From the NCBI GenBank assembly GCA_019359175.1, contig JAHHHU010000003.1, positions 186,001 to 250,000 of the forward strand: DNA of 64,000 bases. Direction: 5' to 3'. The position numbers and the translations under genes are program-made. The stretch comes from Phormidium tanganyikae FI6-MK23. GTDB taxonomy: Bacteria; Cyanobacteriota; Cyanobacteriia; Leptolyngbyales; Leptolyngbyaceae. The notes below the pieces were generated by a model, which did no database searches, had not been told where the DNA came from, and saw nothing but the letters and a program-made list of their open reading frames with translations. How positions within the stretch are numbered: position 1 is the first letter of the stretch; the number at the start of each line of letters is the position of its first letter. Positions 1-64,000 of the stretch are shown piece by piece.

Positions 1-335
1 CGGTCGCGCCTAATGCTCAAGCGATTTCGTTGAACGGTACTTCCGGGGGTGCGAAAAAGGATGCGAGTTGTGCAGGATTCGTTGCCGATCGTCCGAATCA
101 TACTGTGCAAGTTACCGCTGATAGTAACTTGAAATTTACGCTTCAAGGGAGCGGAGAACCGACGCTATTGATCACCGGAGCGCAAGGACAAGCCTTCTGT
201 GTCCAAGCCGATCGCTTATCAAACGGCAAAGTCGAAATTCCAGGACGCTGGACGAAAGGAACTTACTCCGTGTTTGTGGGCGATCGCGCACAAGGTAGAA
301 ATCCTTATACATTGTTGATCGCGCCTCAAAATTAG
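1..335 (+). CDS. Secreted hypothetical protein, 5' end cut by window edge
   Basis: The reading frame is open from the first bases of the window to the TAG at 333-335, so this is the C-terminal part of a longer gene. The first residues visible, VAPNAQA, look like the end of a signal peptide with an Ala-X-Ala cleavage site, which would make the missing part only a short leader. The mature part is about 100 residues, mostly polar with beta-strand-like alternation and two cysteines (in DASCAG and QAFCVQ) that could form a disulfide. No family is recognised. It ends 22 bases before a strong terminator and is convergent with gltD. Confidence 0.6.
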   Translation, partial: VAPNAQAISLNGTSGGAKKDASCAGFVADRPNHTVQVTADSNLKFTLQGSGEPTLLITGAQGQAFCVQADRLSNGKVEIPGRWTKGTYSVFVGDRAQGRNPYTLLIAPQN

Positions 336-356
336 GGTTTGAATTTTGGGTGTTCA

Positions 357-387
357 AAAAGCCAGAAGCAACTCGCTTCTGGCTTTT
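357..387. terminator. Bidirectional Rho-independent terminator
   Basis: Perfect 13-bp inverted repeat AAAAGCCAGAAGC / GCTTCTGGCTTTT with a 5-base loop. The A-run on the left and T-run on the right make it able to stop transcription from both sides, fitting its place between the convergent secreted-protein gene and gltD. Confidence 0.9.
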
Positions 388-397
388 ACTTTTGGGC

Positions 398-1876
398 TTA
401 GGGCAAATCGGTTTCGCCCATGAGATAGCGATCGCATTCTCGCGCGGCTTCTCGACCTTCGTTAAATGCCCAGACGACTAAGCTTTGTCCACGGCGACAA
501 TCTCCCGCAGCAAATACGCCCGGAATGCTGGTGGTGTACTTGCCGTATTCGGATTTGATGTTGCTGCGGGCATCTCGATCGAGTCCCATTGCATCGAGTA
601 ACGGTTGCTCAGGACCCAAAAAGCCCATTGCAAGCAGAACTAACTGCGCGGGGATGACCTGCTCAGTTCCAGCAATGTGCTTAGGAATAAATTGCCCTTG
701 CTCGTTTCGTTCCCACTGCACTTCGACCGTGTGAATTGCTTTCACGTTTCCGTTTTCGTCGCCTTCAAATCGAGTTGCGGTTCTCAGATAAGCGCGAGGA
801 TCTGATCCGAATTTTGCGGCAGCTTCTTCTTGCCCGTAGTCCATTTTGTAGACTTTTGGATATTCGGGCCAAGGGTTGTTAGAAGCGCGTTCTGCGGGAG
901 GTTGGGGCAGGATTTCCAATTGAACTACGCTGTTACAACCATGCCGAATTGAAGTTCCGACACAATCGGTTCCGGTGTCGCCACCTCCGATGATCACGAT
1001 ATCCTTCCCTTGAGCGGAAAGTGCTGGGTCGGTGTGCTCTAAGACTGATTGAGTGTTGGCGGTGAGGAAGTCCATTGCGAAGTGGATGCCTTTGAGGTGA
1101 CGACCTTCGATCGACAAATCGCGCGGCTTAGTTGCTCCAGTACACATCACCACAGCATCAAAGTTCTTCAGCAAGTCTTCTGCTGGCAAGTCTTTTCCGA
1201 TCTCAGTGTTGCAAACGAATTTTACGCCCTCGGTTTCGAGAATGTTCAGTCGCCGCATCACGACTTTTTCTTTGTCGAGTTTCATGTTTGGAATGCCGTA
1301 CATCAGCAATCCACCCGGACGATCGGCGCGTTCGTACACCGTGACCCAGTGCCCTGCTTTGTTCAGTTGGGCAGCCGCGCATAATCCAGCGGGACCTGAA
1401 CCGACGATCGCGATTTTTTTCCCAGTCCGTTTCTCCGGCGGTTCGGGCGTGATCCAGCCTTCGTTCCAGCCTTTATCAACGATCGAATACTCAATGTTCT
1501 TGATCGTGACAGGTGGATTATGAATGCCCAACACACAAGCACCCTCACAAGGAGCGGGACAGACTCGCCCAGTGAATTCGGGGAAATTGTTGGTTTTGTG
1601 TAAGCGATCGAGTGCCTCTTTCCAGAGTCCGCGATAGATCAAATCGTTCCATTCAGGAATCAGATTGTTAATCGGGCAACCGCTTGCCATGCCGCTAATT
1701 ACGGTTCCAGTATGACAGAACGGGATGCCGCAATCCATACAGCGTGCGCCCTGAGTGCGAAGATTGTCTTCGGGCATGGGCAGATGGAATTCGTCCCAGT
1801 TGCGAGTGCGATCGGTTGGCGAAAGTTCTGAGGGCAGTTCGCGCAAGAATTCAATAAAGCCAGTTGGTTTTCCCAT
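398..1876 (-). CDS. gltD: NADPH-glutamate synthase small (beta) subunit
   Basis: 492 residues, normal length for GltD. It takes electrons from NAD(P)H through FAD and passes them via Fe-S clusters to the large subunit, which makes glutamate from glutamine and 2-oxoglutarate in the cytoplasm. The N-terminal part has the cysteine groups [10 protein letters not shown] and [12 protein letters not shown] that hold low-potential [4Fe-4S] clusters. A first dinucleotide fold starts at [13 protein letters not shown] (FAD) and a second at [13 protein letters not shown] (NADPH). The C-terminal [16 protein letters not shown] motif closes the FAD site. It lies 97 bases downstream of gltB on the same strand, so the two form an operon. 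The ATG start at 1876 matches the usual MGKPTGF opening of the family. Confidence 0.97.
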
Positions 1877-1919
1877 GGTTCAAAAGCGAGGTGTGATCAG
1901 TAAATAGAAGAAAATAACT

Positions 1920-1941
1920 GTGGGGCAGGCAAGATGCCCAC
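1920..1941. repeat. Hairpin repeat in the gltB-gltD gap
   Basis: GTGGGGCAGGCAAGATGCCCAC contains the inverted repeat GGGCA / TGCCC. Its core AGGCAAGATGCCC also occurs (opposite strand) in the hairpin at 52748-52772, so it is one copy of a small dispersed repeat. In this place it could modulate the gltB/gltD transcript ratio, which is a guess. Confidence 0.6.
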
Positions 1942-1973
1942 TCCACCACTCAATCAATGATTCAATCAAAGAG

Positions 1974-4900
1974 TTAACTGCCGCCAACCCGCGCCACATC
2001 CCGCACATTTTCTTCAAATGCAGCCGAAAGCGCATCATCGCCGCTCAGACCCGATTCTTCTGCTCGTCTCAAGGCTTGCAGAACTCGCTTGTAGTCTTTT
2101 GGCATGACTTTAACAAAGCGCGATTTCACTTCTTCCCACTGTTCCAATATCTCTTTGGCTTTGTGGCTGTGAGTCAAGTTCGCATGATTTTGGATCATCT
2201 GACGCACGATCGCGATGTCTTCCGGATCAGCAAACGGCTCTAGTGCAACCATTTGAGTGTTACAGCGAGTCGCAAAATCGCCTGCTTCGTCATAGATGTA
2301 AGCGGCTCCTCCACTCATTCCCGCTGCAAAGTTGCGTCCGGTCTTTCCAAGAACCACAACCGTACCGCCCGTCATGTATTCACACCCGTGATCGCCGACT
2401 CCTTCAACAACAGTATTGACTCCAGAGTTGCGAACACAGAATCGCTCACCTGCAATTCCGCTGATGTAGGCTTCTCCTTTGGTCGCACCGTAGAGAGCGA
2501 CATTACCGATGATGGTGTTTTCAGAGGCATTGAAGGTGGATGAGATCGACGGATAAACAATGAGCTTTCCGCCGCTCAGACCTTTACCAACATAGTCATT
2601 GGCATCTCCTTCAAGTTCGAGCGTGACACCCTTTGGAACAAATGCTCCAAAGCTCTGTCCAGCACTACCTTGGAAATGAAGTTGGACGGTATCTTCGGGA
2701 AGTCCGTTCCAGTGACGTTTAGTGATTTCGTTGCCGAGAATCGTACCAACGACGCGATTGATGTTCCGAATCGGCAAAGTCGCTTTAACGGGTTTGCCTT
2801 GCTCGATCGCTTCTTTACACAGATCCAACAGCACCGAAAGATCGAGCGATTTTTCTAGTCCGTGGTCTTGTGGAATCTGGCAATACAAGCCAACTGAAGG
2901 ATCAACATCGGGCTGATAGAGAATCTTGGAGAAGTCTAAGCCTTTTGCTTTCCAATGGTCGATCGCTTGTTTGGGCTCTAGAACATCAGTGCGCCCAACC
3001 ATTTCGTTTAGGCTACGGAATCCAAGCTGTGCCATCAGTTCCCGCACTTCTTGAGCAATGAATCTCATAAAGTTCTCGGTGTACTGGGGATCGCCTGTGA
3101 AGCTTTCGCGCAGGTTCGGATCTTGGGTTGCAATGCCAACGGGACAAGTGTTGAGATGACAAACGCGCATCATAATACAGCCGAGTGTGACCAGTGGCGC
3201 AGTCGCAAAACCAAATTCTTCTGCACCGAGCAATGCAGCCATGACTACATCGCGTCCAGTTTTCATTTGTCCATCGGTTTCGACGACGATTCGCGATCGC
3301 AAGTTATTCAAAACTAACGTCTGATGCGTCTCAGCTAATCCCAATTCCCAAGGTAAGCCTGCGTGTTTGATCGAAGTCTGCGGAGATGCCCCAGTTCCGC
3401 CATCGTAGCCAGAAATTAACACCACATCCGCGTGAGCTTTCGCAACTCCAGCGGCAATGGTTCCGACTCCGACTTCTGAGACGAGTTTGACGCTGATTCG
3501 AGCGGCTCGATTGGCGTTTTTCAAGTCGTGGATCAGTTCGGCGAGATCTTCGATCGAGTAAATGTCATGGTGCGGTGGTGGTGAAATTAATCCCACACCC
3601 GGCGTTGAATGTCGAACTTTCGCAATCCAAGGATAAACCTTACGACCGGGCAATTGTCCGCCTTCCCCCGGTTTCGCGCCTTGTGCCATTTTGATTTGGA
3701 TTTCTCGCGCTTGGGAGAGATACAAACTGGTGACACCAAAGCGACCGGATGCAACTTGTTTGATCGCGCTGTTCTTGGAATCGCCGCGATCGTTTGTCCA
3801 AGTATAGCGATCGGGATCTTCGCCGCCTTCTCCGGTGTTGGATTTGCCACCGATTCGGTTCATTGCGATTGCTAAAGCTTCGTGCGCTTCTTTGGAAATC
3901 GAACCATAGCTCATGGCTCCGGTTTTGAAGCGGCTCATGATGGCTTCGATCGGCTCCACTTCTTCGATCGGAATCGGTTGACGCGCTTTGAATTGCAGCA
4001 TTCCGCGTAGAGTGAAATGCTGTTGGCTCTGTTCGTTGACCAAGGTTGCGTATTGTTTGAACAGATCATAATTACCTTCGCGGACGGCTCTTTGCAGCGT
4101 GTGAATCGTTTGGGGGCTGAATAGATGCGCTTCACCTTCTTTGCGCCATTGATATTCGCCACCGACATCAAGCGTATGTCCGTTCGTTGGGCGAGCGGGA
4201 AACGCATGATGATGACGTAACAATGCTTCTTTGGTGATCACTTCCAAATCGGCTCCTTCGATGCGAGAAGCAGTCCAAGTGAAATAGCGATCGACAACCG
4301 AATGATTTAGCCCGATCGCTTCAAAGATTTGTGCGCCTCGATAGCTCTGAATTGTCGAGATTCCAATCTTAGAGGCAACTTTGACCACACCTTTTGTAAG
4401 AGCTTTGATGTAGTTCTTGCAAGCAGTTTTGTAGTCAACGCCGACTAAAGAACCTTGAGCGATCATCGACTCCATTGTTTCAAACGCTAAATACGGATTG
4501 ATCGCGCCGCAACCGTAACCAATCAGCATCGCAAAGTGATGCACTTCACGCGGTTCGCCGGATTCGAGAACTAAGCCGACCTTTGTTCTTGTGCCTGCTC
4601 GGATCAAATGATGATGCAAGCCGGATACAGCAAGAAGCGCCGGAATCGGAGCATTTTGAGCATTCACATCGCGATCGCTCAAAATCAGAATGTTCACACC
4701 CGACTCGATCGCTTGATCTGCTTGTTGGCAGAGAGACACGATCGACTGTTCTAATCCCGTAACACCCGATTTCGGATCAAACACGATCGGAAGTACGATC
4801 GACTTAAATCCTTGTTCATTGATGTGCTTTAGTTTCGCTAACTCTTCGTTACTGAGAATTGGCGTTTTTAGCTCGATCAAATGACAGCTTTCTGGTTCAG

Positions 4901-6569
4901 GTTTCAGCAAGTTCCGCTCTGATCCGATCGTCGTTTCTGCCGAGGTAATAATCTCTTCGCGGATTGAATCGATCGGCGGATTTGTCACCTGAGCAAACAA
5001 CTGTTTGAAATAGTCGTAGAGCAATTTAGGTCGGTTGGATAGCACTGCTAACGGCGTATCGGCTCCCATTGCTCCGGTCGCTTCCACACCATCGCGCCCC
5101 ATCGGAGTCAGCAACAATCGTAATTCTTCAAACGTATAGCCGAAAGCTAACTGACGTTGAAGCACCGTTTTTAGATCAGACTTCGGCAGTTCTGGCGCAT
5201 CTTTGAGATCTGCAAATCCGACCATGTTCTGATCAAGCCACTCTTGATAGGGTTCAGCCGTGGTGATTTCCTGCTTGATCTCTTCATCGGAAACAATTCG
5301 CCCCTGCTCCATATCGACCAAGAACATTCGCCCTGGTTCCAAGCGTCCCTTTTGCAGAACATTCTCAGGCGCAACAGGCAGCACACCCGCCTCAGATGCC
5401 ATGATCACAAAATCATCTTTCGTGACGTAGTAGCGCGACGGACGCAACCCATTTCGATCGAGAACCGCGCCCATCATTCGACCGTCGGTAAATGCGATCG
5501 AAGCCGGACCATCCCACGGTTCCATCAAGCAAGAATGATATTTGTAGAACGCTTTGCGCTCAGGACTCATCGATTCGTGTGCTGTCCAAGGTTCGGGGAT
5601 CATCATCATCACCGCATGAGGCAGCGATCGACCCGATAAAGTCAACAGTTCTAAAGCATTATCAAAAATCGTCGAATCACTGCCGTCGATGTTAATGACA
5701 GGTTGAGCTTTTCTTAAATCGTCACCAAATAAATCAGACTCAAACAAAGCTTGTCGAGCATTCATCCAATTGATGTTGCCGCGCAAGGTATTGATTTCAC
5801 CATTGTGAGCAATGTAGCGGTAAGGATGCGATCGCTCCCAACTCGGAAACGTATTCGTACTAAACCGAGAATGCACCAAGCCTAAAGCGCTTTCCAAATC
5901 GGGATCGCTCAAATCAGAGTAATATTCTCCAACTTGCAGCGGCATCAACATTCCTTTGTAAACGATCGTGCGACAGGAAATGCTCGCGGGATACCAATAT
6001 TCGTCGATTCCAGTCGTGCGAATAGCACTATGAGATCGCTTCCGGATGACATAAAGCTTGCGCTCAAACGCCAGATCATCGATTAAATCAGCAGAACGTC
6101 CGATCAAAGCTTGCTGCATAAACGGCTCACTTGACTTTGCCGTTTCGCCCAAGGTTGCATTATTCGTTGGCACATCCCGCCAACCGAGAACAGTTTGCCC
6201 CTCTTCTGCCACGATTTTCTCAAATTTGCGTCGTCCTGCTTCGCGTGAACTGCGATCGGGCGACGAATAAATCATCGCGACCCCATACTGTCCTGCATTA
6301 GGCAGAGCAATATTTAACTCCGCTGCAACTTTTTGGAAAAATCGATGTGAAACCTGCATTAAAATGCCTGCCCCATCTCCCGTATTCGTTTCTGCACCAC
6401 AAGCGCCCCGATGCTCCAAGTTCGCCAAAATCGTCAACGCTTGCTGCACGATCGTGTGAGATGCTTTTCCTTTCATCTGCACAATAAATCCGACTCCGCA
6501 GGCATCATGCTCGAACTGCGGATCATACAAACCTTGCTTCGCAGGCAGTCCGTATCTAGTCATTATCAT
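1974..6569 (-). CDS. gltB: NADPH-glutamate synthase large (alpha) subunit
   Basis: About 1531 residues from the chosen start, normal for GltB. Domain order: a class II glutaminase domain whose nucleophile is the Cys of DACGVGFI, a central domain, the FMN/[3Fe-4S] synthase domain ([21 protein letters not shown], and [13 protein letters not shown] holding the 3Fe-4S cysteines), and a C-terminal GXGXG beta-helix. The frame is open up to an ATG at 6668, but the family begins shortly before [14 protein letters not shown]. ATGs at 6569 and 6563 fit: AGGG sits about 8 bases before 6563, and either start leaves a propeptide of 21-23 residues that is removed to expose the catalytic Cys. Pairing with gltD marks it as the pyridine-nucleotide type rather than the ferredoxin-only GlsF. 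No clear NtcA site or glutamine riboswitch was seen upstream. Confidence 0.95.
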
Positions 6570-6816
6570 TACCCTATTCAATGGCGGAGAGAGAGTATCA
6601 GCTAGAGCTTCGGTGAAGATATCTCTAGTCCTTTTGAAATTCTCTAACATACTTCCGAAATATCCCAAAGGTCTTAAGGAAATCGTCAGATCTGTAAAAG
6701 AGAATTTCCAAGTCTCTTTCTTAATCGTGATGGAGTTTCGATCGAATATGTTTACTGTTAATGAAACTCAATTTTCGATTCACGAAACTTGTAATTTCTT
6801 AGTAGGCAGAAACATT

Positions 6817-7275
6817 ATGAAACGTGGACAACTTTACGCTTTTGTTACAGGAATTTTCTTTTTATCCCTGTCCATTTTAGGATTTATTCCCCAGCTACAG
6901 CATCCGATCAATGCGATCGAAGTTCACAACGGGCTTGAAATCCAATTGGGATATCTCTTCGGTCTGTTCCCAACAAATCCAGTGCTAAATACGGTGTATG
7001 CGATCGTTGGAATTTTGGGCTTAGTTAGCTCGATCGGTTTGGGCGGTTCGCGGTTCTATGGTCGCGGATTGTTTCAGTTCTTTGGAGTGCTGGCATTTCT
7101 TGGATCATTAGAACCCACCAACACATTCTTCGGATTTATGCCGCTGTTTGGTAGCAATGCTGTTTTGTATGGGCTGATGTCGGTTGTGTCGTTCTACTTT
7201 GGATTTATTGATTCGCCTGGATTGTTAGAGATTGCGGTTCAACCGCCAGAGAATGCAATTGCGATCGAGAAATAA
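6817..7275 (+). CDS. DUF4383-like four-helix membrane protein
   Basis: 152 residues from the ATG at 6817 (MKRGQLYAF). The frame is open further upstream, but the extra 68 codons have no membrane-protein character, run through the gltB promoter region and lack a convincing ribosome site. Four hydrophobic segments lie around residues 4-22, 53-70, 78-96 and 105-125. The phrase LFGLFPTNPVLNTVYAIVGILGL matches the pattern of DUF4383 proteins (GLFPVN-x-x-HN-x-VH), a family of unknown function in the cytoplasmic membrane. It is divergent from gltB and probably a single-gene unit. Confidence 0.8.
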   Translation: MKRGQLYAFVTGIFFLSLSILGFIPQLQHPINAIEVHNGLEIQLGYLFGLFPTNPVLNTVYAIVGILGLVSSIGLGGSRFYGRGLFQFFGVLAFLGSLEPTNTFFGFMPLFGSNAVLYGLMSVVSFYFGFIDSPGLLEIAVQPPENAIAIEK

Positions 7276-7343
7276 CGCGCAGATACTAAGGATCGTGGAT
7301 TAAATAACCTGTAAACTTTCGATTCGTCGTCGCTGAGATCTTC

Positions 7344-7423
7344 GCCCCCTAAAACCCCCATTTTGGGGACTTTGAAACGGAAGGTCTTGGCTTAAAGTCC
7401 CCCAGAATGGGGGTTTTAGGGGC
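7344..7423. repeat. MITE-like inverted repeat, copy 1 of 3
   Basis: 80 bases. The left arm begins GCCCCCTAAAACCCCC and continues to a GGGGACTTTGAA end; the right arm is its near-perfect reverse complement, ending GGGGGTTTTAGGGGC. Two related copies are at 17700-17804 and 55188-55272. The arms contain an internal smaller hairpin (CCCCCATTTTGGGG). No open reading frame lies inside. Such elements are common in filamentous cyanobacteria and are presumably non-autonomous. Confidence 0.85.
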
Positions 7424-7484
7424 AAAAGCCGCCTCAACCGGAGCGACTCGCTTCTTGGCGAAAGGGCAAGAAGTTACACCTTAA

Positions 7485-7556
7485 TAAATGCCCAATACTA
7501 AAAATCGAGGCTAACTCTTTACGGAGTTAGCCTCGATTTTTAGTATTGGGCATTTA
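7485..7556. repeat. Perfect 33-bp inverted repeat with 6-base loop
   Basis: Left arm 7485-7517 and right arm 7524-7556 are exact reverse complements, separated by TTTACG. There is no T-run after the stem, so it is not a standard terminator. The perfect match implies recent origin or active maintenance. It begins 61 bases after the MITE-like element. Confidence 0.95.
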
Positions 7557-7760
7557 CAGACTCAAAAATATCAATCCTGTTGTACAAGGTTGCACGATCG
7601 ACTATTGCTCCTCGGTGGTACGCGATCGCACTTCTTCAACTTGGAAATCTATGAATCCGCGATCCTACGATCTTTTTTCGTGAACCGCTTGATACAATAA
7701 AATCAATGTACAAAAACTCGACTGATTAACCGTAGATTAAGCGTATCGGGAGAAAAGGAA

Positions 7761-8042
7761 ATGCAAGCTCTCACACTGACGAACGACGATCGCACAACTG
7801 AACAACGAATTCGCCTCCGCATTCCGAAGCACTATCACCAGGAACCTGTCATTTCTCAGTTAGTCTCGCAGTATCACTTGACGGTGAATATTATCGCCGC
7901 CATTTTAGGCGCAAACGCAAAGGGCGACGGCTGGTTTGATTTGAATCTCAAAGGCAGCAGCACTAACATTCAAGCGGCATTGATTTACCTAGATGAGCTT
8001 GATCTAGAAGTGTGGCAGGGTGAAGAATCGGATGGTTGGTAA
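7761..8042 (+). CDS. NIL domain-containing protein
   Basis: 93 residues. The segment RIRLRIPKHYHQEPVISQLVSQYHLTVNIIAA followed by a GDGWFDLNLKGSSTNIQAALIYLDEL pattern is the ferredoxin-like beta-alpha-beta NIL fold, the ligand-binding module found at the end of methionine-importer ATPases and, in cyanobacteria, as free-standing small proteins. It is probably a soluble regulator or binding protein; its ligand cannot be told from sequence. The start is well supported by the ribosome site AAAAGGAA directly before the ATG. It stands alone, 65 bases before the SDR gene on the same strand. Confidence 0.85.
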   Translation: MQALTLTNDDRTTEQRIRLRIPKHYHQEPVISQLVSQYHLTVNIIAAILGANAKGDGWFDLNLKGSSTNIQAALIYLDELDLEVWQGEESDGW

Positions 8043-8107
8043 GACGATAGTGTCTGTCTCACTGAGTTTGCGGTGGTATACTCAAATTTTGATTGATTGG
8101 AAGGAAA

Positions 8108-8842
8108 ATGGTGACAATAGCGCTCATCGTTGGAGCAAGCCAAGGGATCGGGCTAGAATTCGCACGGCAATTTCTTGACACTCAGCGCGTCAATCGCGTT
8201 TATGCCACTTATCGCAATGCAGACTGTGATTTGTTCAATTTCGAGCATCCTGATTTAGTGCGATTGTCACTCGACCTCACCGATGAAGCTCAGATCGAAC
8301 AAGCGATCGCACAAATCAAAGCTGAAACATCAGAACTGCATTATGTGATCAACTGTGTCGGTGTTCTGCACGATGGAACCATGCAACCCGAAAAAAGCTT
8401 GCGGCATCTCAACGCAGATCAGTTGCTCAAATACTTCCAGATCAACAGCATCGGAGCCGCATTGTTAGCAAAGCACGTTCAACCTTTGTTAAAACATCGC
8501 GATCGCGCAATTCTTGCTACCATCTCCGCCAAAGTAGGAAGCATTGGAGACAATCAAGTGGGCGGTTGGTATGGGTATCGCGCCTCAAAAGCAGCGTTGA
8601 ATATGTTCATGCGAACCACTGCGATCGAGTTTAAGCGCACCTGCCCGAATGCGATCGTGGTGACTCTTCATCCTGGAACAACCGATACAAGACTATCGAA
8701 ACCGTTTCAGCGTAGTGTTCCACCAGAAAAATTATTCTCAGTCGATCGTACCGTTCAACAGTTAATCACTGTTCTTGATCAGCTACAAGATAGCAATAGT
8801 GGCGAATTTTTCTCGTGGGACGGCACAAAGCTAGCTTGGTAA
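8108..8842 (+). CDS. Short-chain dehydrogenase/reductase (C-factor-like)
   Basis: 244 residues from the ATG at 8108, chosen because GGAAGGAAA lies directly before it; a TTG 15 bases upstream is in frame but would place the start before the ribosome site. It has the SDR cofactor motif GASQGIG at residues 8-14, the NCVG strand motif, and the catalytic Tyr-Lys in YRASK with a preceding Ser (TISAK). The overall pattern, including HPGTTDTRLSKPF near the end, resembles the CsgA/C-factor subgroup of classical NAD(P)-dependent oxidoreductases. The substrate is unknown. It converges on the DUF1818 gene with only 4 bases between the stops. Confidence 0.88.
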   Translation: MVTIALIVGASQGIGLEFARQFLDTQRVNRVYATYRNADCDLFNFEHPDLVRLSLDLTDEAQIEQAIAQIKAETSELHYVINCVGVLHDGTMQPEKSLRHLNADQLLKYFQINSIGAALLAKHVQPLLKHRDRAILATISAKVGSIGDNQVGGWYGYRASKAALNMFMRTTAIEFKRTCPNAIVVTLHPGTTDTRLSKPFQRSVPPEKLFSVDRTVQQLITVLDQLQDSNSGEFFSWDGTKLAW

Positions 8843-8846
8843 TGCT

Positions 8847-9206
8847 TCAAAAACCTTCGATCGTGCTCATTGCTTCTCGCAGTTCCAGAGCGTTTTCCCA
8901 ATATCCTTCAGCTTTACGACCCGTTTGCACAATCAAGCGCAAACTGTAAGCATTGGGAAATCCTTCGGCTTCAAGCCAAATACGATCGCTTTCTAATTCG
9001 CAGGAAATTTGCTCTTCGTCCATTAGCTCTTGGGCGATCTGCCGCATTGCTTCGTGCAATTGTTCATTGAGGCGGCGAAAATCGTTCCATTCTTCCTCGG
9101 TAAGCTCGATCGCCCAATTCTCTCCCCCAACCAATCCTTTGAACTCAGAAGCCGCAGCATCCCAACCGAGCCGCCAACCGTTTCCCGTTTTGACGATCCG
9201 ACTCAT
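8847..9206 (-). CDS. DUF1818 family protein
   Basis: 119 residues, acidic and soluble. It begins MSRIVKTGNGWRLGWD and carries the WAIELTEEEW and LRLIVQTGRKAEGYW patterns of DUF1818, a cyanobacteria-restricted family of unknown function. Its start codon overlaps the stop of the upstream secreted-protein gene by 4 bases (ATGA), so the two are translationally coupled. Confidence 0.85.
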   Translation of the reverse strand: MSRIVKTGNGWRLGWDAAASEFKGLVGGENWAIELTEEEWNDFRRLNEQLHEAMRQIAQELMDEEQISCELESDRIWLEAEGFPNAYSLRLIVQTGRKAEGYWENALELREAMSTIEGF

Positions 9207-9652
9207 GAGCGGCGAGTAAACACATTCACCAACGCTTGCACGAGAGCATCGCGCTGTTTACGATTCAGCGTTTGGATGATTGCTCGATCGCTTTCAAACG
9301 GATTTTTGCGTAAGTTATCTGATCCTGGATATCCATCCGCTTTCATCGGTTCATTGATTCCTAAGTAATCTGCCAGCGTATATTTCCAGTCGAGCCGGAA
9401 GCTAACGGGGCGACCTTTAATGAAATAGTGATATCGAATTAGGCGACTGACTAACGTATTGCTCGGATCGACTTTGCCCGTTTCGCGATTGACGTACTGA
9501 TTTTCAAGCGGCAGATCTGAAATTTCTTTATACACTTGCTGCCACGCTTCTTGAATGCGTACTTGTCCAGAAGGCGGTGCGGTTTGAGCGACGACAGGAG
9601 AGACTGAGAAAAGCAACATCGCTACACTGGCAAGAATTAGAAAGCGCTTCAT
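9203..9652 (-). CDS. Secreted hypothetical protein
   Basis: 149 residues with a clear Sec signal peptide: MKRF, a hydrophobic core, then SPVVAQTAPP with cleavage likely after AQ or AQT. The mature protein is basic, with YHYFIKGRPVSFRLDWKYTLADYLG and a C-terminal LNRKQRDALVQALVNVFTRR. No known domain is recognised. The ribosome site AGGA lies 9 bases before the ATG. It is the first gene of a two-gene unit with DUF1818 (4-base overlap), suggesting a related role for the two. Confidence 0.8.
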   Translation of the reverse strand: MKRFLILASVAMLLFSVSPVVAQTAPPSGQVRIQEAWQQVYKEISDLPLENQYVNRETGKVDPSNTLVSRLIRYHYFIKGRPVSFRLDWKYTLADYLGINEPMKADGYPGSDNLRKNPFESDRAIIQTLNRKQRDALVQALVNVFTRRS

Positions 9653-9702
9653 CGGTTTATTCCTAAAAAACAGGGGCGATCGTAATTTCTCGCCCCAATC
9701 AC

Positions 9703-9948
9703 TTATTCCCCGATAATTTCGGGCTGAGTCAGTTCGTCTGACATCTCGATGATCGCCCGCATCACTGGCTTCATCATGGGATCATCGCCGCTGTCGAAGT
9801 CTTCAAAGCGCCGCCGTTTTGCACGATTTGCGACTTGGACAGTGATCCGATATCGATTAGAAGCAGCGCCGATCAACTCGTCAGCGCGGCGCATCAGTTG
9901 AACGGTGTCAAACGGAGGACGTTTGTGTAAAGAGCCAGATTTTGCCAT
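9703..9948 (-). CDS. rpoZ: RNA polymerase omega subunit
   Basis: 81 residues from the ATG at 9948 ([15 protein letters not shown]). The frame continues upstream to another ATG at 10050, but the omega family starts here and GAGAG precedes this ATG. The core [29 protein letters not shown] is the cyanobacterial omega signature; omega helps assemble and stabilise the core enzyme by binding the beta-prime subunit. The C-terminal end [14 protein letters not shown] is also typical. Single-gene unit between the secreted-protein operon and a divergent GDSL gene. Confidence 0.96.
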
Positions 9949-10101
9949 CAGTTGTTCTCTCAGTAAAGACTTTTGGAAACCTCGATCGTGACAGATCACC
10001 AAAGCTTGTGTAAAGTTTTGAGAAAATCCGTCTAGAGTGATAGAGTCCAAGTTAGCTCAGACTCTATTAATAGCGCAGACCTGTTTCATCCGCACGATTT
10101 C

Positions 10102-10794
10102 ATGCAAAGTTTGGTTTCTTCCTCGATCAGTTCTACCGTTTCCCCAGCCTCCTCGCTCCGAATTTTGGCGCTAGGAGATAGCATCGTTTATGGATTTGGT
10201 GATCCGGTAGGAGGCGGTTGGGTTGAGCGATTGCGGCGACGCTGGATGATTCCAGGGGGAACGAATCATGCGCTGTACAATCTGGGGGTGCGTGGGGATG
10301 GAATGCGACAAGTGGCGCAGCGGCTCGAAGATGAGTTTCGCCGTCGCGGAGAGCTACGAAATCGCGTTCCAGATTTGATTATTTTGTCGGTTGGGGTGAA
10401 CGATTCACCGAGATTAGGCAAACCCGACGGGAAAAATTTGCTGCCGTTTGAGACTTTTCAGACCGAAATGGCGGATTTGCTCGATCGAGCGCTTCGGCTC
10501 TGTCCCGTTTTATTCGTCGGCATGATCCCAGTCGATGAAGCGAAAATGCCGTTTCTCGATTGTATGTACTACAACCATGCAGATCAAATTCGATATAACG
10601 CAGCGATTCGATCGGCGTGTGAAGTTCGTCAGATTCCGCATTTGAATTTATTGGAAATTTGGCGATCGAGAGGTTTAGACTGGTGCAATCAACAATTCAC
10701 CGAAGATGGATTGCATCCAAATGTCAGCGGATATCAGGCATTATTAGAAGATATTTCGAGTTGGGATACGTTTCGGCAGTGGATTGAAAAATGA
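10102..10794 (+). CDS. GDSL/SGNH-family lipase or esterase
   Basis: 230 residues. It has SGNH block I as ALGDSIVYGFGD (nucleophile Ser), block II Gly in NLGVRGDG, block III Asn in GVNDSPR, and block V Asp-His in DGLHPNVSGY. No signal peptide is seen, so it is probably cytoplasmic and acts on acyl or acetyl esters; the substrate is unknown. Its stop overlaps the rdgB start by 4 bases (ATGA), so both genes are in one operon. Confidence 0.88.
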   Translation: MQSLVSSSISSTVSPASSLRILALGDSIVYGFGDPVGGGWVERLRRRWMIPGGTNHALYNLGVRGDGMRQVAQRLEDEFRRRGELRNRVPDLIILSVGVNDSPRLGKPDGKNLLPFETFQTEMADLLDRALRLCPVLFVGMIPVDEAKMPFLDCMYYNHADQIRYNAAIRSACEVRQIPHLNLLEIWRSRGLDWCNQQFTEDGLHPNVSGYQALLEDISSWDTFRQWIEK

Positions 10795-11366
10795 CAGTTT
10801 TAGTCGTAGCAACCGGAAATCCAGGCAAAGTAAAAGAGATTCAGCCTTATTTAGCAGGACTGGATTGGGAATTGCAGTTAAAGCCGCCGGATTTGGAAAT
10901 GGAAGAAACCGGAACGACGTTTCGAGAGAATGCCGCTCAGAAAGCTACCCAAGTTGCGATCGCAACGGGTCATTGGGCGATCGCAGATGATTCGGGTTTG
11001 GAAGTGGCAGCACTCGATGGCAGACCCGGAATCTATTCTGCGCGATATGCGGATTCTGATCAGACGCGAATTAATAAACTATTAGGGGAATTGGGCGAAA
11101 CTTCCGATCGACGAGCGCAGTTTGTTTGTGCGATCGCGCTTGCGAAACCGGACGGGTCGATCGCGCTTTTAACCGAGGGAATTTGTCCGGGTGAGATCCT
11201 AAAAGCTCCGCGTGGTGACGGTGGGTTTGGCTACGATCCGATTTTTTACGTACCTGAGAAGGGAATGACGTTTTCAGAGATGCCTCTAGACGTAAAGCAG
11301 GAAATTAGCCATCGCGGGCGGGCATTTCAGACATTATTACCGCAGCTAAAATCGCTAGAGGACTGA
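10791..11366 (+). CDS. rdgB: dITP/XTP pyrophosphatase (RdgB/HAM1 family)
   Basis: 191 residues. The enzyme removes non-canonical purine nucleoside triphosphates, such as dITP and XTP, from the nucleotide pool. Family motifs seen: the N-terminal VVATGNPGKVKEI, TFRENAAQKA, the catalytic ADDSGLEV, PGIYSARYA, and GDGGFGYDPIF followed by SHRGRAF. It is translationally coupled to the GDSL gene. The last 12 bases overlap, on the opposite strand, with the remnant of a PIN toxin, so the deletion that destroyed that toxin ended at the 3' end of this gene without damaging it. Confidence 0.95.
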   Translation: MTVLVVATGNPGKVKEIQPYLAGLDWELQLKPPDLEMEETGTTFRENAAQKATQVAIATGHWAIADDSGLEVAALDGRPGIYSARYADSDQTRINKLLGELGETSDRRAQFVCAIALAKPDGSIALLTEGICPGEILKAPRGDGGFGYDPIFYVPEKGMTFSEMPLDVKQEISHRGRAFQTLLPQLKSLED

Positions 11367-11662
11367 ACTATCAACCAGCACGATCGAGAAATCAGGCATG
11401 AGATGTACGATTGCTCATAGCGTTGTTCAATTTTATGGCGAATGAATTGTTCACGGACATCTCGATCCGACAAATCTGCCGCTCCTTCAAATAACTGCTC
11501 CGGGTAGCCGCCCATGCGCTCCAGTATAGTTTGAGGCGACTGGAGGGATTGCCAGCGATCGTGGAGTAGCTGCTTTATCAACTCACCGCTATTCGTGTTT
11601 TCGTGAGCCAGAATTTCCACCAAATATTGCTCTGCTTCAGCATCCAGATTAACGTTTAGCAT
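11327..11662 (-). CDS. Ribbon-helix-helix-type antitoxin with lost stop codon
   Basis: The ATG at 11662 is preceded by GAGG seven bases upstream; a longer frame starting at 11689 is less likely. The first about 85 residues (MLNVNLDAEAEQYLVEILAHE, then SGELIKQLLHDRW) look like a small CopG-like antitoxin of the kind paired with PIN-domain toxins. The next gene's ATG at 11399 would normally overlap the antitoxin stop as ATGA; here the codon at 11396-11398 is TGC instead of TGA, so the frame reads on for about 23 junk codons (CLISRSCWLIV...) into the 3' end of rdgB. The native protein would be about 88 residues. It may still bind DNA, but its partner is gone. Confidence 0.6.
   Translation of the reverse strand: MLNVNLDAEAEQYLVEILAHENTNSGELIKQLLHDRWQSLQSPQTILERMGGYPEQLFEGAADLSDRDVREQFIRHKIEQRYEQSYISCLISRSCWLIVQSSSDFSCGNNV
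11355..11399 (-). pseudogene. Truncated PIN-domain toxin remnant (14 codons)
   Basis: From the ATG at 11399 the frame reads MPDFSIVLVDSSVL and then stops. This is the typical first strand of a VapC/PIN toxin, ending just after the first catalytic Asp (VLVDSS). Everything after it, including the other acidic active-site residues, is missing and replaced by the 3' end of rdgB. It sits exactly where a toxin gene is expected after the antitoxin. Confidence 0.6.
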
Positions 11663-11805
11663 CCATAACCTCTCGTAACTCTGTCTCAATTATCTGGGAA
11701 ATTCTCAAAATCAAAAACTCTCCCTCTCTCGATTCTGATCCCACTGCTCCCAATCACGGTACGATGAGGAAATTGTTACTTTTGTTCATTTAACGCGAAC
11801 TGCTT

Positions 11806-12204
11806 ATGAAGCGCTTATTGTCTCGCCTGCTGGCGCTAGTGATGGTTGTGGCGATCGGGCTTGTCGGTTGCTCCAATGCACCGGGCGGTCTGTCGGGCAA
11901 CTACCGCGACGACACGCTGATGGTGATCAACACCCTCAAAACTGCGATAACCCTCCCCGCCGATGCACCGGACAAAGCGGCAATTCAAGGCGACGCACGC
12001 AAATTGATTAATGATTTTGCTTCTCGCTATCGTCGCGATACAGCCCTGCTTAAACTGAGTTCCTTCACCACGATGCGAACCGCTCTAAATTCTCTCGCAG
12101 GACACTACAGTTCTTACCCGAATCGCCCTGTGCCCCAGAAAATGATTGATCGCTTAAACACCGAGTTCAGCCAAGTCGAATCTTTCCTCAAACGCGGCAA
12201 TTAA
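11806..12204 (+). CDS. psb27: Photosystem II assembly lipoprotein Psb27
   Basis: 132 residues. Psb27 is a lumenal lipoprotein that binds CP43 during assembly and repair of photosystem II and keeps the manganese cluster from forming too early. The leader MKRLLSRLLALVMVVAIG ends in the lipobox LVGC at residues 19-22, giving an N-terminal lipidated Cys. The mature part starts with SGNYRDDTLMVINTLKTAI and forms the four-helix bundle typical of the family, with RYRRDTALLKLSSFTTMRTALNSLAGHY in the middle. Single-gene unit followed by its own terminator. Confidence 0.96.
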   Translation: MKRLLSRLLALVMVVAIGLVGCSNAPGGLSGNYRDDTLMVINTLKTAITLPADAPDKAAIQGDARKLINDFASRYRRDTALLKLSSFTTMRTALNSLAGHYSSYPNRPVPQKMIDRLNTEFSQVESFLKRGN

Positions 12205-12218
12205 ACTGAACTAAATCG

Positions 12219-12262
12219 AACCCTCTCTACAGGCTGCATAGCAGTACTAGAGGGGGTTTTAT
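12219..12262 (+). terminator. Terminator after psb27
   Basis: AACCCTCT pairs with AGAGGG(GG)TTTT around an inner CTGC/GCAG hairpin, followed by a short T-run. It lies 15 bases after the psb27 stop and just before the convergent phosphorylase stop. Confidence 0.7.
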
Positions 12263-12276
12263 CGTCTAGAAACAGG

Positions 12277-12903
12277 TCAAAAGTCGAGAGCCGCAGCGAG
12301 TTGACGCAGTGTTCTCAAACTAGACAAAGACCCTCGAATCAATCGACTCGCCGCGATCGGCTTTTGGATCATTGCTTTTGCCATCGGAATCGTTTGAATT
12401 TTGCCGTTAGAATCAATCACGCCGCTGAGATCTGGCAAATCCCCTTGCAAATCGTCGCTCACGACCCGCAGCATCGCCACTGATAGATGAGACAGAATTG
12501 CGAATCCTTCCATATCGACGACTTCGGCGCAGTAGGTTTTGCCTAGATCACGCTTTTCGATCGCAGAACAAATCACGCGATCGCTGGTCAATCCGAGAAC
12601 TGGGGAAACTTGTAGCTGCGCTTGGAGTCGTTGAGTTAGATCGCGATCGCACTCTTTTACCTTTCCTGAGAAATCGACACAGGCGCGATAAAGCGCGATC
12701 GTGCTGACTTCAAACTGAGGCGCTAAACTGCCGCAGAGTCCCATTACTAGAATTTCGGTGGCATCCGAGAAGTGATCGAGATCCCGAACAGCGGCTCCAC
12801 CTGCCGGAATAGGTATCACTCTAGGCGGATTTGACCGGGATTGAACTCCCCGATAAACGGCTTGATATTCTGCACCTTGAGGGACGAGAATGACGGAAAC
12901 CAT
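12277..12903 (-). CDS. hpnG: Nucleoside phosphorylase family protein, probable HpnG
   Basis: 208 residues, soluble. The fold is of the PNP/UDP phosphorylase family: an N-terminal LVPQGAEYQAV, the VMGLCGSL strand-turn, and the EVVDMEGFAIL motif where Glu and Met bind the ribose. The length is short, like the hopanoid-associated phosphorylases (HpnG) that release adenine from adenosylhopane to give ribosylhopane phosphate. The assignment rests on the neighbours: it is divergently paired with the RND-hpnA-hpnH operon, whose last gene makes adenosylhopane. Without that context it could be an MTA/SAH nucleosidase relative. No ribosome site stronger than GA-rich bases precedes the ATG. Confidence 0.7.
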   Translation of the reverse strand: MVSVILVPQGAEYQAVYRGVQSRSNPPRVIPIPAGGAAVRDLDHFSDATEILVMGLCGSLAPQFEVSTIALYRACVDFSGKVKECDRDLTQRLQAQLQVSPVLGLTSDRVICSAIEKRDLGKTYCAEVVDMEGFAILSHLSVAMLRVVSDDLQGDLPDLSGVIDSNGKIQTIPMAKAMIQKPIAASRLIRGSLSSLRTLRQLAAALDF

Positions 12904-13023
12904 TGAAAGAATAAAGTTTTACGACCTGATCTCGCTGTAAAAAGGAGACACCCCGATCATCTCAAATTCTCGATCGTATCTAACAATTTTTTAACCCCCG
13001 CTGTTTTCTAGGTTTGAGTCTCT

Positions 13024-15630
13024 ATGGATTTGCCCACTCCAACTCCCACATCGCGGGAGCGTTTTAATATCTCACGTCTCGCGATCGCAAAGCCTGCCAT
13101 TACGATTTGCGTTTGGCTTTTTATTACTGTTGCTGGACTGTTTGCATTCAGTTCGCTGAAGTATGCGCTGTTTCCTGATGTTACTTTTCCGGTGGTCGTT
13201 GTAAATGCAGAAGCGCCGCTGACGGTGACGACTGAAACGGAGAAGCAGGTCACACAGCCGATCGAGCAGGCATTGCGATCGCTCGAAGGTTTAGATGATA
13301 TTCGGTCTTCGACGTATCCGAATCAAACGGCGGTGAGTCTCTCGTTTGGAGTAGGCACAAGTTTGGAGAAATCGAGCCAAACGGTTGAAGCAGCCATGAA
13401 GTCGATCGCGCTGCCGAAAGATACGAAGTACAAAGTGATCGCGCTGAATTTGAACGAATCAGCAGCGGTGAGTTATGCGATCGAAAGCACTTCGCGCAAT
13501 CTCCAAGATTTAGCCACGCTCACAACGAATCAGATTGTTTCTCAATTGGCGAAAATTCCCGGTGTGCTGAAAGTTAACGTGTTGGGAAGTGGGGGAAATC
13601 AAGCGGGGGCGACACTGACGCGATTTGATGCGAAAGATTCGATCGCGATTCAAGTCATCAAGCGAGGAGATGCCAATACGCTTGAGGTTGTAAATGCTGT
13701 TGAGCAAGAAATTTCAACGCTGAGAAAAAACATTTCGGATGTGAAAATCACACTTGCAGCAACGCAAGCAGAATACATTCAGAAAGCAACACATTCGACG
13801 ATCGAGGCATTGATCGAAGCGATCGTTTTGTCGATCGTGGTGATTTTTCCGTTTCTCCGAAGTTGGCGTGCAACATTGATTTCAGCCTTAGCGATTCCGG
13901 TCTCGCTGCTTGGAACGTTTATCGTGATGGCGTTTTTCGGCTTCAATTTGGAAACGATTACGTTACTTGCATTGGCGTTGGTAATCGGGAGCGTGGTCGA
14001 TGATGCGATCGTCGATGTCGAAAATATTAGCCGACATATTGAAGAAGGAGCAACTCCAAGAGAAGCCGCACTTCATGCCACAAATGAGATCGGTTTAACG
14101 GTAACGGCGGCGACTTTTACAGCGGTTGCAGTCTTTTTACCGATCGGGCTAATGGGCGGTGTGATCGGGCAGTTCTTTAAGCCATTTGGGATCACCGTTT
14201 CTGCTGCGATGATTATGTCGCTGCTAGTCGCGCGGACTTTATCGCCAGTTTTATCGCTCTATTTGCTGCGAAAACGTCCGGGACAGAACCGCGATCGTAC
14301 GCTTGGGATTTGGTCACGTTTTAATGATGCTTATCACCGCTTGTTGCAGTGGTCGTTGCGGCATCGGGCGATCGTGGTGGGAATTGCGCTTGCGAGTTTT
14401 GCAGCGGGAATTGCAATCATCCCGATGATTCCACAAGGATTTATTCCGAAGCTCGATCGAGGCGAATTTAATGTTCGATACAATGCGCCACTGCCAAAGA
14501 TCCCTTCTCAAGAAGAAATTACTTCGATCGTGGCAGCAGGTGGACAGATTCCGCAGATTAATCCGCTGCAAGACTCGCTCAACGTTGCTAAACAGCTTGA
14601 GGATGCGGTGAGAGAATCGCCGGATGTTGAAACGATTTTTACGACTGTGGGATCGCGTGAAGGAGAACCGAATAAAGGTTTACTCTACGTCAAGCTGAAG
14701 GAAAATCATGCGACTCCAACCGCAACGCTGCAAGATCAACTGCGATCGAATCTTCCTCAAATTACCGGAGTTTCCACAAGCGTTGAAGATATTCCCTTTG
14801 TCGAAGCGGGAAGCCAGAAACCGCTTCAGGCATCCCTCAAAGGCGACGATTTAGCAACACTCGAAAAAGCTGGAACTGAGTTAAAAAATCGCTTACAAAC
14901 TATTCCGGGAATTGCTGACGTAACTTTAAGCGGGAGCAGCAATCAAAACGGGATTCAAAAAATCGATCGATTGAACGGACAGCGAGTTGTTTATGTCAGT
15001 GCAAATTTAGGAAAAGACTTACTTTTGGGAGATGCAACCAACCGATTGTTGGCTGAATCAAAACCCATTCTTCCAGCAGGAGTCACCCTCGGTTTAGGCG
15101 GCGATTCTGCGAGTAGTCAGGAGATTTTCGGTAGCTTTGGTAAAACACTAGGACTTTCAGCGCTTTGTATTGTTGTGGTTCTCGTTTGGCTATTTCGGAG
15201 CTTGATTGATCCGATCGTGGTTGCCTTGTCACTTCCATTAGCGCTCGTCGGTGCAATGTTGGCATTGCTAATCACCCAAAGCGATTTTGGCATGATTTCG
15301 CTAATCGGCTTTGTGTTTCTGTTGGGATTGACCAATAAAAATGCAATCCTGATTGTGGATTACATCAATCAACTGAGGCGGGAAGGACTCGATCGCAATG
15401 CTGCCATTCTCAAAGCTGCACCGATTCGACTACGACCGATCATGATGACCACAGCAGCAACGATTCTAGGGATGGTTCCGATCGCAATTGGGTTAGGCGC
15501 GGGATCAGAACTGCGATCTCCGATGGCAGTCTCGATCGCGGGTGGATTGATTACTTCTACGTTGCTCAGTTTGTTTGTTGTGCCTGTGATTTATACCTTG
15601 CTCGATGATCTCAAACCAAAAAAACGATGA
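13024..15630 (+). CDS. AcrB-family RND permease lacking docking subdomains
   Basis: 868 residues, against about 1030-1050 for AcrB. The membrane parts are complete: TM1 at about 27-46, TM2-TM6 at about 258-415, TM7 at 448-468 and TM8-TM12 at about 705-860. The proton-relay residues are present: Asp326-Asp327 in GSVVDDAIVDVEN (TM4) and Lys772 in LTNKNAILIVDY (TM10). The first periplasmic loop is about 205 residues and the second about 235, against roughly 310 each in AcrB. The gaps fall just after GVLKVNVLGS (about residue 188) and after GIADVTLSGS (about 638), exactly where the DN and DC TolC-docking parts belong. No membrane fusion protein or outer-membrane channel gene is nearby. Its stop overlaps the hpnA start by 4 bases, so it is in the hopanoid operon, the position where other bacteria carry the unrelated-looking RND protein HpnN. 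A role in moving hopanoids to the outer leaflet or outer membrane is an inference. Confidence 0.9.
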   Translation: MDLPTPTPTSRERFNISRLAIAKPAITICVWLFITVAGLFAFSSLKYALFPDVTFPVVVVNAEAPLTVTTETEKQVTQPIEQALRSLEGLDDIRSSTYPNQTAVSLSFGVGTSLEKSSQTVEAAMKSIALPKDTKYKVIALNLNESAAVSYAIESTSRNLQDLATLTTNQIVSQLAKIPGVLKVNVLGSGGNQAGATLTRFDAKDSIAIQVIKRGDANTLEVVNAVEQEISTLRKNISDVKITLAATQAEYIQKATHSTIEALIEAIVLSIVVIFPFLRSWRATLISALAIPVSLLGTFIVMAFFGFNLETITLLALALVIGSVVDDAIVDVENISRHIEEGATPREAALHATNEIGLTVTAATFTAVAVFLPIGLMGGVIGQFFKPFGITVSAAMIMSLLVARTLSPVLSLYLLRKRPGQNRDRTLGIWSRFNDAYHRLLQWSLRHRAIVVGIALASFAAGIAIIPMIPQGFIPKLDRGEFNVRYNAPLPKIPSQEEITSIVAAGGQIPQINPLQDSLNVAKQLEDAVRESPDVETIFTTVGSREGEPNKGLLYVKLKENHATPTATLQDQLRSNLPQITGVSTSVEDIPFVEAGSQKPLQASLKGDDLATLEKAGTELKNRLQTIPGIADVTLSGSSNQNGIQKIDRLNGQRVVYVSANLGKDLLLGDATNRLLAESKPILPAGVTLGLGGDSASSQEIFGSFGKTLGLSALCIVVVLVWLFRSLIDPIVVALSLPLALVGAMLALLITQSDFGMISLIGFVFLLGLTNKNAILIVDYINQLRREGLDRNAAILKAAPIRLRPIMMTTAATILGMVPIAIGLGAGSELRSPMAVSIAGGLITSTLLSLFVVPVIYTLLDDLKPKKR

Positions 15631-16616
15631 AAGCATTTGTCACTGGAGGCACTGGATTTGTGGGCGCGAATCTAGTGCGATTGTTGCTCGAACAAGGTTA
15701 CGAAGTTCGAGCGTTAGCGCGTTCCAATGCTCGATTAGATAACTTAAACGGCTTAGAAGTTGAGATTGTAAAAGGTGATCTGAACGATCCTGATTTAGCT
15801 CGATCGATGAAAGGCTGTGATTGTTCATTCCACGTTGCAGCACATTATTCACTGTGGCAAAGCGATCGAGACAGTCTCTACCAAAGCAATGTTTTTGGAA
15901 CTCGCAATGTTCTCGCGGCTGCAAGAAAAGCGGGCGTTGAACGATCAATCTATACCAGTTCGGTTGCCGCGATCGGGATTGATCCTAGCGGTCAGCCTAC
16001 AACCGAACAGTATCAATCACCTGTAGAAAAGCTGATCGGACACTACAAACAATCAAAATACTGGGCAGAACAAGAAGCGATCGTCGCGGCTCAGTTTGGT
16101 CAAGATGTTGTGATTGTGAATCCCAGTACCCCGATCGGCGCGTATGACATCAAACCCACACCAACCGGGGATATTGTTCTGCGATTTTTACAGCGTCGAA
16201 TGCCCTCGTATGTTGAAACTGGATTGAACTTTGTCCATGTCCGCGATGTCGCTTGGGGTCATTTGCTCGCATTGCAAAACGGAAAAAGCGGCGATCGCTA
16301 TATTCTCGGCAATCAAAACCTCAGCCTGAAACAACTTTTAGATGAATTGAGTCAGATTACTGGACTCAGTGCGCCTGCTCGATCGGTTCCGGTCTGGTTG
16401 CCGCTGAGTGTGGCGTGGATTGACGAAGCGATTCTAACAAAATTCGGTAAAACACCCTCGATCCCAATCGATGGGGTGAGAATGTCAAAACAACCAATGT
16501 ACTACAATTCAGAAAAAGCAATCCGCGAACTTGGACTTCCCCAAACGCCAATTCGCACCGCTTTAGAAGATGCCGTAAACTGGTTTCAAGAAAATTCATC
16601 CATCAGGACAGAGTGA
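15627..16616 (+). CDS. hpnA: Hopanoid-associated sugar epimerase HpnA
   Basis: 329 residues. It is an extended SDR (NAD-dependent epimerase/dehydratase): the cofactor motif [17 protein letters not shown] opens the protein, the catalytic YKQSK (YxxxK) is at about residue 139, and [18 protein letters not shown] is the phrase characteristic of the HpnA subgroup. It is thought to act on a sugar group of extended hopanoids, though the exact reaction is not settled. It is coupled to the RND gene (ATGA overlap) and followed 10 bases later by hpnH. Confidence 0.9.
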
Positions 16617-16626
16617 GGAGATAGCG

Positions 16627-17640
16627 ATGGGAGTTCCTTTACAGCAAGTAGTCGGAGTCGGCTCTTACCTAGTCAAACAGCGGTTAATGGGTCGAAAGCG
16701 CTTCCCATTAGTATTGATGCTCGAACCGCTTTTCCGCTGCAATCTTGCGTGTACCGGCTGCGGCAAAATTCAGCACCCCGTCGAAATTCTTAAGCAAAAT
16801 CTCACCCCAGAACAATGTTTCGCGGCGGCTGAGGAATGTGGTGCGCCTGTGGTGTCGATTCCGGGAGGCGAACCGCTGCTGCATCCTCAAATCGGGGAGA
16901 TTGTTCAGGGATTAGTCGATCGTAAAAAATTCATCTATCTCTGCACCAACGGCATTCTGCTAGAGAAGAGCTTCGATAAGTTCAAACCTTCGCCGTATTT
17001 CACCTTTATGGTGCATTTAGACGGGATGCGCGACTGGCATGATCAATGCGTCGATCGTAAAGGGGTGTTCGATACCGCAGTGAAAGCGATCAAAGCGGCA
17101 AAGGCGCGAGGCTTCCAGGTCAACACCAACACGACGATTTTCGATGGTGCTAAACCCGAAGAAATGCACGAATTCTTCGATTTTCTGACTGAACTTGGGG
17201 TCGATGGAATGCAGCTTTCTCCGGGCTATTCCTACGAGTGGGCACCGGATCAAGACCATTTTCTTAAGCGCGAACAAACGAAAGCCCTGTTCCGCCAAAT
17301 TCTTGCCCCGATGAAAACAGGGAAGCGATGGAATTTTAGCCACAATCCGCTGTTTCTTGATTTTCTCATTGGTGAGAAAGACTATGAATGCACGCCTTGG
17401 GGCAGTCCGAGCTATAGCGTTTTGGGCTGGCAAAAGCCTTGTTATCTTCTGAACGAAGGACATTACAAGACGTTCCGGGAGCTACTCGACAAGACCGATT
17501 GGAATCAATACGGGCGCAAGAGTGGTAATCCTCAGTGTGCAGATTGTATGGTGCATTGCGGGTATGAACCGACGGCGGCAGTCGATGCGATGCAGCCTCA
17601 GAACATTGGACGGGCAGTGACCTCAGTGTTGGGAGGATAG
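16627..17640 (+). CDS. hpnH: Adenosyl-hopene transferase HpnH (radical SAM)
   Basis: 337 residues. It uses a radical from S-adenosylmethionine to join an adenosyl group to the hopene side chain, the first committed step to C35 hopanoids. The radical SAM cluster cysteines are in CNLACTGC (residues about 37-44), followed by the [11 protein letters not shown] motif. C-terminal cysteines ([17 protein letters not shown]) mark the HpnH/SPASM-like tail. A strong GAGGAG ribosome site lies nine bases before the ATG. It is the last gene of the operon with the RND permease and hpnA; squalene-hopene cyclase is not in this window. Confidence 0.95.
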
Positions 17641-17699
17641 AAGCGATAGTGCTATCGTGTACGCGCAAGTCTTTCTTCACTTCGTTTGAGTCGGCTTCT

Positions 17700-17804
17700 G
17701 CCCCCTAAATCCCCCAAATTTGGGGGACTTTGAGAAGAGAAATTTCCTGGTTTCAAGCGGCTTTTTTAGTTTCAAAGTCCCCCAGAATGGGGGATTTAGG
17801 GGGC
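17700..17804. repeat. MITE-like inverted repeat, copy 2 of 3
   Basis: 105 bases. Arms begin GCCCCCTAAATCCCCC and end GGGGGATTTAGGGGGC, with an inner TTTGGGGGACTTTGA / TTTCAAAGTCCCCC match. The central part is longer and different from copy 1. It fills most of the gap between hpnH and the oxoprolinase gene and could act as a terminator for the hopanoid operon. Confidence 0.85.
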
Positions 17805-17861
17805 AACCCCCAAGCATTCTGAACCGAAAGCAATTTGTGTGTACACAGTAGCTTTTCAACA

Positions 17862-20800
17862 ATGTCTGAATCGACAAATCAGTGGCAGTTTTGGATCGAT
17901 CGCGGGGGCACGTTCACCGATATTGTGGCGCAGCGTCCCGATGGCTCGATCGCAATTCACAAACTCCTATCCGAAAATCCAGAACGCTACACGGATGCGG
18001 CAATTCAAGGGATTCGAGAACTGCTTGGAGTCGAGCAAGATCAGCCAATTCCATCGGATCAAATTGCTGTCGTGAAAATGGGAACGACGGTCGCAACCAA
18101 CGCATTGTTAGAGCGAAAAGGCGATCGTACTTTGCTGTTGATCACCAAAGGCTTTCGAGATGCGTTACGAATTGGCTACCAAAATCGCCCGAACATTTTC
18201 GCTCAACACATTGTTCTACCGGAAATGCTGTACGAGCAAGTGATCGAAGTTGAAGAACGCTACAGCGCTCAGGGTGAAGAACTGTGTCCACTGTTGATCA
18301 CGGATGATTTTTTACGATCGCTCCAGTCCGCCTACGATGCTGGAATTCGCGCTTGTGCGATCGTGCTTTTACATGGATATCGCTATCCCAATCACGAACA
18401 GCAACTTTCAGCGATCGTTCAAAATATTGGGTTTACACAACTCTCGCTTTCTCATGCAGTAAGTCCGTTGATGAAATTGGTCAGTCGCGGTGATACTACT
18501 GTCGTCGATGCTTATCTTTCTCCAATTTTGCGGCGCTATGTCGAGCAAGTCAGTGCTGCACTGAGCGCAGAATTAATGTTTATGCAGTCGAATGGCGGAT
18601 TGGTCGAAGCTCAACGATTTCAGGGCAAAGATAGTATTTTGTCAGGACCAGCAGGCGGCATTGTGGGAGCGGTGAAAACAAGCGCGATCGCAGGATTCGA
18701 TCGGATCATTGGCTTTGATATGGGCGGAACTTCTACGGATGTTTCACACTTTAGCGGACAGTATGAGCGCACGTTTGAAACCGAAATTGCAGGCGTGAGA
18801 TTGCGATCGCCGATGATGGCAATTCACACGGTTGCGGCGGGGGGAGGTTCGATTCTTCAGTTTGATGGCAGTCGTTATCGAGTCGGGCCCGACTCGGCAG
18901 GCGCAGATCCAGGCCCTGCTTGCTATCGACGTGGCGGACCTTTAACCATCACAGATTGCAATGTGATGGTAGGAAAGCTTCAAGCTGAGTTCTTCCCGGC
19001 TGTGTTTGGGCAAGTGGGTAACTTACCGTTAGATGGTGCGATCGTGCAGCAACAGTTCACCGATCTCGCCGCCGAGATTCAAGCAAAAACAGGGAACTCT
19101 CGAACACCCGAACAAGTTGCAGAAGGCTTTTTAGCAATTGCGATCGACAAAATGGCAACGGCGATCAAGCAAATCTCAATCCAGCGCGGATATGATGTCA
19201 CCGATTACACGCTCTGTTGTTTTGGCGGTGCAGGTGGACAACACGCCTGCTTGATTGCAGAAGCTTTGGGGATGTCGCGAATTTTTATTCATCCCTATGC
19301 AGGGGTGTTGTCAGCCTATGGAATGGGTTTAGCAGATGTGCGATCGCTTAAAGAACGCGCGATCGAAACGGTGTTAACAGAACCCTTGATTCCAACCTTA
19401 GAGCAACAGTTCGAGAGCCTTGCACCCCAAAATTTTACGGCTGTTCAAGTGCTGAAAACAGTTCATTTGAAGTATGCGGGAACAGATACAACTTTACCGA
19501 TCGAGTTTGGAACCTTTGATGCGATTTGCGATCATTTCAATCAAACCTACACACAACGCTATGGATTTACAATGTCCGGCAAGTCGTTGATTGTTGAAGC
19601 AATTTCTGTAGAGGTCATTCATCCTGCTGCGATGCCGAGAGAGACGATTCAGAAAAGTGAGCGAACCTCTGCACTCACACCCACTGCGATCGTTCCAATC
19701 TACATGAAAGGCAACTGGCATCAAGCTCCCGTTTATCAGCGTGAACAATTGCAACCTGGTGATCGCATTTTGGGTGCAGCTTTGATCATCGAATCTACTG
19801 GCACAAATGTGATTGAGCCTGGATGGTCGGCTGAGATCGCGGCTCAAAATCATTTAGTCCTCGATCGACAAGAGAAAAGCGCTGGACTTAGAACAATCGA
19901 ACTTAGTGAAACGCCTGATCCGGTATTGTTGGAGATTTTTAACAATCTAATTCGAGCGATCGCGGAAGAAATGGGCATCACTCTGCAAAACACGAGCTAT
20001 TCCGTCAACATCAAAGAACGCTTAGATTTCTCCTGCGCGATCTTTGATCAATCTGGTCAACTGATTGCAAATGCGCCTCACATTCCTGTACATCTCGGCT
20101 CGATGAGTGAGAGCGTCAAAAGCTTAATCGAGGCAAAAGGAACACAAATTCGACCAGGCGATGTCTATGTTTCCAACAATCCCTACAATGGTGGGACACA
20201 CTTACCCGATATCACAGTCATTACGCCTGTGTTTGTTTCCGATGCTGCACCCAGCTTTTATGTAGCTTCGCGCGGACATCATGCAGATATTGGCGGCATC
20301 ACACCCGGGTCAATGCCCCCGAACAGTACCTCGATCGACCAAGAAGGCATCTTATTTGATAACTTTCAACTGGTACATCGAGGACAATTTCTTGAAGCTG
20401 AATTACTCGATCGACTCACCGCAACACTTTATCCCGTTCGCAATGTTCAGCAGAATATTGCAGACTTGCAAGCGCAAATCGCAGCCAACGCGCGGGGCGC
20501 TCAAGAACTACAACAAATGGCGTACCGCTACAGGCTTGAAACGGTTCAAACCTATATGCAGCACATTCAAGACAACGCAGAAGAATCCGTCAGACAAGCC
20601 ATTACAGTATTGCAGAATGGAAGCTTTACTTATCCAATGGATGATGGGACTCAGATTCGAGTGAACATTGAGATTGATCAAGCGAATCGAAGCGCGATCG
20701 TCGATTTCACCGGAACCTCTCCACAGCAACCAAACAATCTCAATGCTCCCCTCGCTATCTGTAAAGCCGTCGTTTTATATGTGTTTAGAACCTTGGTGAA

Positions 20801-21434
20801 GGATGATATTCCGCTAAATGCGGGCTGTCTAAAACCGCTCGAAATCATTGTGCCCGAAGGCTGTCTGCTCAATCCTCGCTATCCTGCTGCTGTCGTCGCG
20901 GGTAATGTTGAGACTTCTCAAGCGATCGCGAATACGCTCTATGGTGCATTAGGAATCTTAGCCGCCGCTCAAGGCACAATGAACAATTTCACATTTGGAA
21001 ATGAGCAATATCAATACTATGAAACAATCTGCGGGGGATCAGGGGCAGGTGCAACCTTCAATGGAACTGATGCGGTACAAACCCATATGACCAACTCTCG
21101 ACTTACTGATCCTGAAGTTTTAGAATGGCGGTTTCCCGTGTTGGTTGATCGTTTTGCGATTCGTCCCGATAGTGGCGGTAAAGGAAAGCATTCGGGTGGA
21201 AATGGCGTAATGCGTCAGATTCGATTTCGGGAAGCGATGAGCGCAGCGATTTTGTCAGGACATCGACGGATTCCGCCATTTGGATTAAGCGGGGGTGAAT
21301 CAGGCGAAGTTGGGCGAAATTGGATCAAGCGCAACACTGGGAAAATTGAAGCGATCGAGAGTAAAGCTGAAGTACAGATGCAGCCTGGAGATGTGTTTGT
21401 GATTGAGACACCGGGCGGCGGTGGTTTTGGTTAG
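17862..21434 (+). CDS. 5-oxoprolinase / hydantoinase A-B fusion
   Basis: 1190 residues from the ATG at 17862 ([20 protein letters not shown]); a GTG 27 bases earlier is in frame but adds residues foreign to the family. The N-terminal half is HyuA-like: the phosphate-binding [10 protein letters not shown], then [14 protein letters not shown]-type motif (seen as [11 protein letters not shown]), and [16 protein letters not shown]. The C-terminal half is HyuB-like: [31 protein letters not shown] and [16 protein letters not shown] with metal-binding His/Asp. The single-chain arrangement is that of ATP-dependent 5-oxoprolinase (OplAH), which opens 5-oxoproline to glutamate in glutathione turnover. 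A related hydantoin substrate cannot be excluded. It stands alone. Confidence 0.92.
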
Positions 21435-21535
21435 CAAGTTGGTTAGCATCAGTTCGACGAGTTCTTCCACTGCGTTTTTAGCGGCTTCCCGAATTTGCAA
21501 TCGTAGCGAACCGCTTCTGTCGAACGAACACCTGG

Positions 21536-23428
21536 TTAGACCCTAACTTCACAAACTTGGCGCATTGTTCTCAAAAGCTCCTCGGCGGTGTAAGGCTTTT
21601 GCAAAAATCTGGAAGCCTCCTGATGAGCAGGCGATCGAGTTTGAGAAACCAATCCGCTGATCGCAATAATCTTCACCTGTGCATTGATCTCGTGCAGTCG
21701 ATGAATTGTTGTTGCACCATCCATCACAGGCATCATCATATCGACTAAGACAACGCTGATATGGTTCTGATGCTGATGATAAAGCGAGATCGCTTCTCTG
21801 CCATTCGCAGCCGTTAGCACCCGATAATGATAAGCCTCTAACAAGGCTTTGCTACTTTCTCGAATCGCAGCTTCATCATCCACAATCAGCACCAATTCTT
21901 CATGTCCTGCCAAAATCTCCGTCGGCTGCAGTTCCTGAGCATCAACTGCCATCACAGCAGGCAAAAATAGATGAAACTGTGTCCCGTGACCGACTTCACT
22001 TTTCACCGTTACAAAGCCACCGTGACCTTTGATAATGCCAAGCACTGTAGAAAGTCCAAGCCCTGTGCCTTTACCAAACTCTTTGGTGGTAAAAAACGGC
22101 TCAAAGATTCTATCGATCGCTTCAGGGTCAATGCCTGTTCCGGTGTCCGAAACCATGAGTTTCACAAACGAACCGACTCGCGCATCAATGTTGGTTTGAG
22201 TATAAGCGTGATCGATCGATTGATTTTCAGCCACGATCGACAATGTTCCACCGTTTGGCATCGCATCTCGTGCATTCACACAAAGATTCATAAGTACCTG
22301 ATGAAGCTGGGTTGCATTGCCGCCGATCGCTCCTAAGTTTGGGGTGATGTGGGTTTCGATCGCAATAGATTTCGGAAAAGTTTCTTCTGCAATCTGCTGT
22401 GTTTCTAAAATCAAAGGCTCTAAGTGTAGAACCGCCTGTTCGCCTTCTACACCCCGCGCAAACAATAGAACTTGTTTGACTAAAGCGGCTCCTCGTTTTG
22501 CATTCGTCTCCATCATTTTTAACAATCGCTGATTGTGTTCATCGAGCTGCGGAAACTTTAGCTGCAACAATTGAGCCGTTGCCAAAATGGGAGTGAGAAT
22601 GTTGTTGAGATCGTGAGCAAGCCCACTCGCAAGCGTCCCAATGCTTTCCATGCGTTGAATTCTTAGAAATTGCGCCTCTAGCTTTTTCTTTTCGGTCACA
22701 TCAGTACTGACCACTAGGATCGATTTTGGTTTACCGTCGTCGTCGCGTACCAGCGTCCAGCGACTTTCGACTGTCAAAACCTTACCGCTTCTCGTGATGC
22801 GCTGTAGTTCACCTGACCATTCGCCTTGTTCTAACAGTGTGATTTGAGCGTGTTGCAGCGAAGGAAGAGGTTTCGGGTAAAGCATTTCATCCGTGTTACC
22901 AGTCATCTCTTCTGCACTCCAACCGTAAAGCCGCTCTGCTCCTTTGTTCCAAAACAAAATTCGACTATTCAAGTCTTGAACTGAAATCGCATCTGTCGCC
23001 ACATCTAGCAATGCCGCTTGCTCTCGGATTTTATGTTCCGCCCGTTTTCGCTCGATCGCATATCGAATCGATCGCACTAAGATATCGCTAGTCACTTGAT
23101 CTTTAACGAGATAATCCTGCGCGCCACTTTGTACCGCACGACTTGCCAAAGTTTCATCATTCAGCCCAGTGATCACCACAATCGGCGTATTGCGATCGTG
23201 ATTGTACAGACGAATAAAGGTTTCCAGTCCTTGAGTATCGGGGAGAGAAAGATCGAGCAAAATCACATCAAAGCTGTGGTCTTGAAGCTGCTGTAAGCCT
23301 TGATTTAATTGCTCAACTTGAGTTAGCTCAAATCTTTGCGATCGCACCTCGATCAAAAGTTCCTGCAATAGCCGAGCATCGCCGGGATTGTCTTCGATCA
23401 GCAACACTTTAATCAGAGGAATGTCCAT
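21536..23428 (-). CDS. Hybrid histidine kinase: REC-PAS-HisKA-HATPase-REC
   Basis: 630 residues from the ATG at 23428 (MDIPLIKVLLIEDNPGDARLL). An upstream in-frame ATG at 23467 would overlap the previous gene and lacks family sequence. Order of domains: REC at about 1-120 with phospho-Asp in DVILLDLSLPD, PAS at about 140-265, HisKA with phospho-His in LASGLAHDLNNILTP, HATPase with N (NLCVNARDAMP), G1 (DTGTGID) and G2 (GKGTGLGLSTV) boxes, and a second REC at about 515-630 with VVLVDMMMPVMDG. The NtrB-like H-box is typical of soluble kinases; no membrane segments are present. It is the last gene of a three-gene two-component operon, 5 bases after the Rcp1-like regulator. Confidence 0.92.
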   Translation of the reverse strand: MDIPLIKVLLIEDNPGDARLLQELLIEVRSQRFELTQVEQLNQGLQQLQDHSFDVILLDLSLPDTQGLETFIRLYNHDRNTPIVVITGLNDETLASRAVQSGAQDYLVKDQVTSDILVRSIRYAIERKRAEHKIREQAALLDVATDAISVQDLNSRILFWNKGAERLYGWSAEEMTGNTDEMLYPKPLPSLQHAQITLLEQGEWSGELQRITRSGKVLTVESRWTLVRDDDGKPKSILVVSTDVTEKKKLEAQFLRIQRMESIGTLASGLAHDLNNILTPILATAQLLQLKFPQLDEHNQRLLKMMETNAKRGAALVKQVLLFARGVEGEQAVLHLEPLILETQQIAEETFPKSIAIETHITPNLGAIGGNATQLHQVLMNLCVNARDAMPNGGTLSIVAENQSIDHAYTQTNIDARVGSFVKLMVSDTGTGIDPEAIDRIFEPFFTTKEFGKGTGLGLSTVLGIIKGHGGFVTVKSEVGHGTQFHLFLPAVMAVDAQELQPTEILAGHEELVLIVDDEAAIRESSKALLEAYHYRVLTAANGREAISLYHQHQNHISVVLVDMMMPVMDGATTIHRLHEINAQVKIIAISGLVSQTRSPAHQEASRFLQKPYTAEELLRTMRQVCEVRV

Positions 23429-23433
23429 AGTTT

Positions 23434-23877
23434 TTATGCCGGTGAAAGTTTCACAATGGTTAGCCAAAATGCTTCTATCGATCGAACCACTTTTATAAAT
23501 TGCTCTAGATCAATTGGTTTTGTAATGTAACAATTGGCGTGAAAGTTGTAAGCGCGGACAATATCATCCTCAGATTGAGAAGTCGTCAAGACCACAACGG
23601 GAATGCGTCTAAAATCGGAGCTAAACTTAATTTCTTCTAAGACTTCGCGCCCATCTTTTCGAGGTAGATTCAAATCGAGCAAAATCAAATCGGGACGAGG
23701 CGCATGATCGAACTTTCCTTGTCGGTGCAAAAACTCGATCGCTTGGACTCCATCTTCGACGACACTCAAACGGTTGAAGAGTGTTCCTTCTCTCAGAACT
23801 TCTTGGGTCAGCCTGACATCACCAGGATTATCTTCTACCAATAGAATCTCGATTAATCTACCAGGATTATTGTTCAA
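23434..23877 (-). CDS. Rcp1-like single-domain response regulator
   Basis: 147 residues, only a receiver domain. The acidic pocket is in [12 protein letters not shown], the phospho-Asp in [13 protein letters not shown], the Thr/Ser switch in [12 protein letters not shown] and the Lys in [12 protein letters not shown]. This RKDGREVL-type receiver is the Rcp1 family, usually phosphorylated by phytochrome-like kinases. It lies between the two kinases with gaps of 6 and 5 bases, so the three proteins are made together and probably exchange phosphate. Confidence 0.93.
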
Positions 23878-23883
23878 AGTTGC

Positions 23884-25896
23884 TCACTCCATTTGAGATT
23901 GATCTGGAACTGTAAAACAGAACGTTGAACCTTTTCCAGGACAAGACTCGACCCAGATCTTTCCTCCATGCCGCTCCACAATCTTTTTGCAAATCGCTAA
24001 ACCGATTCCGGTTCCTGGATATTCAGCCCGATTGTGCAATCGCTGGAAGATCACAAAGATACGATCGACATACTGCGGCTCGATTCCAATCCCGTTATCC
24101 TGCACTCGAAATAGCCATTGCTCGGAGTGTGATTGGGCTGAGAGGTAAATCAGCGGAGGTTCAGCACTCCGAAACTTCAGCGCATTACTAATCAAGTTCT
24201 GAAATAGCTGAATCATTTGTGTGCGATCTGCCGCGATTTCTGGCAGAGGATCTGAAATAACAGTCGCTTGCGTTTCGCCGATCGCGAGTTTCAAATTCGC
24301 GATCGCTTGTTCAAGGCTCTCGTTGCAATTCACCTGCTCGAAAGTTTTCCCGCGCGTTTCGACTCGTGAGTATGTCAACAAATCATTGATCAGCGTCTTC
24401 ATGCGAGTCGCACCATCGACCGCATAGTTGATAAAGTCGTTCGCGCTTTCGTCTAATTGGTCTTTATATCGCCGCTCTAACAGTTGCAAATAGCTCGTAA
24501 TCATTCGCAGCGGTTCTTGCAAATCGTGGGACGCGATATAAGCAAATTGTTGCAGTTCCGCATTTGATAGAGCGAGTTCCTGACGCTGCCGAGTTTCTTG
24601 CTCTAATAACTGTGCTTGGTGCAAAGCAATGCCAATCTGATCCGAAAGTTGCTGGAGCAATTCGATTTCAAACTCAGTCCAACGCCGCACTTCTGCACAT
24701 TGATGAGTAATCAACAATCCCCATAATTCCGCTTTGATCAAAATGGGAACGACTAATTTAGCTTTCACCTGAAACTGTTGCACAAACTCGACTAAACAAT
24801 CTGCAACGTTCTCCTGCTCATCCGTCACATCGGCAATCTTAGCAACTCTGCCTTGGCGATATTGCTCTCGATAGTCCGCTGGAAACACCTCCTCAGGAAA
24901 TCGATTTCCCAAGATCGGAGTCCAATCGGGTAAAACAGCTTCAGCGACACCACTCCCGCTTCCATCCGCCCACAAGCGATAGATCAAAACGCGATCGGCT
25001 TGCAAAACTTTCTGCACCTCAGTCACCGCTGTCTGTAACACTTCATCTAGATTCAGCGATTGGCGAATTTTCAAGGTCACATCTGAAAAAAGCTGCGATC
25101 GCTGATACTGCCTTTGTAATTCTTGTTGTCCGCGCTTGCGATCGGTGATGTCTTGAAAATAAGCAGAAATCCCATCTTGGAACGGATAAGCATGAACCGC
25201 AAACCAAGCATCCAGCGGCGCGTAAAATGCTTCAAATTCAACCGCAGTCTGTTCAGCCCTGACGCGAAAATAGTGCTGGTAAAACTCAGAACCCACCGCT
25301 TCAGGAAATTCATCCCAAATGTTCTTCCCTAGTAGCTCTGTTCGGGTTCGCTGCAAAAGTGGCTCTATTTTAGAATTGAGATCAGTAAATCGCCAGTTTT
25401 GATCCAGTGCAAAAAAAGCATCAGTAATGCTTTCGAGAATGTTGTTTGTGCGATTGCGTTCTGTTTCCACTTCTCGTCTAGCGGTTTGTTCTCGCGCCAT
25501 TTGCTCTCGTAACTGTCGCGTGAGTTGCTGGACTCCCAAATGAATCTGTACACGAGCAAGCACTTCTTGTTGTTGAAACGGTTTGGTAACATAATCGACC
25601 GCGCCTAAATTAAAGCCTTTGACTTTATCGATCGTTTCAGTGAGTGCTGTCATAAAGATCACTGGAATTTCTGCGATGGTATGATTTGCTTTTAGCTGAC
25701 GGCAGGTTTCAAATCCATCCATCTCAGGCATGAAAGCGTCAAGCAAAATCAAGTCCGGTCGCGCATCCTTGGCAATCTCGATCGCGCTTTCTCCATCTTC
25801 TGCGACTAATATCTGAAAGTTCGCAGCGTTCAAACAGTCACACAGACCTTCCAGCTCAGTCAATGTATCATCGACAATCAAAATCTGCCCATTCAT
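23884..25896 (-). CDS. REC-PAS-GAF histidine kinase, phytochrome-like
   Basis: 670 residues from the ATG at 25896, which has GAGG four bases upstream; a longer frame to 26001 is not supported. Domains: REC 1-120 (phospho-Asp in LILLDAFMPEMDG), PAS about 150-260, GAF about 275-430, HisKA with His in FAYIASHDLQEPLRM, and HATPase at about 550-665 (NLISNALKFR, DNGIGI, GTGIGLAI). The GAF is of the cyanobacteriochrome-like type (RQGRVAKIADV, FQVKAKLVVPIL, WGLLITHQC). The chromophore-binding CH pair of true cyanobacteriochromes appears here as Cys-Leu (ADCLVEF), and no DXCF motif is seen, so bilin binding is doubtful. First gene of the operon with the Rcp1-like regulator and a second kinase. Confidence 0.92.
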   Translation of the reverse strand: MNGQILIVDDTLTELEGLCDCLNAANFQILVAEDGESAIEIAKDARPDLILLDAFMPEMDGFETCRQLKANHTIAEIPVIFMTALTETIDKVKGFNLGAVDYVTKPFQQQEVLARVQIHLGVQQLTRQLREQMAREQTARREVETERNRTNNILESITDAFFALDQNWRFTDLNSKIEPLLQRTRTELLGKNIWDEFPEAVGSEFYQHYFRVRAEQTAVEFEAFYAPLDAWFAVHAYPFQDGISAYFQDITDRKRGQQELQRQYQRSQLFSDVTLKIRQSLNLDEVLQTAVTEVQKVLQADRVLIYRLWADGSGSGVAEAVLPDWTPILGNRFPEEVFPADYREQYRQGRVAKIADVTDEQENVADCLVEFVQQFQVKAKLVVPILIKAELWGLLITHQCAEVRRWTEFEIELLQQLSDQIGIALHQAQLLEQETRQRQELALSNAELQQFAYIASHDLQEPLRMITSYLQLLERRYKDQLDESANDFINYAVDGATRMKTLINDLLTYSRVETRGKTFEQVNCNESLEQAIANLKLAIGETQATVISDPLPEIAADRTQMIQLFQNLISNALKFRSAEPPLIYLSAQSHSEQWLFRVQDNGIGIEPQYVDRIFVIFQRLHNRAEYPGTGIGLAICKKIVERHGGKIWVESCPGKGSTFCFTVPDQSQME

Positions 25897-26055
25897 AATT
25901 CCTCGTTCATTAAAAATAGTTTGATAAATCTCAGAGCTTGCTTTTTTAAAGTTCTTCAAGTGGGTGTAGCGATGGGTATATAGCGATTCTTGTTCTAACA
26001 CTTTAAAACAAACGAAAGAAATATTTCTTTAAGTCATATTCATGAAGTTTCTTAA

Positions 26056-27525
26056 CTAAGCCTGCCAATCTTTTGCCCGATCGACTGCTTTTTGCCACTG
26101 TTTAAAGTCAGACTGAATCGAGGATGAACTGGGTTCAAAAATACGATCGATCACCCGTCGTTCTACCAATTGATCATAGTGCTGCCAAAATCCAGCCGCG
26201 AGTCCTGCCGCAAATGCAACTCCTAAAACGGTGGTATCTCGAATCGTGGGACGCTCGATCGCAATTCCCAACACATCGGCTTGAAGCTGCATCAAAAAGT
26301 TATTTTCACAAGCTCCACCATCGACCGATAGTTTTTGCAGTGGGATCGGGCTGTGGGTTTCAATTTCGTCTACTACTTCTTTGACTTGAAACGCGATCGC
26401 TTCAAGCACCGAACGCACTAAATGTTCTCGCCGTACCCCGCCTGTAATGCCCATGAACGCCCCACGCGCATTCATATTCCAATGCGGTGTTCCCAATCCA
26501 CTCAGCGCAGGCACAAAGTACACGCCACCATTATCGGGAACTTGCTGTGCGATCGCTTCGGTTTCCTGTGCGGTTGAAATCAAGCCCAATCCATCCCGAA
26601 GCCATTGAATGCAAGCCCCACTCGTAAACATACTGCCTTCGAGTGCGTAACCAATTTGATTGTTCTCTGTCCAAGCGATCGTAGAAATGAGTTGCTGATT
26701 CGATCGCACAATTTCCGATCCAGTGTGCGCGACGAGAAAGCTCCCAGTTCCATAGGTGCATTTCATCAAACCGGGTCGATCGCAGCCTTGACCGAACAAT
26801 GCAGCTTGCTGATCTCCTAAAATTGCGGTGATCGGAATTTCAACTTCTAATAAATTCGTTACCCCGAATGTTCCTAAGCTGGGTTGAATTGTGGGCAAAG
26901 TTTGCGCGGGAATTTCAAACAGTTCAAGCAATCTTTCATCCCATTCCAGCGTTTTTAAGTTCATCAACAGCGTGCGACTGGCATTACTGTGATCCGTTGC
27001 GTGAACTTTCCCGCCTGTAAGATTCCACAAAATCCAAGTATCGATCGTGCCTGCTAGAACGGTGTTTAAATCAATGCCTTGCGTGTGATCGAGTAGCCAT
27101 CTCAGCTTCGTAGCGGAAAAGTAGGCATCAATCACTAAGCCAGTTCGATCGTAGATTTCTGCTGCCAATCCACGATCGCGTAATTCATTGCAAAAAGGAG
27201 CCGTCCGCCGATCTTGCCAAACGATCGCGCGATGTAACGATTTACCAGTATTTTTGTCCCAAAGTAAACAAGTTTCGCGCTGAACCGTCAGGCCGATCGC
27301 CGCAATCTCAGAGGGTTGAATCTTTGACGTTGCTGCCCGGATCACCGATTGAGTTGCAGCCCAAATCTCTTCAGCATCGTGTTCTAACCATCCGGGCTGA
27401 GGATAATATTGCTTGAGTTCTTGATACGCTTGTCCAGCAACATTGCCGGCTTGGTCAAATAGAAAGGCTCGATTTCCCGTTGTGCCAAGGTCGAGTGCCA
27501 GAATGTATCGTGCTGCGGTTGTCAT
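26056..27525 (-). CDS. glpK: Glycerol kinase
   Basis: 489 residues, usual length for GlpK. It phosphorylates glycerol to glycerol 3-phosphate with ATP, feeding lipid synthesis. FGGY-family motifs: N-terminal ALDLGTTGNRAFLFD (phosphate 1), VWQDRRTA, the glycerol-binding region around DHSNASRTLLMNL, GDQQAALFGQGC and the C-terminal LSVDGGACENNFLMQLQADVLG. The ATG at 27525 is the natural start. It is a single-gene unit, separated from the kinase operon by 159 bases. Confidence 0.95.
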   Translation of the reverse strand: MTTAARYILALDLGTTGNRAFLFDQAGNVAGQAYQELKQYYPQPGWLEHDAEEIWAATQSVIRAATSKIQPSEIAAIGLTVQRETCLLWDKNTGKSLHRAIVWQDRRTAPFCNELRDRGLAAEIYDRTGLVIDAYFSATKLRWLLDHTQGIDLNTVLAGTIDTWILWNLTGGKVHATDHSNASRTLLMNLKTLEWDERLLELFEIPAQTLPTIQPSLGTFGVTNLLEVEIPITAILGDQQAALFGQGCDRPGLMKCTYGTGSFLVAHTGSEIVRSNQQLISTIAWTENNQIGYALEGSMFTSGACIQWLRDGLGLISTAQETEAIAQQVPDNGGVYFVPALSGLGTPHWNMNARGAFMGITGGVRREHLVRSVLEAIAFQVKEVVDEIETHSPIPLQKLSVDGGACENNFLMQLQADVLGIAIERPTIRDTTVLGVAFAAGLAAGFWQHYDQLVERRVIDRIFEPSSSSIQSDFKQWQKAVDRAKDWQA

Positions 27526-27604
27526 ACGTCGCGATGAGGTCGTCTCACTCTGACAATAGCGACATTTACGAATGCTCGATCGTGACGTTTTATGGACAGC
27601 GTTA

Positions 27605-27643
27605 GTAGCGTAGAGATGCTTGATTGGAACGTCTCTACGCTAC
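27605..27643. repeat. Perfect 12-bp inverted repeat upstream of glpK
   Basis: GTAGCGTAGAGA and TCTCTACGCTAC separated by 15 bases. It lies between glpK and ylqD, 80 bases before the glpK start. The AGCGTAGAGACG-type hairpin is a common cyanobacterial intergenic repeat; it could also act as a terminator for ylqD, although there is no T-run. Confidence 0.7.
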
Positions 27644-27692
27644 CTTGATCCACGATCGAATTCATTCATAAGAAGTTTTAGCGGGGACTGGA

Positions 27693-28142
27693 TCAAATAA
27701 TGCCGCGAATCTCCTCGACAATGCCATCTCGCAGCAACACTTCAACATTCATCTTCTCAATCAAATTGTCTCCAGGCTCAACCCGAAACACACTGCCAAT
27801 TTGTCCTTGCTGCACTTCTTGATCGAGTTCTAGCATCTGAACCTGTTGAAGCTGCTGTAAGCTTTGATTCTTTTGTTCGAGCAACTCACTTTTGCTCTGA
27901 TTGAACTGCATCCGAATGTTTTCGCTCTGCTGTAACGCTTCGGGGCTTCCAGGTTGGAGGGTCTGCCGCTGTAGCTCAGCTAAGACTTGCTGCATCTGCA
28001 TTTCAAGTTGTTGTAGCTGATTGTCAGTTTGATTCAACTGCGCCTGTAACGTTTGCTGCGCCTCTTCTTTCCAGCGAGGGGTCACGATCGCTTTGATATT
28101 GACATTGCGCTGCAACAACAGATGAGACTTGGAAATTTCCAT
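27693..28142 (-). CDS. YlqD family protein
   Basis: 149 residues. The protein starts with a small beta region (LLLQRNVNIKAIVTPRWKEEA), followed by a long Gln-rich coiled coil (about residues 28-108, with repeated LQQLEMQMQQVL-type heptads), and ends in a second beta region (GSVFRVEPGDNLIEKMNVEVLLRDGIVEEI). This coiled-coil-between-strands layout is that of YlqD, an uncharacterised family near ribosome-maturation genes in other bacteria. It follows aas at 80 bases, with a terminator between. Confidence 0.85.
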   Translation of the reverse strand: MEISKSHLLLQRNVNIKAIVTPRWKEEAQQTLQAQLNQTDNQLQQLEMQMQQVLAELQRQTLQPGSPEALQQSENIRMQFNQSKSELLEQKNQSLQQLQQVQMLELDQEVQQGQIGSVFRVEPGDNLIEKMNVEVLLRDGIVEEIRGII

Positions 28143-28175
28143 ACGGTGACTCAGAGTTAGAACTAGGGGAAAACC

Positions 28176-28210
28176 GGGGGCTAGAAGGAATGATAAATGG
28201 TTTAGCCCCC
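28176..28210 (-). terminator. Terminator after aas
   Basis: On the minus strand GGGGGCTA and TAGCCCCC form an 8-bp stem with a 19-base loop, followed by GGTTTTCC. It lies just past the aas stop and before ylqD. Confidence 0.65.
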
Positions 28211-28221
28211 CTAGAATCGCA

Positions 28222-30123
28222 TCATTGCGAAAACATCTCGTTAATCATACCTTGATAGCGCTCCATCACGACGTTACGCCGGATTTTCAGGGTTTGAGTC
28301 AGTAAGCTATTCTCGATCGAGAATGGTTCTACCAACAGCCTAAAATTACCAATTCGATCATCTGGACGATAACCCGGACGCTCTTTCACCAATCTCACCA
28401 ATTCTTGTCGGAATAATTCCTGCACTGATGAATCATTGAGATCAACTTTGCCGCCTTTCCACTGCTCCAATGCCTCGACATTCGGCACAACCAGCGCACC
28501 TAGAACTTTTTGATCCTGCCCGACTAGCATGATCTGATCAATGTAAGGACTTCTCAAACAAGCATCTTCGATCGGCTGCGGCTCGATATTTTCGCCGCTT
28601 GTTAGCACGATCGTATCTTTCGCCCTTCCAGTAATAATCAAATCATTCTGATGCGTCACCATGCCTAGATCGCCCGTATCAAACCAGCCTTCGGAGTCGA
28701 TCGCTTTTGCAGTCGCTTCAGGATTGTTGTAGTACCCTTTCATAATCTGTGCGCCCCGCAGCAAAATTAAGCCTCGCTGCCCGATCGGTAAATCTGTGCG
28801 CGTTTCGGGGTCAACAATCCGCGTTTCTGTTCCGGGGAGCGGTTCGCCATCGGCTCCGCGAACATTGCGCCATGGACGACGCGCATGAGTAATCGGAGCG
28901 GTTTCCGTCAGTCCATAGCCGCCCAAAATAGTGATGCCGACAATCTCAAAGAAATCTTCTAAATGTTCTGCGATCGAGCCGCCCCCGCTCACGACAAAAT
29001 TCAACGCGCCGCCTGTTCCTTCTCGCACCTTTTGATAGACTAAGCGATCGCCCAATTTGTGAAACGGATACCGAATTGCCGCTTTCACCTTCGCGCTCAG
29101 TTTCTCAGCACTCGACGGATTCAGATTGTCCAAGTTCAAATTCTCGGCGGTACGCTTTGCCACAATGTACTTTTGGCTTTGCTCTAAAAAGAATTTGACT
29201 AACTTCTGTTTTTTAGCAGGCTGATCGCGAAACTGTTTCTGAATGCCTTCGTAAATTGACTCCCACAAACGTGGAACGCCCACCATGTAGTGCGGGTGAT
29301 AATCTTTCAAATCTTTTTTGACAAAGCGAATGTTGGTATAAATCTGAGTACAACCGTTTGAGAAAATAAAGTACTCAAACGTGCGCTCATAACAGTGCCA
29401 AATCGGAAGAATGCTTAATACGCGCTCTCCAGGGTGCAATAGTGCTACATCATACGCACCATTCACTTCATACAATAGATTTCCATGACTGAGCATCACG
29501 CCTTTTGGCATTCCCGATGTTCCCGATGTGTACATTAAAGTGGCGAGTGTATCTCGGTCTTGCTGCACAGGTTGAAGAGAATGCGATCGACCAAGCTTAA
29601 TCACTTCCGCGAAGTTCAGCACCTTGTAAGTATCGGAAGTGGCTGTTTCATCGGTTAACAAGATCACAAACTGAATCGGAACTTCTGCCAAAATCGATCG
29701 TAGTTTTTTTAACAGTTCCGCATCTTGCAGTACGACACCTACCGCGCCGCTATGCTCCAAAATGTACCGTAACTCTAGCGGATCAGCCTGTGCGCCCCGC
29801 ACCACATCCACTGCCCCCGATCGCATAATTCCTTGATCTACAATCAACCAGCGCGGACAGTTATCCGAAAACAGCGCGATCCGAGGTGGAATCTGATCCC
29901 CTGCATCCGCCCGAATTTCTAGCGCCTGAATCCCTGCTGCAAACGCCTGCATTTGCTCATACAGTTGCGCGTAAGTCAGCTTAACTTCTGGCGTGCTGTG
30001 TGGGTCGTGAACCGCCAAAACGTCTGCAAACTTCTTCGATGCGATCGACCAAAGTTCCGGTAATGACTGTACAGCGCGATAAGGGGCTTGTTCAAACGGC
30101 ACAGAGGGGTAAGCACGGCTCAT
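28222..30123 (-). CDS. aas: Acyl-ACP synthetase / long-chain acyl-activating enzyme
   Basis: 633 residues. It is an AMP-forming adenylating enzyme: P-loop LMYTSGTSGMPKGVMLSHGN, the A5 motif GYGLTETAPITHARR, A7 motif GWFDTGDLG and A8 region GRAKDTIVLTSGENIEPQ. The opening SVPFEQAPYRAVQSLPELWSIASKKF and overall length match the cyanobacterial Aas group, which reactivates free fatty acids as acyl-ACP for recycling into lipids. A CoA ligase role cannot be excluded from sequence alone, but most cyanobacteria have only this one enzyme. Single gene with its own terminator. Confidence 0.9.
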   Translation of the reverse strand: MSRAYPSVPFEQAPYRAVQSLPELWSIASKKFADVLAVHDPHSTPEVKLTYAQLYEQMQAFAAGIQALEIRADAGDQIPPRIALFSDNCPRWLIVDQGIMRSGAVDVVRGAQADPLELRYILEHSGAVGVVLQDAELLKKLRSILAEVPIQFVILLTDETATSDTYKVLNFAEVIKLGRSHSLQPVQQDRDTLATLMYTSGTSGMPKGVMLSHGNLLYEVNGAYDVALLHPGERVLSILPIWHCYERTFEYFIFSNGCTQIYTNIRFVKKDLKDYHPHYMVGVPRLWESIYEGIQKQFRDQPAKKQKLVKFFLEQSQKYIVAKRTAENLNLDNLNPSSAEKLSAKVKAAIRYPFHKLGDRLVYQKVREGTGGALNFVVSGGGSIAEHLEDFFEIVGITILGGYGLTETAPITHARRPWRNVRGADGEPLPGTETRIVDPETRTDLPIGQRGLILLRGAQIMKGYYNNPEATAKAIDSEGWFDTGDLGMVTHQNDLIITGRAKDTIVLTSGENIEPQPIEDACLRSPYIDQIMLVGQDQKVLGALVVPNVEALEQWKGGKVDLNDSSVQELFRQELVRLVKERPGYRPDDRIGNFRLLVEPFSIENSLLTQTLKIRRNVVMERYQGMINEMFSQ

Positions 30124-30408
30124 GAGCGAAACTCCTGCGGAATGAGTGATAACTTAACGGTATTCCCTAAGTCAAGGGTTAAACCACCGAGAGCAGACAG
30201 AATTCATTGTGTCTGATGAATGCCCCGCTTGCTCAGAATTTCTTCGGGCGGCATTCGATGTTTCCTTGGCAGTGCATCGAGAATTTCTTAAGATTCGATG
30301 AATTTCAGCGACCGCTCTATGTAATTTCCGTACAGAAGAAATCATTACGCTTGCGATCGACTCAGTAAATCTACGACGCTAAACAACATCGTTTACCCGA
30401 AGTTTAGA
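30124..30408. other. 285-base region without recognised features
   Basis: Upstream region of aas. No long frame, tRNA signature or strong hairpin was seen. It should contain the aas promoter. Confidence 0.5.
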
Positions 30409-30573
30409 ATGTCGTCTGCGATTTCTGGAGCCATTACCCTGATGATTGCCGCGATCGCGATTGTCCATTTTGTCTCAACGGCTCCCGGAATTTCCCGTGA
30501 GGATCGAGCTTGTGAGCAAACACAAGTGTACCGATGGAGCGATCGCGCGTGTTACACGCCCCAGGGAGAATGA
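30409..30573 (+). CDS. Small single-pass membrane or secreted protein (54 aa)
   Basis: An ATG at 30409 opens a 54-codon frame ending in TGA at 30571-30573. The first 25 residues are a hydrophobic segment (AITLMIAAIAIVHFVSTA) and the rest is polar with two cysteines (RACEQ, RACYT) 15 residues apart. The codon use (GCGATCGCG, CGATCG) is like that of the surrounding genes. No family is recognised and the ribosome site is weak. It lies 41 bases before the DUF427 gene on the same strand and may share its transcript. Confidence 0.45.
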   Translation: MSSAISGAITLMIAAIAIVHFVSTAPGISREDRACEQTQVYRWSDRACYTPQGE

Positions 30574-30614
30574 TCAATGTTAGGCTGTGAATCGAAGCGT
30601 TTGGAAACACAATC

Positions 30615-30899
30615 ATGCCGAAAGCAGTTTGGAACGGAGTCGTTTTAGCAGAAAGCGATCGCACAGAAGTCGTCGAGGGAAATCAATACTTTCCACCCGA
30701 CTCGATTCACTCTGAATATTTTCAGGACAGCAGCACTCACACCACTTGCGGCTGGAAGGGCATTGCCAGCTACTACAGCATCGTTGTCAACGGACAAACC
30801 AACAAAGATGCGGCGTGGTACTATCCCACACCGAAAGATGCCGCGAAGAACATCACGGGCTACATTGCCTTCTGGAAAGGAGTCAAAGTCGAAGCCTAG
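30615..30899 (+). CDS. DUF427 domain protein
   Basis: 94 residues, the full domain and nothing else. Family features: KAVWNGVVLAESDRTEVVEGNQYFPPDSI at the start, THTTCGWKGIASYYSIVVNG in the middle and the AAWYYPTPKDAA-IAFWKGVKVE end. DUF427 proteins are small beta-rich soluble proteins of unknown function, widely spread in bacteria. The Cys of HTTCGWKG is conserved in the family. It is followed by a hairpin terminator. Confidence 0.92.
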   Translation: MPKAVWNGVVLAESDRTEVVEGNQYFPPDSIHSEYFQDSSTHTTCGWKGIASYYSIVVNGQTNKDAAWYYPTPKDAAKNITGYIAFWKGVKVEA

Positions 30900-30928
30900 C
30901 TCACCAAATCTTCGACATTAGTAAAGAT

Positions 30929-30972
30929 AAAGCCCGGTCATTCTGGTTCAGCACGCACCGAATCCGGGCTTT
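30929..30972 (+). terminator. Probable terminator after DUF427 gene
   Basis: Perfect 9-bp stem AAAGCCCGG / CCGGGCTTT with a long 26-base loop. The T-run is short (three), so efficiency is uncertain. Confidence 0.5.
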
Positions 30973-31150
30973 GATCTGTCAATGCAACAGTCGGACGATG
31001 CACGACGCAGCTCAGACTTTGCCTGACAGGACTTGTAGAACTGTAGAGCGGTCATCTGAGCTAGTGCGAAAACGTAAACGAGAGGAGTATGTTCTGATTG
31101 AACCAGCAGCGTAGTCATGATGAGCCTTGCTGAATAGAACAGACAGCCGT

Positions 31151-31777
31151 TTAGGCTGCAATCTTGAAGCGGCTGGGGTTTTCGCCAACTTTCTCGTAGG
31201 TTCCTTTTCTCATGCCGTGTGCCATCATCAATGCGATGCGCTTGCGGGCTTCGGGCATATTCACACTTGGCAAAGAGCCATAGAGAATTTCGATCATTTC
31301 GTCGGTGGTGAAGGTATCTTTCGGAGAGCCGCTCATCACTTTGAGAACTGCTTCAGCCGGAGTCATGCCTTTGAAGTCACGTTTCATTGTGGCATCAAAC
31401 GGAACGGGCGGTTTAACATTGCGCTGCTTCTTCGGTGCTTCTTCAGCCTTTTTGCCGCGCGTTTTCTTCTCAGGAGCAGGAGCAGCTTTGGTTTCTTCAG
31501 CTACAGCTTTTGCTTTGCCGCGTCCTTTGCGCTGCTGCTTGGGCTTAACTTCAGCGATCGCTTCAATAACCGGAAGTTCGATCGTGGTTTTCTTGCCATT
31601 GGTCGGAGGTGCAATTTCTCCACCGAGTAGTCCATTGAGGTATTCCAGGGTTTGATCAATTTCAGAAGTTGCTGAAGCAACGGCTGCTTTGATAATCGAA
31701 TCTCGATCGCTGGTTAGACGATCGCGCTCTTGTTCCAAGTTCTGTCTGACTGCTGTATCTAAGATTGCGTAGGGCAT
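31151..31777 (-). CDS. Probable DNA-binding protein with Lys/Ala-rich linker
   Basis: 208 residues from the ATG at 31777 (MPYAILDTAVRQ), chosen because GAGG lies eight bases before it; an in-frame start at 31828 lacks one. Residues 1-50 form a coiled coil (LEQERDRLTSDRDSIIKAAV), 75-130 are a basic Lys/Ala/Pro-rich linker reminiscent of histone H1 tails, and 135-208 look like a winged-helix fold (MTPAEAVLKVMSG, FTTDEMIEILYG, RKRIALMMAHGMRKGTYEKVG), similar in pattern to HARE-HTH. A role in chromosome organisation or transcription is likely but unproven. Single gene with a long 5' region. Confidence 0.7.
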   Translation of the reverse strand: MPYAILDTAVRQNLEQERDRLTSDRDSIIKAAVASATSEIDQTLEYLNGLLGGEIAPPTNGKKTTIELPVIEAIAEVKPKQQRKGRGKAKAVAEETKAAPAPEKKTRGKKAEEAPKKQRNVKPPVPFDATMKRDFKGMTPAEAVLKVMSGSPKDTFTTDEMIEILYGSLPSVNMPEARKRIALMMAHGMRKGTYEKVGENPSRFKIAA

Positions 31778-32098
31778 TGTTTGAACCTCGCTTGTAAATT
31801 GTTCTGATTGTAGTGCTTGTTGGAGCAATCAGAACAATAAATTTGCAATTTTGTATGTTTATTTTGCAATTTTTTTAGGTAAGCGGTCATTGTTGATCAA
31901 CTATCAGATCATGCAATGCTTACTATCAAAGTGTTTCAGCCATTTTTGATAGTCGATCGACTCATAGATAAAATTTGCCTGTAAGTCCAGCGGCAAGGGT
32001 TTCAGAGGTAGAGGACTTCGATTTTATCTTCCGAAATTTTACGAGTCCTCCACCTTTTGTTGTGGTTTGATCACTTATCTGAATCAGCTTTGATTTGA
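31778..32098. other. 321-base gap with AT-rich upstream region
   Basis: No gene. It contains the presumed promoter of the DNA-binding protein gene, and the inverted repeats ACTATCAAA...TTTGATAGT (31922-31953) and ATCAGCTTTGATT...AATCAAAGCTGAT (32083-32125, crossing the invA stop). Nothing else was recognised. Confidence 0.6.
31922..31953. repeat. ACTATCAAA palindrome
   Basis: ACTATCAAA and TTTGATAGT (9 bp) separated by 14 bases, about 150 bases upstream of the DNA-binding protein start. A similar CTATCAAATCA palindrome lies at 59813-59851, so it may be an operator or a shared hairpin. Confidence 0.5.
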
Positions 32099-32125
32099 TC
32101 ACTTAGGTTCCCAATCAAAGCTGAT
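32083..32125. repeat. 13-bp inverted repeat across the invA stop
   Basis: ATCAGCTTTGATT (32083-32095) and AATCAAAGCTGAT (32113-32125), 17 bases apart. The right arm encodes the last residues of invertase. A direct repeat TTTGATCACTTA (about 32067 and 32094) overlaps it. It may work as a terminator for invA. Confidence 0.55.
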
Positions 32126-33463
32126 CAAATTAAGATGCTCTGGATGGGCTAGCAGCTCTTTTGCGAGTAAATAGCCTGCGATCGTCCAAGTTTGATACTT
32201 TCGCGCTTCTTTGCCGATCAGCCGACCGTCAGGGCCGTCATAGTACTCCGGGAACTGATCCTCAAGCAATCGACGTTCTGCAATGGCGATCGCATGATGT
32301 GCGAGTTCTCCTCGATTCATCTTCTTGGCAGCAGCGGTCAGCATCCACAGCAATACGGGCCAGCTTCCCCCATTGTGATACGACCAAGGACGATTCTTTG
32401 GATCGGCTCCTGTGACAATGCGCCATTCAACATCTTCGAGCGCTGGATAACAGAGCTTCATCGGCATCTGTCCGACTAAATCACTCCAACGTAGTTCGAT
32501 CAGGTTGAGAATCTTGTGGGATTGTCGTTCTGTGGCGAGTGCAGACACGATCGACATGAGATTGCCGATCGAGAAGAAGCGAACATCAAGCTGAGAAGGC
32601 CCTAAGTTCCCTGCCATGTATCCGCCTGCTTCTGGGAGCCATTTTGCCAGTCGGTAGAAAGGGATCGAGTCTGAATAGATATTGAACTGATTCAACGCCT
32701 CTTCGCCATATTCTTCGACCCGATAGCGGTAAATCACGTTTAAGCGCTCTGGATCGAGCCAATAATGCTCTCTCAGTTGTCGTCTGAGGGGAATCAGGCG
32801 GCTGTGAATCCCCTGGATCATTTTCTGATTATCATCATTCTCGACCAATAGTTCAAGACTGGCACGCAGAGCCGCGTAGAACAGCGATTGAATGTCGAGC
32901 GGGTGTCCATACATTCCCATGCGCCGATCGATCATGCTGGCTCCATCGGGAACCAGTACCATCGGATACATATCAAACCGAGTCACCAAACAGAGTTCCA
33001 GGACAAAGCGAATGCCTTCTTGAAAGTCCGATCGAGCGGCAAAACTGGTATCTCCGGTGGCGATCACATAGGCCCGGAGCAAGATAATCCACCACAGTCC
33101 AGAATCAGCGGGGGCTACTCTACCGATCGCATGATCACCAAAGTCGGCTTTGAGATATTCTCCGCCTTCGTAGGCGATGATTTTGAAGCTAGCAGGCATC
33201 AAGCCGCGACTGGGTTTGGAAGAGTCGAACTGTGTCGTTTTGGGCTGGAGCCGTAAGGTTTCTTCGAGGAAGTGGCGGACAATCTCAGTTCTGCCACGCA
33301 TCAGAAATAGAAGTGCGGATGAAATGAAATCTCGGACAAAGCATTGATCGTAGTTCAGGGCGGCAGAATCGGTGTCGCAAGCTGCGATCGTGCCGACTTC
33401 TTGACCTTGATAAGACAAAACAGATTTTTCTAACAATTCCCAGGCTTGTTCTTCGATGCTCAA
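32099..33463 (-). CDS. invA: Alkaline/neutral invertase (GH100)
   Basis: 454 residues, the usual length of cyanobacterial neutral invertases. It splits sucrose to glucose and fructose in the cytoplasm. Family features: NYDQCFVRDFISSALLFL containing the catalytic Asp of the alpha/alpha barrel, the ADSGLWWIILLRAY segment, MYGHPLDIQSLFYAALRA, and the second acid in ENDDNQ-to-GEEALN region, with RPWSYHNGGSWPVLLWML near the end. No signal peptide. Plants acquired their cytosolic invertases from this cyanobacterial group. It is a single-gene unit on the minus strand. Confidence 0.96.
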   Translation of the reverse strand: MSIEEQAWELLEKSVLSYQGQEVGTIAACDTDSAALNYDQCFVRDFISSALLFLMRGRTEIVRHFLEETLRLQPKTTQFDSSKPSRGLMPASFKIIAYEGGEYLKADFGDHAIGRVAPADSGLWWIILLRAYVIATGDTSFAARSDFQEGIRFVLELCLVTRFDMYPMVLVPDGASMIDRRMGMYGHPLDIQSLFYAALRASLELLVENDDNQKMIQGIHSRLIPLRRQLREHYWLDPERLNVIYRYRVEEYGEEALNQFNIYSDSIPFYRLAKWLPEAGGYMAGNLGPSQLDVRFFSIGNLMSIVSALATERQSHKILNLIELRWSDLVGQMPMKLCYPALEDVEWRIVTGADPKNRPWSYHNGGSWPVLLWMLTAAAKKMNRGELAHHAIAIAERRLLEDQFPEYYDGPDGRLIGKEARKYQTWTIAGYLLAKELLAHPEHLNLISFDWEPK

Positions 33464-33558
33464 CGTTCAGACCTCGACTTCAGAACAAGGTCTATCCTAG
33501 AGCAATTCGTTTCGAGCGGAATGGGACTTTACGATCGATTCATCTGGGTGAATTGGCG

Positions 33559-33777
33559 CTATTGGCTTAATGTTTTAATTTTCTCAATAGCAAGGTCAAC
33601 ATCTGGTAATGCTTGTCCTCGTTTCTTTGCGGTTTCAATCCACAGTCCTGTAACGGTTTGTAGCTCCTCTAATACTTCTGTCAGCGTTTCGCCTTGTGCC
33701 AAACATCCTTTGAGGGCTGGAATTTCAGCCACGTAGCCACCTTCATTACACGGATAAATGACGATCGGATAGTTCAT
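33559..33777 (-). CDS. HicB-like protein (second of tandem pair)
   Basis: 72 residues. The partial RNase H-like HicB fold is plain: YPIVIYPCNEGGYVAEIPALKGCLAQGETLTEVLEEL, followed by helices carrying LWIETAKKRGQALPDVD. It lacks a C-terminal DNA-binding extension. HicB proteins normally neutralise the HicA mRNA interferase, but no HicA-like frame (short, basic, with a GSHHIF-type motif) lies in the flanking bases. It follows another HicB-like gene by 15 bases. Confidence 0.85.
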   Translation of the reverse strand: MNYPIVIYPCNEGGYVAEIPALKGCLAQGETLTEVLEELQTVTGLWIETAKKRGQALPDVDLAIEKIKTLSQ

Positions 33778-33792
33778 TTGTTTAATGATTGG

Positions 33793-34005
33793 CTAAGCAG
33801 CATAGATGGTTCTGGGTTGCGGTAAAGGCTCTCCGGTTGCTTCGTAGGCTATTACGAGCGATTCAAGCGCCTCAATTCCATTTGTAGCAGCTTCTTGATA
33901 GGTACCGCCATGTGTACGCCATTCCTGTCCCGGAAAATCAGGAAATCCAACCAGAAAACAATTGTCATCTTCTGACCACTGAATCACCATTTGATATTTC
34001 AGCAT
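33793..34005 (-). CDS. HicB-like protein (first of tandem pair)
   Basis: 70 residues with the same fold as its downstream neighbour but distant in sequence: YQMVIQWSEDDNCFLVGFPDFPGQEWRTHGGTYQEAATNGIEAL and a C-terminal ATGEPLPQPRTIY. No HicA is adjacent. It begins 4 bases after the DCC oxidoreductase stop, so both HicB genes probably ride on that transcript. Confidence 0.85.
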   Translation of the reverse strand: MLKYQMVIQWSEDDNCFLVGFPDFPGQEWRTHGGTYQEAATNGIEALESLVIAYEATGEPLPQPRTIYAA

Positions 34006-34009
34006 TGCC

Positions 34010-34459
34010 TTAGCTCTTTTCGACGTGGCAACGCCCTTCGATCGAGCATTCCAATCGCTTTTCCCTTTCGGCTGTAATGGTCGCTAAATTCGGTCTGCCG
34101 GTCAGCACCAATCGCCAATCTGCCCAAATCTCATACAGCTTATCCGCCAGCCAACCAAAGACTGGAATTTTCGTAATCGCATAGACCCATCCCATGCCGA
34201 GAACCTCGTAAACGTACCGAAATACCTCTACGTTTTTGATCGTGCCGCCATCGGGCAATACGGCATGAATCCGACCCATTGCGGTTTCGTAATCGATGCC
34301 ACCGTTTGCTTCGGCTGAATAGGTCTCATCTGCGATATCGACGAATGCGACTAAACCTCGATCGTTGTCCCGCTTTCTCAAAAAATTTACTTCTCGCATA
34401 CAGAGCGGACATTCACTATCGTAAAGCAGTTTGATTTTCCAGGTTGGAGTTGAAGACAT
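34010..34459 (-). CDS. DCC family thiol-disulfide oxidoreductase (DUF393)
   Basis: 149 residues. The opening KLLYDSECPLCMREVNFL contains the family's CPLC redox motif in a thioredoxin-like setting, followed by FVDIADE and the GRIHAVLPDGG-EVFRYVYEVLG pattern. Members are thought to act as thiol-disulfide exchangers of unknown partner. A hydrophobic stretch around residues 92-105 (WVYAITKIPVFGWLAD) may touch the membrane. First gene of a run with the two HicB-like genes. Confidence 0.9.
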   Translation of the reverse strand: MSSTPTWKIKLLYDSECPLCMREVNFLRKRDNDRGLVAFVDIADETYSAEANGGIDYETAMGRIHAVLPDGGTIKNVEVFRYVYEVLGMGWVYAITKIPVFGWLADKLYEIWADWRLVLTGRPNLATITAEREKRLECSIEGRCHVEKS

Positions 34460-34567
34460 CGTGCTTGAACCTTTTTTCTTTAATTTTACAGTTTGTAACG
34501 CCTCCGGTGGATTGTAGACCGTGAACTTTGGTTTTAAGCTGTTTGAGATTAATTTAGCGCCATCGAT

Positions 34568-35440
34568 ATGACTTACTCTCGGTTTCCCAAGTTGGCGGTT
34601 TTGGCATTGATCGCGATCGCACTTTTGTGGGGCTACAGTTGGACGCAGATGAAGATTGGAGTGCAGTATTCTTCTCCATTTGCGTTTGCTGCGCTGCGGA
34701 ATGCAGGGGCTAGCCTGGTGCTACTCAGTGCGCTGATCGTGCGAAAACAGTCGCTCAAACCGAAAGAAGTCTCTCAAACATTTCTATTAGGACTGCTGCA
34801 AACCTCTGGATTTAGCGGGTTTGCAGCTTGGGCATTAGTCAGCGGCGGAGCTGGAAAGACATCGATTTTGGTGTACACGATGCCGTTTTGGACGCTGTTG
34901 TTGGCATGGTACTTTCTGGGCGAACGGATTAAAGGCGTGCAGTGGATCGCGATCGCAGTTGCTTTTTCGGGGTTGTTGCTGATTCTCGATCCGTTTCGAC
35001 TGCAAGGCTCATTGTTTAGCGGATTGCTGGCGGTGTTAGCCGGACTGAGCTGGGCGGGGGGCACGATCGCGGCAAAGAAAGTGGATCGCTCAAAAGTCGA
35101 TTTACTGTCGCTGACGACTTGGCAGACTGTGTTTGGAGCATTGCCGCTGATTGCGATCGCGTTTCTGCTACCTGCTGCTCCGATTCAGTGGAATTCAGCG
35201 TTTATTGGTGCATTGGCTTACAGTGTTTTGCCTGGAAATGCCATTCCAATGCTGCTGTGGATGTATGTTCTTAGTCAGCTTCCGGCGGGATTGTCTGGGT
35301 TAGGAATGTTGATGACTCCAGTATTGGGTGTGACGTTTGCCGCGTTGCAGCTTGGAGAATATCCGCAGGTGAATGAATTAATCGGAATGGGCTGTGTGTT
35401 GAGCGCGTTGGTGTTGACTTCGATCGCGAATCGAAAATAG
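34568..35440 (+). CDS. EamA/DMT superfamily permease
   Basis: 290 residues with ten hydrophobic helices in two EamA repeats (about 1-140 and 150-290). The first repeat has ALLWGYSWTQMKIGVQYSSPFAFAALR, the second GLSWAGGTIAAKK. Such carriers export amino acids, nucleobases or other metabolites across the inner membrane; the substrate is not predictable. It ends directly against the convergent gene at 35441 with no gap. Confidence 0.9.
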   Translation: MTYSRFPKLAVLALIAIALLWGYSWTQMKIGVQYSSPFAFAALRNAGASLVLLSALIVRKQSLKPKEVSQTFLLGLLQTSGFSGFAAWALVSGGAGKTSILVYTMPFWTLLLAWYFLGERIKGVQWIAIAVAFSGLLLILDPFRLQGSLFSGLLAVLAGLSWAGGTIAAKKVDRSKVDLLSLTTWQTVFGALPLIAIAFLLPAAPIQWNSAFIGALAYSVLPGNAIPMLLWMYVLSQLPAGLSGLGMLMTPVLGVTFAALQLGEYPQVNELIGMGCVLSALVLTSIANRK

Positions 35441-35980
35441 TTATCGCCAGTTGGATCGATTCCAGTCGTACACCCCTTGAATGTCATATTCCTGACCATT
35501 CTCGAAGCGGATGGTGCAGCGAGTGTTTCGTGAGTTCTCGGCTTCAGTTAGACCAATCACAGTGCAGATATACCATTCTCGATCGTCGTCTTGCACCCAT
35601 TCCCACAAAGTATTTGAAACTTCAATGCGATCACCAATGTTCAACTGGGTTTCTCGATCGCGATAGGCTGCTAAATCTTCCGCCGTAATCGAATTGAGCC
35701 ACGCCAAACCGTATCGATCGCGAACAAACTGCATAGCTCCAGAATCGCGATTTTGCAGCCAATCGTTTAAAAGTGATGTTTTCCAGTCCGGTTGGTTTTG
35801 GGTGAACTGTAGAACAGCTTGGCGTTGCTCATCGGTTAATTGCGTTAATGGATTCGATCGCGTTTCTTGATGCAAAGTCGATCTCAGAATCTCCTTTTGT
35901 TCTGGATCGAGCGGATGTCCAAAGCGTTCACATTGCTCGAAGGCTTTTTGCAGTAAGAGATCGAGTTCAAATTCGCTCAT
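35441..35980 (-). CDS. Conserved cyanobacterial hypothetical protein
   Basis: 179 residues, soluble and acidic. The N-terminal half is helical (LLLQKAFEQCERFGHPLDPEQKEIL; TDEQRQAVLQFTQNQPDWK). The C-terminal half is rich in beta strands with LNIGDRIEVSNTLWEWVQDD-EWYICTVIGL and RCTIRFENGQEYDI, which resembles a small barrel (Tudor/SH3-like). Function unknown. Its ATG overlaps the rsmI stop by 4 bases, so it is co-translated with that rRNA methyltransferase. Confidence 0.75.
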   Translation of the reverse strand: MSEFELDLLLQKAFEQCERFGHPLDPEQKEILRSTLHQETRSNPLTQLTDEQRQAVLQFTQNQPDWKTSLLNDWLQNRDSGAMQFVRDRYGLAWLNSITAEDLAAYRDRETQLNIGDRIEVSNTLWEWVQDDDREWYICTVIGLTEAENSRNTRCTIRFENGQEYDIQGVYDWNRSNWR

Positions 35981-36810
35981 AGTTCAATCTGCAAAGCAAG
36001 TTGATACAGTTGGCGACGCGGTAAAGCCGTTTGCTCAGAAAGCTGGCGGCTTGCTTGCGATCGCGAAACACCCTGCTGCAATAATGCTAAGAGTTCCGCT
36101 TTCAGAACTTCTTCCGTTAGATGCACTTCGTTCGGTTCTGCACCAGAGACAATGAGCGTAAATTCACCTTTCGGCTCATGAGTGCTGTAATGTTTGATCG
36201 CAGCTTTCACGGTTCCGCGCCAGAATTCTTCGTGTAGCTTTGTCAGTTCCCGCGCCAAAACAATTTGTCGATCGCTGCCTAAAACGGTTGCAATGTCTTG
36301 GAGTGTTTTTTGGATGCGATGAGGAGCTTCGTAGAAAATCAGAGTGCGCGCATCCGTGATCAAAGATTCGAGATGTTCGCGGCGATTTGTCTCCTTAGCT
36401 GGAAGAAAGCCCTCAAACACGAATCGATCGCATTTTAGACCCGAAGCACTCAATGCGGTCATGGCTGCCGTTGCGCCGGGAATTGGAACAATCGGAATTC
36501 CCACTTCCGCACAAGCTCTCACCAAGTCGTAACCCGGATCAGAAATTCCCGGCATTCCGGCATCTGTGACCAGTGCGATCGAGATACCTTGTTGTAAGCG
36601 ATCAACGAGTTCTGATGTTCTGGAATGCCGATTGTGATCGTGATAGCTAATCTGTGGCGTTTTGATTTGGAAATGCTGCAATAGTTTTCCGGTGTGACGT
36701 GTGTCTTCAGCGGCGATCAAATCCACCGTTGAGAGTATTCGCACTGCCCGATAGGTCATGTCTTCTAAATTGCCGAGGGGTGTGCCCACAATATATAGAG
36801 TTGCTGTCAT
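35977..36810 (-). CDS. rsmI: 16S rRNA C1402 2'-O-methyltransferase
   Basis: 277 residues. RsmI methylates the ribose of C1402 in the ribosomal P site. Features of the tetrapyrrole-methylase-like fold: LYIVGTPLGNLEDMTYRAVRIL at the start, AAEDTRHTGKLL, SYHDHN, the glycine-rich VTDAGMPGISDPGYDLVR and PGATAAMTALSASGL. The C-terminal LLQQGVSRSQASRQLSEQ helical part is also usual. It forms a two-gene unit with the hypothetical gene downstream. Confidence 0.95.
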   Translation of the reverse strand: MTATLYIVGTPLGNLEDMTYRAVRILSTVDLIAAEDTRHTGKLLQHFQIKTPQISYHDHNRHSRTSELVDRLQQGISIALVTDAGMPGISDPGYDLVRACAEVGIPIVPIPGATAAMTALSASGLKCDRFVFEGFLPAKETNRREHLESLITDARTLIFYEAPHRIQKTLQDIATVLGSDRQIVLARELTKLHEEFWRGTVKAAIKHYSTHEPKGEFTLIVSGAEPNEVHLTEEVLKAELLALLQQGVSRSQASRQLSEQTALPRRQLYQLALQIEL

Positions 36811-36820
36811 GTAGAAAATT

Positions 36821-37690
36821 ATGGCAAAACATGGGTTGTTTGTGGGCTTAGTGACGCTGGATTTAATTTATCTCGCGGATGCGCCCCCAAGCTCGAATCA
36901 AAAAATTGTGGCACAAGAAACGACGATCGCGGCGGGCGGCCCTGCAACGAATGCCGCGATCGCATTTCAACATTTAGGTAATGCTGCAACGTTAATCGGT
37001 GCGATCGGCGCTCATCCCATCTGTCATTTGATTAAATCTGATTTGCAAACTTGTGGTGTTCAGATGATTGATCTCGATCGAACAAAGACCGAATCGCCGC
37101 CTGTTTCCTCGATCGTAGTGACTCAATCTACTGGAGATCGGGCTGTCGTTTCATTGAATGCAGTGCGATCGCAAATCAATCCAACTTACATTTCAGCGAA
37201 TGTTCTCGATGATGTTGACATTGTATTGATCGACGGACATCAGATGGAGATTGGAGCCACGATCGCGAAAATGGCACGCGATCGCAAAATTCCCGTTGTG
37301 ATTGATGCGGGTAGTTGGAAACCTGGATTTGAAACAGTCTTCCCTTGGGTAGATTACGCGATTTGTTCCGCAAACTTTCAGCCACCGACTGATCAAACGG
37401 TGTTCAATTACCTACGAAGCTTTGGAATTCCACAGATTGCGATCACACAGGGAAAGAATGCGGTCACGTTTACGTGTGCCAGAGGCAGCGAGCTTCCAAC
37501 CCGCGAAATCGATGTTCCTCAAGTTCCAGTAATTGATACGCTCGGTGCGGGTGACATCTTCCACGGTGCATTTTGCCACTTTGTATTAGAGCATTCATTT
37601 ACCACTGCACTTTCTAAAGCCGCGATCGTCGCCGCACATTCTTGTCAATTCTTTGGCACACGCGAATGGATGAAACATCGGCTCATATAG
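36821..37690 (+). CDS. PfkB family sugar kinase
   Basis: 289 residues. Ribokinase-fold marks: GGPATNAAIAFQHLG near residue 40 and the C-terminal signature DTLGAGDIFHGAF with the catalytic Asp. A LIDGHQMEIG strand replaces the usual middle motif. The substrate could be a sugar or nucleoside; family members in cyanobacteria are often labelled only as carbohydrate kinases. It is divergent from rsmI with 10 bases between start codons, so the two promoters overlap each other's genes. Confidence 0.88.
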   Translation: MAKHGLFVGLVTLDLIYLADAPPSSNQKIVAQETTIAAGGPATNAAIAFQHLGNAATLIGAIGAHPICHLIKSDLQTCGVQMIDLDRTKTESPPVSSIVVTQSTGDRAVVSLNAVRSQINPTYISANVLDDVDIVLIDGHQMEIGATIAKMARDRKIPVVIDAGSWKPGFETVFPWVDYAICSANFQPPTDQTVFNYLRSFGIPQIAITQGKNAVTFTCARGSELPTREIDVPQVPVIDTLGAGDIFHGAFCHFVLEHSFTTALSKAAIVAAHSCQFFGTREWMKHRLI

Positions 37691-37727
37691 GCTCATATAA
37701 TAGTGAAGCTGTTTGAACGATCGCAAT

Positions 37728-38186
37728 ATGGAAAGTACTCAGACAACCCTTGGTTTAAGCCGTAGACAACATCTCTGGATTGCGGCAGCCATTTGGACAA
37801 TCGTAGGAGCCGGGTTGTTCACAATGGGACTGTTGTTCTGGTTTCACTTTCCCTACCTTGGCTTCTTAGATGCAGAACATTTAGGATTCGGCGCGATCGC
37901 ACTTACGATTGGACTGATCAAAGGAAAACTCGTTCTTGATCGCACCGCGAATCGAGTTATCGATCGAGTCGAAACCTTACAAGAACCCAATCCGCTCAAA
38001 AGCATCTATCAAATGTTCGGCGGAAAGACGATCGCGCTCATTGCAACGATGATGCTGATCGGCTTGGGACTGAGAATTGCAGGGGTCAGCTATGAGATTC
38101 GCGGCTTGATTTATCTCGCAGTTGGAGCGGCATTGCTGTGGAGTTGTCGTCGCTATTGGATTGCATCGTTCGCATCGGAGAGCTAA
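37728..38186 (+). CDS. Four-helix membrane protein of unknown function
   Basis: 152 residues from the ATG at 37728; a TTG five codons earlier is in frame but less likely. Hydrophobic segments at about 16-38, 48-64, 105-122 and 126-142. A short polar loop (VLDRTANRVIDRVETLQEPNPLKSIYQMFG) lies in the middle. No domain recognised. It is joined end-to-start to the following phosphatase gene without any gap, so both are probably one operon. Confidence 0.75.
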   Translation: MESTQTTLGLSRRQHLWIAAAIWTIVGAGLFTMGLLFWFHFPYLGFLDAEHLGFGAIALTIGLIKGKLVLDRTANRVIDRVETLQEPNPLKSIYQMFGGKTIALIATMMLIGLGLRIAGVSYEIRGLIYLAVGAALLWSCRRYWIASFASES

Positions 38187-39029
38187 ATGAACTTTGAAGG
38201 TATTTGTGCGATCGCGCGTCGAGTCGGTTGGGGCGCAGCAAACATTTTATTAGAACAATCCCGCAGCTTTGAAGTTGAAAAATTTGGCGATAGTCCTGTG
38301 ACTTCAGCGGATATTGCCGCAAACACTTACATTTTAGAAAAACTGCAAGTGGTCTTCGATCCAGAAACGTTTGCCTATCTCAGCGAAGAAACCTATCAAT
38401 CTCAGCCTACCGAAGTTCGGTTAAACCGTCCGTGGGTCTGGATCATTGATCCGCTCGATGGCACAAAAGACTTTATCAATCGCACCGGGGAATATGCAAT
38501 GCACATTGCCCTGGCTTATCAAGGTCGTCCTGTGGTGGCGATCGTGGCTTGTCCCGCCTTCGGTAAGCTCTATTCGGCAACGCTGCGGGGTGGAACCTGG
38601 GTCGAGACTGAGAACGGCGATCGACAACGCCTACAAGCCTCGAATAAAGCAGAATTTGCAGATCTCACGGTCGTCGCGAGTCGGAATCATCGAGGCGGAA
38701 GATTCAATCAATTAATGGAACAGTTCCCGGTCAAACAACAGCATCAGATCGGCAGTGTCGGCTGTAAGATTGCTGCGATCGTTGAACAACAAGCCGATCT
38801 CTATCTTTCTCTGTCTGGCAAATCTGCTCCAAAAGATTGGGACTTTGCCGCTCCTGAACTAATCTTGACCGAAGCAGGCGGACAGTTTACCTACTTCGAT
38901 CAGTCCCCACTGCAATACAATCGCGAAGACGTGAATCAGTGGGGCGGCATCCTAGCAAGCAACGGTCAAATGCACGATCGATTATGTCAAACCGCAACAG
39001 ACTTACTCACTGCGATCGACAAAGAATAA
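38187..39029 (+). CDS. cysQ: Inositol-monophosphatase family, CysQ-like
   Basis: 280 residues. Metal-binding motifs of the family: LSEETY (E-E), WIIDPLDGTKDFINRTGEYA (DPxDGTxxF) and a C-terminal PKDWDFAAPELILTEAGG (WD). The pattern DPLDGTKDFI is that of CysQ, which removes 3'-phosphate from PAP/PAPS in sulfate assimilation; a general inositol phosphatase is the alternative. It begins directly at the stop of the upstream membrane protein gene. Confidence 0.85.
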   Translation: MNFEGICAIARRVGWGAANILLEQSRSFEVEKFGDSPVTSADIAANTYILEKLQVVFDPETFAYLSEETYQSQPTEVRLNRPWVWIIDPLDGTKDFINRTGEYAMHIALAYQGRPVVAIVACPAFGKLYSATLRGGTWVETENGDRQRLQASNKAEFADLTVVASRNHRGGRFNQLMEQFPVKQQHQIGSVGCKIAAIVEQQADLYLSLSGKSAPKDWDFAAPELILTEAGGQFTYFDQSPLQYNREDVNQWGGILASNGQMHDRLCQTATDLLTAIDKE

Positions 39030-39169
39030 CAATCCATTAATTTCTTATCAAATTTCCCGATCTAGGGTTGAATAGCAGGAAGAAAACAGAACGTTCGATC
39101 AACTGCTATGGTATACGTTTACTAAAACAGTCCAGAAGGTCATTCCTGCTCAACCCCCACCAAATCCCG

Positions 39170-40063
39170 ATGAAACTGAATCGTATAGGGCAGCGCATCG
39201 TTCAAAATTTGATTTTGTTTACGATGAGTTTTGCTCTGCTCACAACTCTAGGCTGGCAACACTCCGCTATCGCAACCCAACCTGCCGAACTCATCACAAC
39301 CGATCGCTTTGCTCAAATCAATGTTCGTACCAGTCCATCCACTACTGCCGCACTGACTGGCTTTGCTTATTCTGGCGATCGCATTCAGATTCTCGACCAA
39401 ACGCAAAGCAACGATGGCTACACCTGGTATGAGATGCAGTCAAATCGCTCTGGAATCGTAGGATGGGTGCGAGGCGATCTAGTCAGATTACTCGCCGCAG
39501 CACCTCGACCGAACTTATATAATCCTTCAAGAATTGCAGCAGTTCAAAAGAATCCAACTGTGCCGCAATCCGCTAACTGTGCCTCCGTTTATCCAGTCCC
39601 GACTCCCGTAATCAATCAAGGATTTGGGCAGGTTAGTGATCCTTTTAGTGTCGGACACACCCAATTTCACACAGGTGTAGACTTCGACGGTAGAATTGGC
39701 GATCCGATCAACAGTCCGGTGTGTGGCACGGTTTCCTATGTCGGACGAGAACAAAATCAAACCAGTTATGAATGGGGCTATGGCTGGCACATCAAAATCC
39801 GTGACCAAGCGGGACAAATTCACCTCTTTGCCCACATCAGCAAAGCCCATGTCAAAGTAGGACAGACCGTTACACCCAGTCAATTAATTGCCAACATGGG
39901 CAACAATGGCAACTCAACCGGGCCGCATCTACACTACGAAATTCGTCGAGGTGCAGATGATCACCAGAATGCCATCAATCCGATGCTGTTTCTTGCCAAC
40001 GCAGAACAGTCACCCCAAACTGGAGCAATGCCGACCGAATCTCGATCGCCGCTGCGATTCTAA
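39170..40063 (+). CDS. SH3b-M23 peptidoglycan endopeptidase
   Basis: 297 residues from the ATG at 39170 (MKLNRIGQRI). A frame upstream to 39068 is open but adds no leader character. A signal peptide (FTMSFALLTTLGWQHSAIATQ) exports it. Residues about 45-115 are an SH3b domain (FAQINVRTSPSTTAALTGFAYSGDRIQIL; GIVGWVRGDLV) that binds cell-wall peptide. From about 150 it is an M23/LytM domain: HTGVDFDG supplies His and Asp, and HLHYEIR the HxH metal ligands; the Zn set is complete. It cuts peptide cross-links in the periplasm, probably during growth or division. It converges with another SH3-protein gene 44 bases away. Confidence 0.93.
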   Translation: MKLNRIGQRIVQNLILFTMSFALLTTLGWQHSAIATQPAELITTDRFAQINVRTSPSTTAALTGFAYSGDRIQILDQTQSNDGYTWYEMQSNRSGIVGWVRGDLVRLLAAAPRPNLYNPSRIAAVQKNPTVPQSANCASVYPVPTPVINQGFGQVSDPFSVGHTQFHTGVDFDGRIGDPINSPVCGTVSYVGREQNQTSYEWGYGWHIKIRDQAGQIHLFAHISKAHVKVGQTVTPSQLIANMGNNGNSTGPHLHYEIRRGADDHQNAINPMLFLANAEQSPQTGAMPTESRSPLRF

Positions 40064-40107
40064 GCTCACGATCGACTTCGCCCCTCCTAAATTTGCCAAA
40101 CTCGAAG

Positions 40108-40887
40108 CTATCGAATCCAGCTTCGCGACACCCAGCCCCCACTCGAAAGTTGAGCATACCCCGCGCTGGTCTGACCCGACAATCGCACCACAGTACCGTT
40201 TGATAAGCTACCGATCGCACCGCCTGTAGGACTCGATCGAATCACCAGATTACTGCCATTCGTCGAGACGACTGCGGAGGCATAGCCACCACCCCCAATT
40301 CCGCCACTCGAACCGCTGGTCGTGTAAGCTGCTGAAAACCATCCGCCATCGGGCAACTGATACCATCCGCCTGATTCGCGCACGACTCGCACCGTTTCGC
40401 CCGGATAGAGCGGTCTACCATTCAAGCTGTATCCCGCTCCAGGGCCATTACGAACGTTGACTGTGGTTGTGGCTCTCACTGTACGACTCACCGGAGTTCC
40501 ACCGCCCCCGATTCCGCCACTCGAACCGCTGGTCGTGTAAGTGGCGGAAAACCATCCGCCATCGGGCAATTGATACCATCCGCCTGATTCGCGCACGGCT
40601 CGCACCGTTTCGCCTGGATACAGCGGTCTACCATTCAAACCATATCCAACCCCAGGGCCATTACGAACGTTGAGTGCAGAAACGTTGCTGCTCACTCTCA
40701 CAACCTGCGCGGCTTGAGCCGATGGCACATGAGTCACGAGGATCGAAGCGGCTAACATCAGTCCAGCGCAACCGACCCAGGCAGAACTGGGAATGCTCAG
40801 ACATAGTTTTTTCAACGATCGAGCTAGGCGTACAAGTTTAGAGGTTTTGAAAATAATTGCACTCTTGGTATAAGTAACTGTTTCCAT
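40108..40887 (-). CDS. Secreted triple-SH3b-domain protein
   Basis: 259 residues. After a basic start there is a signal-like segment (VGCAGLMLAASILVTHV, ending PSAQA-AQ). Two nearly identical SH3b repeats follow (about residues 68-130 and 137-199), with NVRNGPGxGYxLNGRPLYPG, VRESGGWYQLPDGGWFSA and linker TTSGSSGGIGGGG present in both at a spacing of 69 residues. A third, divergent SH3b (about 208-259) ends in GGWVSRSWIR. No catalytic domain. It likely binds the cell wall. The two repeats are also nearly identical in DNA, pointing to a recent tandem duplication. Confidence 0.88.
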   Translation of the reverse strand: METVTYTKSAIIFKTSKLVRLARSLKKLCLSIPSSAWVGCAGLMLAASILVTHVPSAQAAQVVRVSSNVSALNVRNGPGVGYGLNGRPLYPGETVRAVRESGGWYQLPDGGWFSATYTTSGSSGGIGGGGTPVSRTVRATTTVNVRNGPGAGYSLNGRPLYPGETVRVVRESGGWYQLPDGGWFSAAYTTSGSSGGIGGGGYASAVVSTNGSNLVIRSSPTGGAIGSLSNGTVVRLSGQTSAGYAQLSSGGWVSRSWIR

Positions 40888-41152
40888 TGTTCTCCTGATG
40901 ATCTGAGACCAAAATTTCTACTGTTTTCGATCAAGAAGCGATTTAAGCGGATTTCATCGACTGTCCACCACTTAAGTCTGAGTGGTTAGGTAATCACTTT
41001 ATTTAACTACCAACGAAATTTTAACGGTAGATTTTTGGAGATCATTCGGGCTGTTATAACTCTTATGGCAGTTGAGATGTTTCTACATCATCTGAAGAAT
41101 AATTTTGCATTGACTACAGAACATCAGTAGGCGAATCATTCACCTACTTCGC

Positions 41153-41800
41153 TTAATCAATCCGAGTTGCAATCACCGCATAAAACGGATCGCCACCTGA
41201 CATTCCAAACAGTTGAAAGACCGCTGGAGTTTGAGACTGTTTTACAACCACTTCCGGCTGCGAAAATCCTGGGACTGCTTTGAAGTACTTTTTCACTAAT
41301 TCAACTCGATCGCTTTCACTGCCGTCTCGCCAAGCTGCGATCGCTTTTTGATAAAACATCCGATTCGAGAAGCTAACGATCGCAACTCCACCTGGTTTCA
41401 GAATCCGATGAATCTCAGTAAAGATTGCTTCAGGATACTGCACATACTGAACTGAAACCGTATTTAGCACCGCATCAAACGATTGATCCGGCAGAGGTAA
41501 CTTCGGATCTAAGTTCAAATTCTGCACAAAGTAATGATCGAATCGCGGATTGCGGGCAAGCTCTTCTGCATTGAGTCCATGTCCTTCTATATGCTCAAAC
41601 TGCACATCGTCCGGGAGATGTGACACCCAGCTACTCATCATGTCAAAGATGCGCGAATTTGGCTTTAAGCGATCGCGATACAAATCTGTTAACTGCTGAA
41701 TAAATCCTTCATCCACATGAGTGACAAAGCGCGGATGCTCATAAAACAAAGTGTCATTCGTCGCATCTAATTTTTCGCGCTGATTCGGATTAAGCAACAT
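41153..41800 (-). CDS. SAM-dependent methyltransferase-like protein
   Basis: 215 residues. A Methyltransf_11-type fold: the SAM strand is IFDMMSSWVSHLP instead of the usual glycine-rich motif I, followed by the strand HIEGHGLNAEEL, the FDAVLNTVSVQYVQYP motif IV region, and EIHRILKPGGVAIVSFSNR. The IFDMMSSWVSHLP replacement is seen in a cyanobacterial and plastid group of uncharacterised proteins. The substrate is unknown. Single gene; a palindrome GTAGGCGAATCATTCACCTAC lies just past its stop (41127-41147). Confidence 0.82.
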   Translation of the reverse strand: MLLNPNQREKLDATNDTLFYEHPRFVTHVDEGFIQQLTDLYRDRLKPNSRIFDMMSSWVSHLPDDVQFEHIEGHGLNAEELARNPRFDHYFVQNLNLDPKLPLPDQSFDAVLNTVSVQYVQYPEAIFTEIHRILKPGGVAIVSFSNRMFYQKAIAAWRDGSESDRVELVKKYFKAVPGFSQPEVVVKQSQTPAVFQLFGMSGGDPFYAVIATRID

Positions 41801-41902
41801 GATCGCAGGACTGTGATAACAATGAAGTTATGTTAACAAATAATCCTGCTGCTTTCTCTGTCCTAAGGATTACAGCTCACAATCGCTTGCAGGTTTTTTA
41901 AG

Positions 41903-43609
41903 ATGGCGGAACCAATGGATCGATTAAATTTTAAAGGGTTTCAGCAATTTTGGACGATCGCGAAACCCTATTGGCAAAGTGACGAAAAATGGCAGGCGCG
42001 AGGCTTGTTGCTCGGCGTAGTGCTATTTCTACTAGCATATACGGGCTTGAGCGTGATTCTCAATAATAAGCGCGGAGTGCTAATCTCAGCTTTGTCCGCT
42101 CGTGATGAATCGCGCTTCTGGGAAACCGTGATTGTGTTCGTCGGTGTTCTTGTTGTCTACGCACCATTGCTTGCGGGCTATCGCTATTTACGCGATCTCT
42201 TAAGTTTGCAATGGCGACGCTGGCTAACAACGCGATTTGTTGATAACTATTTTAGCGATCGAGCTTACTATGCGCTGATGGCTCAACCTGCGATTGACAA
42301 TCCCGATCAGCGGCTTGCTGAAGATGTCCGCAGCTTTACCCAAGAATCGCTTGCTTTTTTACTGGTTTTGGTGGAGTCGGTTCTCTCGGTGATTGCATTT
42401 AGCGGCGTGCTGTGGGGCATTTCTAAACCGCTGGTGATTTTTCTGGTGCTGTATGCCTTGATTGGTACGCTCGTCACGACTGTTGTGTTTGGTAAGCCGT
42501 TAGTGCGACTGAATTTCGAGCAGCTTAAAAAAGAAGCGGATTTTCGATTTAGCTTAGTGCGAATTCGCGAAAATGCGGAAGCGATCGCATTCTATCGCGG
42601 TGAAGATCAAGAATCAAATCAAGTCAAAGCGCGATTTCTAGAAGTGTTTGAAAACGTTAAACGGTTGCTGATTTGGGAACTTAATCTCAATGTTTTGACC
42701 AATGCTTATGAGTTTATTCCGTTCATTTTGCCTGCTTTGGTCGTAGCTCCTGCGATCTTTGCTGGAGAAATTGAAGTTGGCAAAGTCACCGAAGCGCAGG
42801 GTGCATTTATTCGCGTCTTCTTTTCGCTGAATGTTGTGGTTGCTCGATTTCAAGCTCTCACTACTTTTGGTGCTGGAATTAATCGTTTATATAGCTTTGC
42901 AGCGTTTCTCGAACAAAGTGAAACAGATGATTCGGATCAGACGACCATTCAGCTGGTCGAAGATCATCGACTCGCGATCGAACATCTCACGCTCGAAACT
43001 CCAAATCGTCAACGCACCTTAATCAAAGATTTATCGATCGAGTTTCCCACACAACAAGGGCTGCTCGTGATGGGAGCAAGCGGCTGTGGCAAAAGTTCAT
43101 TGTTAAGAGCGATCGCGGGCTTGTGGAATTCTGGCAGCGGTACGATCGTGCGTCCAAATCTCGATCAGATTCTGTTTTTGCCGCAGCGTCCTTACATGGT
43201 GTTGGGAACATTGCGCGATCAGTTGCTTTATCCAAATCCTGAGCTTGAAATCGAAGATGTCCAGCTCCAGCAAGTTCTAGAGGAAGTTAACTTAGCGGAT
43301 CTTGCGGAGCGCTTTGGTGGCTTAGATGCGAAACAAGAGTGGGCAGATGTGTTATCGCTGGGAGAACAACAACGGCTAACCTTTGCTCGATTGCTGCTGA
43401 ATAAACCAAACTACGCCATTCTTGATGAAGCGACTAGCGCCTTAGATCAAGATAATGAAGAACGCTTGTATCAGCATCTTCAAGCGATCGAGACCACATT
43501 TTTGAGTGTAGGACATCGATCGACGTTAACGAACTATCACCAAGCCATTCTAGAACTCTCTCAAGATAAGACTTGGCAGCTAAAACAACATAAATCTGAC
43601 ATCGAGTGA
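41903..43609 (+). CDS. ABC transporter, fused SbmA/ABCD-like permease and ATPase
   Basis: 568 residues. The N-terminal 330 residues are a six-helix permease of the SbmA/BacA-ABCD type: LRDLLSLQWRRWLTTRFVDNYFSDRAYY and NPDQRLAEDVRSFTQESLAFL are its EAA-like signatures. The ATPase part follows: Walker A GASGCGKSS, Q-loop LPQRPYM, signature LSLGEQQR, Walker B YAILDEATSALD and the H-loop SVGHRST. It is a half-transporter expected to form a dimer in the inner membrane. Homologues move peptides, vitamin B12 or acyl groups; the substrate here is unknown. The start could also be four codons later (MDRLNFK). Confidence 0.9.
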   Translation: MAEPMDRLNFKGFQQFWTIAKPYWQSDEKWQARGLLLGVVLFLLAYTGLSVILNNKRGVLISALSARDESRFWETVIVFVGVLVVYAPLLAGYRYLRDLLSLQWRRWLTTRFVDNYFSDRAYYALMAQPAIDNPDQRLAEDVRSFTQESLAFLLVLVESVLSVIAFSGVLWGISKPLVIFLVLYALIGTLVTTVVFGKPLVRLNFEQLKKEADFRFSLVRIRENAEAIAFYRGEDQESNQVKARFLEVFENVKRLLIWELNLNVLTNAYEFIPFILPALVVAPAIFAGEIEVGKVTEAQGAFIRVFFSLNVVVARFQALTTFGAGINRLYSFAAFLEQSETDDSDQTTIQLVEDHRLAIEHLTLETPNRQRTLIKDLSIEFPTQQGLLVMGASGCGKSSLLRAIAGLWNSGSGTIVRPNLDQILFLPQRPYMVLGTLRDQLLYPNPELEIEDVQLQQVLEEVNLADLAERFGGLDAKQEWADVLSLGEQQRLTFARLLLNKPNYAILDEATSALDQDNEERLYQHLQAIETTFLSVGHRSTLTNYHQAILELSQDKTWQLKQHKSDIE

Positions 43610-43674
43610 GTCGCTCGATTAGACACGGAGTTAAACCCTCTCTGAGTCCCCTTTAGTGGACTTCGTTCAGTTAG

Positions 43675-43694
43675 CCCCGACTTCCAGTCTGGGG
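43675..43694. repeat. CCCC...GGGG imperfect hairpin after ABC gene
   Basis: CCCCGACTTCCAGTCTGGGG forms an interrupted stem in a stretch (AGTCCCCTTTAGTGGACTTCG just before) that resembles degenerate cyanobacterial intergenic repeats. It may terminate the ABC transporter transcript. Confidence 0.4.
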
Positions 43695-43733
43695 GCGGAT
43701 TACGCAGTGAACGACTACCTTTAAAACACCCTC

Positions 43734-43919
43734 TTAGATGTAATACATTGCCATTGGATTTTGCAGATAGTTACGTTTCTCTAGAAGGTCTTGTAGGCTA
43801 TTTTTTTCCAGTACATCATCCGCTGCTCGTTTGACGCTCTGCCAAGCTTGAGAAATTGCTTGCATCGACGCGGATTCAGAATCATCGCTTGTGTCAGATG
43901 AAGCTTCTCCGCCTTCCAT
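43734..43919 (-). CDS. Small hypothetical protein (61 aa)
   Basis: 61 residues: an acidic Ser-rich start (GGEASSDTSDDSESAS) and a helical rest (QAISQAWQSVKRAADDVLEKNSLQDLLEKRNYLQNP). The helix is amphipathic and the composition is protein-like, but no family is recognised and the ribosome site is weak. It lies alone in a long gap, so it may be a real small gene or a fragment. Confidence 0.4.
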   Translation of the reverse strand: MEGGEASSDTSDDSESASMQAISQAWQSVKRAADDVLEKNSLQDLLEKRNYLQNPMAMYYI

Positions 43920-44425
43920 ACAGTTGACAATTTCCAGGAGCGTAATTCTCTGTTCTTACTGATCAGTTCAAATCGTATTGATTGTCAAAAGCATCACCAA
44001 AATTTATTATGCACCTGAACGGTTTAGTTGGAATTTCTGTGCTTTCGAGCGATCGCACTAAACTTCAGTTGAATCTTTTCGCTTTATGCAACAGAAATGA
44101 AACAATTCCTGTAGAGAACTCTGTCAACCTTTAACAACAAGCCAGAGTGATTCATCAATTCATTTTGAAAGACGATCGAGTTTTTCTTTTCTCTGTTTGA
44201 AAACTACAAAGAGCGCTTTATTTTTGCTTTAGATTTTGATAGGTTAATTTTCTTTATTCTAGATTTTGTTTACCTTGTGAAACTGAAACAGGGTGAGTAC
44301 TCACAGATTTGTTTCGCTAGATTTTGAATCGCCACAAAACGTTAAATGATTCAGGAATAAATCCTTAGCATTGGAGTTGTTGCCCTACGATGAAACCTAA
44401 GAAAAGAAGGGGTATAAGGTTAACG
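43920..44425. other. 506-base AT-rich gap
   Basis: No coding frame, tRNA or strong hairpin found. The last 40 bases contain AAGG just before the next ATG. The region is clearly more AT-rich than the surrounding genes and should hold promoters for one or both flanking genes. Confidence 0.6.
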
Positions 44426-44800
44426 ATGGATACTATCCAGACCCAGATCAACGCTCTCAACGGCAAGGTAGATTCGCTGCACCAGATCATCGAACATTTA
44501 GGAGCGAATCTGGCGCAAGCCTTGACCGAAATGCAGTCCGATTCCAATCATGGAATTAGTCGATCGACGTTCGGAACTACGAATGGACGATACAGCTATT
44601 CCTATTCGCGATCGGGAGATTCGTCGCTTGAACACAAAGACGTTTTGGCAGACAACCACACGATCGAATCGTCTTCGCACAGTGGCGAAAAATCTCTTGC
44701 CCCAGAGATCCAAATTCAACGCCTCACCGCTCAACTCACCGCTGCGTACAACCGAATTGCAGCACTAGAAGAACAGCTTTTAGCGCAAAGAGTTCACTAA
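44426..44800 (+). CDS. Coiled-coil hypothetical protein
   Basis: 124 residues from the ATG at 44426, which has AAGG six bases upstream; an ATG at 44390 in frame would add twelve basic residues. The first 35 residues are a coiled coil (IQTQINALNGKVDSLHQIIEHL), the middle is Ser/Tyr-rich and disordered (GRYSYSYSRSGDSS), and the end is a second helix (QIQRLTAQLTAAYNRIAALEEQLLAQ). Not recognised; resembles small cyanobacterial scaffold-like proteins only in layout. It converges with cobT 11 bases away. Confidence 0.65.
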   Translation: MDTIQTQINALNGKVDSLHQIIEHLGANLAQALTEMQSDSNHGISRSTFGTTNGRYSYSYSRSGDSSLEHKDVLADNHTIESSSHSGEKSLAPEIQIQRLTAQLTAAYNRIAALEEQLLAQRVH

Positions 44801-44811
44801 CAGACACTAAC

Positions 44812-45891
44812 TCAGACTTGACGATCGATTAACTGTTCGATCGCGGCTAACAGTTCAGCTTGTCCCCAGTTCTGAAAGACCGAAGCCGCGATCGAACATC
44901 CCCCTGCTCCGACTCCTTCTTTGACAAACCCGCGCTCATACGCCTGAAGCTGGCTCCAGCGTGAGTGAGTGAAATCTAAGCGAGTTGCAATGAGGGCAGC
45001 ATCTTTCAACCCTAACGCAAGTCCAACGGTGTCGCCTGTCGGATCTTCTGCGACCCAGCGCGTCGTGCCAATGACGATTTGATTCTGATTCCAAGCGAGA
45101 GATTCTTTTTCAGCGATCGCATCGATTAACGCATACACTGCTAACATCTGCGTTCCCCCTGCAAGTAAAACGCCGCGCGATCGACTTGCCGCGATCGCCA
45201 TTCCCGCTACAGTGATTTGCATCGGATCACCAACGGCAGCAACGATCGAGAACGGATCATCCGGCTGTGATGCCAATCCTTGTTGTACCAATTCCCATTT
45301 CTGCGCGTGATTGCAGATGGAATGACTGCTATTTACTTTTTCGACCGCATCAATTCCAAGCCCAGTTAGAACTGCCAGTGCGGTTGTTGTTCCGCCGACG
45401 ACACATTCTCCCAGGATTAGATAATCAGCGCTGTCTCCAAGCTTTTCACCCCACTTTAAGCCTTGATGAAACAGATGGTGAACGGTTTTGAGATCCAATG
45501 CTGCGCCTGTACTCACACAGCGAGCAGGACTGCCTTGTAAATCGATCGCGCTAATTGATGGCGATCGCGGTAATCCGGCATCGAACACCGTCACCGGAAT
45601 TTCCAAAGACTCAACAACGGCGCGAGAAATATAGACCGGAGACGCACCAACGTGCAGCGGCGGTAACGGAAATTTCGGATTCGGTTGAACGCCATTCACT
45701 AAAAATTCTGCATCTGCGATCGCGGTAAATTGTCGATCGTTCGCTGTTGCACCTGCCGCCGAAATTCCTGGGATCAATCCGGTTTCTGTAAATCCGAGAA
45801 CACAAGCAAAATGAGGCTTTTTTCCTTTGTGTCGATTGATCCACGACCGCGCCTTGGTTTCCTGTGTGTAAATCGCGATCGCATCAGTCAT
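44812..45891 (-). CDS. cobT: CobT-like nicotinate-nucleotide phosphoribosyltransferase
   Basis: 359 residues from the ATG at 45891 (MTDAIAIYTQE). It belongs to the TIGR00303 type of CobT, which activates the lower-ligand base of cobamides; cyanobacteria make pseudo-B12 with adenine. Features: LILGECVVGGTTTALAVLTGLG, the ILAGGTQM-like segment LLAGGTQMLAVYALIDA and GFVKEGVGAGGCSIAA at the end. Its start overlaps the stop of the membrane-protein gene upstream by 8 bases, so it is the third gene of a coupled operon with two membrane proteins of unknown function. Confidence 0.88.
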   Translation of the reverse strand: MTDAIAIYTQETKARSWINRHKGKKPHFACVLGFTETGLIPGISAAGATANDRQFTAIADAEFLVNGVQPNPKFPLPPLHVGASPVYISRAVVESLEIPVTVFDAGLPRSPSISAIDLQGSPARCVSTGAALDLKTVHHLFHQGLKWGEKLGDSADYLILGECVVGGTTTALAVLTGLGIDAVEKVNSSHSICNHAQKWELVQQGLASQPDDPFSIVAAVGDPMQITVAGMAIAASRSRGVLLAGGTQMLAVYALIDAIAEKESLAWNQNQIVIGTTRWVAEDPTGDTVGLALGLKDAALIATRLDFTHSRWSQLQAYERGFVKEGVGAGGCSIAASVFQNWGQAELLAAIEQLIDRQV

Positions 45892-46645
45892 TATCAAAAA
45901 TCACTTGCACCCACTGAGGCGGACGTGGAATCGGATTGTTTAAGCGATCGAATAAAAACCAAGCGACTAAATGCACCACAAATAGATATACCGTATTGAC
46001 CGCAATAATAGATAGAAATACAAACAGTTGCACCAATTCAAGCGAAGGCTGGATTAACAATCCCAACAGCGAAAAAATCCAATCCAAGAAATTCGTCACC
46101 TGAGTCGTGCCATACTGCCACAAATCATCACCCAATAGAATCGAAACTAACCACACTCGGAAAAACGCACCGAACACGCCAAGCAATGTCCCAAGCGGAA
46201 TCGAAACAAACCACTTCACGCGACGATACCACAATGCACCGAGCAACACTCCCATGAATCCATAAGGGATCACATATTGAATGCTGCGAACCGGAGCCAT
46301 CAGCACCGAGAGCAACAATCCTGCGATCGCGCATCCCATCCACGCCGCCCGACTTCCCCACCGCAAGTAAATTAATGCGATCGGAATCGGGAAAAAGATT
46401 TGCAGAAACGGGCCCATCGGAAAGTAAGTATTCACGAGCCAAACTAGACTCGCCGCACTCGCCAAAAATGCCGTTTCCACCATGACGATCGGGCTATCGG
46501 GATCGACGCGACGACGTACCGGACGCTGCTCCTCAAGATCCGGTGCTGGATCAACATCGGGAATCCAGTCTTCATCGAGATCTGAGGAGTCGATCGAGGT
46601 TTCGCCTACCGCTTGATTGCGGTCGTCATCGGGCAATTCAGTCAT
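45884..46645 (-). CDS. DUF2232 membrane protein
   Basis: 253 residues from the ATG at 46645 (MTELPDDD), which lies in an ATGACTGA overlap with the preceding gene. The first 55 residues are acidic and Pro-rich (WIPDVDPAPDLEEQRPVRRRVDPDSP). About six hydrophobic helices follow, with FLQIFFPIPIALIYLRWGSRAAWMG being the recognised DUF2232-like core, as in S-component-like or YybS proteins. This could point to a small-molecule uptake role, which would fit its cobT neighbour, but that is speculative. Confidence 0.82.
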   Translation of the reverse strand: MTELPDDDRNQAVGETSIDSSDLDEDWIPDVDPAPDLEEQRPVRRRVDPDSPIVMVETAFLASAASLVWLVNTYFPMGPFLQIFFPIPIALIYLRWGSRAAWMGCAIAGLLLSVLMAPVRSIQYVIPYGFMGVLLGALWYRRVKWFVSIPLGTLLGVFGAFFRVWLVSILLGDDLWQYGTTQVTNFLDWIFSLLGLLIQPSLELVQLFVFLSIIAVNTVYLFVVHLVAWFLFDRLNNPIPRPPQWVQVIFDND

Positions 46646-47015
46646 TGAACTTGATTCTGGCGGGCACATCTACTTTAGTGCAAATTTTCACTAACGCGCC
46701 TAACAGTTCTCTGATTTGCTGCGGTCGAAAAACGGTGACGAGGTTAGTCACCAGACACAAACTGCCCAAACCCAGCAAAATATAGGTGGGCATCATCACA
46801 ACGCCGATCAAAAACCAGGTCAGAACGTGCAGCACCATGATGCCGGAAAACAGAGACGCGATCCCCGCTGTGATGAAGACCTGACGAGGCGATCGACCCA
46901 ATCCTGTGAGTGCCAATGTCAAGAAAGTCGTGAGCAGATTGGCAGGCACAAGAAACGCACAAATCCCCACGCAATTCATTCGAGAAAATTCAAACAGTGA
47001 ATTGAAATCCAGCAT
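46638..47015 (-). CDS. Small cyanobacterial membrane protein
   Basis: 125 residues with three hydrophobic helices (about 15-37, 45-65, 70-92) and a basic C-terminal tail (FRPQQIRELLGALVKICTKVDVPARIKFND). The sequence GRSPRQVFITAGIASLFSGIMVLHVLTWFLIGVVMMPTYILLGLG is typical of a conserved cyanobacterial group without known function. First gene of the overlapping operon leading to cobT. Confidence 0.8.
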   Translation of the reverse strand: MLDFNSLFEFSRMNCVGICAFLVPANLLTTFLTLALTGLGRSPRQVFITAGIASLFSGIMVLHVLTWFLIGVVMMPTYILLGLGSLCLVTNLVTVFRPQQIRELLGALVKICTKVDVPARIKFND

Positions 47016-47112
47016 TTTAAACTCTCATGACGATCTACAAGTCGATCATATCGTCGCACTGTGTTTTCAAAGATCGCTCGATCTGTCAATCAAACTTCAC
47101 GTAGTTCTGTGA

Positions 47113-47448
47113 TTAGAGATGCTCTTTTAGGAAATTGAGATCCAGGCTTTCTTCCCAAGGTGGCTCTGGATACAACAGCGATAGATGATAGTCGATGTCT
47201 TGTTCTACCTCGCTCATGTCTACTTGATCGAACCAGCCCGCCATAATTTCCACATCTCGATCGCGCAGTGGCGTGAGTGGCGCAGCGTGATCGAACAATT
47301 CGGGACGATAGGGGCGGCTAGTTGTTTTGACGTATCGCCAAGGATTGACGATCGGCGGTTCCAGGCTGATTGGCGATCGAGTCACTTCAACTTCTGAGAG
47401 CGACGAATCCTCGATCGAATCGAGATCGCTGGGAGAGACGTTTAACAT
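47113..47448 (-). CDS. Conserved hypothetical protein
   Basis: 111 residues from the ATG at 47448 (MLNVSPSDLDSIED); an in-frame ATG at 47481 adds eleven atypical residues. Acidic, Pro-rich and soluble. The middle LEPPIVNPWRYVKTTSRPYRPELFDHAAPLTPLRDR and the end DIDYHLSLLYPEPPWEESLD suggest an extended protein with few helices. No domain recognised. Single gene, 97 bases from the membrane-protein operon start. Confidence 0.65.
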   Translation of the reverse strand: MLNVSPSDLDSIEDSSLSEVEVTRSPISLEPPIVNPWRYVKTTSRPYRPELFDHAAPLTPLRDRDVEIMAGWFDQVDMSEVEQDIDYHLSLLYPEPPWEESLDLNFLKEHL

Positions 47449-47673
47449 GAAATTATTCAGGTAGTGGGGGCAAGTGAGCAAACCCTAAGAAGCACCCTGA
47501 AGTCAAATCTGAGTCGGAATGTCCAAAGAAGCGGATTGCAGTAATACCCTATCGGGAAATGGGCATGAACTCAATCGATCTTTTGTGATGTGTCGGATCG
47601 ATTATCTGATCTAGTTCTTTTTTCACCCCAATCCTTCCTGGAAAGCGATCGCAAACTGCGATCGCTCCAACTC

Positions 47674-48729
47674 CTAAGTCCAATACAAAACCTTACCCTG
47701 CGGAAATCGCTTCGCTAACTCACGCTCAAAGAACTGACGCAACTCGCGCATGATCTTTGCATCGTACACATACTTCATCCCACCGAACTTATTGCGCTTC
47801 ACTACACGCGAGGATTCCTCCATGTCTAGCTTGGTATTCGGATACCAATTCAGCAACACCTCTTTCGATCCGGGCGTGAAGCGATGTGAAATCAGCTCGA
47901 AAGTGAGATCACAATCGAAATCAATCAGATCAGACATCCGATCGAGTAACTGTGTGTAATGCTCTTGCCAATTGTCGATCGGCATAATCGGCGCGATCAC
48001 AATTCCCAACGGATAGCCGCCTTCTAAACCCAATCGGCGCAAAGATTGAAGCCGCTCTTCGGCCGAAGCCGTACCGCCCTCTAAACGCTGACTCACAGGA
48101 GCCGCATTCACACTCACCCGACAGCGCGTATGTCCATTGTGCGGCAAGTCTAACAAGCCTTCGACATGACTAAACTTCGATACCCAACGCAGATAACCAT
48201 CTTCGCGCGTACCAAAGTAGCGAATACACTCAGCCAAGCTTCCGGTGAGATGCTCAATCCCAAGTGGATCAGTGTAGCAACTCACTTCATAGCTCGTCTC
48301 GCTACCCGGACGCTCATATCGCCCTAGGTTCTCAAGGATCTGCGGCAAGTTCGCATACACACGAATCACCGGAGGGCCGGATAAACTACCCGCAAGATAG
48401 CAATACTGGCAATGTCCAGGACAGCCTTCTGCAATGTGAAACTGCCAATCCGCAGAAGGAGGAATCGGACTAAGCTTAAACTGGCTCGGAGGAGCAGTCA
48501 CGATCGCTAATGTGCGCTTAGAAATGCTGTACGTCTCGCGCTCATCCTCACCGCGTAAGCCAGTGAGCCGATTGCGCGGCAACTCTTCGATCGGTAAATT
48601 CAAACCCTGAACGCGCGCCTTAATCTGCTGTCCCCACGGCTCATCCAATGCAGCGGGTGTAAACAAAACGCGATCGGGCATCCACAATTTCGACTCTCGG
48701 ACTTCACGAGCTGGAGCGGTAACTACCAT
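47674..48729 (-). CDS. Spore photoproduct lyase-like radical SAM protein
   Basis: 351 residues from the ATG at 48729 (MVVTAPAREVRESKLWMPDRVLFTP). The frame is open to a GTG at 48831, which would overlap the upstream small gene. The radical SAM cluster cysteines are in EGCPGHCQYCYLAGS, and GEDERETYSISKRTLAIV and FELISHRFTPGSKEVLLNWYPNT match the SPL family. True spore photoproduct lyases repair a thymine dimer in spores; in a non-sporulating cyanobacterium the substrate is unknown, though a DNA-repair role is the obvious guess. Helicase and small-protein genes lie upstream on the same strand. Confidence 0.88.
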   Translation of the reverse strand: MVVTAPAREVRESKLWMPDRVLFTPAALDEPWGQQIKARVQGLNLPIEELPRNRLTGLRGEDERETYSISKRTLAIVTAPPSQFKLSPIPPSADWQFHIAEGCPGHCQYCYLAGSLSGPPVIRVYANLPQILENLGRYERPGSETSYEVSCYTDPLGIEHLTGSLAECIRYFGTREDGYLRWVSKFSHVEGLLDLPHNGHTRCRVSVNAAPVSQRLEGGTASAEERLQSLRRLGLEGGYPLGIVIAPIMPIDNWQEHYTQLLDRMSDLIDFDCDLTFELISHRFTPGSKEVLLNWYPNTKLDMEESSRVVKRNKFGGMKYVYDAKIMRELRQFFERELAKRFPQGKVLYWT

Positions 48730-48803
48730 GCGTCTCAATCGTTGTCTTACTTCTTTATTATGACAACGATCAAAACGGCTGAATCGGTCTACGGTTGCGG
48801 GTT

Positions 48804-49055
48804 CTACACCATTTTGATTAGGCGGTTCCACACTTGTTTGAGGGCGCGATTGACGGCAATTTTTTCAGCGATCGACGTTTCTTTTTTCTCAAACAATGGT
48901 GCAATTTGTTTTGCTTCTGTCAAATCGAATCCAAAGTTGATTAATTGGTGCGTGTAGGATTGCTCGTGAAGCGGATTGCGTCCCTGCATCAACAATTCCA
49001 AATACTCTGTATCTGACATTTCTAAGTCAACAACGATCGGCTGAGAAATCTGCAC
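48804..49055 (-). CDS. Small hypothetical protein between helicase and SPL genes
   Basis: 83 residues, mostly helical: SDTEYLELLMQGRNPLHEQSYTHQLINFGFDLTEAKQIAPLFEKKE and AVNRALKQVWNRLIKMV. A ribosome-like AGGAG lies shortly upstream of the ATG. No family recognised. It starts 83 bases after the helicase stop and ends 74 bases before the SPL start, so the three may be co-transcribed. Confidence 0.65.
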   Translation of the reverse strand: MQISQPIVVDLEMSDTEYLELLMQGRNPLHEQSYTHQLINFGFDLTEAKQIAPLFEKKETSIAEKIAVNRALKQVWNRLIKMV

Positions 49056-49138
49056 AGTGTTTTTTCTCCTGAATGCTTCAGGACAGCATATCAGGTTCTG
49101 AGAAAACTTAATTGAAGATCATCTATCCTTGGATGGAT

Positions 49139-51469
49139 CTATTGACTTTTGAGCAGAATTTGTAGTTCTGCCAAATTGAGATAGTCATGAGTGAAAGCTT
49201 TTTCGAGTAGTTCGATCGGAATGTAAGCATCGTATTTACTGAAGTTCAGTGTTTCATCAGGTTTAATCAGATCCGAAACACTAATTGTTCGATCTCCTAA
49301 TGACTGAATTTCTGTGTGCACACTCTCTAGCTTGCATTTTCCTAGCCGCACGATTAGAAAATAGGGCGATCGAGCTTTAATACTTTTCAATCCCAAGGCA
49401 TCTTTGGCAGAAAAGCGCAGAAATCGCTCCAAGGTGCGAAACGCGATCGTGCCCATCCAAGGGAAGATACAGCAGACTTCTTCATCAATCAGTTGAATCG
49501 GATTGTGTAGTAGTCGGGTTGATTCTGCTAATTCTCTCGCATCTTGTAAGCGTTGTTTTGCGCCGGGTTGGAGATAAGAATACTGCGTTGTTTCTTGCAA
49601 TATCTTTTTCATTCGCTGTAGTACTTTAGAATGAATTTCGCCTGTATTACCGCGCCATGAACTTGATGTGACTGATTTTTTACTGGATTCAACAGCGATC
49701 GTCTTTTTCTTTGCGTTTACTTCGATGACTTCCCAGGTTTTCCCGGCAAGCGAAAAGCGATCGCCTTCCATTGGCGGAACGATGATGCTTCCGATCGCTT
49801 TTCCGTTGTGCTTCACGAGATACTCTTCTGTATCTGGAAAAATCGCGTAAAACTTGAAATTGTTAATCAGTCTTTCTGCTGCAATCCCAACAATCAAACC
49901 GCCTTCTGGTGTGCGTTCCAAATGATCAATCTCTAACAAGTGCCGCAGAAACGCTCGGAAATCGTCCTGTGTGATCGATTGAAACGGTGGTAACTTGAGA
50001 ACATTTTGCGCGATCGCGCCTGGCGACAATTCGCCCAACGAAACCAACGTACTCATCGTTTGGTGATAAAGCAAACTGAACGGATAGCGCATCGTTCGAG
50101 CAGGTTCGATCCATTGTTCTTCTAAATAGAGTTGAATAATTGCGATCGATTGAATCAATTGCCATGGAATTCGTTCCGGTAATACCTCTTCTCCAGTCGG
50201 CTTGTCTTCGGCGCAAATAAATCGCATCTCTGCCGTATCTCCTCGCCGCCCTGATCGTCCTAACCGTTGTAAAAAACTCGCTACGGATGACGGGGCTTCT
50301 AATTGCAAAACGCGATCGAGATGACCTAAATCGATTCCCATTTCAAAGGTCACGGTCGCCGCTGTCACCGCCATTTTTTCTGGGTCGCGCATGGCTTCCT
50401 CTGCCGTTTCTCTCAGCGCTGCTGAAATGCTGCCGTGATGAACGTGATAGATATCCGGTGCGCCTTTTGCTTGAGCAATTTCTCTCAAAGCCGCGATCGC
50501 TTCCTCGGTCGCCGTTCGCCCATTCGCAAAAATCAAACTCTTTCGCCCCTCCGTTTGCCGAAACAAATACAAATGGTAAGGATTGAAAACCTTATCGCGA
50601 TCGTCTCCTTTGGCGCGGACAACTAAGCCCGGATCGTAGAAATGTTCGATCGATAATTGGATCTTTCGTGCCACTCCAGAAATATTTGGGGTGATGACAG
50701 ATTGAGAAGTGTCCGCTTGTAACCACGCTTCTGCTAAAGAATAATCACCGAGCGTTGCAGATAGCCCAATTCGACGAGGTTGGTTCCCCGTCAGCTTTGC
50801 AAGCCGCGACAGTTGACACAAAATCTGACAACCGCGATCGCTGCCGATAAACGCATGAACTTCATCGATAATCACAAACCGCAAGTCACCAAAGATACGA
50901 TCGATCTCTGCACTTTTGTTGATCAGCAAACTTTCCAACGATTCCGGAGTGATTTGCAGAATGCCTTGCGGGTGTGTGAGGAGCTTTTTCTTCCGACTTT
51001 GTGCCACGTCTCCATGCCATGCCCAGACTGGAATGTCTGCATTTTGTAGAAGGTCAGTTAATCGATCGAATTGATCATTGATCAGCGCTTTGATCGGACT
51101 GATATAAATTGCGCCAACGCTGCGAGAAGGCTTTTCATGCAGCAAAGTCAACACCGGGAGAAATGCAGCCTCAGTCTTCCCGGATGCCGTGCCCGCAGCG
51201 ATTAACAGATGATGATCGGTTTCAAACAAGATTCGACAGGCTTCCGCTTGAATCGGGCGTAAATCTGTCCATCCCTGTTTGTAAATATACTCCTGAATAA
51301 ATGGAGCGAGTCGGTAATACGGATTCTGCATTCTCTCTTCCCAATCCTCGATCGAATCCTTTGTACCGCCTACTTTAGTGCCGAATTCCGTCTTTTGAAC
51401 GCCAATTTTTTCGCAATGTGCCCGCAACTTGTGCCAATCGAGAATCTGTCTCTTGTTGAGTTGAGCCAT
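49139..51469 (-). CDS. Lhr-like DEAD/DEAH-box helicase
   Basis: 776 residues. First RecA domain: Q-motif region LRPIQAEACRILF, Walker A AGTASGKTEAAFLP, motif Ia ISPIKALINDQFDRL, DEVH box in VIIDEVHAFIGSDRG, motif III GLSATLGD. Second RecA domain: SLIFANGRTATEEAIAAL, TVTFEMGIDLGHLDRVLQL and motif VI FLQRLGRSGRRGD. A winged-helix and C-terminal part of about 300 residues follow. Members of this Lhr/Ski2-related group act on DNA or RNA in repair or, in some genomes, next to defence genes. No nuclease or methylase gene is adjacent here, so a repair role is favoured. Confidence 0.9.
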   Translation of the reverse strand: MAQLNKRQILDWHKLRAHCEKIGVQKTEFGTKVGGTKDSIEDWEERMQNPYYRLAPFIQEYIYKQGWTDLRPIQAEACRILFETDHHLLIAAGTASGKTEAAFLPVLTLLHEKPSRSVGAIYISPIKALINDQFDRLTDLLQNADIPVWAWHGDVAQSRKKKLLTHPQGILQITPESLESLLINKSAEIDRIFGDLRFVIIDEVHAFIGSDRGCQILCQLSRLAKLTGNQPRRIGLSATLGDYSLAEAWLQADTSQSVITPNISGVARKIQLSIEHFYDPGLVVRAKGDDRDKVFNPYHLYLFRQTEGRKSLIFANGRTATEEAIAALREIAQAKGAPDIYHVHHGSISAALRETAEEAMRDPEKMAVTAATVTFEMGIDLGHLDRVLQLEAPSSVASFLQRLGRSGRRGDTAEMRFICAEDKPTGEEVLPERIPWQLIQSIAIIQLYLEEQWIEPARTMRYPFSLLYHQTMSTLVSLGELSPGAIAQNVLKLPPFQSITQDDFRAFLRHLLEIDHLERTPEGGLIVGIAAERLINNFKFYAIFPDTEEYLVKHNGKAIGSIIVPPMEGDRFSLAGKTWEVIEVNAKKKTIAVESSKKSVTSSSWRGNTGEIHSKVLQRMKKILQETTQYSYLQPGAKQRLQDARELAESTRLLHNPIQLIDEEVCCIFPWMGTIAFRTLERFLRFSAKDALGLKSIKARSPYFLIVRLGKCKLESVHTEIQSLGDRTISVSDLIKPDETLNFSKYDAYIPIELLEKAFTHDYLNLAELQILLKSQ

Positions 51470-51634
51470 TCACCACTGCTTCGGTACGGTTTGGCTGTCT
51501 AACGCTATCTGTCGCTTTCCAAAACCACGGACAGAAGTTCGATCAGTTCGATAAGGCATGAATCATCAAGGGGTGAATCATCATTAGTGCATTCTGAAAT
51601 TGCGTAAGTATATTGACCTTTAGAAAATTCGGAG

Positions 51635-52711
51635 ATGAACGTGAGCAAACTGAAACAGATTGCCGCTTTTGGCGTAGCGACCGTACTTGCAGGATACGGA
51701 GTTCCCACGATCGCTCAATCGATCAAAACCCCTCTCAAAGCAAGCCCGACCGAATCCGCCTCGCCTTCGATGAGTACAACTCCCGCGAATCCGGTACTTT
51801 CTCCGATCGCGAACCCAGAAGCTCCGGCTGCAACTCCTCTAAGTTCTCCAACAAAGCCGATCGATGCAGGCTCAACCCCTGTGGTTCCCGCATTGCCGAC
51901 TAGCCCGATGATGAGCAGCCCGACGATGGCAAACCCAACGATGAGCAGTCCATCCGGCTCGACTCAAACGCCTTCGCCCACAATGCAAATGAAGCCTGCT
52001 GAGTCCCTTACACCCACTGCAAGTCCGTCCACGCCCGACACGATGAAACTCGCTCCCACGGAGTCCACCACACCCGGATCGACCCCGATCGTTCCGTCTT
52101 CTACTCCGGTCGTTCCCTCTGCTCCTTCAGCCCCGGAATCGACCACAACTCCCGTAACACCGACCACGCCGGATTCCTCGACGACACCTTCATCACCGAG
52201 CAGTGTCCCGATCTCACCTGCTTCCCCAACGACTCCGGATTCGACCACAACTCCCGCAACTCCGGTCACTCCAGATTCGACCACCCCTGCAACTCCAGTT
52301 GCACCGTCATCGACACCGAGCGCCCCAACGACTGCACCCGCTCCGACCACCCCAGCGGAACAGTCTGCAACTCCTAGCGCCCAACCGACTGCGAAAACGA
52401 TGGTACTTGAAGGTGAAACCATCACAGGCATCAAGGAAACAACCTTCCCCGCAACCTCGATCTCACCGTCGAAGCTCACACTCCCGATCCAAGTGGCGGT
52501 TGTGAAAGAAGCGGCAGTGACGAGCGACACCCCAATCACCGATAAGATGTCAAAAGATTTGACGGCTTGGGGATCGGCAGTCAGTGCTTGTTTGCAAGAT
52601 AAGCCTGCATTTGTGCGCGTCGTTGAAGATCAGCAAGTGCCGTTCATGATCAACGGAACAGAAGGCAAGATTCGACTGAATGCAAATGACAAGCCTGTTT
52701 GTGCGGGTTAA
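51635..52711 (+). CDS. Secreted Pro/Thr/Ser-rich protein
   Basis: 358 residues. Signal peptide MNVSKLKQIAAFGVATVLAGYG, cleavage near PTIAQ. Residues 35-250 are a low-complexity Pro/Thr/Ser/Ala region with irregular repeats of TPTTPDSSTTP and TPATPVTPDS type, expected to be extended and possibly glycosylated. The last 100 residues are a folded domain (ISPSKLTLPIQVAVVKEA; SKDLTAWGSAVSACLQDKPAFVRVVED) with two cysteines. Likely anchored in or passing through the cell wall or outer layer. Long antisense frames across the repeat region are artefacts of its composition. Confidence 0.85.
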   Translation: MNVSKLKQIAAFGVATVLAGYGVPTIAQSIKTPLKASPTESASPSMSTTPANPVLSPIANPEAPAATPLSSPTKPIDAGSTPVVPALPTSPMMSSPTMANPTMSSPSGSTQTPSPTMQMKPAESLTPTASPSTPDTMKLAPTESTTPGSTPIVPSSTPVVPSAPSAPESTTTPVTPTTPDSSTTPSSPSSVPISPASPTTPDSTTTPATPVTPDSTTPATPVAPSSTPSAPTTAPAPTTPAEQSATPSAQPTAKTMVLEGETITGIKETTFPATSISPSKLTLPIQVAVVKEAAVTSDTPITDKMSKDLTAWGSAVSACLQDKPAFVRVVEDQQVPFMINGTEGKIRLNANDKPVCAG

Positions 52712-52747
52712 GCGTTTGAATCTCTAGTTTGAGCCTCTAAAACTATG

Positions 52748-52772
52748 TGGGTCGGGCATCTTGCCTGACCCA
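52748..52772. terminator. Bidirectional terminator-like hairpin
   Basis: TGGGTCGGGCA and TGCCTGACCCA pair with one mismatch around a 3-base loop, between two convergent genes and followed by ATCATTTTG. Its core is shared with the hairpin at 1920-1941. Confidence 0.75.
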
Positions 52773-52782
52773 TCATTTTGCT

Positions 52783-54207
52783 TTAAGGCTGCGCGATCGT
52801 CGATTTCACAGGTTGCGCTCCCTGAGATCCAGGTGTAGGACTCGGAGGAGTCGCACTCAGTTGATTGAAATATTGAAAGGTCAGTTTTGACATTTGCCGA
52901 ATCACATCGCCCGCTCGATCGTCATTGTGCGGACGTTTTACCATTGCTGCCATCAAGTACCGCTTACCGTTTGGTAAATCAATGATGCCAACATCACCCA
53001 GCATTGTGCCGATATCTCCAGTTTTGTGTGCAATCATCGCTCCTTGCCCCAAACCTTGAGGAATCAGGGAATTATTGGCGACTTTTCGCATAATGTCGAG
53101 CATTCTTTCGTGCGATCGCATTGAAACCAATTGTCCTCGGTTCACCGCATCCAGTAGCGCAACCATATCGCGCGGACTGCTTATGTTTGTCCCTTGCAAA
53201 TCGGGGAGCAGATTTTGAATCGTCGTATTCGTCAAGCCCCAAGATTGAAATTGCTGATTCACCGCATCTTTACCGCCTAAGCGATCGATGATCATATTCG
53301 TTGCGGTGTTGTCGCTGATATCGATCATTTTGGTTGCAACTTCGATCGCGGGAAACTGAGAGCCGATCGGCAAATCTTGAAGCTCACCCGATTCAGTCGC
53401 GATCAGTTCTTTTCGCATTGTCAGCGGTTCATCGAGCCGAATTTTTCCTTGATCAACTGCTTGGAAGAAAGCAACAAGAATTGGAAACTTAATCGTGCTG
53501 GCAGCGGGCAGCGCATTAGAGCCGTTGATGTCTAAATAAGCGTGAGTATCCGCATCCACAATCATCAAACCTGGAGCCAATTGCGTCTGAGCTGCGATCT
53601 CGCTTTGGATCTGCGTTTTCAGCGGAGCGATTTCCTCACCGAGTTGCAGTTGGGCAGCGGTAGTCGGACTTGGTGACGGAGCAGCTTGCTCGGTTTTTTC
53701 CGGTTGAGATGCACCGCCGAATCGGTTTGCCGGATCCCAAATCGATAGGCTGGTTCCTGCAATCACCCCAATTCCCACGCCTAGAATTAACAATCGAGTG
53801 CCGTAGAGAAATGCTAACGCCGATCGACTTTTTGGCGGTGAAACAATCGGTTTTCGGGCAGGTTGCGGGCGACGGGCTTCGGGAGGCGGAACGACTTCGA
53901 GCCGACGCCGCTCAGTTCTCGATCGTGAGCGTTCTGGAGGCGTGCGAAACGATCGAACGGTCGTAGAAAATTCGCGGGATTTAGCGATCGGGCGTTCTGG
54001 AGCAGCTTTACGCGATAGCTTCGCTTCCCGTGGGGTTTGCTCAGGAGTGCGACGACGCTCAGAACGACGAGACGAAAGCGGAATCGGCGGACTTGCGGCT
54101 TCAGGGGCACGACGACGGGAGCGAGAATTTAGCTTTGCTGTGCCCGTGAGCGATCGCTCACTGCGATCCAAATTTGATGCGGTTGACTCGTCAGTTCCAT
54201 CCCACAT
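52783..54207 (-). CDS. Class A beta-lactamase-fold protein with long basic cytoplasmic tail
   Basis: 474 residues. Residues 1-130 are an Arg/Ser/Pro-rich, strongly basic, disordered tail; 131-152 are one membrane helix (LAFLYGTRLLILGVGIGVIAG), so the rest is periplasmic. The enzyme domain has the serine-hydrolase triad of motifs: Ser237-x-x-Lys240 (ASTIKFP), Ser298-Asp299-Asn300 (ISDNTATN) and Lys395-Thr-Gly397 (HKTGDIG). The E166-type region is not clearly recognisable. Such proteins are annotated as beta-lactamases, but membrane-anchored versions in cyanobacteria may be peptidoglycan-processing enzymes. The C-terminal 30 residues are again Pro/Ser-rich. Confidence 0.88.
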   Translation of the reverse strand: MWDGTDESTASNLDRSERSLTGTAKLNSRSRRRAPEAASPPIPLSSRRSERRRTPEQTPREAKLSRKAAPERPIAKSREFSTTVRSFRTPPERSRSRTERRRLEVVPPPEARRPQPARKPIVSPPKSRSALAFLYGTRLLILGVGIGVIAGTSLSIWDPANRFGGASQPEKTEQAAPSPSPTTAAQLQLGEEIAPLKTQIQSEIAAQTQLAPGLMIVDADTHAYLDINGSNALPAASTIKFPILVAFFQAVDQGKIRLDEPLTMRKELIATESGELQDLPIGSQFPAIEVATKMIDISDNTATNMIIDRLGGKDAVNQQFQSWGLTNTTIQNLLPDLQGTNISSPRDMVALLDAVNRGQLVSMRSHERMLDIMRKVANNSLIPQGLGQGAMIAHKTGDIGTMLGDVGIIDLPNGKRYLMAAMVKRPHNDDRAGDVIRQMSKLTFQYFNQLSATPPSPTPGSQGAQPVKSTIAQP

Positions 54208-54365
54208 TGATGCTTTTCTCCGTTCGTCAGAAACAAGATTTCAGTTGCTCTGCATTCCACCGATGTTGCTGTGTGAAATCGGTTTTGAATTCAGAACGCT
54301 AATTTTGCGCTGTGTCACTCTGTATGTCTTAGGGATTTTACATTGTCTTCGAGAAAGTGATCCGC

Positions 54366-55112
54366 TCAAGTCCGGGAATCTTTAGAAGTCTGCTCAGAAG
54401 TTCGATCGTGTGTTGCCCACTCAACTTGCCGCAAAATCCCGCGCAGCAAGGATAGTTCTGCTTCCGAAAGATTGGCGCGATTGAACAAATGGCGAAATTT
54501 TTCCATCCGACTCGCAGCCGTGTGAGGCTGGAGATATCCAATATCGAGCAGCACCGATTCGAGGTGTTGATAAGCCCGATCGAGTGCATCTAAAGAACAG
54601 GGAATCGAGAGTGTCGCATCCGGAATGGGTGCTTGAAACAGTTCATAGCAACAAATCGCCACCGCTTGAGCTAAATTCAGCGATCGATAGCGATCGCTCG
54701 TTGGAATATAAACAAACCGTTGAGCATATTTCAATTCTTCGTTACTCAGTCCTCGATCTTCAGACCCAAAGAGCAGCGCAGTATTCAGTCCCGGCTCCAA
54801 CAACCAAGGCAGCGCCTCGCGCGGATGTTCTAACGGCGAATCAATCCGCGATCGAACCGCAGTTGCGATCGCCCGATGACACCCGACCAAGGCTTCTGGA
54901 ATCGAATCGACAATTTGTGCGGCTTCCAAAACATCGATCGCTCGCATCGCCATTTTTCGAGCATCATCAGATTGCAAATCACAAGTCGGATTGACTAGCA
55001 CCAACTGACTCAAGCCCATATTTTTCATCACCCGCGCGATCGATCCAACATTCAACGCGCCCGCAGGCTCGACCAGAACAATCCGAACTTGAGAAGGCAA
55101 GGTTTCCGACAT
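54366..55112 (-). CDS. trmJ: SpoU/TrmH-family RNA methyltransferase, TrmJ-like
   Basis: 248 residues from the ATG at 55112 (MSETLPSQVRIVLVEPAG). Knot-fold (SPOUT) motifs: VEPAGALNVGSIARVMKNMG (motif 1 with the catalytic Asn), LLFGSEDRGLSNEEL (motif 2) and YRSLNLAQAVAICCYEL (motif 3). This order and the family's C-terminal helical tail match TrmJ, which methylates the ribose of tRNA position 32; a related rRNA target is the alternative. Single gene. Confidence 0.88.
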   Translation of the reverse strand: MSETLPSQVRIVLVEPAGALNVGSIARVMKNMGLSQLVLVNPTCDLQSDDARKMAMRAIDVLEAAQIVDSIPEALVGCHRAIATAVRSRIDSPLEHPREALPWLLEPGLNTALLFGSEDRGLSNEELKYAQRFVYIPTSDRYRSLNLAQAVAICCYELFQAPIPDATLSIPCSLDALDRAYQHLESVLLDIGYLQPHTAASRMEKFRHLFNRANLSEAELSLLRGILRQVEWATHDRTSEQTSKDSRT

Positions 55113-55187
55113 ATTGCGCACGACCGAAAGACTTTAAAGTTGAACTAGCGTCACTTCAGCAGTTCGCTTCGATGCCAGACCTGGGAA

Positions 55188-55272
55188 GCCCCCTAAATCC
55201 CCCACGAGTGGGGGACTTCAAGCCAAGTTTTCCAGTTCAAAATTCCCCACTGGGGGATTTGATTTAAGGGGC
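55188..55272. repeat. MITE-like inverted repeat, copy 3 of 3
   Basis: 85 bases, from GCCCCCTAAATCCCCCAC to GGGGGATTTGATTTAAGGGGC, with an inner CCCCCACGAGTGGGGG hairpin. It has further outer arms: CGTCACTTCA (55149-55158) pairs with TGAAGTGACG (55306-55315) and CGCTTCG (55165-55171) with CGAAGCG (55289-55295), so the whole palindromic unit is about 167 bases. Confidence 0.85.
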
Positions 55273-55343
55273 AGCTACCCGCTCAAAACGAAGCGAAAAA
55301 CTGATTGAAGTGACGTTAGATTATTTTACGTCTCGAATTTGCT

Positions 55344-55508
55344 ATGCCGCGCCAACGTGCCAAATCTGATTTTCCCGCCAAAGTCTGTCCCGTTTGTGGG
55401 TTGCCCTTTACCTGGCGCAAAAAATGGGAGGACTGTTGGGACGAGGTGAAATACTGTAGCGATCGCTGTCGTAAGCGCAAATCACAAGCGAAACCGGAAA
55501 CACCGTGA
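55344..55508 (+). CDS. DUF2256 zinc-ribbon-like mini-protein
   Basis: 54 residues. It reads [19 protein letters not shown], then [19 protein letters not shown] and DRCRKRKSQ. The CPVC, the DCW and the YCSDRC cysteines are the conserved metal-ligand set of DUF2256, a small family found in cyanobacteria, plants and some proteobacteria, often next to cryptochrome genes. Function unknown; a zinc-binding nucleic-acid protein is plausible. It lies 50 bases before the isoaspartyl peptidase gene on the same strand. Confidence 0.9.
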
Positions 55509-55558
55509 TCTGGACGTGATAAGCTTTTGTGCTATCTGTCGCGTGCGAGGTTCCTTTC

Positions 55559-56512
55559 ATGTCTGTCGATCGCGTTCAACCCAAACTGATCATTCATGGT
55601 GGCGCAGGAAGTTCGCTCAAGGGAAAAGGCGGCGCGGAAGCGGTTCGTCGATCGCTTTACAAAGTGGTGGAAGAAGTCTACGCGGTCTTACTGGCAGGCG
55701 CGACTGCAACCGAAACTGTCGTCACCGGATGCCAATTGCTCGAAGACGATCCCCGATTCAATGCTGGAACCGGATCAGTCTTGCAATCGGATGGGCAAAT
55801 CCGTATGAGTGCGGCGTTAATGGATGGAGCGTGTCAACGATTCAGCGGCGTGATCAATACGGCGCGGGTAAAAAACCCGATCGAGCTTGCTTTATTTCTG
55901 CAAACTTCCGACGATCGCGTTTTATCCGATATCGGTTCTGCTGAACTTTTAAGAGAACTTCAACTTCCCCTCTACGACCCCTTGACCGAACTGCGCTTAC
56001 AAGAATGGATTCAAGAGCGCGAAGGCAACTTTAACCGAGCAATGGCGGGCGTGGTTGCAGAAAAAGAACTGATTTCCGAATCGGCGGGACGAGGCACGAT
56101 CGGGGTTGTGGCGCTTGATCATCACGGTCGGTTAGCAGTGGGCACATCGACTGGGGGGAAAGGCTTTGAACGGATCGGGCGCGTGAGTGATTCCGCGATG
56201 CCTGCGGGAAATTACGCAAACGCAGATGCCGCGATTAGCTGTACCGGGATTGGAGAGGACATTATCGATGAATGTCTAGCCGCTCGAATCGTGATCCGTG
56301 TGACAGATGGGCAACCGTTCCATCAATCGCTGGCAAAATCTTTCAGTGAGGCGCATCAAAATCGACGTGATTTCGGCGCAATCGGGATTTCCGCAAACGG
56401 CACGATCGGCTGGGGTAAAACCAGCGAGGTACTTTTAGCGGCTTATCACACAGGCGATCGTATGGGCGATACTTTAGAACTGCCAGATGATCTACAAACA
56501 GGAACAGCGTGA
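55559..56512 (+). CDS. iaaA: Isoaspartyl peptidase / type 2 L-asparaginase
   Basis: 317 residues from the ATG at 55559 (MSVDRVQPKLIIHGGAG), which has GAGG nine bases upstream. It is an Ntn-hydrolase made as one chain that cuts itself before the Thr of GRGTIGVVALD to give the active enzyme; the Thr is the nucleophile. Other family marks are IHGGAGSS, FNAGTGSVL and GNYANADAAISCTGIGED. It removes isoaspartyl residues from damaged proteins and hydrolyses L-asparagine. Probably co-transcribed with the DUF2256 gene. Confidence 0.95.
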   Translation: MSVDRVQPKLIIHGGAGSSLKGKGGAEAVRRSLYKVVEEVYAVLLAGATATETVVTGCQLLEDDPRFNAGTGSVLQSDGQIRMSAALMDGACQRFSGVINTARVKNPIELALFLQTSDDRVLSDIGSAELLRELQLPLYDPLTELRLQEWIQEREGNFNRAMAGVVAEKELISESAGRGTIGVVALDHHGRLAVGTSTGGKGFERIGRVSDSAMPAGNYANADAAISCTGIGEDIIDECLAARIVIRVTDGQPFHQSLAKSFSEAHQNRRDFGAIGISANGTIGWGKTSEVLLAAYHTGDRMGDTLELPDDLQTGTA

Positions 56513-56798
56513 CAGTTACTTTCAACACACTGAGTTAGAAATACCGATCAACTTATGCAGATCTACGGATGTGCTGAGGAAAATGCGTAGGTATGCTCTT
56601 ACGTAGATTGGCAGTCTACCGCGTAAGCTCGCTTTTTCAGCCGTCTTGCATTTCCCCTACGCAAGACACACGAATCACGGTTCTAGAGTTCAGAACTTTA
56701 TTGCCTCAAAATTCGTCAACCTTGCAAGCTCTCACTGCCCCTGAGAGTCTTGCTCAGAAATTTCCGCATCAGTAAACCCACTCACCGAGTCGCTTCGT
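56513..56798. other. 286-base gap with nested hairpins
   Basis: Between iaaA and the decayed genes. Inverted repeats TTACGTAGA / TCTACCGCGTAA (56599-56626, imperfect) and the perfect GTCTTGC / GCAAGAC (56643-56667) follow each other, together rich in GCGTAGG-type words, as in cyanobacterial REP-like elements. Short frames here have no protein-like content. Confidence 0.55.
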
Positions 56799-56981
56799 AT
56801 GCCATTGGCACAGGTTTATCAAATCAAGGCAGAGATTGCTCAGGCGTTTTTTCAGCTTGGGGTGACGTATTCTGCGATCGGCAACACGGCAAAAACTGGC
56901 GAGATGCTCTGCCAAGCCGATCAGCTTTTGAGTGAAGTTGAAGCGGTACGGAAGATCGAACAAGCACTGCGCCAACTTTGA
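56799..56981 (+). pseudogene. TPR-protein C-terminal fragment
   Basis: About 60 codons: MPLAQVYQIKAEIAQAFFQLGVTYSAIGNTAKTGEMLCQAD, with the A-x-x-x-x-LG-x-x-Y-x-x-x-G TPR pattern, then a charged helix. The frame is open about 20 codons further upstream before a stop, without a good start. It looks like the tail of a longer TPR gene that has lost its 5' part, directly followed by a GNAT fragment. Confidence 0.5.
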
Positions 56982-57125
56982 ATGAATATCAGACCTGCGA
57001 CTCTAGATGACGTGCCGCTGATTTTCTCGTTTCTTCAGAAGAAAGCAGAATTCGATCGAGAAATCGGCACATTTTTGGGCGTGTTGCAAACATCCAACCG
57101 TAGATATAATGTATCTACATTATGA
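56982..57125 (+). pseudogene. Truncated GNAT acetyltransferase
   Basis: The ATG at 56982 starts MNIRPATLDDVPLIFSFLQKKAEFDREIGTF, the usual N-terminal strand and helix of a GNAT acetyltransferase. After about 38 codons the sequence changes (TSNRRYNVSTL) and stops at 57123-57125; the acetyl-CoA-binding motif A and the rest of the fold are missing. The junction lies about 50 bases upstream of mazE, so the deletion was probably made when the mazEF unit arrived or decayed. Confidence 0.75.
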
Positions 57126-57136
57126 GCTAGTACGTT

Positions 57137-57378
57137 ATGGCTTCAACTATCGCAAAGTGGGAAACAGTCTTGCGATTCGTATTCCGCAGAATTTAGCAAA
57201 AGAGCTTCAAATCTCCGAAGGTGAGGAGATTGAGATTAGCGCGATCGACGGTAACTTAGTTGTGAAACCCAGAAAGCGTAAAGAGTATTCACTAGATGAA
57301 TTACTAGAAGGTATCACTCCAGAAAATCTTCATGCAGGAGTTGACTTTGGAGAACCAGTGGGGAACGAAGTTTGGTAG
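57137..57378 (+). pseudogene. mazE: MazE-like antitoxin with frameshift
   Basis: The ATG at 57137 starts MASTIAKW, and the following bases in a different frame read GNSLAIRIPQNLAKELQISEGEEIEISAIDGNLVVKPRKRKEYSLDELLEGITPENLH. Joining them needs one extra G: TGGGAAAC (57158-57165) would have to be TGGGGAAAC to give the family's KWGNS motif. So a 1-base deletion has broken the AbrB/MazE domain after codon 8. A shortened product from the in-frame GTG at 57157 is possible but lacks the first strand of the swapped-hairpin fold. It overlaps mazF. Confidence 0.8.
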
Positions 57379-57719
57379 AGCGATCAGATTCCTACATTCC
57401 CGATCGTGGAGATATTGTTTACCTAGACTTCAATCCCACTATCGGACGCGAACAAAGAGGAACCAGACCTGGCTTTGTCCTCTCACTACGCTCTTACAAC
57501 AGGAAAACTTCTCTAGTTTTGGTGATGCCAATTACAAAACACCAGAAGGGATATCCTTTTGAGGTACTTCTACCCAATGGGCTAAATACTTATGGTGTTG
57601 TTCTGACCGACTAAGTTAAGTGTATTGATTGGAGAGGACGTGAGGTTCAATTTGTGGAGTCTGTTCTAGAAGAAATTGTCGAGCAAGTTCAGGCGAAGAT
57701 AAAGGCATTGCTGCTTTGA
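57372..57719 (+). pseudogene. mazF: MazF-like toxin with internal stop codon
   Basis: The frame starts with TTG at 57372, overlapping mazE by 7 bases. It reads SYIPDRGDIVYLDFNPTIGREQRGTRPGFVLS (the MazF/PemK core), then VMPITKHQKGYPFEVLLP and GVVLTD, then TAA at 57612-57614, then continues VKCIDWRGREVQFVESVLEEIVEQVQAKI to a TGA at 57717-57719. The family has Gln at the stop position (D-Q-V-K), so CAA has become TAA. The lost 34 residues include strand and helix needed for the dimer and for RNA cutting. Probably inactive. Confidence 0.85.
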
Positions 57720-57803
57720 ATAAGCTCGATCGCAGCAAAAATTAATGCTCGATCGAGTCTTTTAGTCGGTAGCATCAAGATCGTCCTAAAATTGCGATTT
57801 GTG

Positions 57804-59072
57804 ATGAACCCCGCGCTGAGTCAACTTGGAACAGAAATGTCACGCCTGTCCGGTGTACGGGCGATTATGAAAGACATTATTGAAACGCTACGCGCAGGAG
57901 CCGGACAAACTTTTATCAATCTCAGTGCGGGTAATCCAGTGATTTTGCCCGAAGTTGAACAGCTTTGGCGTGATTGCACGATCGAATTGTTAGCAAGTCC
58001 TGAATATGGTGATGTCGTTTGTCGCTATGGTGCAAGTCAGGGATATCAGCCGTTAATCGATGCGATTGTACAAGATTTCAATCAGCGCTACGGGTTGAAA
58101 TTGAGCGATCGTAATATCTTGATTACTCCCGGAAGTCAAAGCCTCTACTTCTATGCCGCGAATGCGTTTGGTGGCTATACCGCAAGTGGTGAACTGAGAA
58201 AGATTGTACTTCCGTTAAGTCCTGATTATACCGGATACGGTGGTGTTACGCTCACGCCAGAAGCACTGATCGCATACAAACCAGAATTAGAAATCGATCA
58301 CGATAATCATCGATTTAAGTACCGTCCAAATTTCAGTCAGCTACAAATTGATGAACATACTGGATGTGTAATTTTTTCTCGCCCTTGCAATCCAACCGGA
58401 AACGTTCTAAGTAATGATGAAGTGAATAAAATTACTTCACTTGCAGCAATTCATGATGTTCCGGTTTTAATCGATTCTGCATATGCACCTCCGTTTCCTG
58501 CTTTGAACTTTACGGAAATGTCTCCGATGTTCGGTGGGAACGTGGTTCACTGCATGAGTTTGTCGAAAGCAGGACTGCCCGGAGAACGCATCGGAATTGC
58601 GATCGGAGAACCCGAAATCATTCACTCGCTAGAGTGTTTCCAAACGAATCTCTGCATTCACTCACCTCGATACGGACAAGCGATCGCGGCTCGTGCCATT
58701 CAATCCGGTCAACTCGCAGATATCTCTGTGAATACAATTCGCCCGTTTTATCAGCGCAAAATTGCGATCGTCGAAGAAACCCTCGATCGAACAATGCCGC
58801 GATCGCTGCCGTGGTTTCTGCATCGCGGAGAAGGCGCAATTTTTGCATGGCTTTGGCTTGAAGACTTGCCGATCACCGACTGGGAGTTTTATCAGGAACT
58901 CAAAAAAGTCGGCGTGATTGTGGTTCCCGGAAGTACCTTCTTCCCAGGCTTACAGGAAGACTGGCAACACAAACAGCAATGTTTAAGAATTAGTCTGACC
59001 GGAACAGACATCGAATTGCAAACCGCAATGGAACGACTCGCACAGGTTGCACAGCAAGTTTATGGATCATAA
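57804..59072 (+). CDS. avtA: Valine-pyruvate transaminase (AvtA family)
   Basis: 422 residues from the ATG at 57804 (MNPALSQLG). A fold-type I PLP enzyme: [46 protein letters not shown], the Schiff-base Lys in [15 protein letters not shown] and [16 protein letters not shown] with [11 protein letters not shown]. All match E. coli AvtA, which moves an amino group between valine and pyruvate to make alanine. The gene overlaps rimM by 11 bases, so both are coupled. Confidence 0.9.
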
Positions 59073-59610
59073 AACGAGTTATTTAGAAATCGGTAAAATC
59101 GTCGCGGCTCAAGGCTTAAAAGGCGAACTGCGCGTCTATCCCAATACAGACTTTCCAGAGCGATTTGAAGAACCTGGACAGCGTTGGTTGCTCCGTCCGA
59201 ATCAGACCGAACCCGAATCGATCGAGCTAATCTCCGGGCGCTATCTCGACGGCAAAGGACTGTATGTGATTCAAATTAAAGGAATTCACGATCGTAACTC
59301 CGCCGAGTCGTTGAAAGATTGCAAACTGCTCGTTCCAGCTAGCGATCGACTTGAACTCGAAGAAGGCGAATTTCACGTCGCGGATCTAATCGGCTTATCT
59401 GTGTACGATCAAGCGAGTCAGGAATTGATCGGGACAGTTACGGATGTCATTCCGGCAGGACATGATTTATTGCAGGTTGCTAAAAGTACACCGGAGGGCG
59501 GACAGGATAAAACTGTTTTGATCCCATTTGTCGAAGCGATCGTGCCGATCGTTGACCTCGATCAGAAACGGATTGAAATCACTCCACCGCCCGGATTGCT
59601 TGACCTGTAA
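59062..59610 (+). CDS. rimM: Ribosome maturation factor RimM
   Basis: 182 residues from the ATG at 59062 ([14 protein letters not shown]), which lies inside the end of avtA; an ATG 15 bases earlier is in frame but non-typical. N-terminal RimM barrel with [25 protein letters not shown], then the PRC barrel from about residue 95 ([65 protein letters not shown]). It helps process 16S rRNA and assemble the head of the 30S subunit. Confidence 0.95.
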
Positions 59611-60130
59611 ACTAAATCACTTTATCGCTAATAAGCGATTTAATTTCAGATTAAAGGATTGTTGCAAAAATAAATTGGTTTTACCGGGCATGATAGATTA
59701 AATGAGAATCTGGTGCTCACTGGAATCGATTGATTGAGAAAAGTAAAGTACAGCAGCCTTTTCGGAAGATCAGAACTGGGTTACTTCAACTGCCAAATCT
59801 TAGACTGTCACTCTATCAAATCACACAGCCCTCAAACACATGATTTGATAGTTATCAAGCGAATTTAGTGTGATCTTTCGTTGAATCTTCTTCACAACGA
59901 GATCAGGCTTAGTTTCGAGATCGTACTTTTCCGCTCTATGTCCGCTACAAAATCAGCCGAGAAACTTTCTAAATTCTCTGCCCTTTGTTTTCCGAAATGA
60001 CTTCCCTAGAGGGAGTAGTAATACGGAGACAGTGTTGCACACTATTCACTAGCCCCCTGGTGAAATCAGGAAATTACAACACTTTATTTAACCCCCTGCT
60101 GAAGACTTTATAAATTTGAGAGGGCATTCC
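59611..60130. other. 520-base gap after rimM
   Basis: ATCGCTAATAAGCGAT (about 59624-59639) is a small stem followed by TTAATTTC, a possible terminator for rimM. A perfect 11-bp inverted repeat CTATCAAATCA / TGATTTGATAG lies at 59813-59851. The rest is AT-rich and shows no frame or tRNA; it should carry the promoter of the next gene. Confidence 0.6.
59813..59851. repeat. CTATCAAATCA palindrome
   Basis: Perfect 11-bp arms 17 bases apart, about 280 bases upstream of the secreted protein gene at 60131. The CTATCAAA word is shared with the palindrome at 31922-31953. Confidence 0.6.
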
Positions 60131-60673
60131 ATGAACGCACTAACGACTTACCTCCTCGCCTCCGTAAAACAAGCAGTTCCGACGATCGCAGGCTTTTCCC
60201 TTGCGCTGACGGGATTCATGGTGACGAATGCACCTGCTCAAGCTGCTCCCCGCAATCTGGAAAAAGCTGCACCTCAAGCCACTGCGATGGCTCAAGCAAC
60301 CACATTGCCAGATGGAGTTTACCTGTATGGGCAATCTGCACAACCCGAACAGATTGGTAAAGGCTATTTTGTGTTTGAAGCACGGCAAGGTAAGTTAATT
60401 GGTGCGCTGTATATGCCGCGATCGTCATTCGATTGCACCTATGGCAGCGTCGAATCCGACAGAGTTTCGCTAATGGTGATTGATAGCTACGATCGTTCTG
60501 AAAATCCTTATGTGATTGCAACTGAGCGCAAAGATTCTGTTGCATCACGCGACAATCCTGTTGTTGCTCCAGTTGGCTTAGAAGGCTATCAACGTCTTTC
60601 TAAGATCAGCGCAAACGATCAGCGAATTCTGAATATGTGCAAACAAAACTATCAACAGCGTGCTTGGAAATAG
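60131..60673 (+). CDS. Secreted hypothetical protein
   Basis: 180 residues from the ATG at 60131; GAGAGGG just before it serves as ribosome site (a TTG at 60116 would lie inside it). Long signal peptide region (KQAVPTIAGFSLALTGFMVTNAPAQA-AP). The mature protein has LPDGVYLYGQSAQPEQIGKGYFVFEARQGKLIGALYMPRSSFDCTYG, a compact beta-rich domain common in cyanobacterial secreted proteins of unknown function, with two cysteines. Single-gene unit. Confidence 0.8.
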   Translation: MNALTTYLLASVKQAVPTIAGFSLALTGFMVTNAPAQAAPRNLEKAAPQATAMAQATTLPDGVYLYGQSAQPEQIGKGYFVFEARQGKLIGALYMPRSSFDCTYGSVESDRVSLMVIDSYDRSENPYVIATERKDSVASRDNPVVAPVGLEGYQRLSKISANDQRILNMCKQNYQQRAWK

Positions 60674-60814
60674 ATGAACATTGCTGAATTTTGGGTGTTT
60701 TCTGAGGAATTGAAACAACACCCAAAATGAGCGATTGAAAAACTTGGTTAAAATGAACGCGATCGCGCAACTTTCGCGCTAGGGTAAGCAGCATTGCGGA
60801 TCTAGGGCACGATC

Positions 60815-61117
60815 GTGAAGTATTTTTTTCTATCGGATGGTTGGTGTGTTGGGCGAGTCTGGGAGTTGGGTGGCTTGTGGAATGAAGTCGCCTGGAGACG
60901 CAAACCCCAAATCGAACAGTTAGACTTAAGCATCTGGGAAAATGGTGAGAAGCTTTGGCTGTATCGGGTCGAAGATGAGGTGCTGATGGTCGAAGTAAGA
61001 CCTACACCAGCGGTAGAATCTGGCGCAATCGGGCAAGTCGTATTGAAGCGACTGATCACAGCGGATCAAGCGATCGACATTTTCTGCAATGCGAACAAAA
61101 ATACTGGTTTGATGTAA
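60815..61117 (+). CDS. Conserved hypothetical protein, GTG start
   Basis: 100 residues. MKYFFLSDGWCVGRVWELGGLWNEVAWRRKPQIEQLDLSIWENGEKLWLYRVEDEVLMVEVRP is Trp-rich (six Trp) and beta-rich, resembling a conserved cyanobacterial family of unknown function. The start is GTG at 60815, without a clear ribosome site. It lies 30 bases before the Uma2 gene on the same strand. Confidence 0.72.
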   Translation: MKYFFLSDGWCVGRVWELGGLWNEVAWRRKPQIEQLDLSIWENGEKLWLYRVEDEVLMVEVRPTPAVESGAIGQVVLKRLITADQAIDIFCNANKNTGLM

Positions 61118-61147
61118 TAATACGTTCTAGGGTTTGAACCGCGAACT

Positions 61148-61870
61148 ATGACTCAGCAATATATCGAGGAATTCGTCGCTCCCGACATCAGCCACATCGT
61201 CACCGAGGACGATACCCCCGTGGATAATTTTCAGTCTGAGAAACAACAAAGATTACTCGTTGAACCGCTTTACAGTTCTTGGTCACAAAATTTACCTTTC
61301 GTTGCTGCTGCGAATGTTGGGTTATTCTATGCCTTAAAGCAAGACCCGATCGTACCTGATGCGTTTCTCAGTTTGGGGGTTGAAATGCCGACCGACTGGA
61401 GCAAAAAGCAAAACCGCTCTTACTTTGTGTGGGAGTTTGGCAAAGCGCCAGAGGTTTGTATTGAAATCGTCTCGAATCGGGAAGGGAACGAACTGGGTAA
61501 AAAGAAAGACCTATATGCGCGAATTGGTATCCCATACTATGCGGTCTTTGATCCGCTTGAACAAATTCAGCGATCGGACGAGATGAATGGGCAATTGCTG
61601 CGAGTTTGGGGTCTGACTTTCGGGCAGTATGTGGAACTATCAGAACCGTTCTGGCTGCCTACTGTGGGTTTAGGATTAACAGTTTGGGAAGGTGAGTTTG
61701 AGGCAGTGAGCGGAATTTGGTTGCGGTGGTGCGATCGCGATCAGCAAGTCCTTCCGACCGGAGCCGAAGGAAAAGTCTTGGAGTTTCAAAGAGCAGAATC
61801 CGAACGCCAAAAAGCGGAGCGCCTTGCAGCACGGTTACGGGAATTGGGAGTTGATCCAGACGAGGTTTAA
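61148..61870 (+). CDS. Uma2 family (DUF820) endonuclease-like protein
   Basis: 240 residues. The restriction-endonuclease-like core is present: VPDAFLSLGVEMP (Asp), then PEVCIEIVSNREGNELGKKKDLYARIGIPYYAVFDP with the E-I-V-S and K residues of the PD-(D/E)xK set. The last 40 residues are a charged helix (LEFQRAESERQKAERLAARLRELG), usual for the family. Cyanobacteria carry many such genes; the biological role is unclear, and transposon link has been suggested. It overlaps the convergent Fe-S gene by 4 bases. Confidence 0.88.
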   Translation: MTQQYIEEFVAPDISHIVTEDDTPVDNFQSEKQQRLLVEPLYSSWSQNLPFVAAANVGLFYALKQDPIVPDAFLSLGVEMPTDWSKKQNRSYFVWEFGKAPEVCIEIVSNREGNELGKKKDLYARIGIPYYAVFDPLEQIQRSDEMNGQLLRVWGLTFGQYVELSEPFWLPTVGLGLTVWEGEFEAVSGIWLRWCDRDQQVLPTGAEGKVLEFQRAESERQKAERLAARLRELGVDPDEV

Positions 61871-62142
61871 TTCGGATGGAATTTGCGGTAGAGCATTGCT
61901 TTGATCGGTTGACCTTGGATTAAATGTCGATCGACGATCGCCCCCACTTCTTCAGGCAACACGCGACAGTACCAAATCTTATCCGGCAAAACGAGTACCA
62001 TCGCACCGTTGCCACACTGACCCAAACAGCGACAAGGCTCGATCAACGCATCATCGGGCGCAAGAGACTGAAAAGCTTTGAGTACCTTCGCTGCGCCCTG
62101 TTTTCGACAAGAGTTGTGCTGGCAAATTCTCACCGTCGTCAT
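61867..62142 (-). CDS. Thioredoxin-like [2Fe-2S] ferredoxin
   Basis: 91 residues from the ATG at 62142 (MTTVRICQHNSCRKQGA), in an ATGA overlap with the cysK stop. The four cluster cysteines are CQHNSC and CRCLGQC, the set of thioredoxin-like 2Fe-2S proteins such as the NuoE C-terminal part. It presumably carries electrons; the coupling with cysK suggests a role in sulfur metabolism, but that is only context. Confidence 0.88.
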   Translation of the reverse strand: MTTVRICQHNSCRKQGAAKVLKAFQSLAPDDALIEPCRCLGQCGNGAMVLVLPDKIWYCRVLPEEVGAIVDRHLIQGQPIKAMLYRKFHPN

Positions 62143-63119
62143 GATTGATCCGGTAAGAGTCCCTTTGCCGCTAACCATTCCCGATTGAATAACTTCGATT
62201 GATAGCGGCTACCACCATCACAGAGAATGGTAGTAATCGTATGTCCGGCTCCCATTTGTTTTGCGAGGGCGACAGCGGCGGCAACATTGATTCCCACAGA
62301 ACCGCCCATGAAGAGTCCATCTTTTTCGAGCAGTTGATACAAGACTCGGATCGCTTCTCGATCGTGGACTTGGATCGCATCGTCTGCGGGTGCGCCTTCC
62401 ATGTTTGCCGTGATGCGACTGTTTCCGATTCCTTCTGTTATGGAGTTACCTTCGGATTTCGTCTCTCCCGTTTTGACATAGCTATAAAGAGCGCTACCCA
62501 TCGGATCAGCCAGCACACACTTGATGTTTGGATTCTTTTCTTTGAGGTACATTGCCACCCCCGCATAAGTTCCACCCGTTCCCGTTGCTGTCACCCAAGC
62601 ATCGATCTTGCCATCGGTCTGAGTCCACATTTCAGGAGCAGTCGTTTCGTAATGAGCGTGGCGATTGGCTAAGTTATCGAACTGATTCGCCCAAATTGCG
62701 TTCTCCATTTCTGAAGCGATTCTGCCCGACAACCTCACATAGTTGTTTGGATCTTTGTAAGGAACAGCGGGAACGGTACGAACTTCTGCGCCTAATGTTC
62801 GGAGCAAATCAATTTTTTCTTGAGATTGCGTTTCGGGAATGATGATCAGGCATTTGTAACCTTTGGCATTGCAGATGTGAGCGAGTCCGATTCCGGTATT
62901 GCCTGCTGTCCCTTCTACGACAGTTCCACCGGGTTTGAGTAAGCCTTGTCGTTCAGCATCTTCAATGATGTAAAGTGCAGCGCGATCTTTGACTGAGCCA
63001 CCTGGATTCAGAAATTCTGCTTTGCCGAGAATCTCGCATCCGGTTTCATCACTAAAACTATTGAGGCGGATTAGAGGAGTATTGCCGATCGCGCCCACGA
63101 ATCCGTGTTGAATGTCCAT
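62139..63119 (-). CDS. cysK: Cysteine synthase A
   Basis: 326 residues. It replaces the acetyl group of O-acetylserine by sulfide to make cysteine, using PLP. Motifs: IGNTPLIRLN, the Schiff-base Lys in NPGGSVKDRAAL, TAGNTGIGLAHIC and ATGTGGTYAGVAMYL for phosphate binding, and TEGIGNSRITANM near the end. The protein follows the KDPG aldolase and LprI-like genes on the same strand and is translationally coupled to the Fe-S protein downstream. Confidence 0.94.
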   Translation of the reverse strand: MDIQHGFVGAIGNTPLIRLNSFSDETGCEILGKAEFLNPGGSVKDRAALYIIEDAERQGLLKPGGTVVEGTAGNTGIGLAHICNAKGYKCLIIIPETQSQEKIDLLRTLGAEVRTVPAVPYKDPNNYVRLSGRIASEMENAIWANQFDNLANRHAHYETTAPEMWTQTDGKIDAWVTATGTGGTYAGVAMYLKEKNPNIKCVLADPMGSALYSYVKTGETKSEGNSITEGIGNSRITANMEGAPADDAIQVHDREAIRVLYQLLEKDGLFMGGSVGINVAAAVALAKQMGAGHTITTILCDGGSRYQSKLFNREWLAAKGLLPDQS

Positions 63120-63188
63120 GCCTGATTTTCCTGTGAGTTCCCTATTGCCATTTTGACGGATTGTGACGCGATCGAGGGAGCTTAGATA

Positions 63189-63623
63189 CTAAAGTCCGCC
63201 TTCTGTCAGATAGCCTTCGAGTTCTTTGATGCGCTGTTGGCTCATTCGGGCAATGCAGCCAGAGTAGACCATCGGAGCCATCGAACCGCCTTGAAAGCGA
63301 TCGCGGGAAAAGGCACAGTCAGCATCGCGGAATTTGATCCAAACGAGTTGAGCATCGACAAGCTGTTTTTCCTGGGGCGTTCCTTTGAACTTTGCGATCG
63401 CTTTTTGATACGTTCGATTCAATTGTCGATTGGCAGTTTTTGCTGTTTCAGCCGCGCAGAAATTCATCTGGAACTGGGTTTGAGGATTTTTGCAATCGAC
63501 CTTGATATTCATCGGTAGATTGTCTGGCGAACTGTTGTTTTGTGCTTCAACCGAAATGTTTGGCAACATAACAGTTGCAGTGATGAATCCCGCAATCCAT
63601 AAAGCAGTTTGGTTGTATTGCAT
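63189..63623 (-). CDS. LprI-like (DUF1311) secreted protein
   Basis: 144 residues with a signal peptide (ALWIAGFITATVMLPNISVEAQ). The rest has the DUF1311 pattern: VDCKNPQTQFQMNFCAAETAKTANRQLNRTYQKAIAKF, QLVWIKFRDADCAFS and GCIARMSQQRIKELEGYL, with four conserved cysteines. Family members include lysozyme inhibitor LprI. It starts 3 bases after the aldolase stop, so the two are in one operon. Confidence 0.9.
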   Translation of the reverse strand: MQYNQTALWIAGFITATVMLPNISVEAQNNSSPDNLPMNIKVDCKNPQTQFQMNFCAAETAKTANRQLNRTYQKAIAKFKGTPQEKQLVDAQLVWIKFRDADCAFSRDRFQGGSMAPMVYSGCIARMSQQRIKELEGYLTEGGL

Positions 63624-63626
63624 AAC

Positions 63627-64000
63627 TTATGACGAATTTGATTTTCTTTCAGATTGTAAGCTTTTCATCAGCGTTTTAATCTGTTGTTGAATCAGTGACC
63701 AATTTCCTGATTGGATCGCTTGTTTTAAGAATAAATTCCCACCGATCCCCACCGCGATCGCACCTGCTTGAATAAATGAACTCGCATTGTCGATCGTCAC
63801 TCCACCTGTCGGGATCATCGGAATGTGTCCCAACGGTGCGCGGAGTGCTTCAAGGTAGTTCGCATTTCCCACCGCTTGAATTGGAAATACTTTGACACAA
63901 CTTGCTTTTGCGTTCCATGCGGTCAAGATCTCTGTCGGAGTGAGTGCGCCCGGCATGATCGGAACTTCGTGCCGTTTCGCGATCGCAATTAAATCAAAAT
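63627..64000 (-). CDS. eda: KDPG/KHG aldolase, 5' end cut by window edge
   Basis: The frame is open to the right edge of the window; about 123 codons are visible. The sequence AIAKRHEVPIMPGALTPTEILTAW, then CVKVFPIQAVGNANYLEALRAPL (with the Schiff-base Lys in VKVFP) and IPTGGVTIDNASSFIQAGAIAVGIGGNLF is the C-terminal half of 2-dehydro-3-deoxy-phosphogluconate aldolase of the Entner-Doudoroff route; such enzymes also take 4-hydroxy-2-oxoglutarate. It heads the run with the LprI-like gene. Confidence 0.92.
   Translation of the reverse strand, partial: FDLIAIAKRHEVPIMPGALTPTEILTAWNAKASCVKVFPIQAVGNANYLEALRAPLGHIPMIPTGGVTIDNASSFIQAGAIAVGIGGNLFLKQAIQSGNWSLIQQQIKTLMKSLQSERKSNSS

Follow-up and report, generated by a model that had tools for sequence, protein, structure and literature searches.

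How does a perfect hairpin of 33 base pairs come to stand between two bacterial genes, and what is it? In the window, the 64-kb stretch of Phormidium tanganyikae FI6-MK23 DNA analysed here, positions 7485-7556 form an inverted repeat whose 33-nt arms (7485-7517 and 7524-7556) are 100% complementary, all 33 of 33 positions pairing around a 6-nt loop, TTTACG. The original prediction had described the palindrome in these terms and had argued that a perfect repeat of such length is not expected by chance, and both statements were confirmed. In ten first-order Markov sequences as long as the window, the longest perfect inverted repeat had 12 bp (n=1; arms of at least 12, loop 3-12), and with the same thresholds the window held one further repeat, of 13 bp, at 357-387. 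In a 464-kb sample made up of the window and 400 kb of contigs C75 and C76 of its own genome (arms of at least 12, loop 3-20), the palindrome was the longest of 31 perfect inverted repeats, the runners-up being two of 21 bp. The predicted RNA fold of 7480-7562 reached -55.7 kcal/mol, with a z of -16.1 against 200 shuffles. Other long perfect hairpins in the 400-kb part of the sample, of 20-21 bp, lie at L134:12983-13028, L137:993-1045 and L130:15306-15350.

Three identities had been proposed for the palindrome: a recently inserted hairpin element, a small RNA with a double-stranded form, or a replication or protein-binding site. A genome-wide search for the arm and a search of related genomes had been suggested as checks, and both were run. 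In the 5.74-Mb own assembly the arm pattern (31 of the 33 arm bases, up to 3 mismatches) matched the two arms alone. With no second copy in that assembly the mobile hairpin was rejected, though a real mobile element does supply 14 bp of the left arm (see below). Among 388 genomes of the class, the 72-bp palindrome matched two, its own and G039 (28 bases at 89%, E 9.4e-4). When 7440-7600 was compared with 58 relatives, the sole other matching genome was G027, and there the match was to a MITE end only. The Rfam scan (E up to 1) returned four microRNA models, three over the stem of the MITE and one over the palindrome, all under their gathering scores. The one over the palindrome, MIR7994, scored 44.4 against a gathering score of 100, in our view because a long perfect hairpin yields such a score by itself. 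As no Rfam family matched at gathering score, a small RNA or microRNA-like identity is unsupported too. Nothing in the palindrome's position or conservation suggests a replication or protein-binding site. No new RNA, element or site is indicated by the palindrome.

The 33-bp palindrome is a composite, built from a terminator core, a MITE end in its left arm and a gene end in its right arm. The features of the locus are as follows.

6820-7275, plus strand: gene for a DUF4383 protein (open reading frame; PF14325, E 7.8e-24; start codon chosen by homology)
7283-7289, plus strand: ATAC and TAA, the outermost piece of the pre-insertion left arm, severed by the MITE; joining the flanks gives a 23-bp perfect hairpin
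7287-7289, plus strand: left target-site copy, TAA, of the target duplication
7290-7498, plus strand: MITE of 209 bp with a long internal stem (28 elements compared; two sister copies in its own genome)
7485-7517, plus strand: left arm, made of 14 bp of MITE end, TAA and 16 bp of old terminator arm
7490-7498, plus strand: the last 9 MITE bases, apparently rewritten from TCACATTCC to GCCCAATAC; each of the four changed bases is complementary to the right arm
7499-7501, plus strand: right target-site copy, TAA, of the target duplication
7506-7541, plus strand: putative terminator core, CGAGGCTAACTC-TTTACG-GAGTTAGCCTCG, then A and T5, with A5 on the other side
7524-7556, plus strand: right arm, in whose outer part a decayed minus-strand gene closes with (V)NAQY and a stop; this part probably served as template for the rewriting
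7540-7662, minus strand: decayed 3' end of a convergent gene (translation with a frame break and stops; gene intact in G003 and G006)
7761-8042, plus strand: next gene, for a NIL-domain protein (PF09383, E 5.9e-19)

The core of the palindrome has the form of an intrinsic terminator, a stable stem-loop followed by a T-run, here ATTTTT. The original prediction was mistaken in finding no T-run: T5 (7537-7541) and the matching A5 (7500-7504) both sit within the stem. Since A5 lies opposite T5, the core could act on both strands. We examined the same position in the 7 other genomes of the genus. Four carry a close orthologue of the DUF4383 gene (G003, G005, G006 and G007; 81-92% identity); of the remaining three, two hold just a distant paralogue and the third gave no match. 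Just 3' of the orthologous gene, all four genomes with a close orthologue have a shorter hairpin and a T-run, such as ATCGGGGCTA-CCTGTGA-TAGCCCCGAT-TTTTA in G006. The stems of these hairpins range from 10 to about 19 pairs; those of G006 and G007 are perfect, those of G003 and G005 imperfect. In G005 and G007 the A/T runs are also taken into the stem, as in the window. A consensus terminator scan, run on G003 and G007 alone among these relatives, called a terminator in both. The same scan of the window called none, which we put down to the T-run being paired inside the stem. Among named records, relatives of the gene were found in Cyanobacteria bacterium FACHB-63 (81%), Phormidesmis priestleyi BC1401 (63%) and Oculatella sp. 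LEGE 06141 (48%), and in Pseudanabaenaceae cyanobacterium LEGE 13415 as 16 residues at a contig end. Against the terminator reading counts G011, of another genus, where the gene is followed by a hairpin of 8 bp without a T-run and the orthologue is 63% identical. The inner palindrome is most likely the intrinsic terminator of the DUF4383 gene, conserved in position within the genus, and would be expected to terminate transcription in the cell. It resembles bidirectional intrinsic (Rho-independent) terminators in its GC-containing stem, with an A-run before and a T-run after, in lying between convergent gene ends and in its conserved position. Unlike them, this terminator, putative by sequence, has a stem that continues through the A/T runs and for 15 bp further.

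The left-hand part of that extension comes from a transposon. In the left arm, the outermost 14 bp belong to the right end of the MITE itself, and when the MITE is removed and the window's flanks are joined, a 23-bp perfect hairpin results (ATACTAAAAATCGAGGCTAACTC and its complement). The terminator stem was therefore long before the MITE inserted into it at TAA; the insertion duplicated the TAA, so that the left arm now runs into the MITE's right end. With up to 3 mismatches, the left end of the MITE was found 67 times: 33 times in G027 and 29 in G011 (both of another genus of the family), 3 times in its own genome, and 0, 0, 0 and 2 times in the four congeneric genomes covered by this search. 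The comparison set of 28 elements, fewer than these 67 matches, comprises those with both ends found by pattern in the loci examined; L066 was left out, as was L027, which has a canonical right end but unlike flanking triplets. Identical TWA triplets flank 22 of the 28, the window's included; the remaining six comprise one flanked by ATA on each side and five with differing triplets. The triplets of L002, one of the sister copies in its own genome together with L003, were read allowing for a 6-nt insertion shift. Near the same left end, PF07592 (ISAzo13-type transposase) fragments occur in L081 and L063 (E 1.3e-9 and 1e-7); no right MITE end was found within these two loci, and no complete element was seen. 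The window's copy resembles ISAzo13-type MITEs in that these are 165-328 bp long with imperfect terminal inverted repeats and mostly 3-bp TWA duplications, and share their left end with elements carrying an ISAzo13-type transposase fragment. It is unlike them in that four of its final nine bases are changed, and it may have lost its mobility.

A general preference of the MITE for terminators was considered and is unsupported. Joining the flanks gave a perfect hairpin of at least 12 bp across the site at 2 of 27 MITE sites (the 28 elements minus L013, whose flank is short) and at 1 of 243 control TWA sites, in a count made post hoc; both hairpin sites are among the three copies of its own genome, with 0 of 24 elsewhere. 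A further terminator-like hairpin, with a 15-bp perfect stem (AACGAATGAGATCGG and its complement), has one sister copy at its 3' foot (L002:1387-1432, G000:C17), and the ends of that copy are not rewritten.

The right arm has a coding origin. In both G003 and G006, the hairpin marks the end of a minus-strand gene (about 340-360 aa), whose product closes with IDIFAVQP and IDTFSVQQ, respectively. The last stretch of the window's remnant reads IDIFESVNAQY-stop, the stop coming directly after the T-run as in these relatives, and the own genome gave 0 matches to the convergent gene at E 0.001. The earlier statement that no open frame is present thus holds for intact frames, but the right arm does carry the last codons of this decayed gene. 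Because the arm reads as the relatives' gene end, it is most likely old and the hairpin one that two convergent genes had in common. That it is the older of the two arms is indicated by the ATAC left of the MITE, which still matches it, and by the in-frame gene end, with the relatives stopping at the same point. Once the convergent gene had begun to decay, the right arm may have been released from its coding constraint.

The outer right arm is 6-9 nt, or two or three codons, longer than in G003 and G006, so a part of it could have been copied in the opposite direction, from the MITE. In more distant relatives (L095 and L096) the tails of the protein vary in length, and the extra codons may therefore equally be ordinary. 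For the tail comparison L093 and L094 were used, with L095 and L096 serving for tail length only; several of the 30 tail rows, namely L097, L098, L105, L106, L111, L118 and L122, were left out as apparently of another frame or gene.

What probably turned these parts into a perfect palindrome is seen at the MITE's right end. Across the family this end is YCACRTTCC in 24 of the 27 other elements; L077 and L083 are one-base variants, and L002 is canonical after its 6-nt insertion. Both sister copies carry TCACATTCC, whereas the window's copy carries GCCCAATAC, an end present in none of the 27 other elements compared. Relative to L003, the window differs at 4 of the 9 end bases, 0 of the 71 preceding bases and 2 of 65 on the left side, with six more substitutions and a gap in the central stem (64 bases). 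All four end changes create pairs with the right arm, leaving zero mismatches. By a crude, post hoc binomial with the rate taken from the 136 bases without the central stem, a cluster of at least 4 in 9 has a probability of 5.6e-6, or 6.9e-8 if complementarity is required; including the variable central stem (8/200), the corresponding post hoc values are 2.7e-4 and 3.4e-6. Clustered changes complementary to the opposite arm, in what was before an imperfect inverted repeat, are the footprint by which a template switch is recognised; the prior state is taken here from the sister copies and not from a sister strain. Among the genomes searched, none close enough to show the intermediate, with the MITE present and its end unrewritten, was found. 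The suggestion that the palindrome must be either new or kept was apt on both counts, the terminator core being kept in position and the extension to a perfect 33 bp being new. The original prediction is thus partly supported, in this idea and not in any of the three identities proposed.

We consider it probable (about 0.8) that a terminator, a MITE insertion and an arm-to-arm templated correction, that is, quasipalindrome template switching, together explain the palindrome. The starting point would be a bidirectional terminator with a 23-bp perfect stem, 7 nt past the DUF4383 stop, between that gene and a convergent one that later decayed. Insertion of the MITE at TAA in the left arm, with duplication of the TAA, would then have produced a quasipalindrome with a perfect inner stem and a poorly matched outer part, in which 10 of the 14 bases from the MITE pair. 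The nascent strand, or one under repair, could have folded back on the inner stem, so that about 9 bases of the right arm were copied over the MITE end, before returning to its proper template in the matching TAAAT/ATTTA and leaving the perfect 33-bp palindrome. The parts such an event would use are at hand: the inner stem is strong enough to act as primer, the outer segment held the mismatches, and five matching bases, TAAAT, allow the return. The 10 of 14 matches between the sister MITE end and the right arm (chance about 3e-4) are accounted for only by the need for some matching sequence.

Template switching as the process, and its timing, we infer from these comparisons. The switch may have been a later replication error or part of gap repair at insertion, which the sequence alone does not separate. 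Transposases of this type leave a recessed 3' end that fills the target-duplication gap. Here, the gap-filling 3' end on the right would belong to the terminator strand, which is self-complementary, and any snap-back synthesis from it would begin at the TAA copy. We regard it as a tentative and rather unlikely variant that the end was rewritten in the act of insertion, the strand priming on its own stem, copying TTA-GTATTGGGC and re-entering the MITE at TAAAT. The rewritten tract is consistent with a snap-back start at the TAA copy, the base next to the TAA being unchanged because it already matched. If this were true, repair of an insertion in a hairpin arm would take the hairpin as template and destroy the transposon end, and terminators could in one step disarm the elements that insert into them.

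The direction of copying also has to be weighed. Copying could have run mainly in reverse, the right arm being written from a MITE end that was already aberrant. The right arm does extend two or three codons beyond G003 and G006 where it meets the MITE-derived bases, and 10 of its 14 positions there were already like the MITE end. Against this account, the GCCCAATAC end is absent from the 27 other elements compared. The old left flank matches GTAT in the right arm, and that arm retains its reading frame, with V, Q and the stop in place. Right-to-left copying is favoured by this reading frame and by the match of ATAC, left of the MITE, to the right arm; we consider mainly reverse copying improbable, though the MITE may have been the source for some of the outer right arm.

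Alternatively, the four changes could be independent point mutations, kept because selection favoured a longer terminator stem. Every one of the four changes does improve pairing, and over a 102-nt stretch the predicted energy falls from -37.0 kcal/mol with the sister copy's end, where the stem is imperfect, to -58.2 kcal/mol now. Even with the sister end the inner stem would still have about 19-21 pairs, no shorter than those of the orthologues, and the adjacent 71 bp are without any other change, both of which speak against selection, and we judge this explanation very improbable. An assembly or amplification artefact mirroring one arm onto the other is the least probable of all, given a short site of 72 bp lying about 193 kb inside a 354-kb contig, with both flanks aligning with relatives, and given that such an artefact would not be expected to halt in the MITE's own TAAAT with the target duplication in register.

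Templated correction of the left arm from the right, the reading we prefer, has a known counterpart. In quasipalindrome mutation, as set out in PMC7202029, a polymerase that has stalled at an imperfect inverted repeat takes the nascent strand as template instead of the regular one; synthesis then returns, leaving the repeat perfect or more nearly so. The same paper describes the process for E. coli and cites the Ripley model, the thyA hotspot and lacZ QP reporters. The window is like the E. coli case, as described there, in that an imperfect inverted repeat was made perfect by clustered changes apparently templated by the other arm, and unlike it in that the event is reconstructed by comparison and the mismatched arm came from a transposon end. 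Template switching has also been proposed, in PMC8794818, as a source of perfect RNA hairpins. We found no report in the open-access library searched of a template switch combined with an intrinsic terminator.

The locus is thus most likely an ordinary terminator with an unusual recent history. It adds a clear new example of a mutational process that is already known, of which the palindrome would be a small yet well-resolved trace. Long perfect hairpins are often read as signs of selection or as unknown RNAs. The hairpin of the window can be resolved base by base: part of it is an old terminator, part an insertion flanked by its target duplication, and part a templated patch whose earlier state is known and whose donor is probable. 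It offers a clear natural example of probable template switching at a bacterial terminator and suggests that other hairpin-borne transposon ends be searched for similar patches.

The MITE has a further repeat history of its own. Its central stem (7341-7426, CCCCCTAAAACCCCCATTTTGGGG...) belongs to a common repeat in the own genome, where at least 37 of at least 41 matches cover just the first 28-55 query bases, in or beside the central stem; these counts are lower bounds, with 40 of 137 candidate matches scored. Between the window's copy and L003, the arms of this stem differ concertedly at one pair, TAAAA/TTTTA against TAAAT/ATTTA, as if they had been mutually corrected.

Follow-up and report, generated by a model that had tools for sequence, protein, structure and literature searches.

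The window, by which we mean the whole stretch of 64,000 nucleotides that was analyzed, contains an intact reading frame for an RND permease of 868 aa (P0001) next to genes for the synthesis of hopanoids, which are sterol-like lipids (Table 1). The stop codon of the permease gene overlaps the start of hpnA by 4 nt, hpnH follows 10 nt past hpnA, and the P0001 gene is the first gene of a putative RND–hpnA–hpnH operon. Downstream from hpnH, the window also encodes a fused hydantoinase A/B (oxoprolinase-type) protein of 1199 aa (17835–21434). We refer to P0001 and its family as short RND proteins.

Table 1. Genes at the locus and structural elements of P0001, in window coordinates (residue numbers are those of P0001)
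Feature	Position	Strand	Basis
HpnG-like phosphorylase, divergent neighbor	12277..12903	-	TIGR03468 59 bits, below cut-off 187
Docking-less ACR_tran-type RND permease P0001, 868 aa	13024..15630	+	ORF; PF00873 622 bits
TM1 (residues 16-44)	13069..13155	+	AF2 secondary structure, AcrB alignment
Porter subdomain PN1 (residues 50-142)	13171..13449	+	AF2, alignment
Porter subdomain PN2 (residues 147-247), contiguous	13462..13764	+	AF2, alignment
Short linker (residues 188-197) at missing DN (AcrB 182-270)	13585..13614	+	Alignment
TM2-TM6 (residues 249-414)	13768..14265	+	AF2, alignment
Proton-relay Asp pair D326-D327 (AcrB D407-D408)	13999..14004	+	Alignment; invariant 35/35
21-residue insertion at PC1 start (residues 491-511), not in AcrB	14494..14556	+	AF2, alignment
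Porter subdomains PC1 + PC2 (residues 512-693), PC2 contiguous	14557..15102	+	AF2, alignment
Short linker (residues 636-646) at missing DC (AcrB 723-808)	14929..14961	+	Alignment
TM8-TM12 (residues 694-862)	15103..15609	+	AF2, alignment
Proton-relay Lys K772 (AcrB K940)	15337..15339	+	Alignment
hpnA, hopanoid-associated sugar epimerase	15627..16616	+	TIGR03466 475 bits, cut-off 368
hpnH, adenosyl-hopene transferase	16627..17640	+	TIGR03470 551 bits, cut-off 225

Family membership and the missing docking subdomains

By descent, P0001 is a member of the ACR_tran family (AcrB/AcrD/AcrF, PF00873), which it matched with 622 bits, against 63 bits for MMPL. The PF00873 match was made up of three stretches (profile positions 1–180, 264–715, and 797–1020) and skipped positions 181–263 and 716–796, so that by the profile alone two blocks of ∼80 positions each are missing. 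The cut-offs of the NCBIfam RND permease subfamilies were not reached (584 bits against 1250 for RND_permease_2; lower for the others).

We used L-INS-i to align P0001 with ∼40 other RND proteins, both short and full length, and with Escherichia coli K-12 AcrB (1049 aa). AcrB residues 182–270 (the DN subdomain, 89 residues) and 723–808 (the DC subdomain, 86 residues) were absent from P0001; an earlier MAFFT --auto alignment had spread the DC gap across AcrB 635–804, which resolved into a single clean gap with L-INS-i and more full-length rows. The gaps start directly after GVLKVNVLGS (DN) and GIADVTLSGS (DC) and fall nowhere else in the loops. This is where a sequence-only reading of the locus had placed them by eye, with both periplasmic loops put at about 80–100 residues short; its length of 868 residues for the protein was also right, and its figure of ∼1045 for AcrB should be 1049. 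Apart from DN and DC, the only notable absences from P0001 are the C-terminal tail and eight residues in the cytoplasmic linker. The same two gaps are present throughout the P0001 family (46%–75% identity) and thus reflect neither chance nor an assembly error. The interval bridging the DN gap spans 9–43 residues across the family and that bridging the DC gap 11–19, and PN2 and PC2 are contiguous because the docking subdomains are absent.

What remains is the AcrB/HAE-1 plan, the closest to P0001 in sequence and structure: a transmembrane domain, the PN1/PN2/PC1/PC2 fold, and the D-D-K-R-T proton relay. The residues D407/D408, K940, R971, and T978 of AcrB correspond to D326/D327, K772, R802, and T809 of P0001 and do not vary in any of the 35 family rows, in agreement with the earlier statement that the Asp pair and the Lys are kept. 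P0001 differs from AcrB in the insertion at the start of PC1 (an interval of 22–66 residues in the family, poorly conserved and of low pLDDT) and in the deep pocket, where only F610 of the six deep-pocket phenylalanines examined is still Phe (F539 in P0001) and F628 is replaced by Tyr. Loss of most of these phenylalanines suggests that the substrate has changed relative to AcrB.

An AlphaFold2 model of the P0001 monomer, computed from a 35-sequence alignment (mean pLDDT 79, pTM 0.74), had 12 TM helices and the four porter modules, and no funnel-like element was seen among them. Superposition on AcrB, which the sequence-only reading had proposed for a trimer and which we ran on this monomer, placed 819–827 of the 868 model residues on AdeB, AcrD, and AcrB (VIA-align; Z ∼52, rmsd 2.7–3.2 Å for the best rows), and Foldseek gave TMq values of ∼0.87, up to 0.88. 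HpnN was not among the 50 fold rows listed, which says nothing about likeness to HpnN. A funnel built from other segments would have undercut the docking-loss reading; none was seen in the model, and none has been rebuilt in the longer family members (914–1070 aa), whose additional length is found mainly in the cytoplasmic TM6–TM7 linker, with no more than ∼30 extra residues, of low complexity, at the DN site. In AcrB, a loop of DN extends into the neighboring protomer. This loop falls inside the stretch missing from P0001, and its loss may therefore alter the oligomeric state.

Gene neighbors and the search for efflux partners

Near the short RND gene we found an HpnG-like gene at 21 of 41 loci, hpnA at 20, and hpnH at 18, in several GTDB families; shc or an HpnB-like glycosyltransferase (both named from sequence, not by a family model) was near it at a few others. 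At about half of the 41 loci, mostly the more distant ones, the short RND gene is not beside hpnA or hpnH. The HpnG-like gene, perhaps a cyanobacterial HpnG variant, is oriented divergently from the RND gene at about half of the loci. At six loci (L057, 10473–10796; L054, L055, L056, L064, and L070) a predicted secreted protein of ∼108 aa with several cysteines is encoded directly upstream on the same strand; it had no Pfam family and is a possible periplasmic partner of the short RND. Just upstream of another intact short RND gene lies a second RND fragment (L050:6414–7118) that is 53% identical to residues 336–540 and perhaps a duplication remnant.

No membrane-fusion protein was found adjacent to the short RND gene at 46 loci (tblastn and profile search), and three weak matches lay near the edges of the stretches taken around them. 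In contrast, each of the four full-length RND genes in the window's genome has a membrane-fusion protein gene either next to it or separated from it by a single gene. Among these four, one (L192:5633–8830; G000:C1) is interrupted by a TAG stop, which leaves frames of 279 and 785 aa.

These counts, together with the disappearance of DN and DC from all short-RND members examined, make it improbable that P0001 still belongs to a tripartite efflux pump whose membrane-fusion protein and TolC are encoded elsewhere and bind the porter domain directly, even though the window's genome encodes several membrane-fusion proteins and a shortened pump with partners is on record. The latter, AmeD of Castellaniella, resembles P0001 as an RND exporter far shorter (787 aa) than AcrB and has been linked to terpenoid hydrocarbons, but it belongs to HAE-3 and not to ACR_tran, and its gene comes with those of one outer-membrane and two periplasmic proteins (PMC6394551). 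Having looked for the docking subdomains and for an adjacent membrane-fusion protein gene and found neither, we do not file P0001 as an HAE-1 tripartite efflux pump. The proposal of the sequence-only reading that the protein works without a TolC-like channel fits this gene neighborhood.

Co-occurrence and co-loss with hopanoid synthesis

We examined 386 genomes drawn from the phylum. Hopene cyclase (shc, taken as a TIGR01507 match over cut-off) was detected in 86 and HpnH in 84. A search for permeases of ∼870 residues in other cyanobacteria, as had been suggested from the sequence, recovered the short RND in 75 out of 386 genomes (71 strong matches and four more by a PF00873 search among shc-positive genomes), with intact frames of ∼870–930 aa in dozens of them. 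All 75 carry shc and 73 carry HpnH; among shc-positive Cyanobacteriia, 75 out of 84 have the short RND. Where a complete shc was missing (300 genomes), we found no intact short RND; most of these genomes were checked at the strict initial threshold only. We also ran profile A2, built across the DN junction, on 27 shc-negative relatives and on nine shc-positive genomes without the gene, and the junction was crossed only by a decayed copy in genome G385.

The association holds within lineages. Six of the seven GTDB families polymorphic for shc were fully concordant with the short RND (f2, f7, f11, f13, f15, and f19), as were three of three polymorphic genera; in the discordant family, f12, both shc-positive genomes are without the short RND. 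Fisher's exact P for co-occurrence was ∼1e-68, a value that ignores phylogeny and is to be read with the within-family pattern. Nine Cyanobacteriia with shc and hpnH, from families f12, f17, and f18, have neither the short RND nor HpnN (G085, G089, G159, G179, G241, G247, G280, G296, and G374); the short RND is therefore not indispensable.

G385 belongs to family f7, most genomes of which have both genes. Its short RND gene (L218:5255–7499; G385:C1) is broken into four frame pieces, carries an in-frame stop, and lacks its C-terminal end; its shc is a fragment with stops, its hpnH is cut to the first 130 residues, and hpnA remains. In this genome the transporter has decayed jointly with the hopanoid pathway. 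The short RND is tied to the pathway by operon-like linkage, co-occurrence, and co-loss.

The G385 copy also shows what true decay looks like in this family, and it looks different from P0001. That P0001 is itself a decayed or mis-assembled, non-functional AcrB-type pump has its shortened length and nothing further in its favor, and we give this next to no credence in view of the intact frames in dozens of genomes, the invariant proton relay, the conserved gene order, and a single ancient origin. A pseudogene or frameshift artefact was rejected on the same family conservation and on the comparison with the G385 remnant.

Origin, relation to HpnN, and proposed function

In a tree that included 23 short forms, with the DN and DC columns excluded, the short forms made up one clade (SH-aLRT 100) whose sister group was full-length cyanobacterial RND proteins (95). 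This topology argues that DN and DC were lost from an ACR_tran pump, most likely in a single event, and that the short form was not inherited from HpnN. A wide contig search gave at least two short forms, both cyanobacterial, among the 80 loci listed. Profile A2, which matched Okeania over positions 2–221, gave no above-threshold match crossing the junction in 666 genomes of three phyla, namely, those of Bosea (398 genomes, best seven candidates per genome), Bryobacteraceae (149), and Rhodopirellula (119); the best matches outside Cyanobacteria started at profile position 64–73, in frames of >1000 aa. With scoring limited to the best seven candidates, and with two of the empty phylum searches run without a positive control inside their own phyla, this result is no more than suggestive of an absence of the short RND beyond Cyanobacteria.

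In proteobacteria, hopanoids reach the outer membrane by way of HpnN (PMC8277102, PMC12583986), and P0001 resembles this transporter in several ways: a length of ∼870 aa (the HpnN model has 862 positions), no TolC-docking funnel, and a link to hopanoid genes, with the P0001-type gene likewise placed among them and restricted to shc-positive genomes. These likenesses could be read as orthology, which we consider extremely improbable. P0001 scored 32.6 bits against the HpnN model TIGR03480 (cut-off 751.85) and 622 bits against ACR_tran, whereas in Pfam an HpnN locus had MMPL as its sole match, and the sister group of the short forms is full-length cyanobacterial ACR_tran proteins. HpnN further differs in being an HAE-3/MMPL-family dimer with helical PD3/PD4 inserts (PMC8277102). 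On model score, Pfam family, and tree we rejected an HpnN identity, and P0001 is not to be filed as HpnN, although it probably works like it. HpnN itself was found in none of the 80 shc-positive genomes on which TIGR03480 was run; as a control, the same model detects HpnN (E < 1e-200) within the order to which a Bosea genome belongs.

Another RND protein encoded beside sterol-lipid pathway genes is BstA of Methylococcus, an MMPL-type sterol transporter whose periplasmic domain binds sterols (PMC10942540). BstA has the partners BstB and BstC; beside the cyanobacterial gene, conserved partners of this kind were not seen at 41 loci.

Loss of docking, presence only in genomes of hopanoid makers, and hopanoid gene neighbors together point to P0001 as a probable hopanoid transporter, and probably the one missing from cyanobacteria. 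We consider it likely that P0001 is a proton-driven exporter of the ACR_tran lineage that lost its TolC-docking funnel once in cyanobacteria and joined the hopanoid pathway. With somewhat less assurance, we favor the view that docking loss converted a drug-efflux-type RND pump into the cyanobacterial hopanoid transporter, a convergent replacement of HpnN; an HAE-1-derived protein would then have converged with HpnN in role. Under this proposal, the proton motive force would drive export of hopanoids from the inner membrane, with no TolC-type conduit involved. The cargo (hopene, bacteriohopanepolyols, or an intermediate) would be picked up at the porter cleft or in the outer leaflet of the inner membrane, and the Asp-Asp-Lys proton cycle would drive the conformational change of the porter. 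Release would take place at the porter's open top, to the periplasm, a carrier, or the outer membrane, not into a sealed AcrA/TolC tube. The short RND would thereby fill in cyanobacteria the role that HpnN has in proteobacteria. The hopanoids of Nostoc punctiforme reside chiefly in the akinete outer membrane (PMC3883690), and there must therefore be a path by which they reach it. The sequence-only reading had raised the hand-over of lipid to the periplasm or the outer leaflet; the strict link to hopanoid genes favors this idea, and lipid transport itself we infer.

Genome linkage and co-occurrence identify the pathway and not the substrate, and co-occurrence is also compatible with another role in the hopanoid program. 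The protein could accordingly act on squalene, on a pathway intermediate, or on another lipid that has to be repositioned when hopanoids are made. We hold such a substrate to be unlikely, though clearly the strongest competitor to hopanoid transport, since HpnN already shows that an RND protein devoid of a docking domain can be a dedicated hopanoid transporter (PMC8277102, PMC12583986), and since HpnN is absent from the 80 shc-positive cyanobacteria tested.

A literature search that covered few subscription journals returned no paper tying a cyanobacterial RND protein to hopanoids and no description of a docking-less ACR_tran permease; novelty is therefore provisional. Module 65 of Beck et al. 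(2018) groups HpnA, HpnB, HpnF, HpnH, and a phosphorylase as co-occurring across cyanobacteria and lists no RND gene (PMC5862535). The link of an RND gene to the cyanobacterial hopanoid genes is added here and is, provisionally, new.

Hopanes in rocks are taken as traces of ancient bacteria, cyanobacteria included. The short RND is a direct candidate for hopanoid delivery to the outer membrane in cyanobacteria, whose tested genomes are without HpnN. It is also a natural experiment, an AcrB-type engine from which evolution has removed the exit funnel while keeping the proton engine and the porter, which suggests that the funnel of RND proteins is separable from the motor. If our reading is true, docking loss would be one way in which an RND pump can pass from efflux coupled to a channel to handing over lipids within the envelope.
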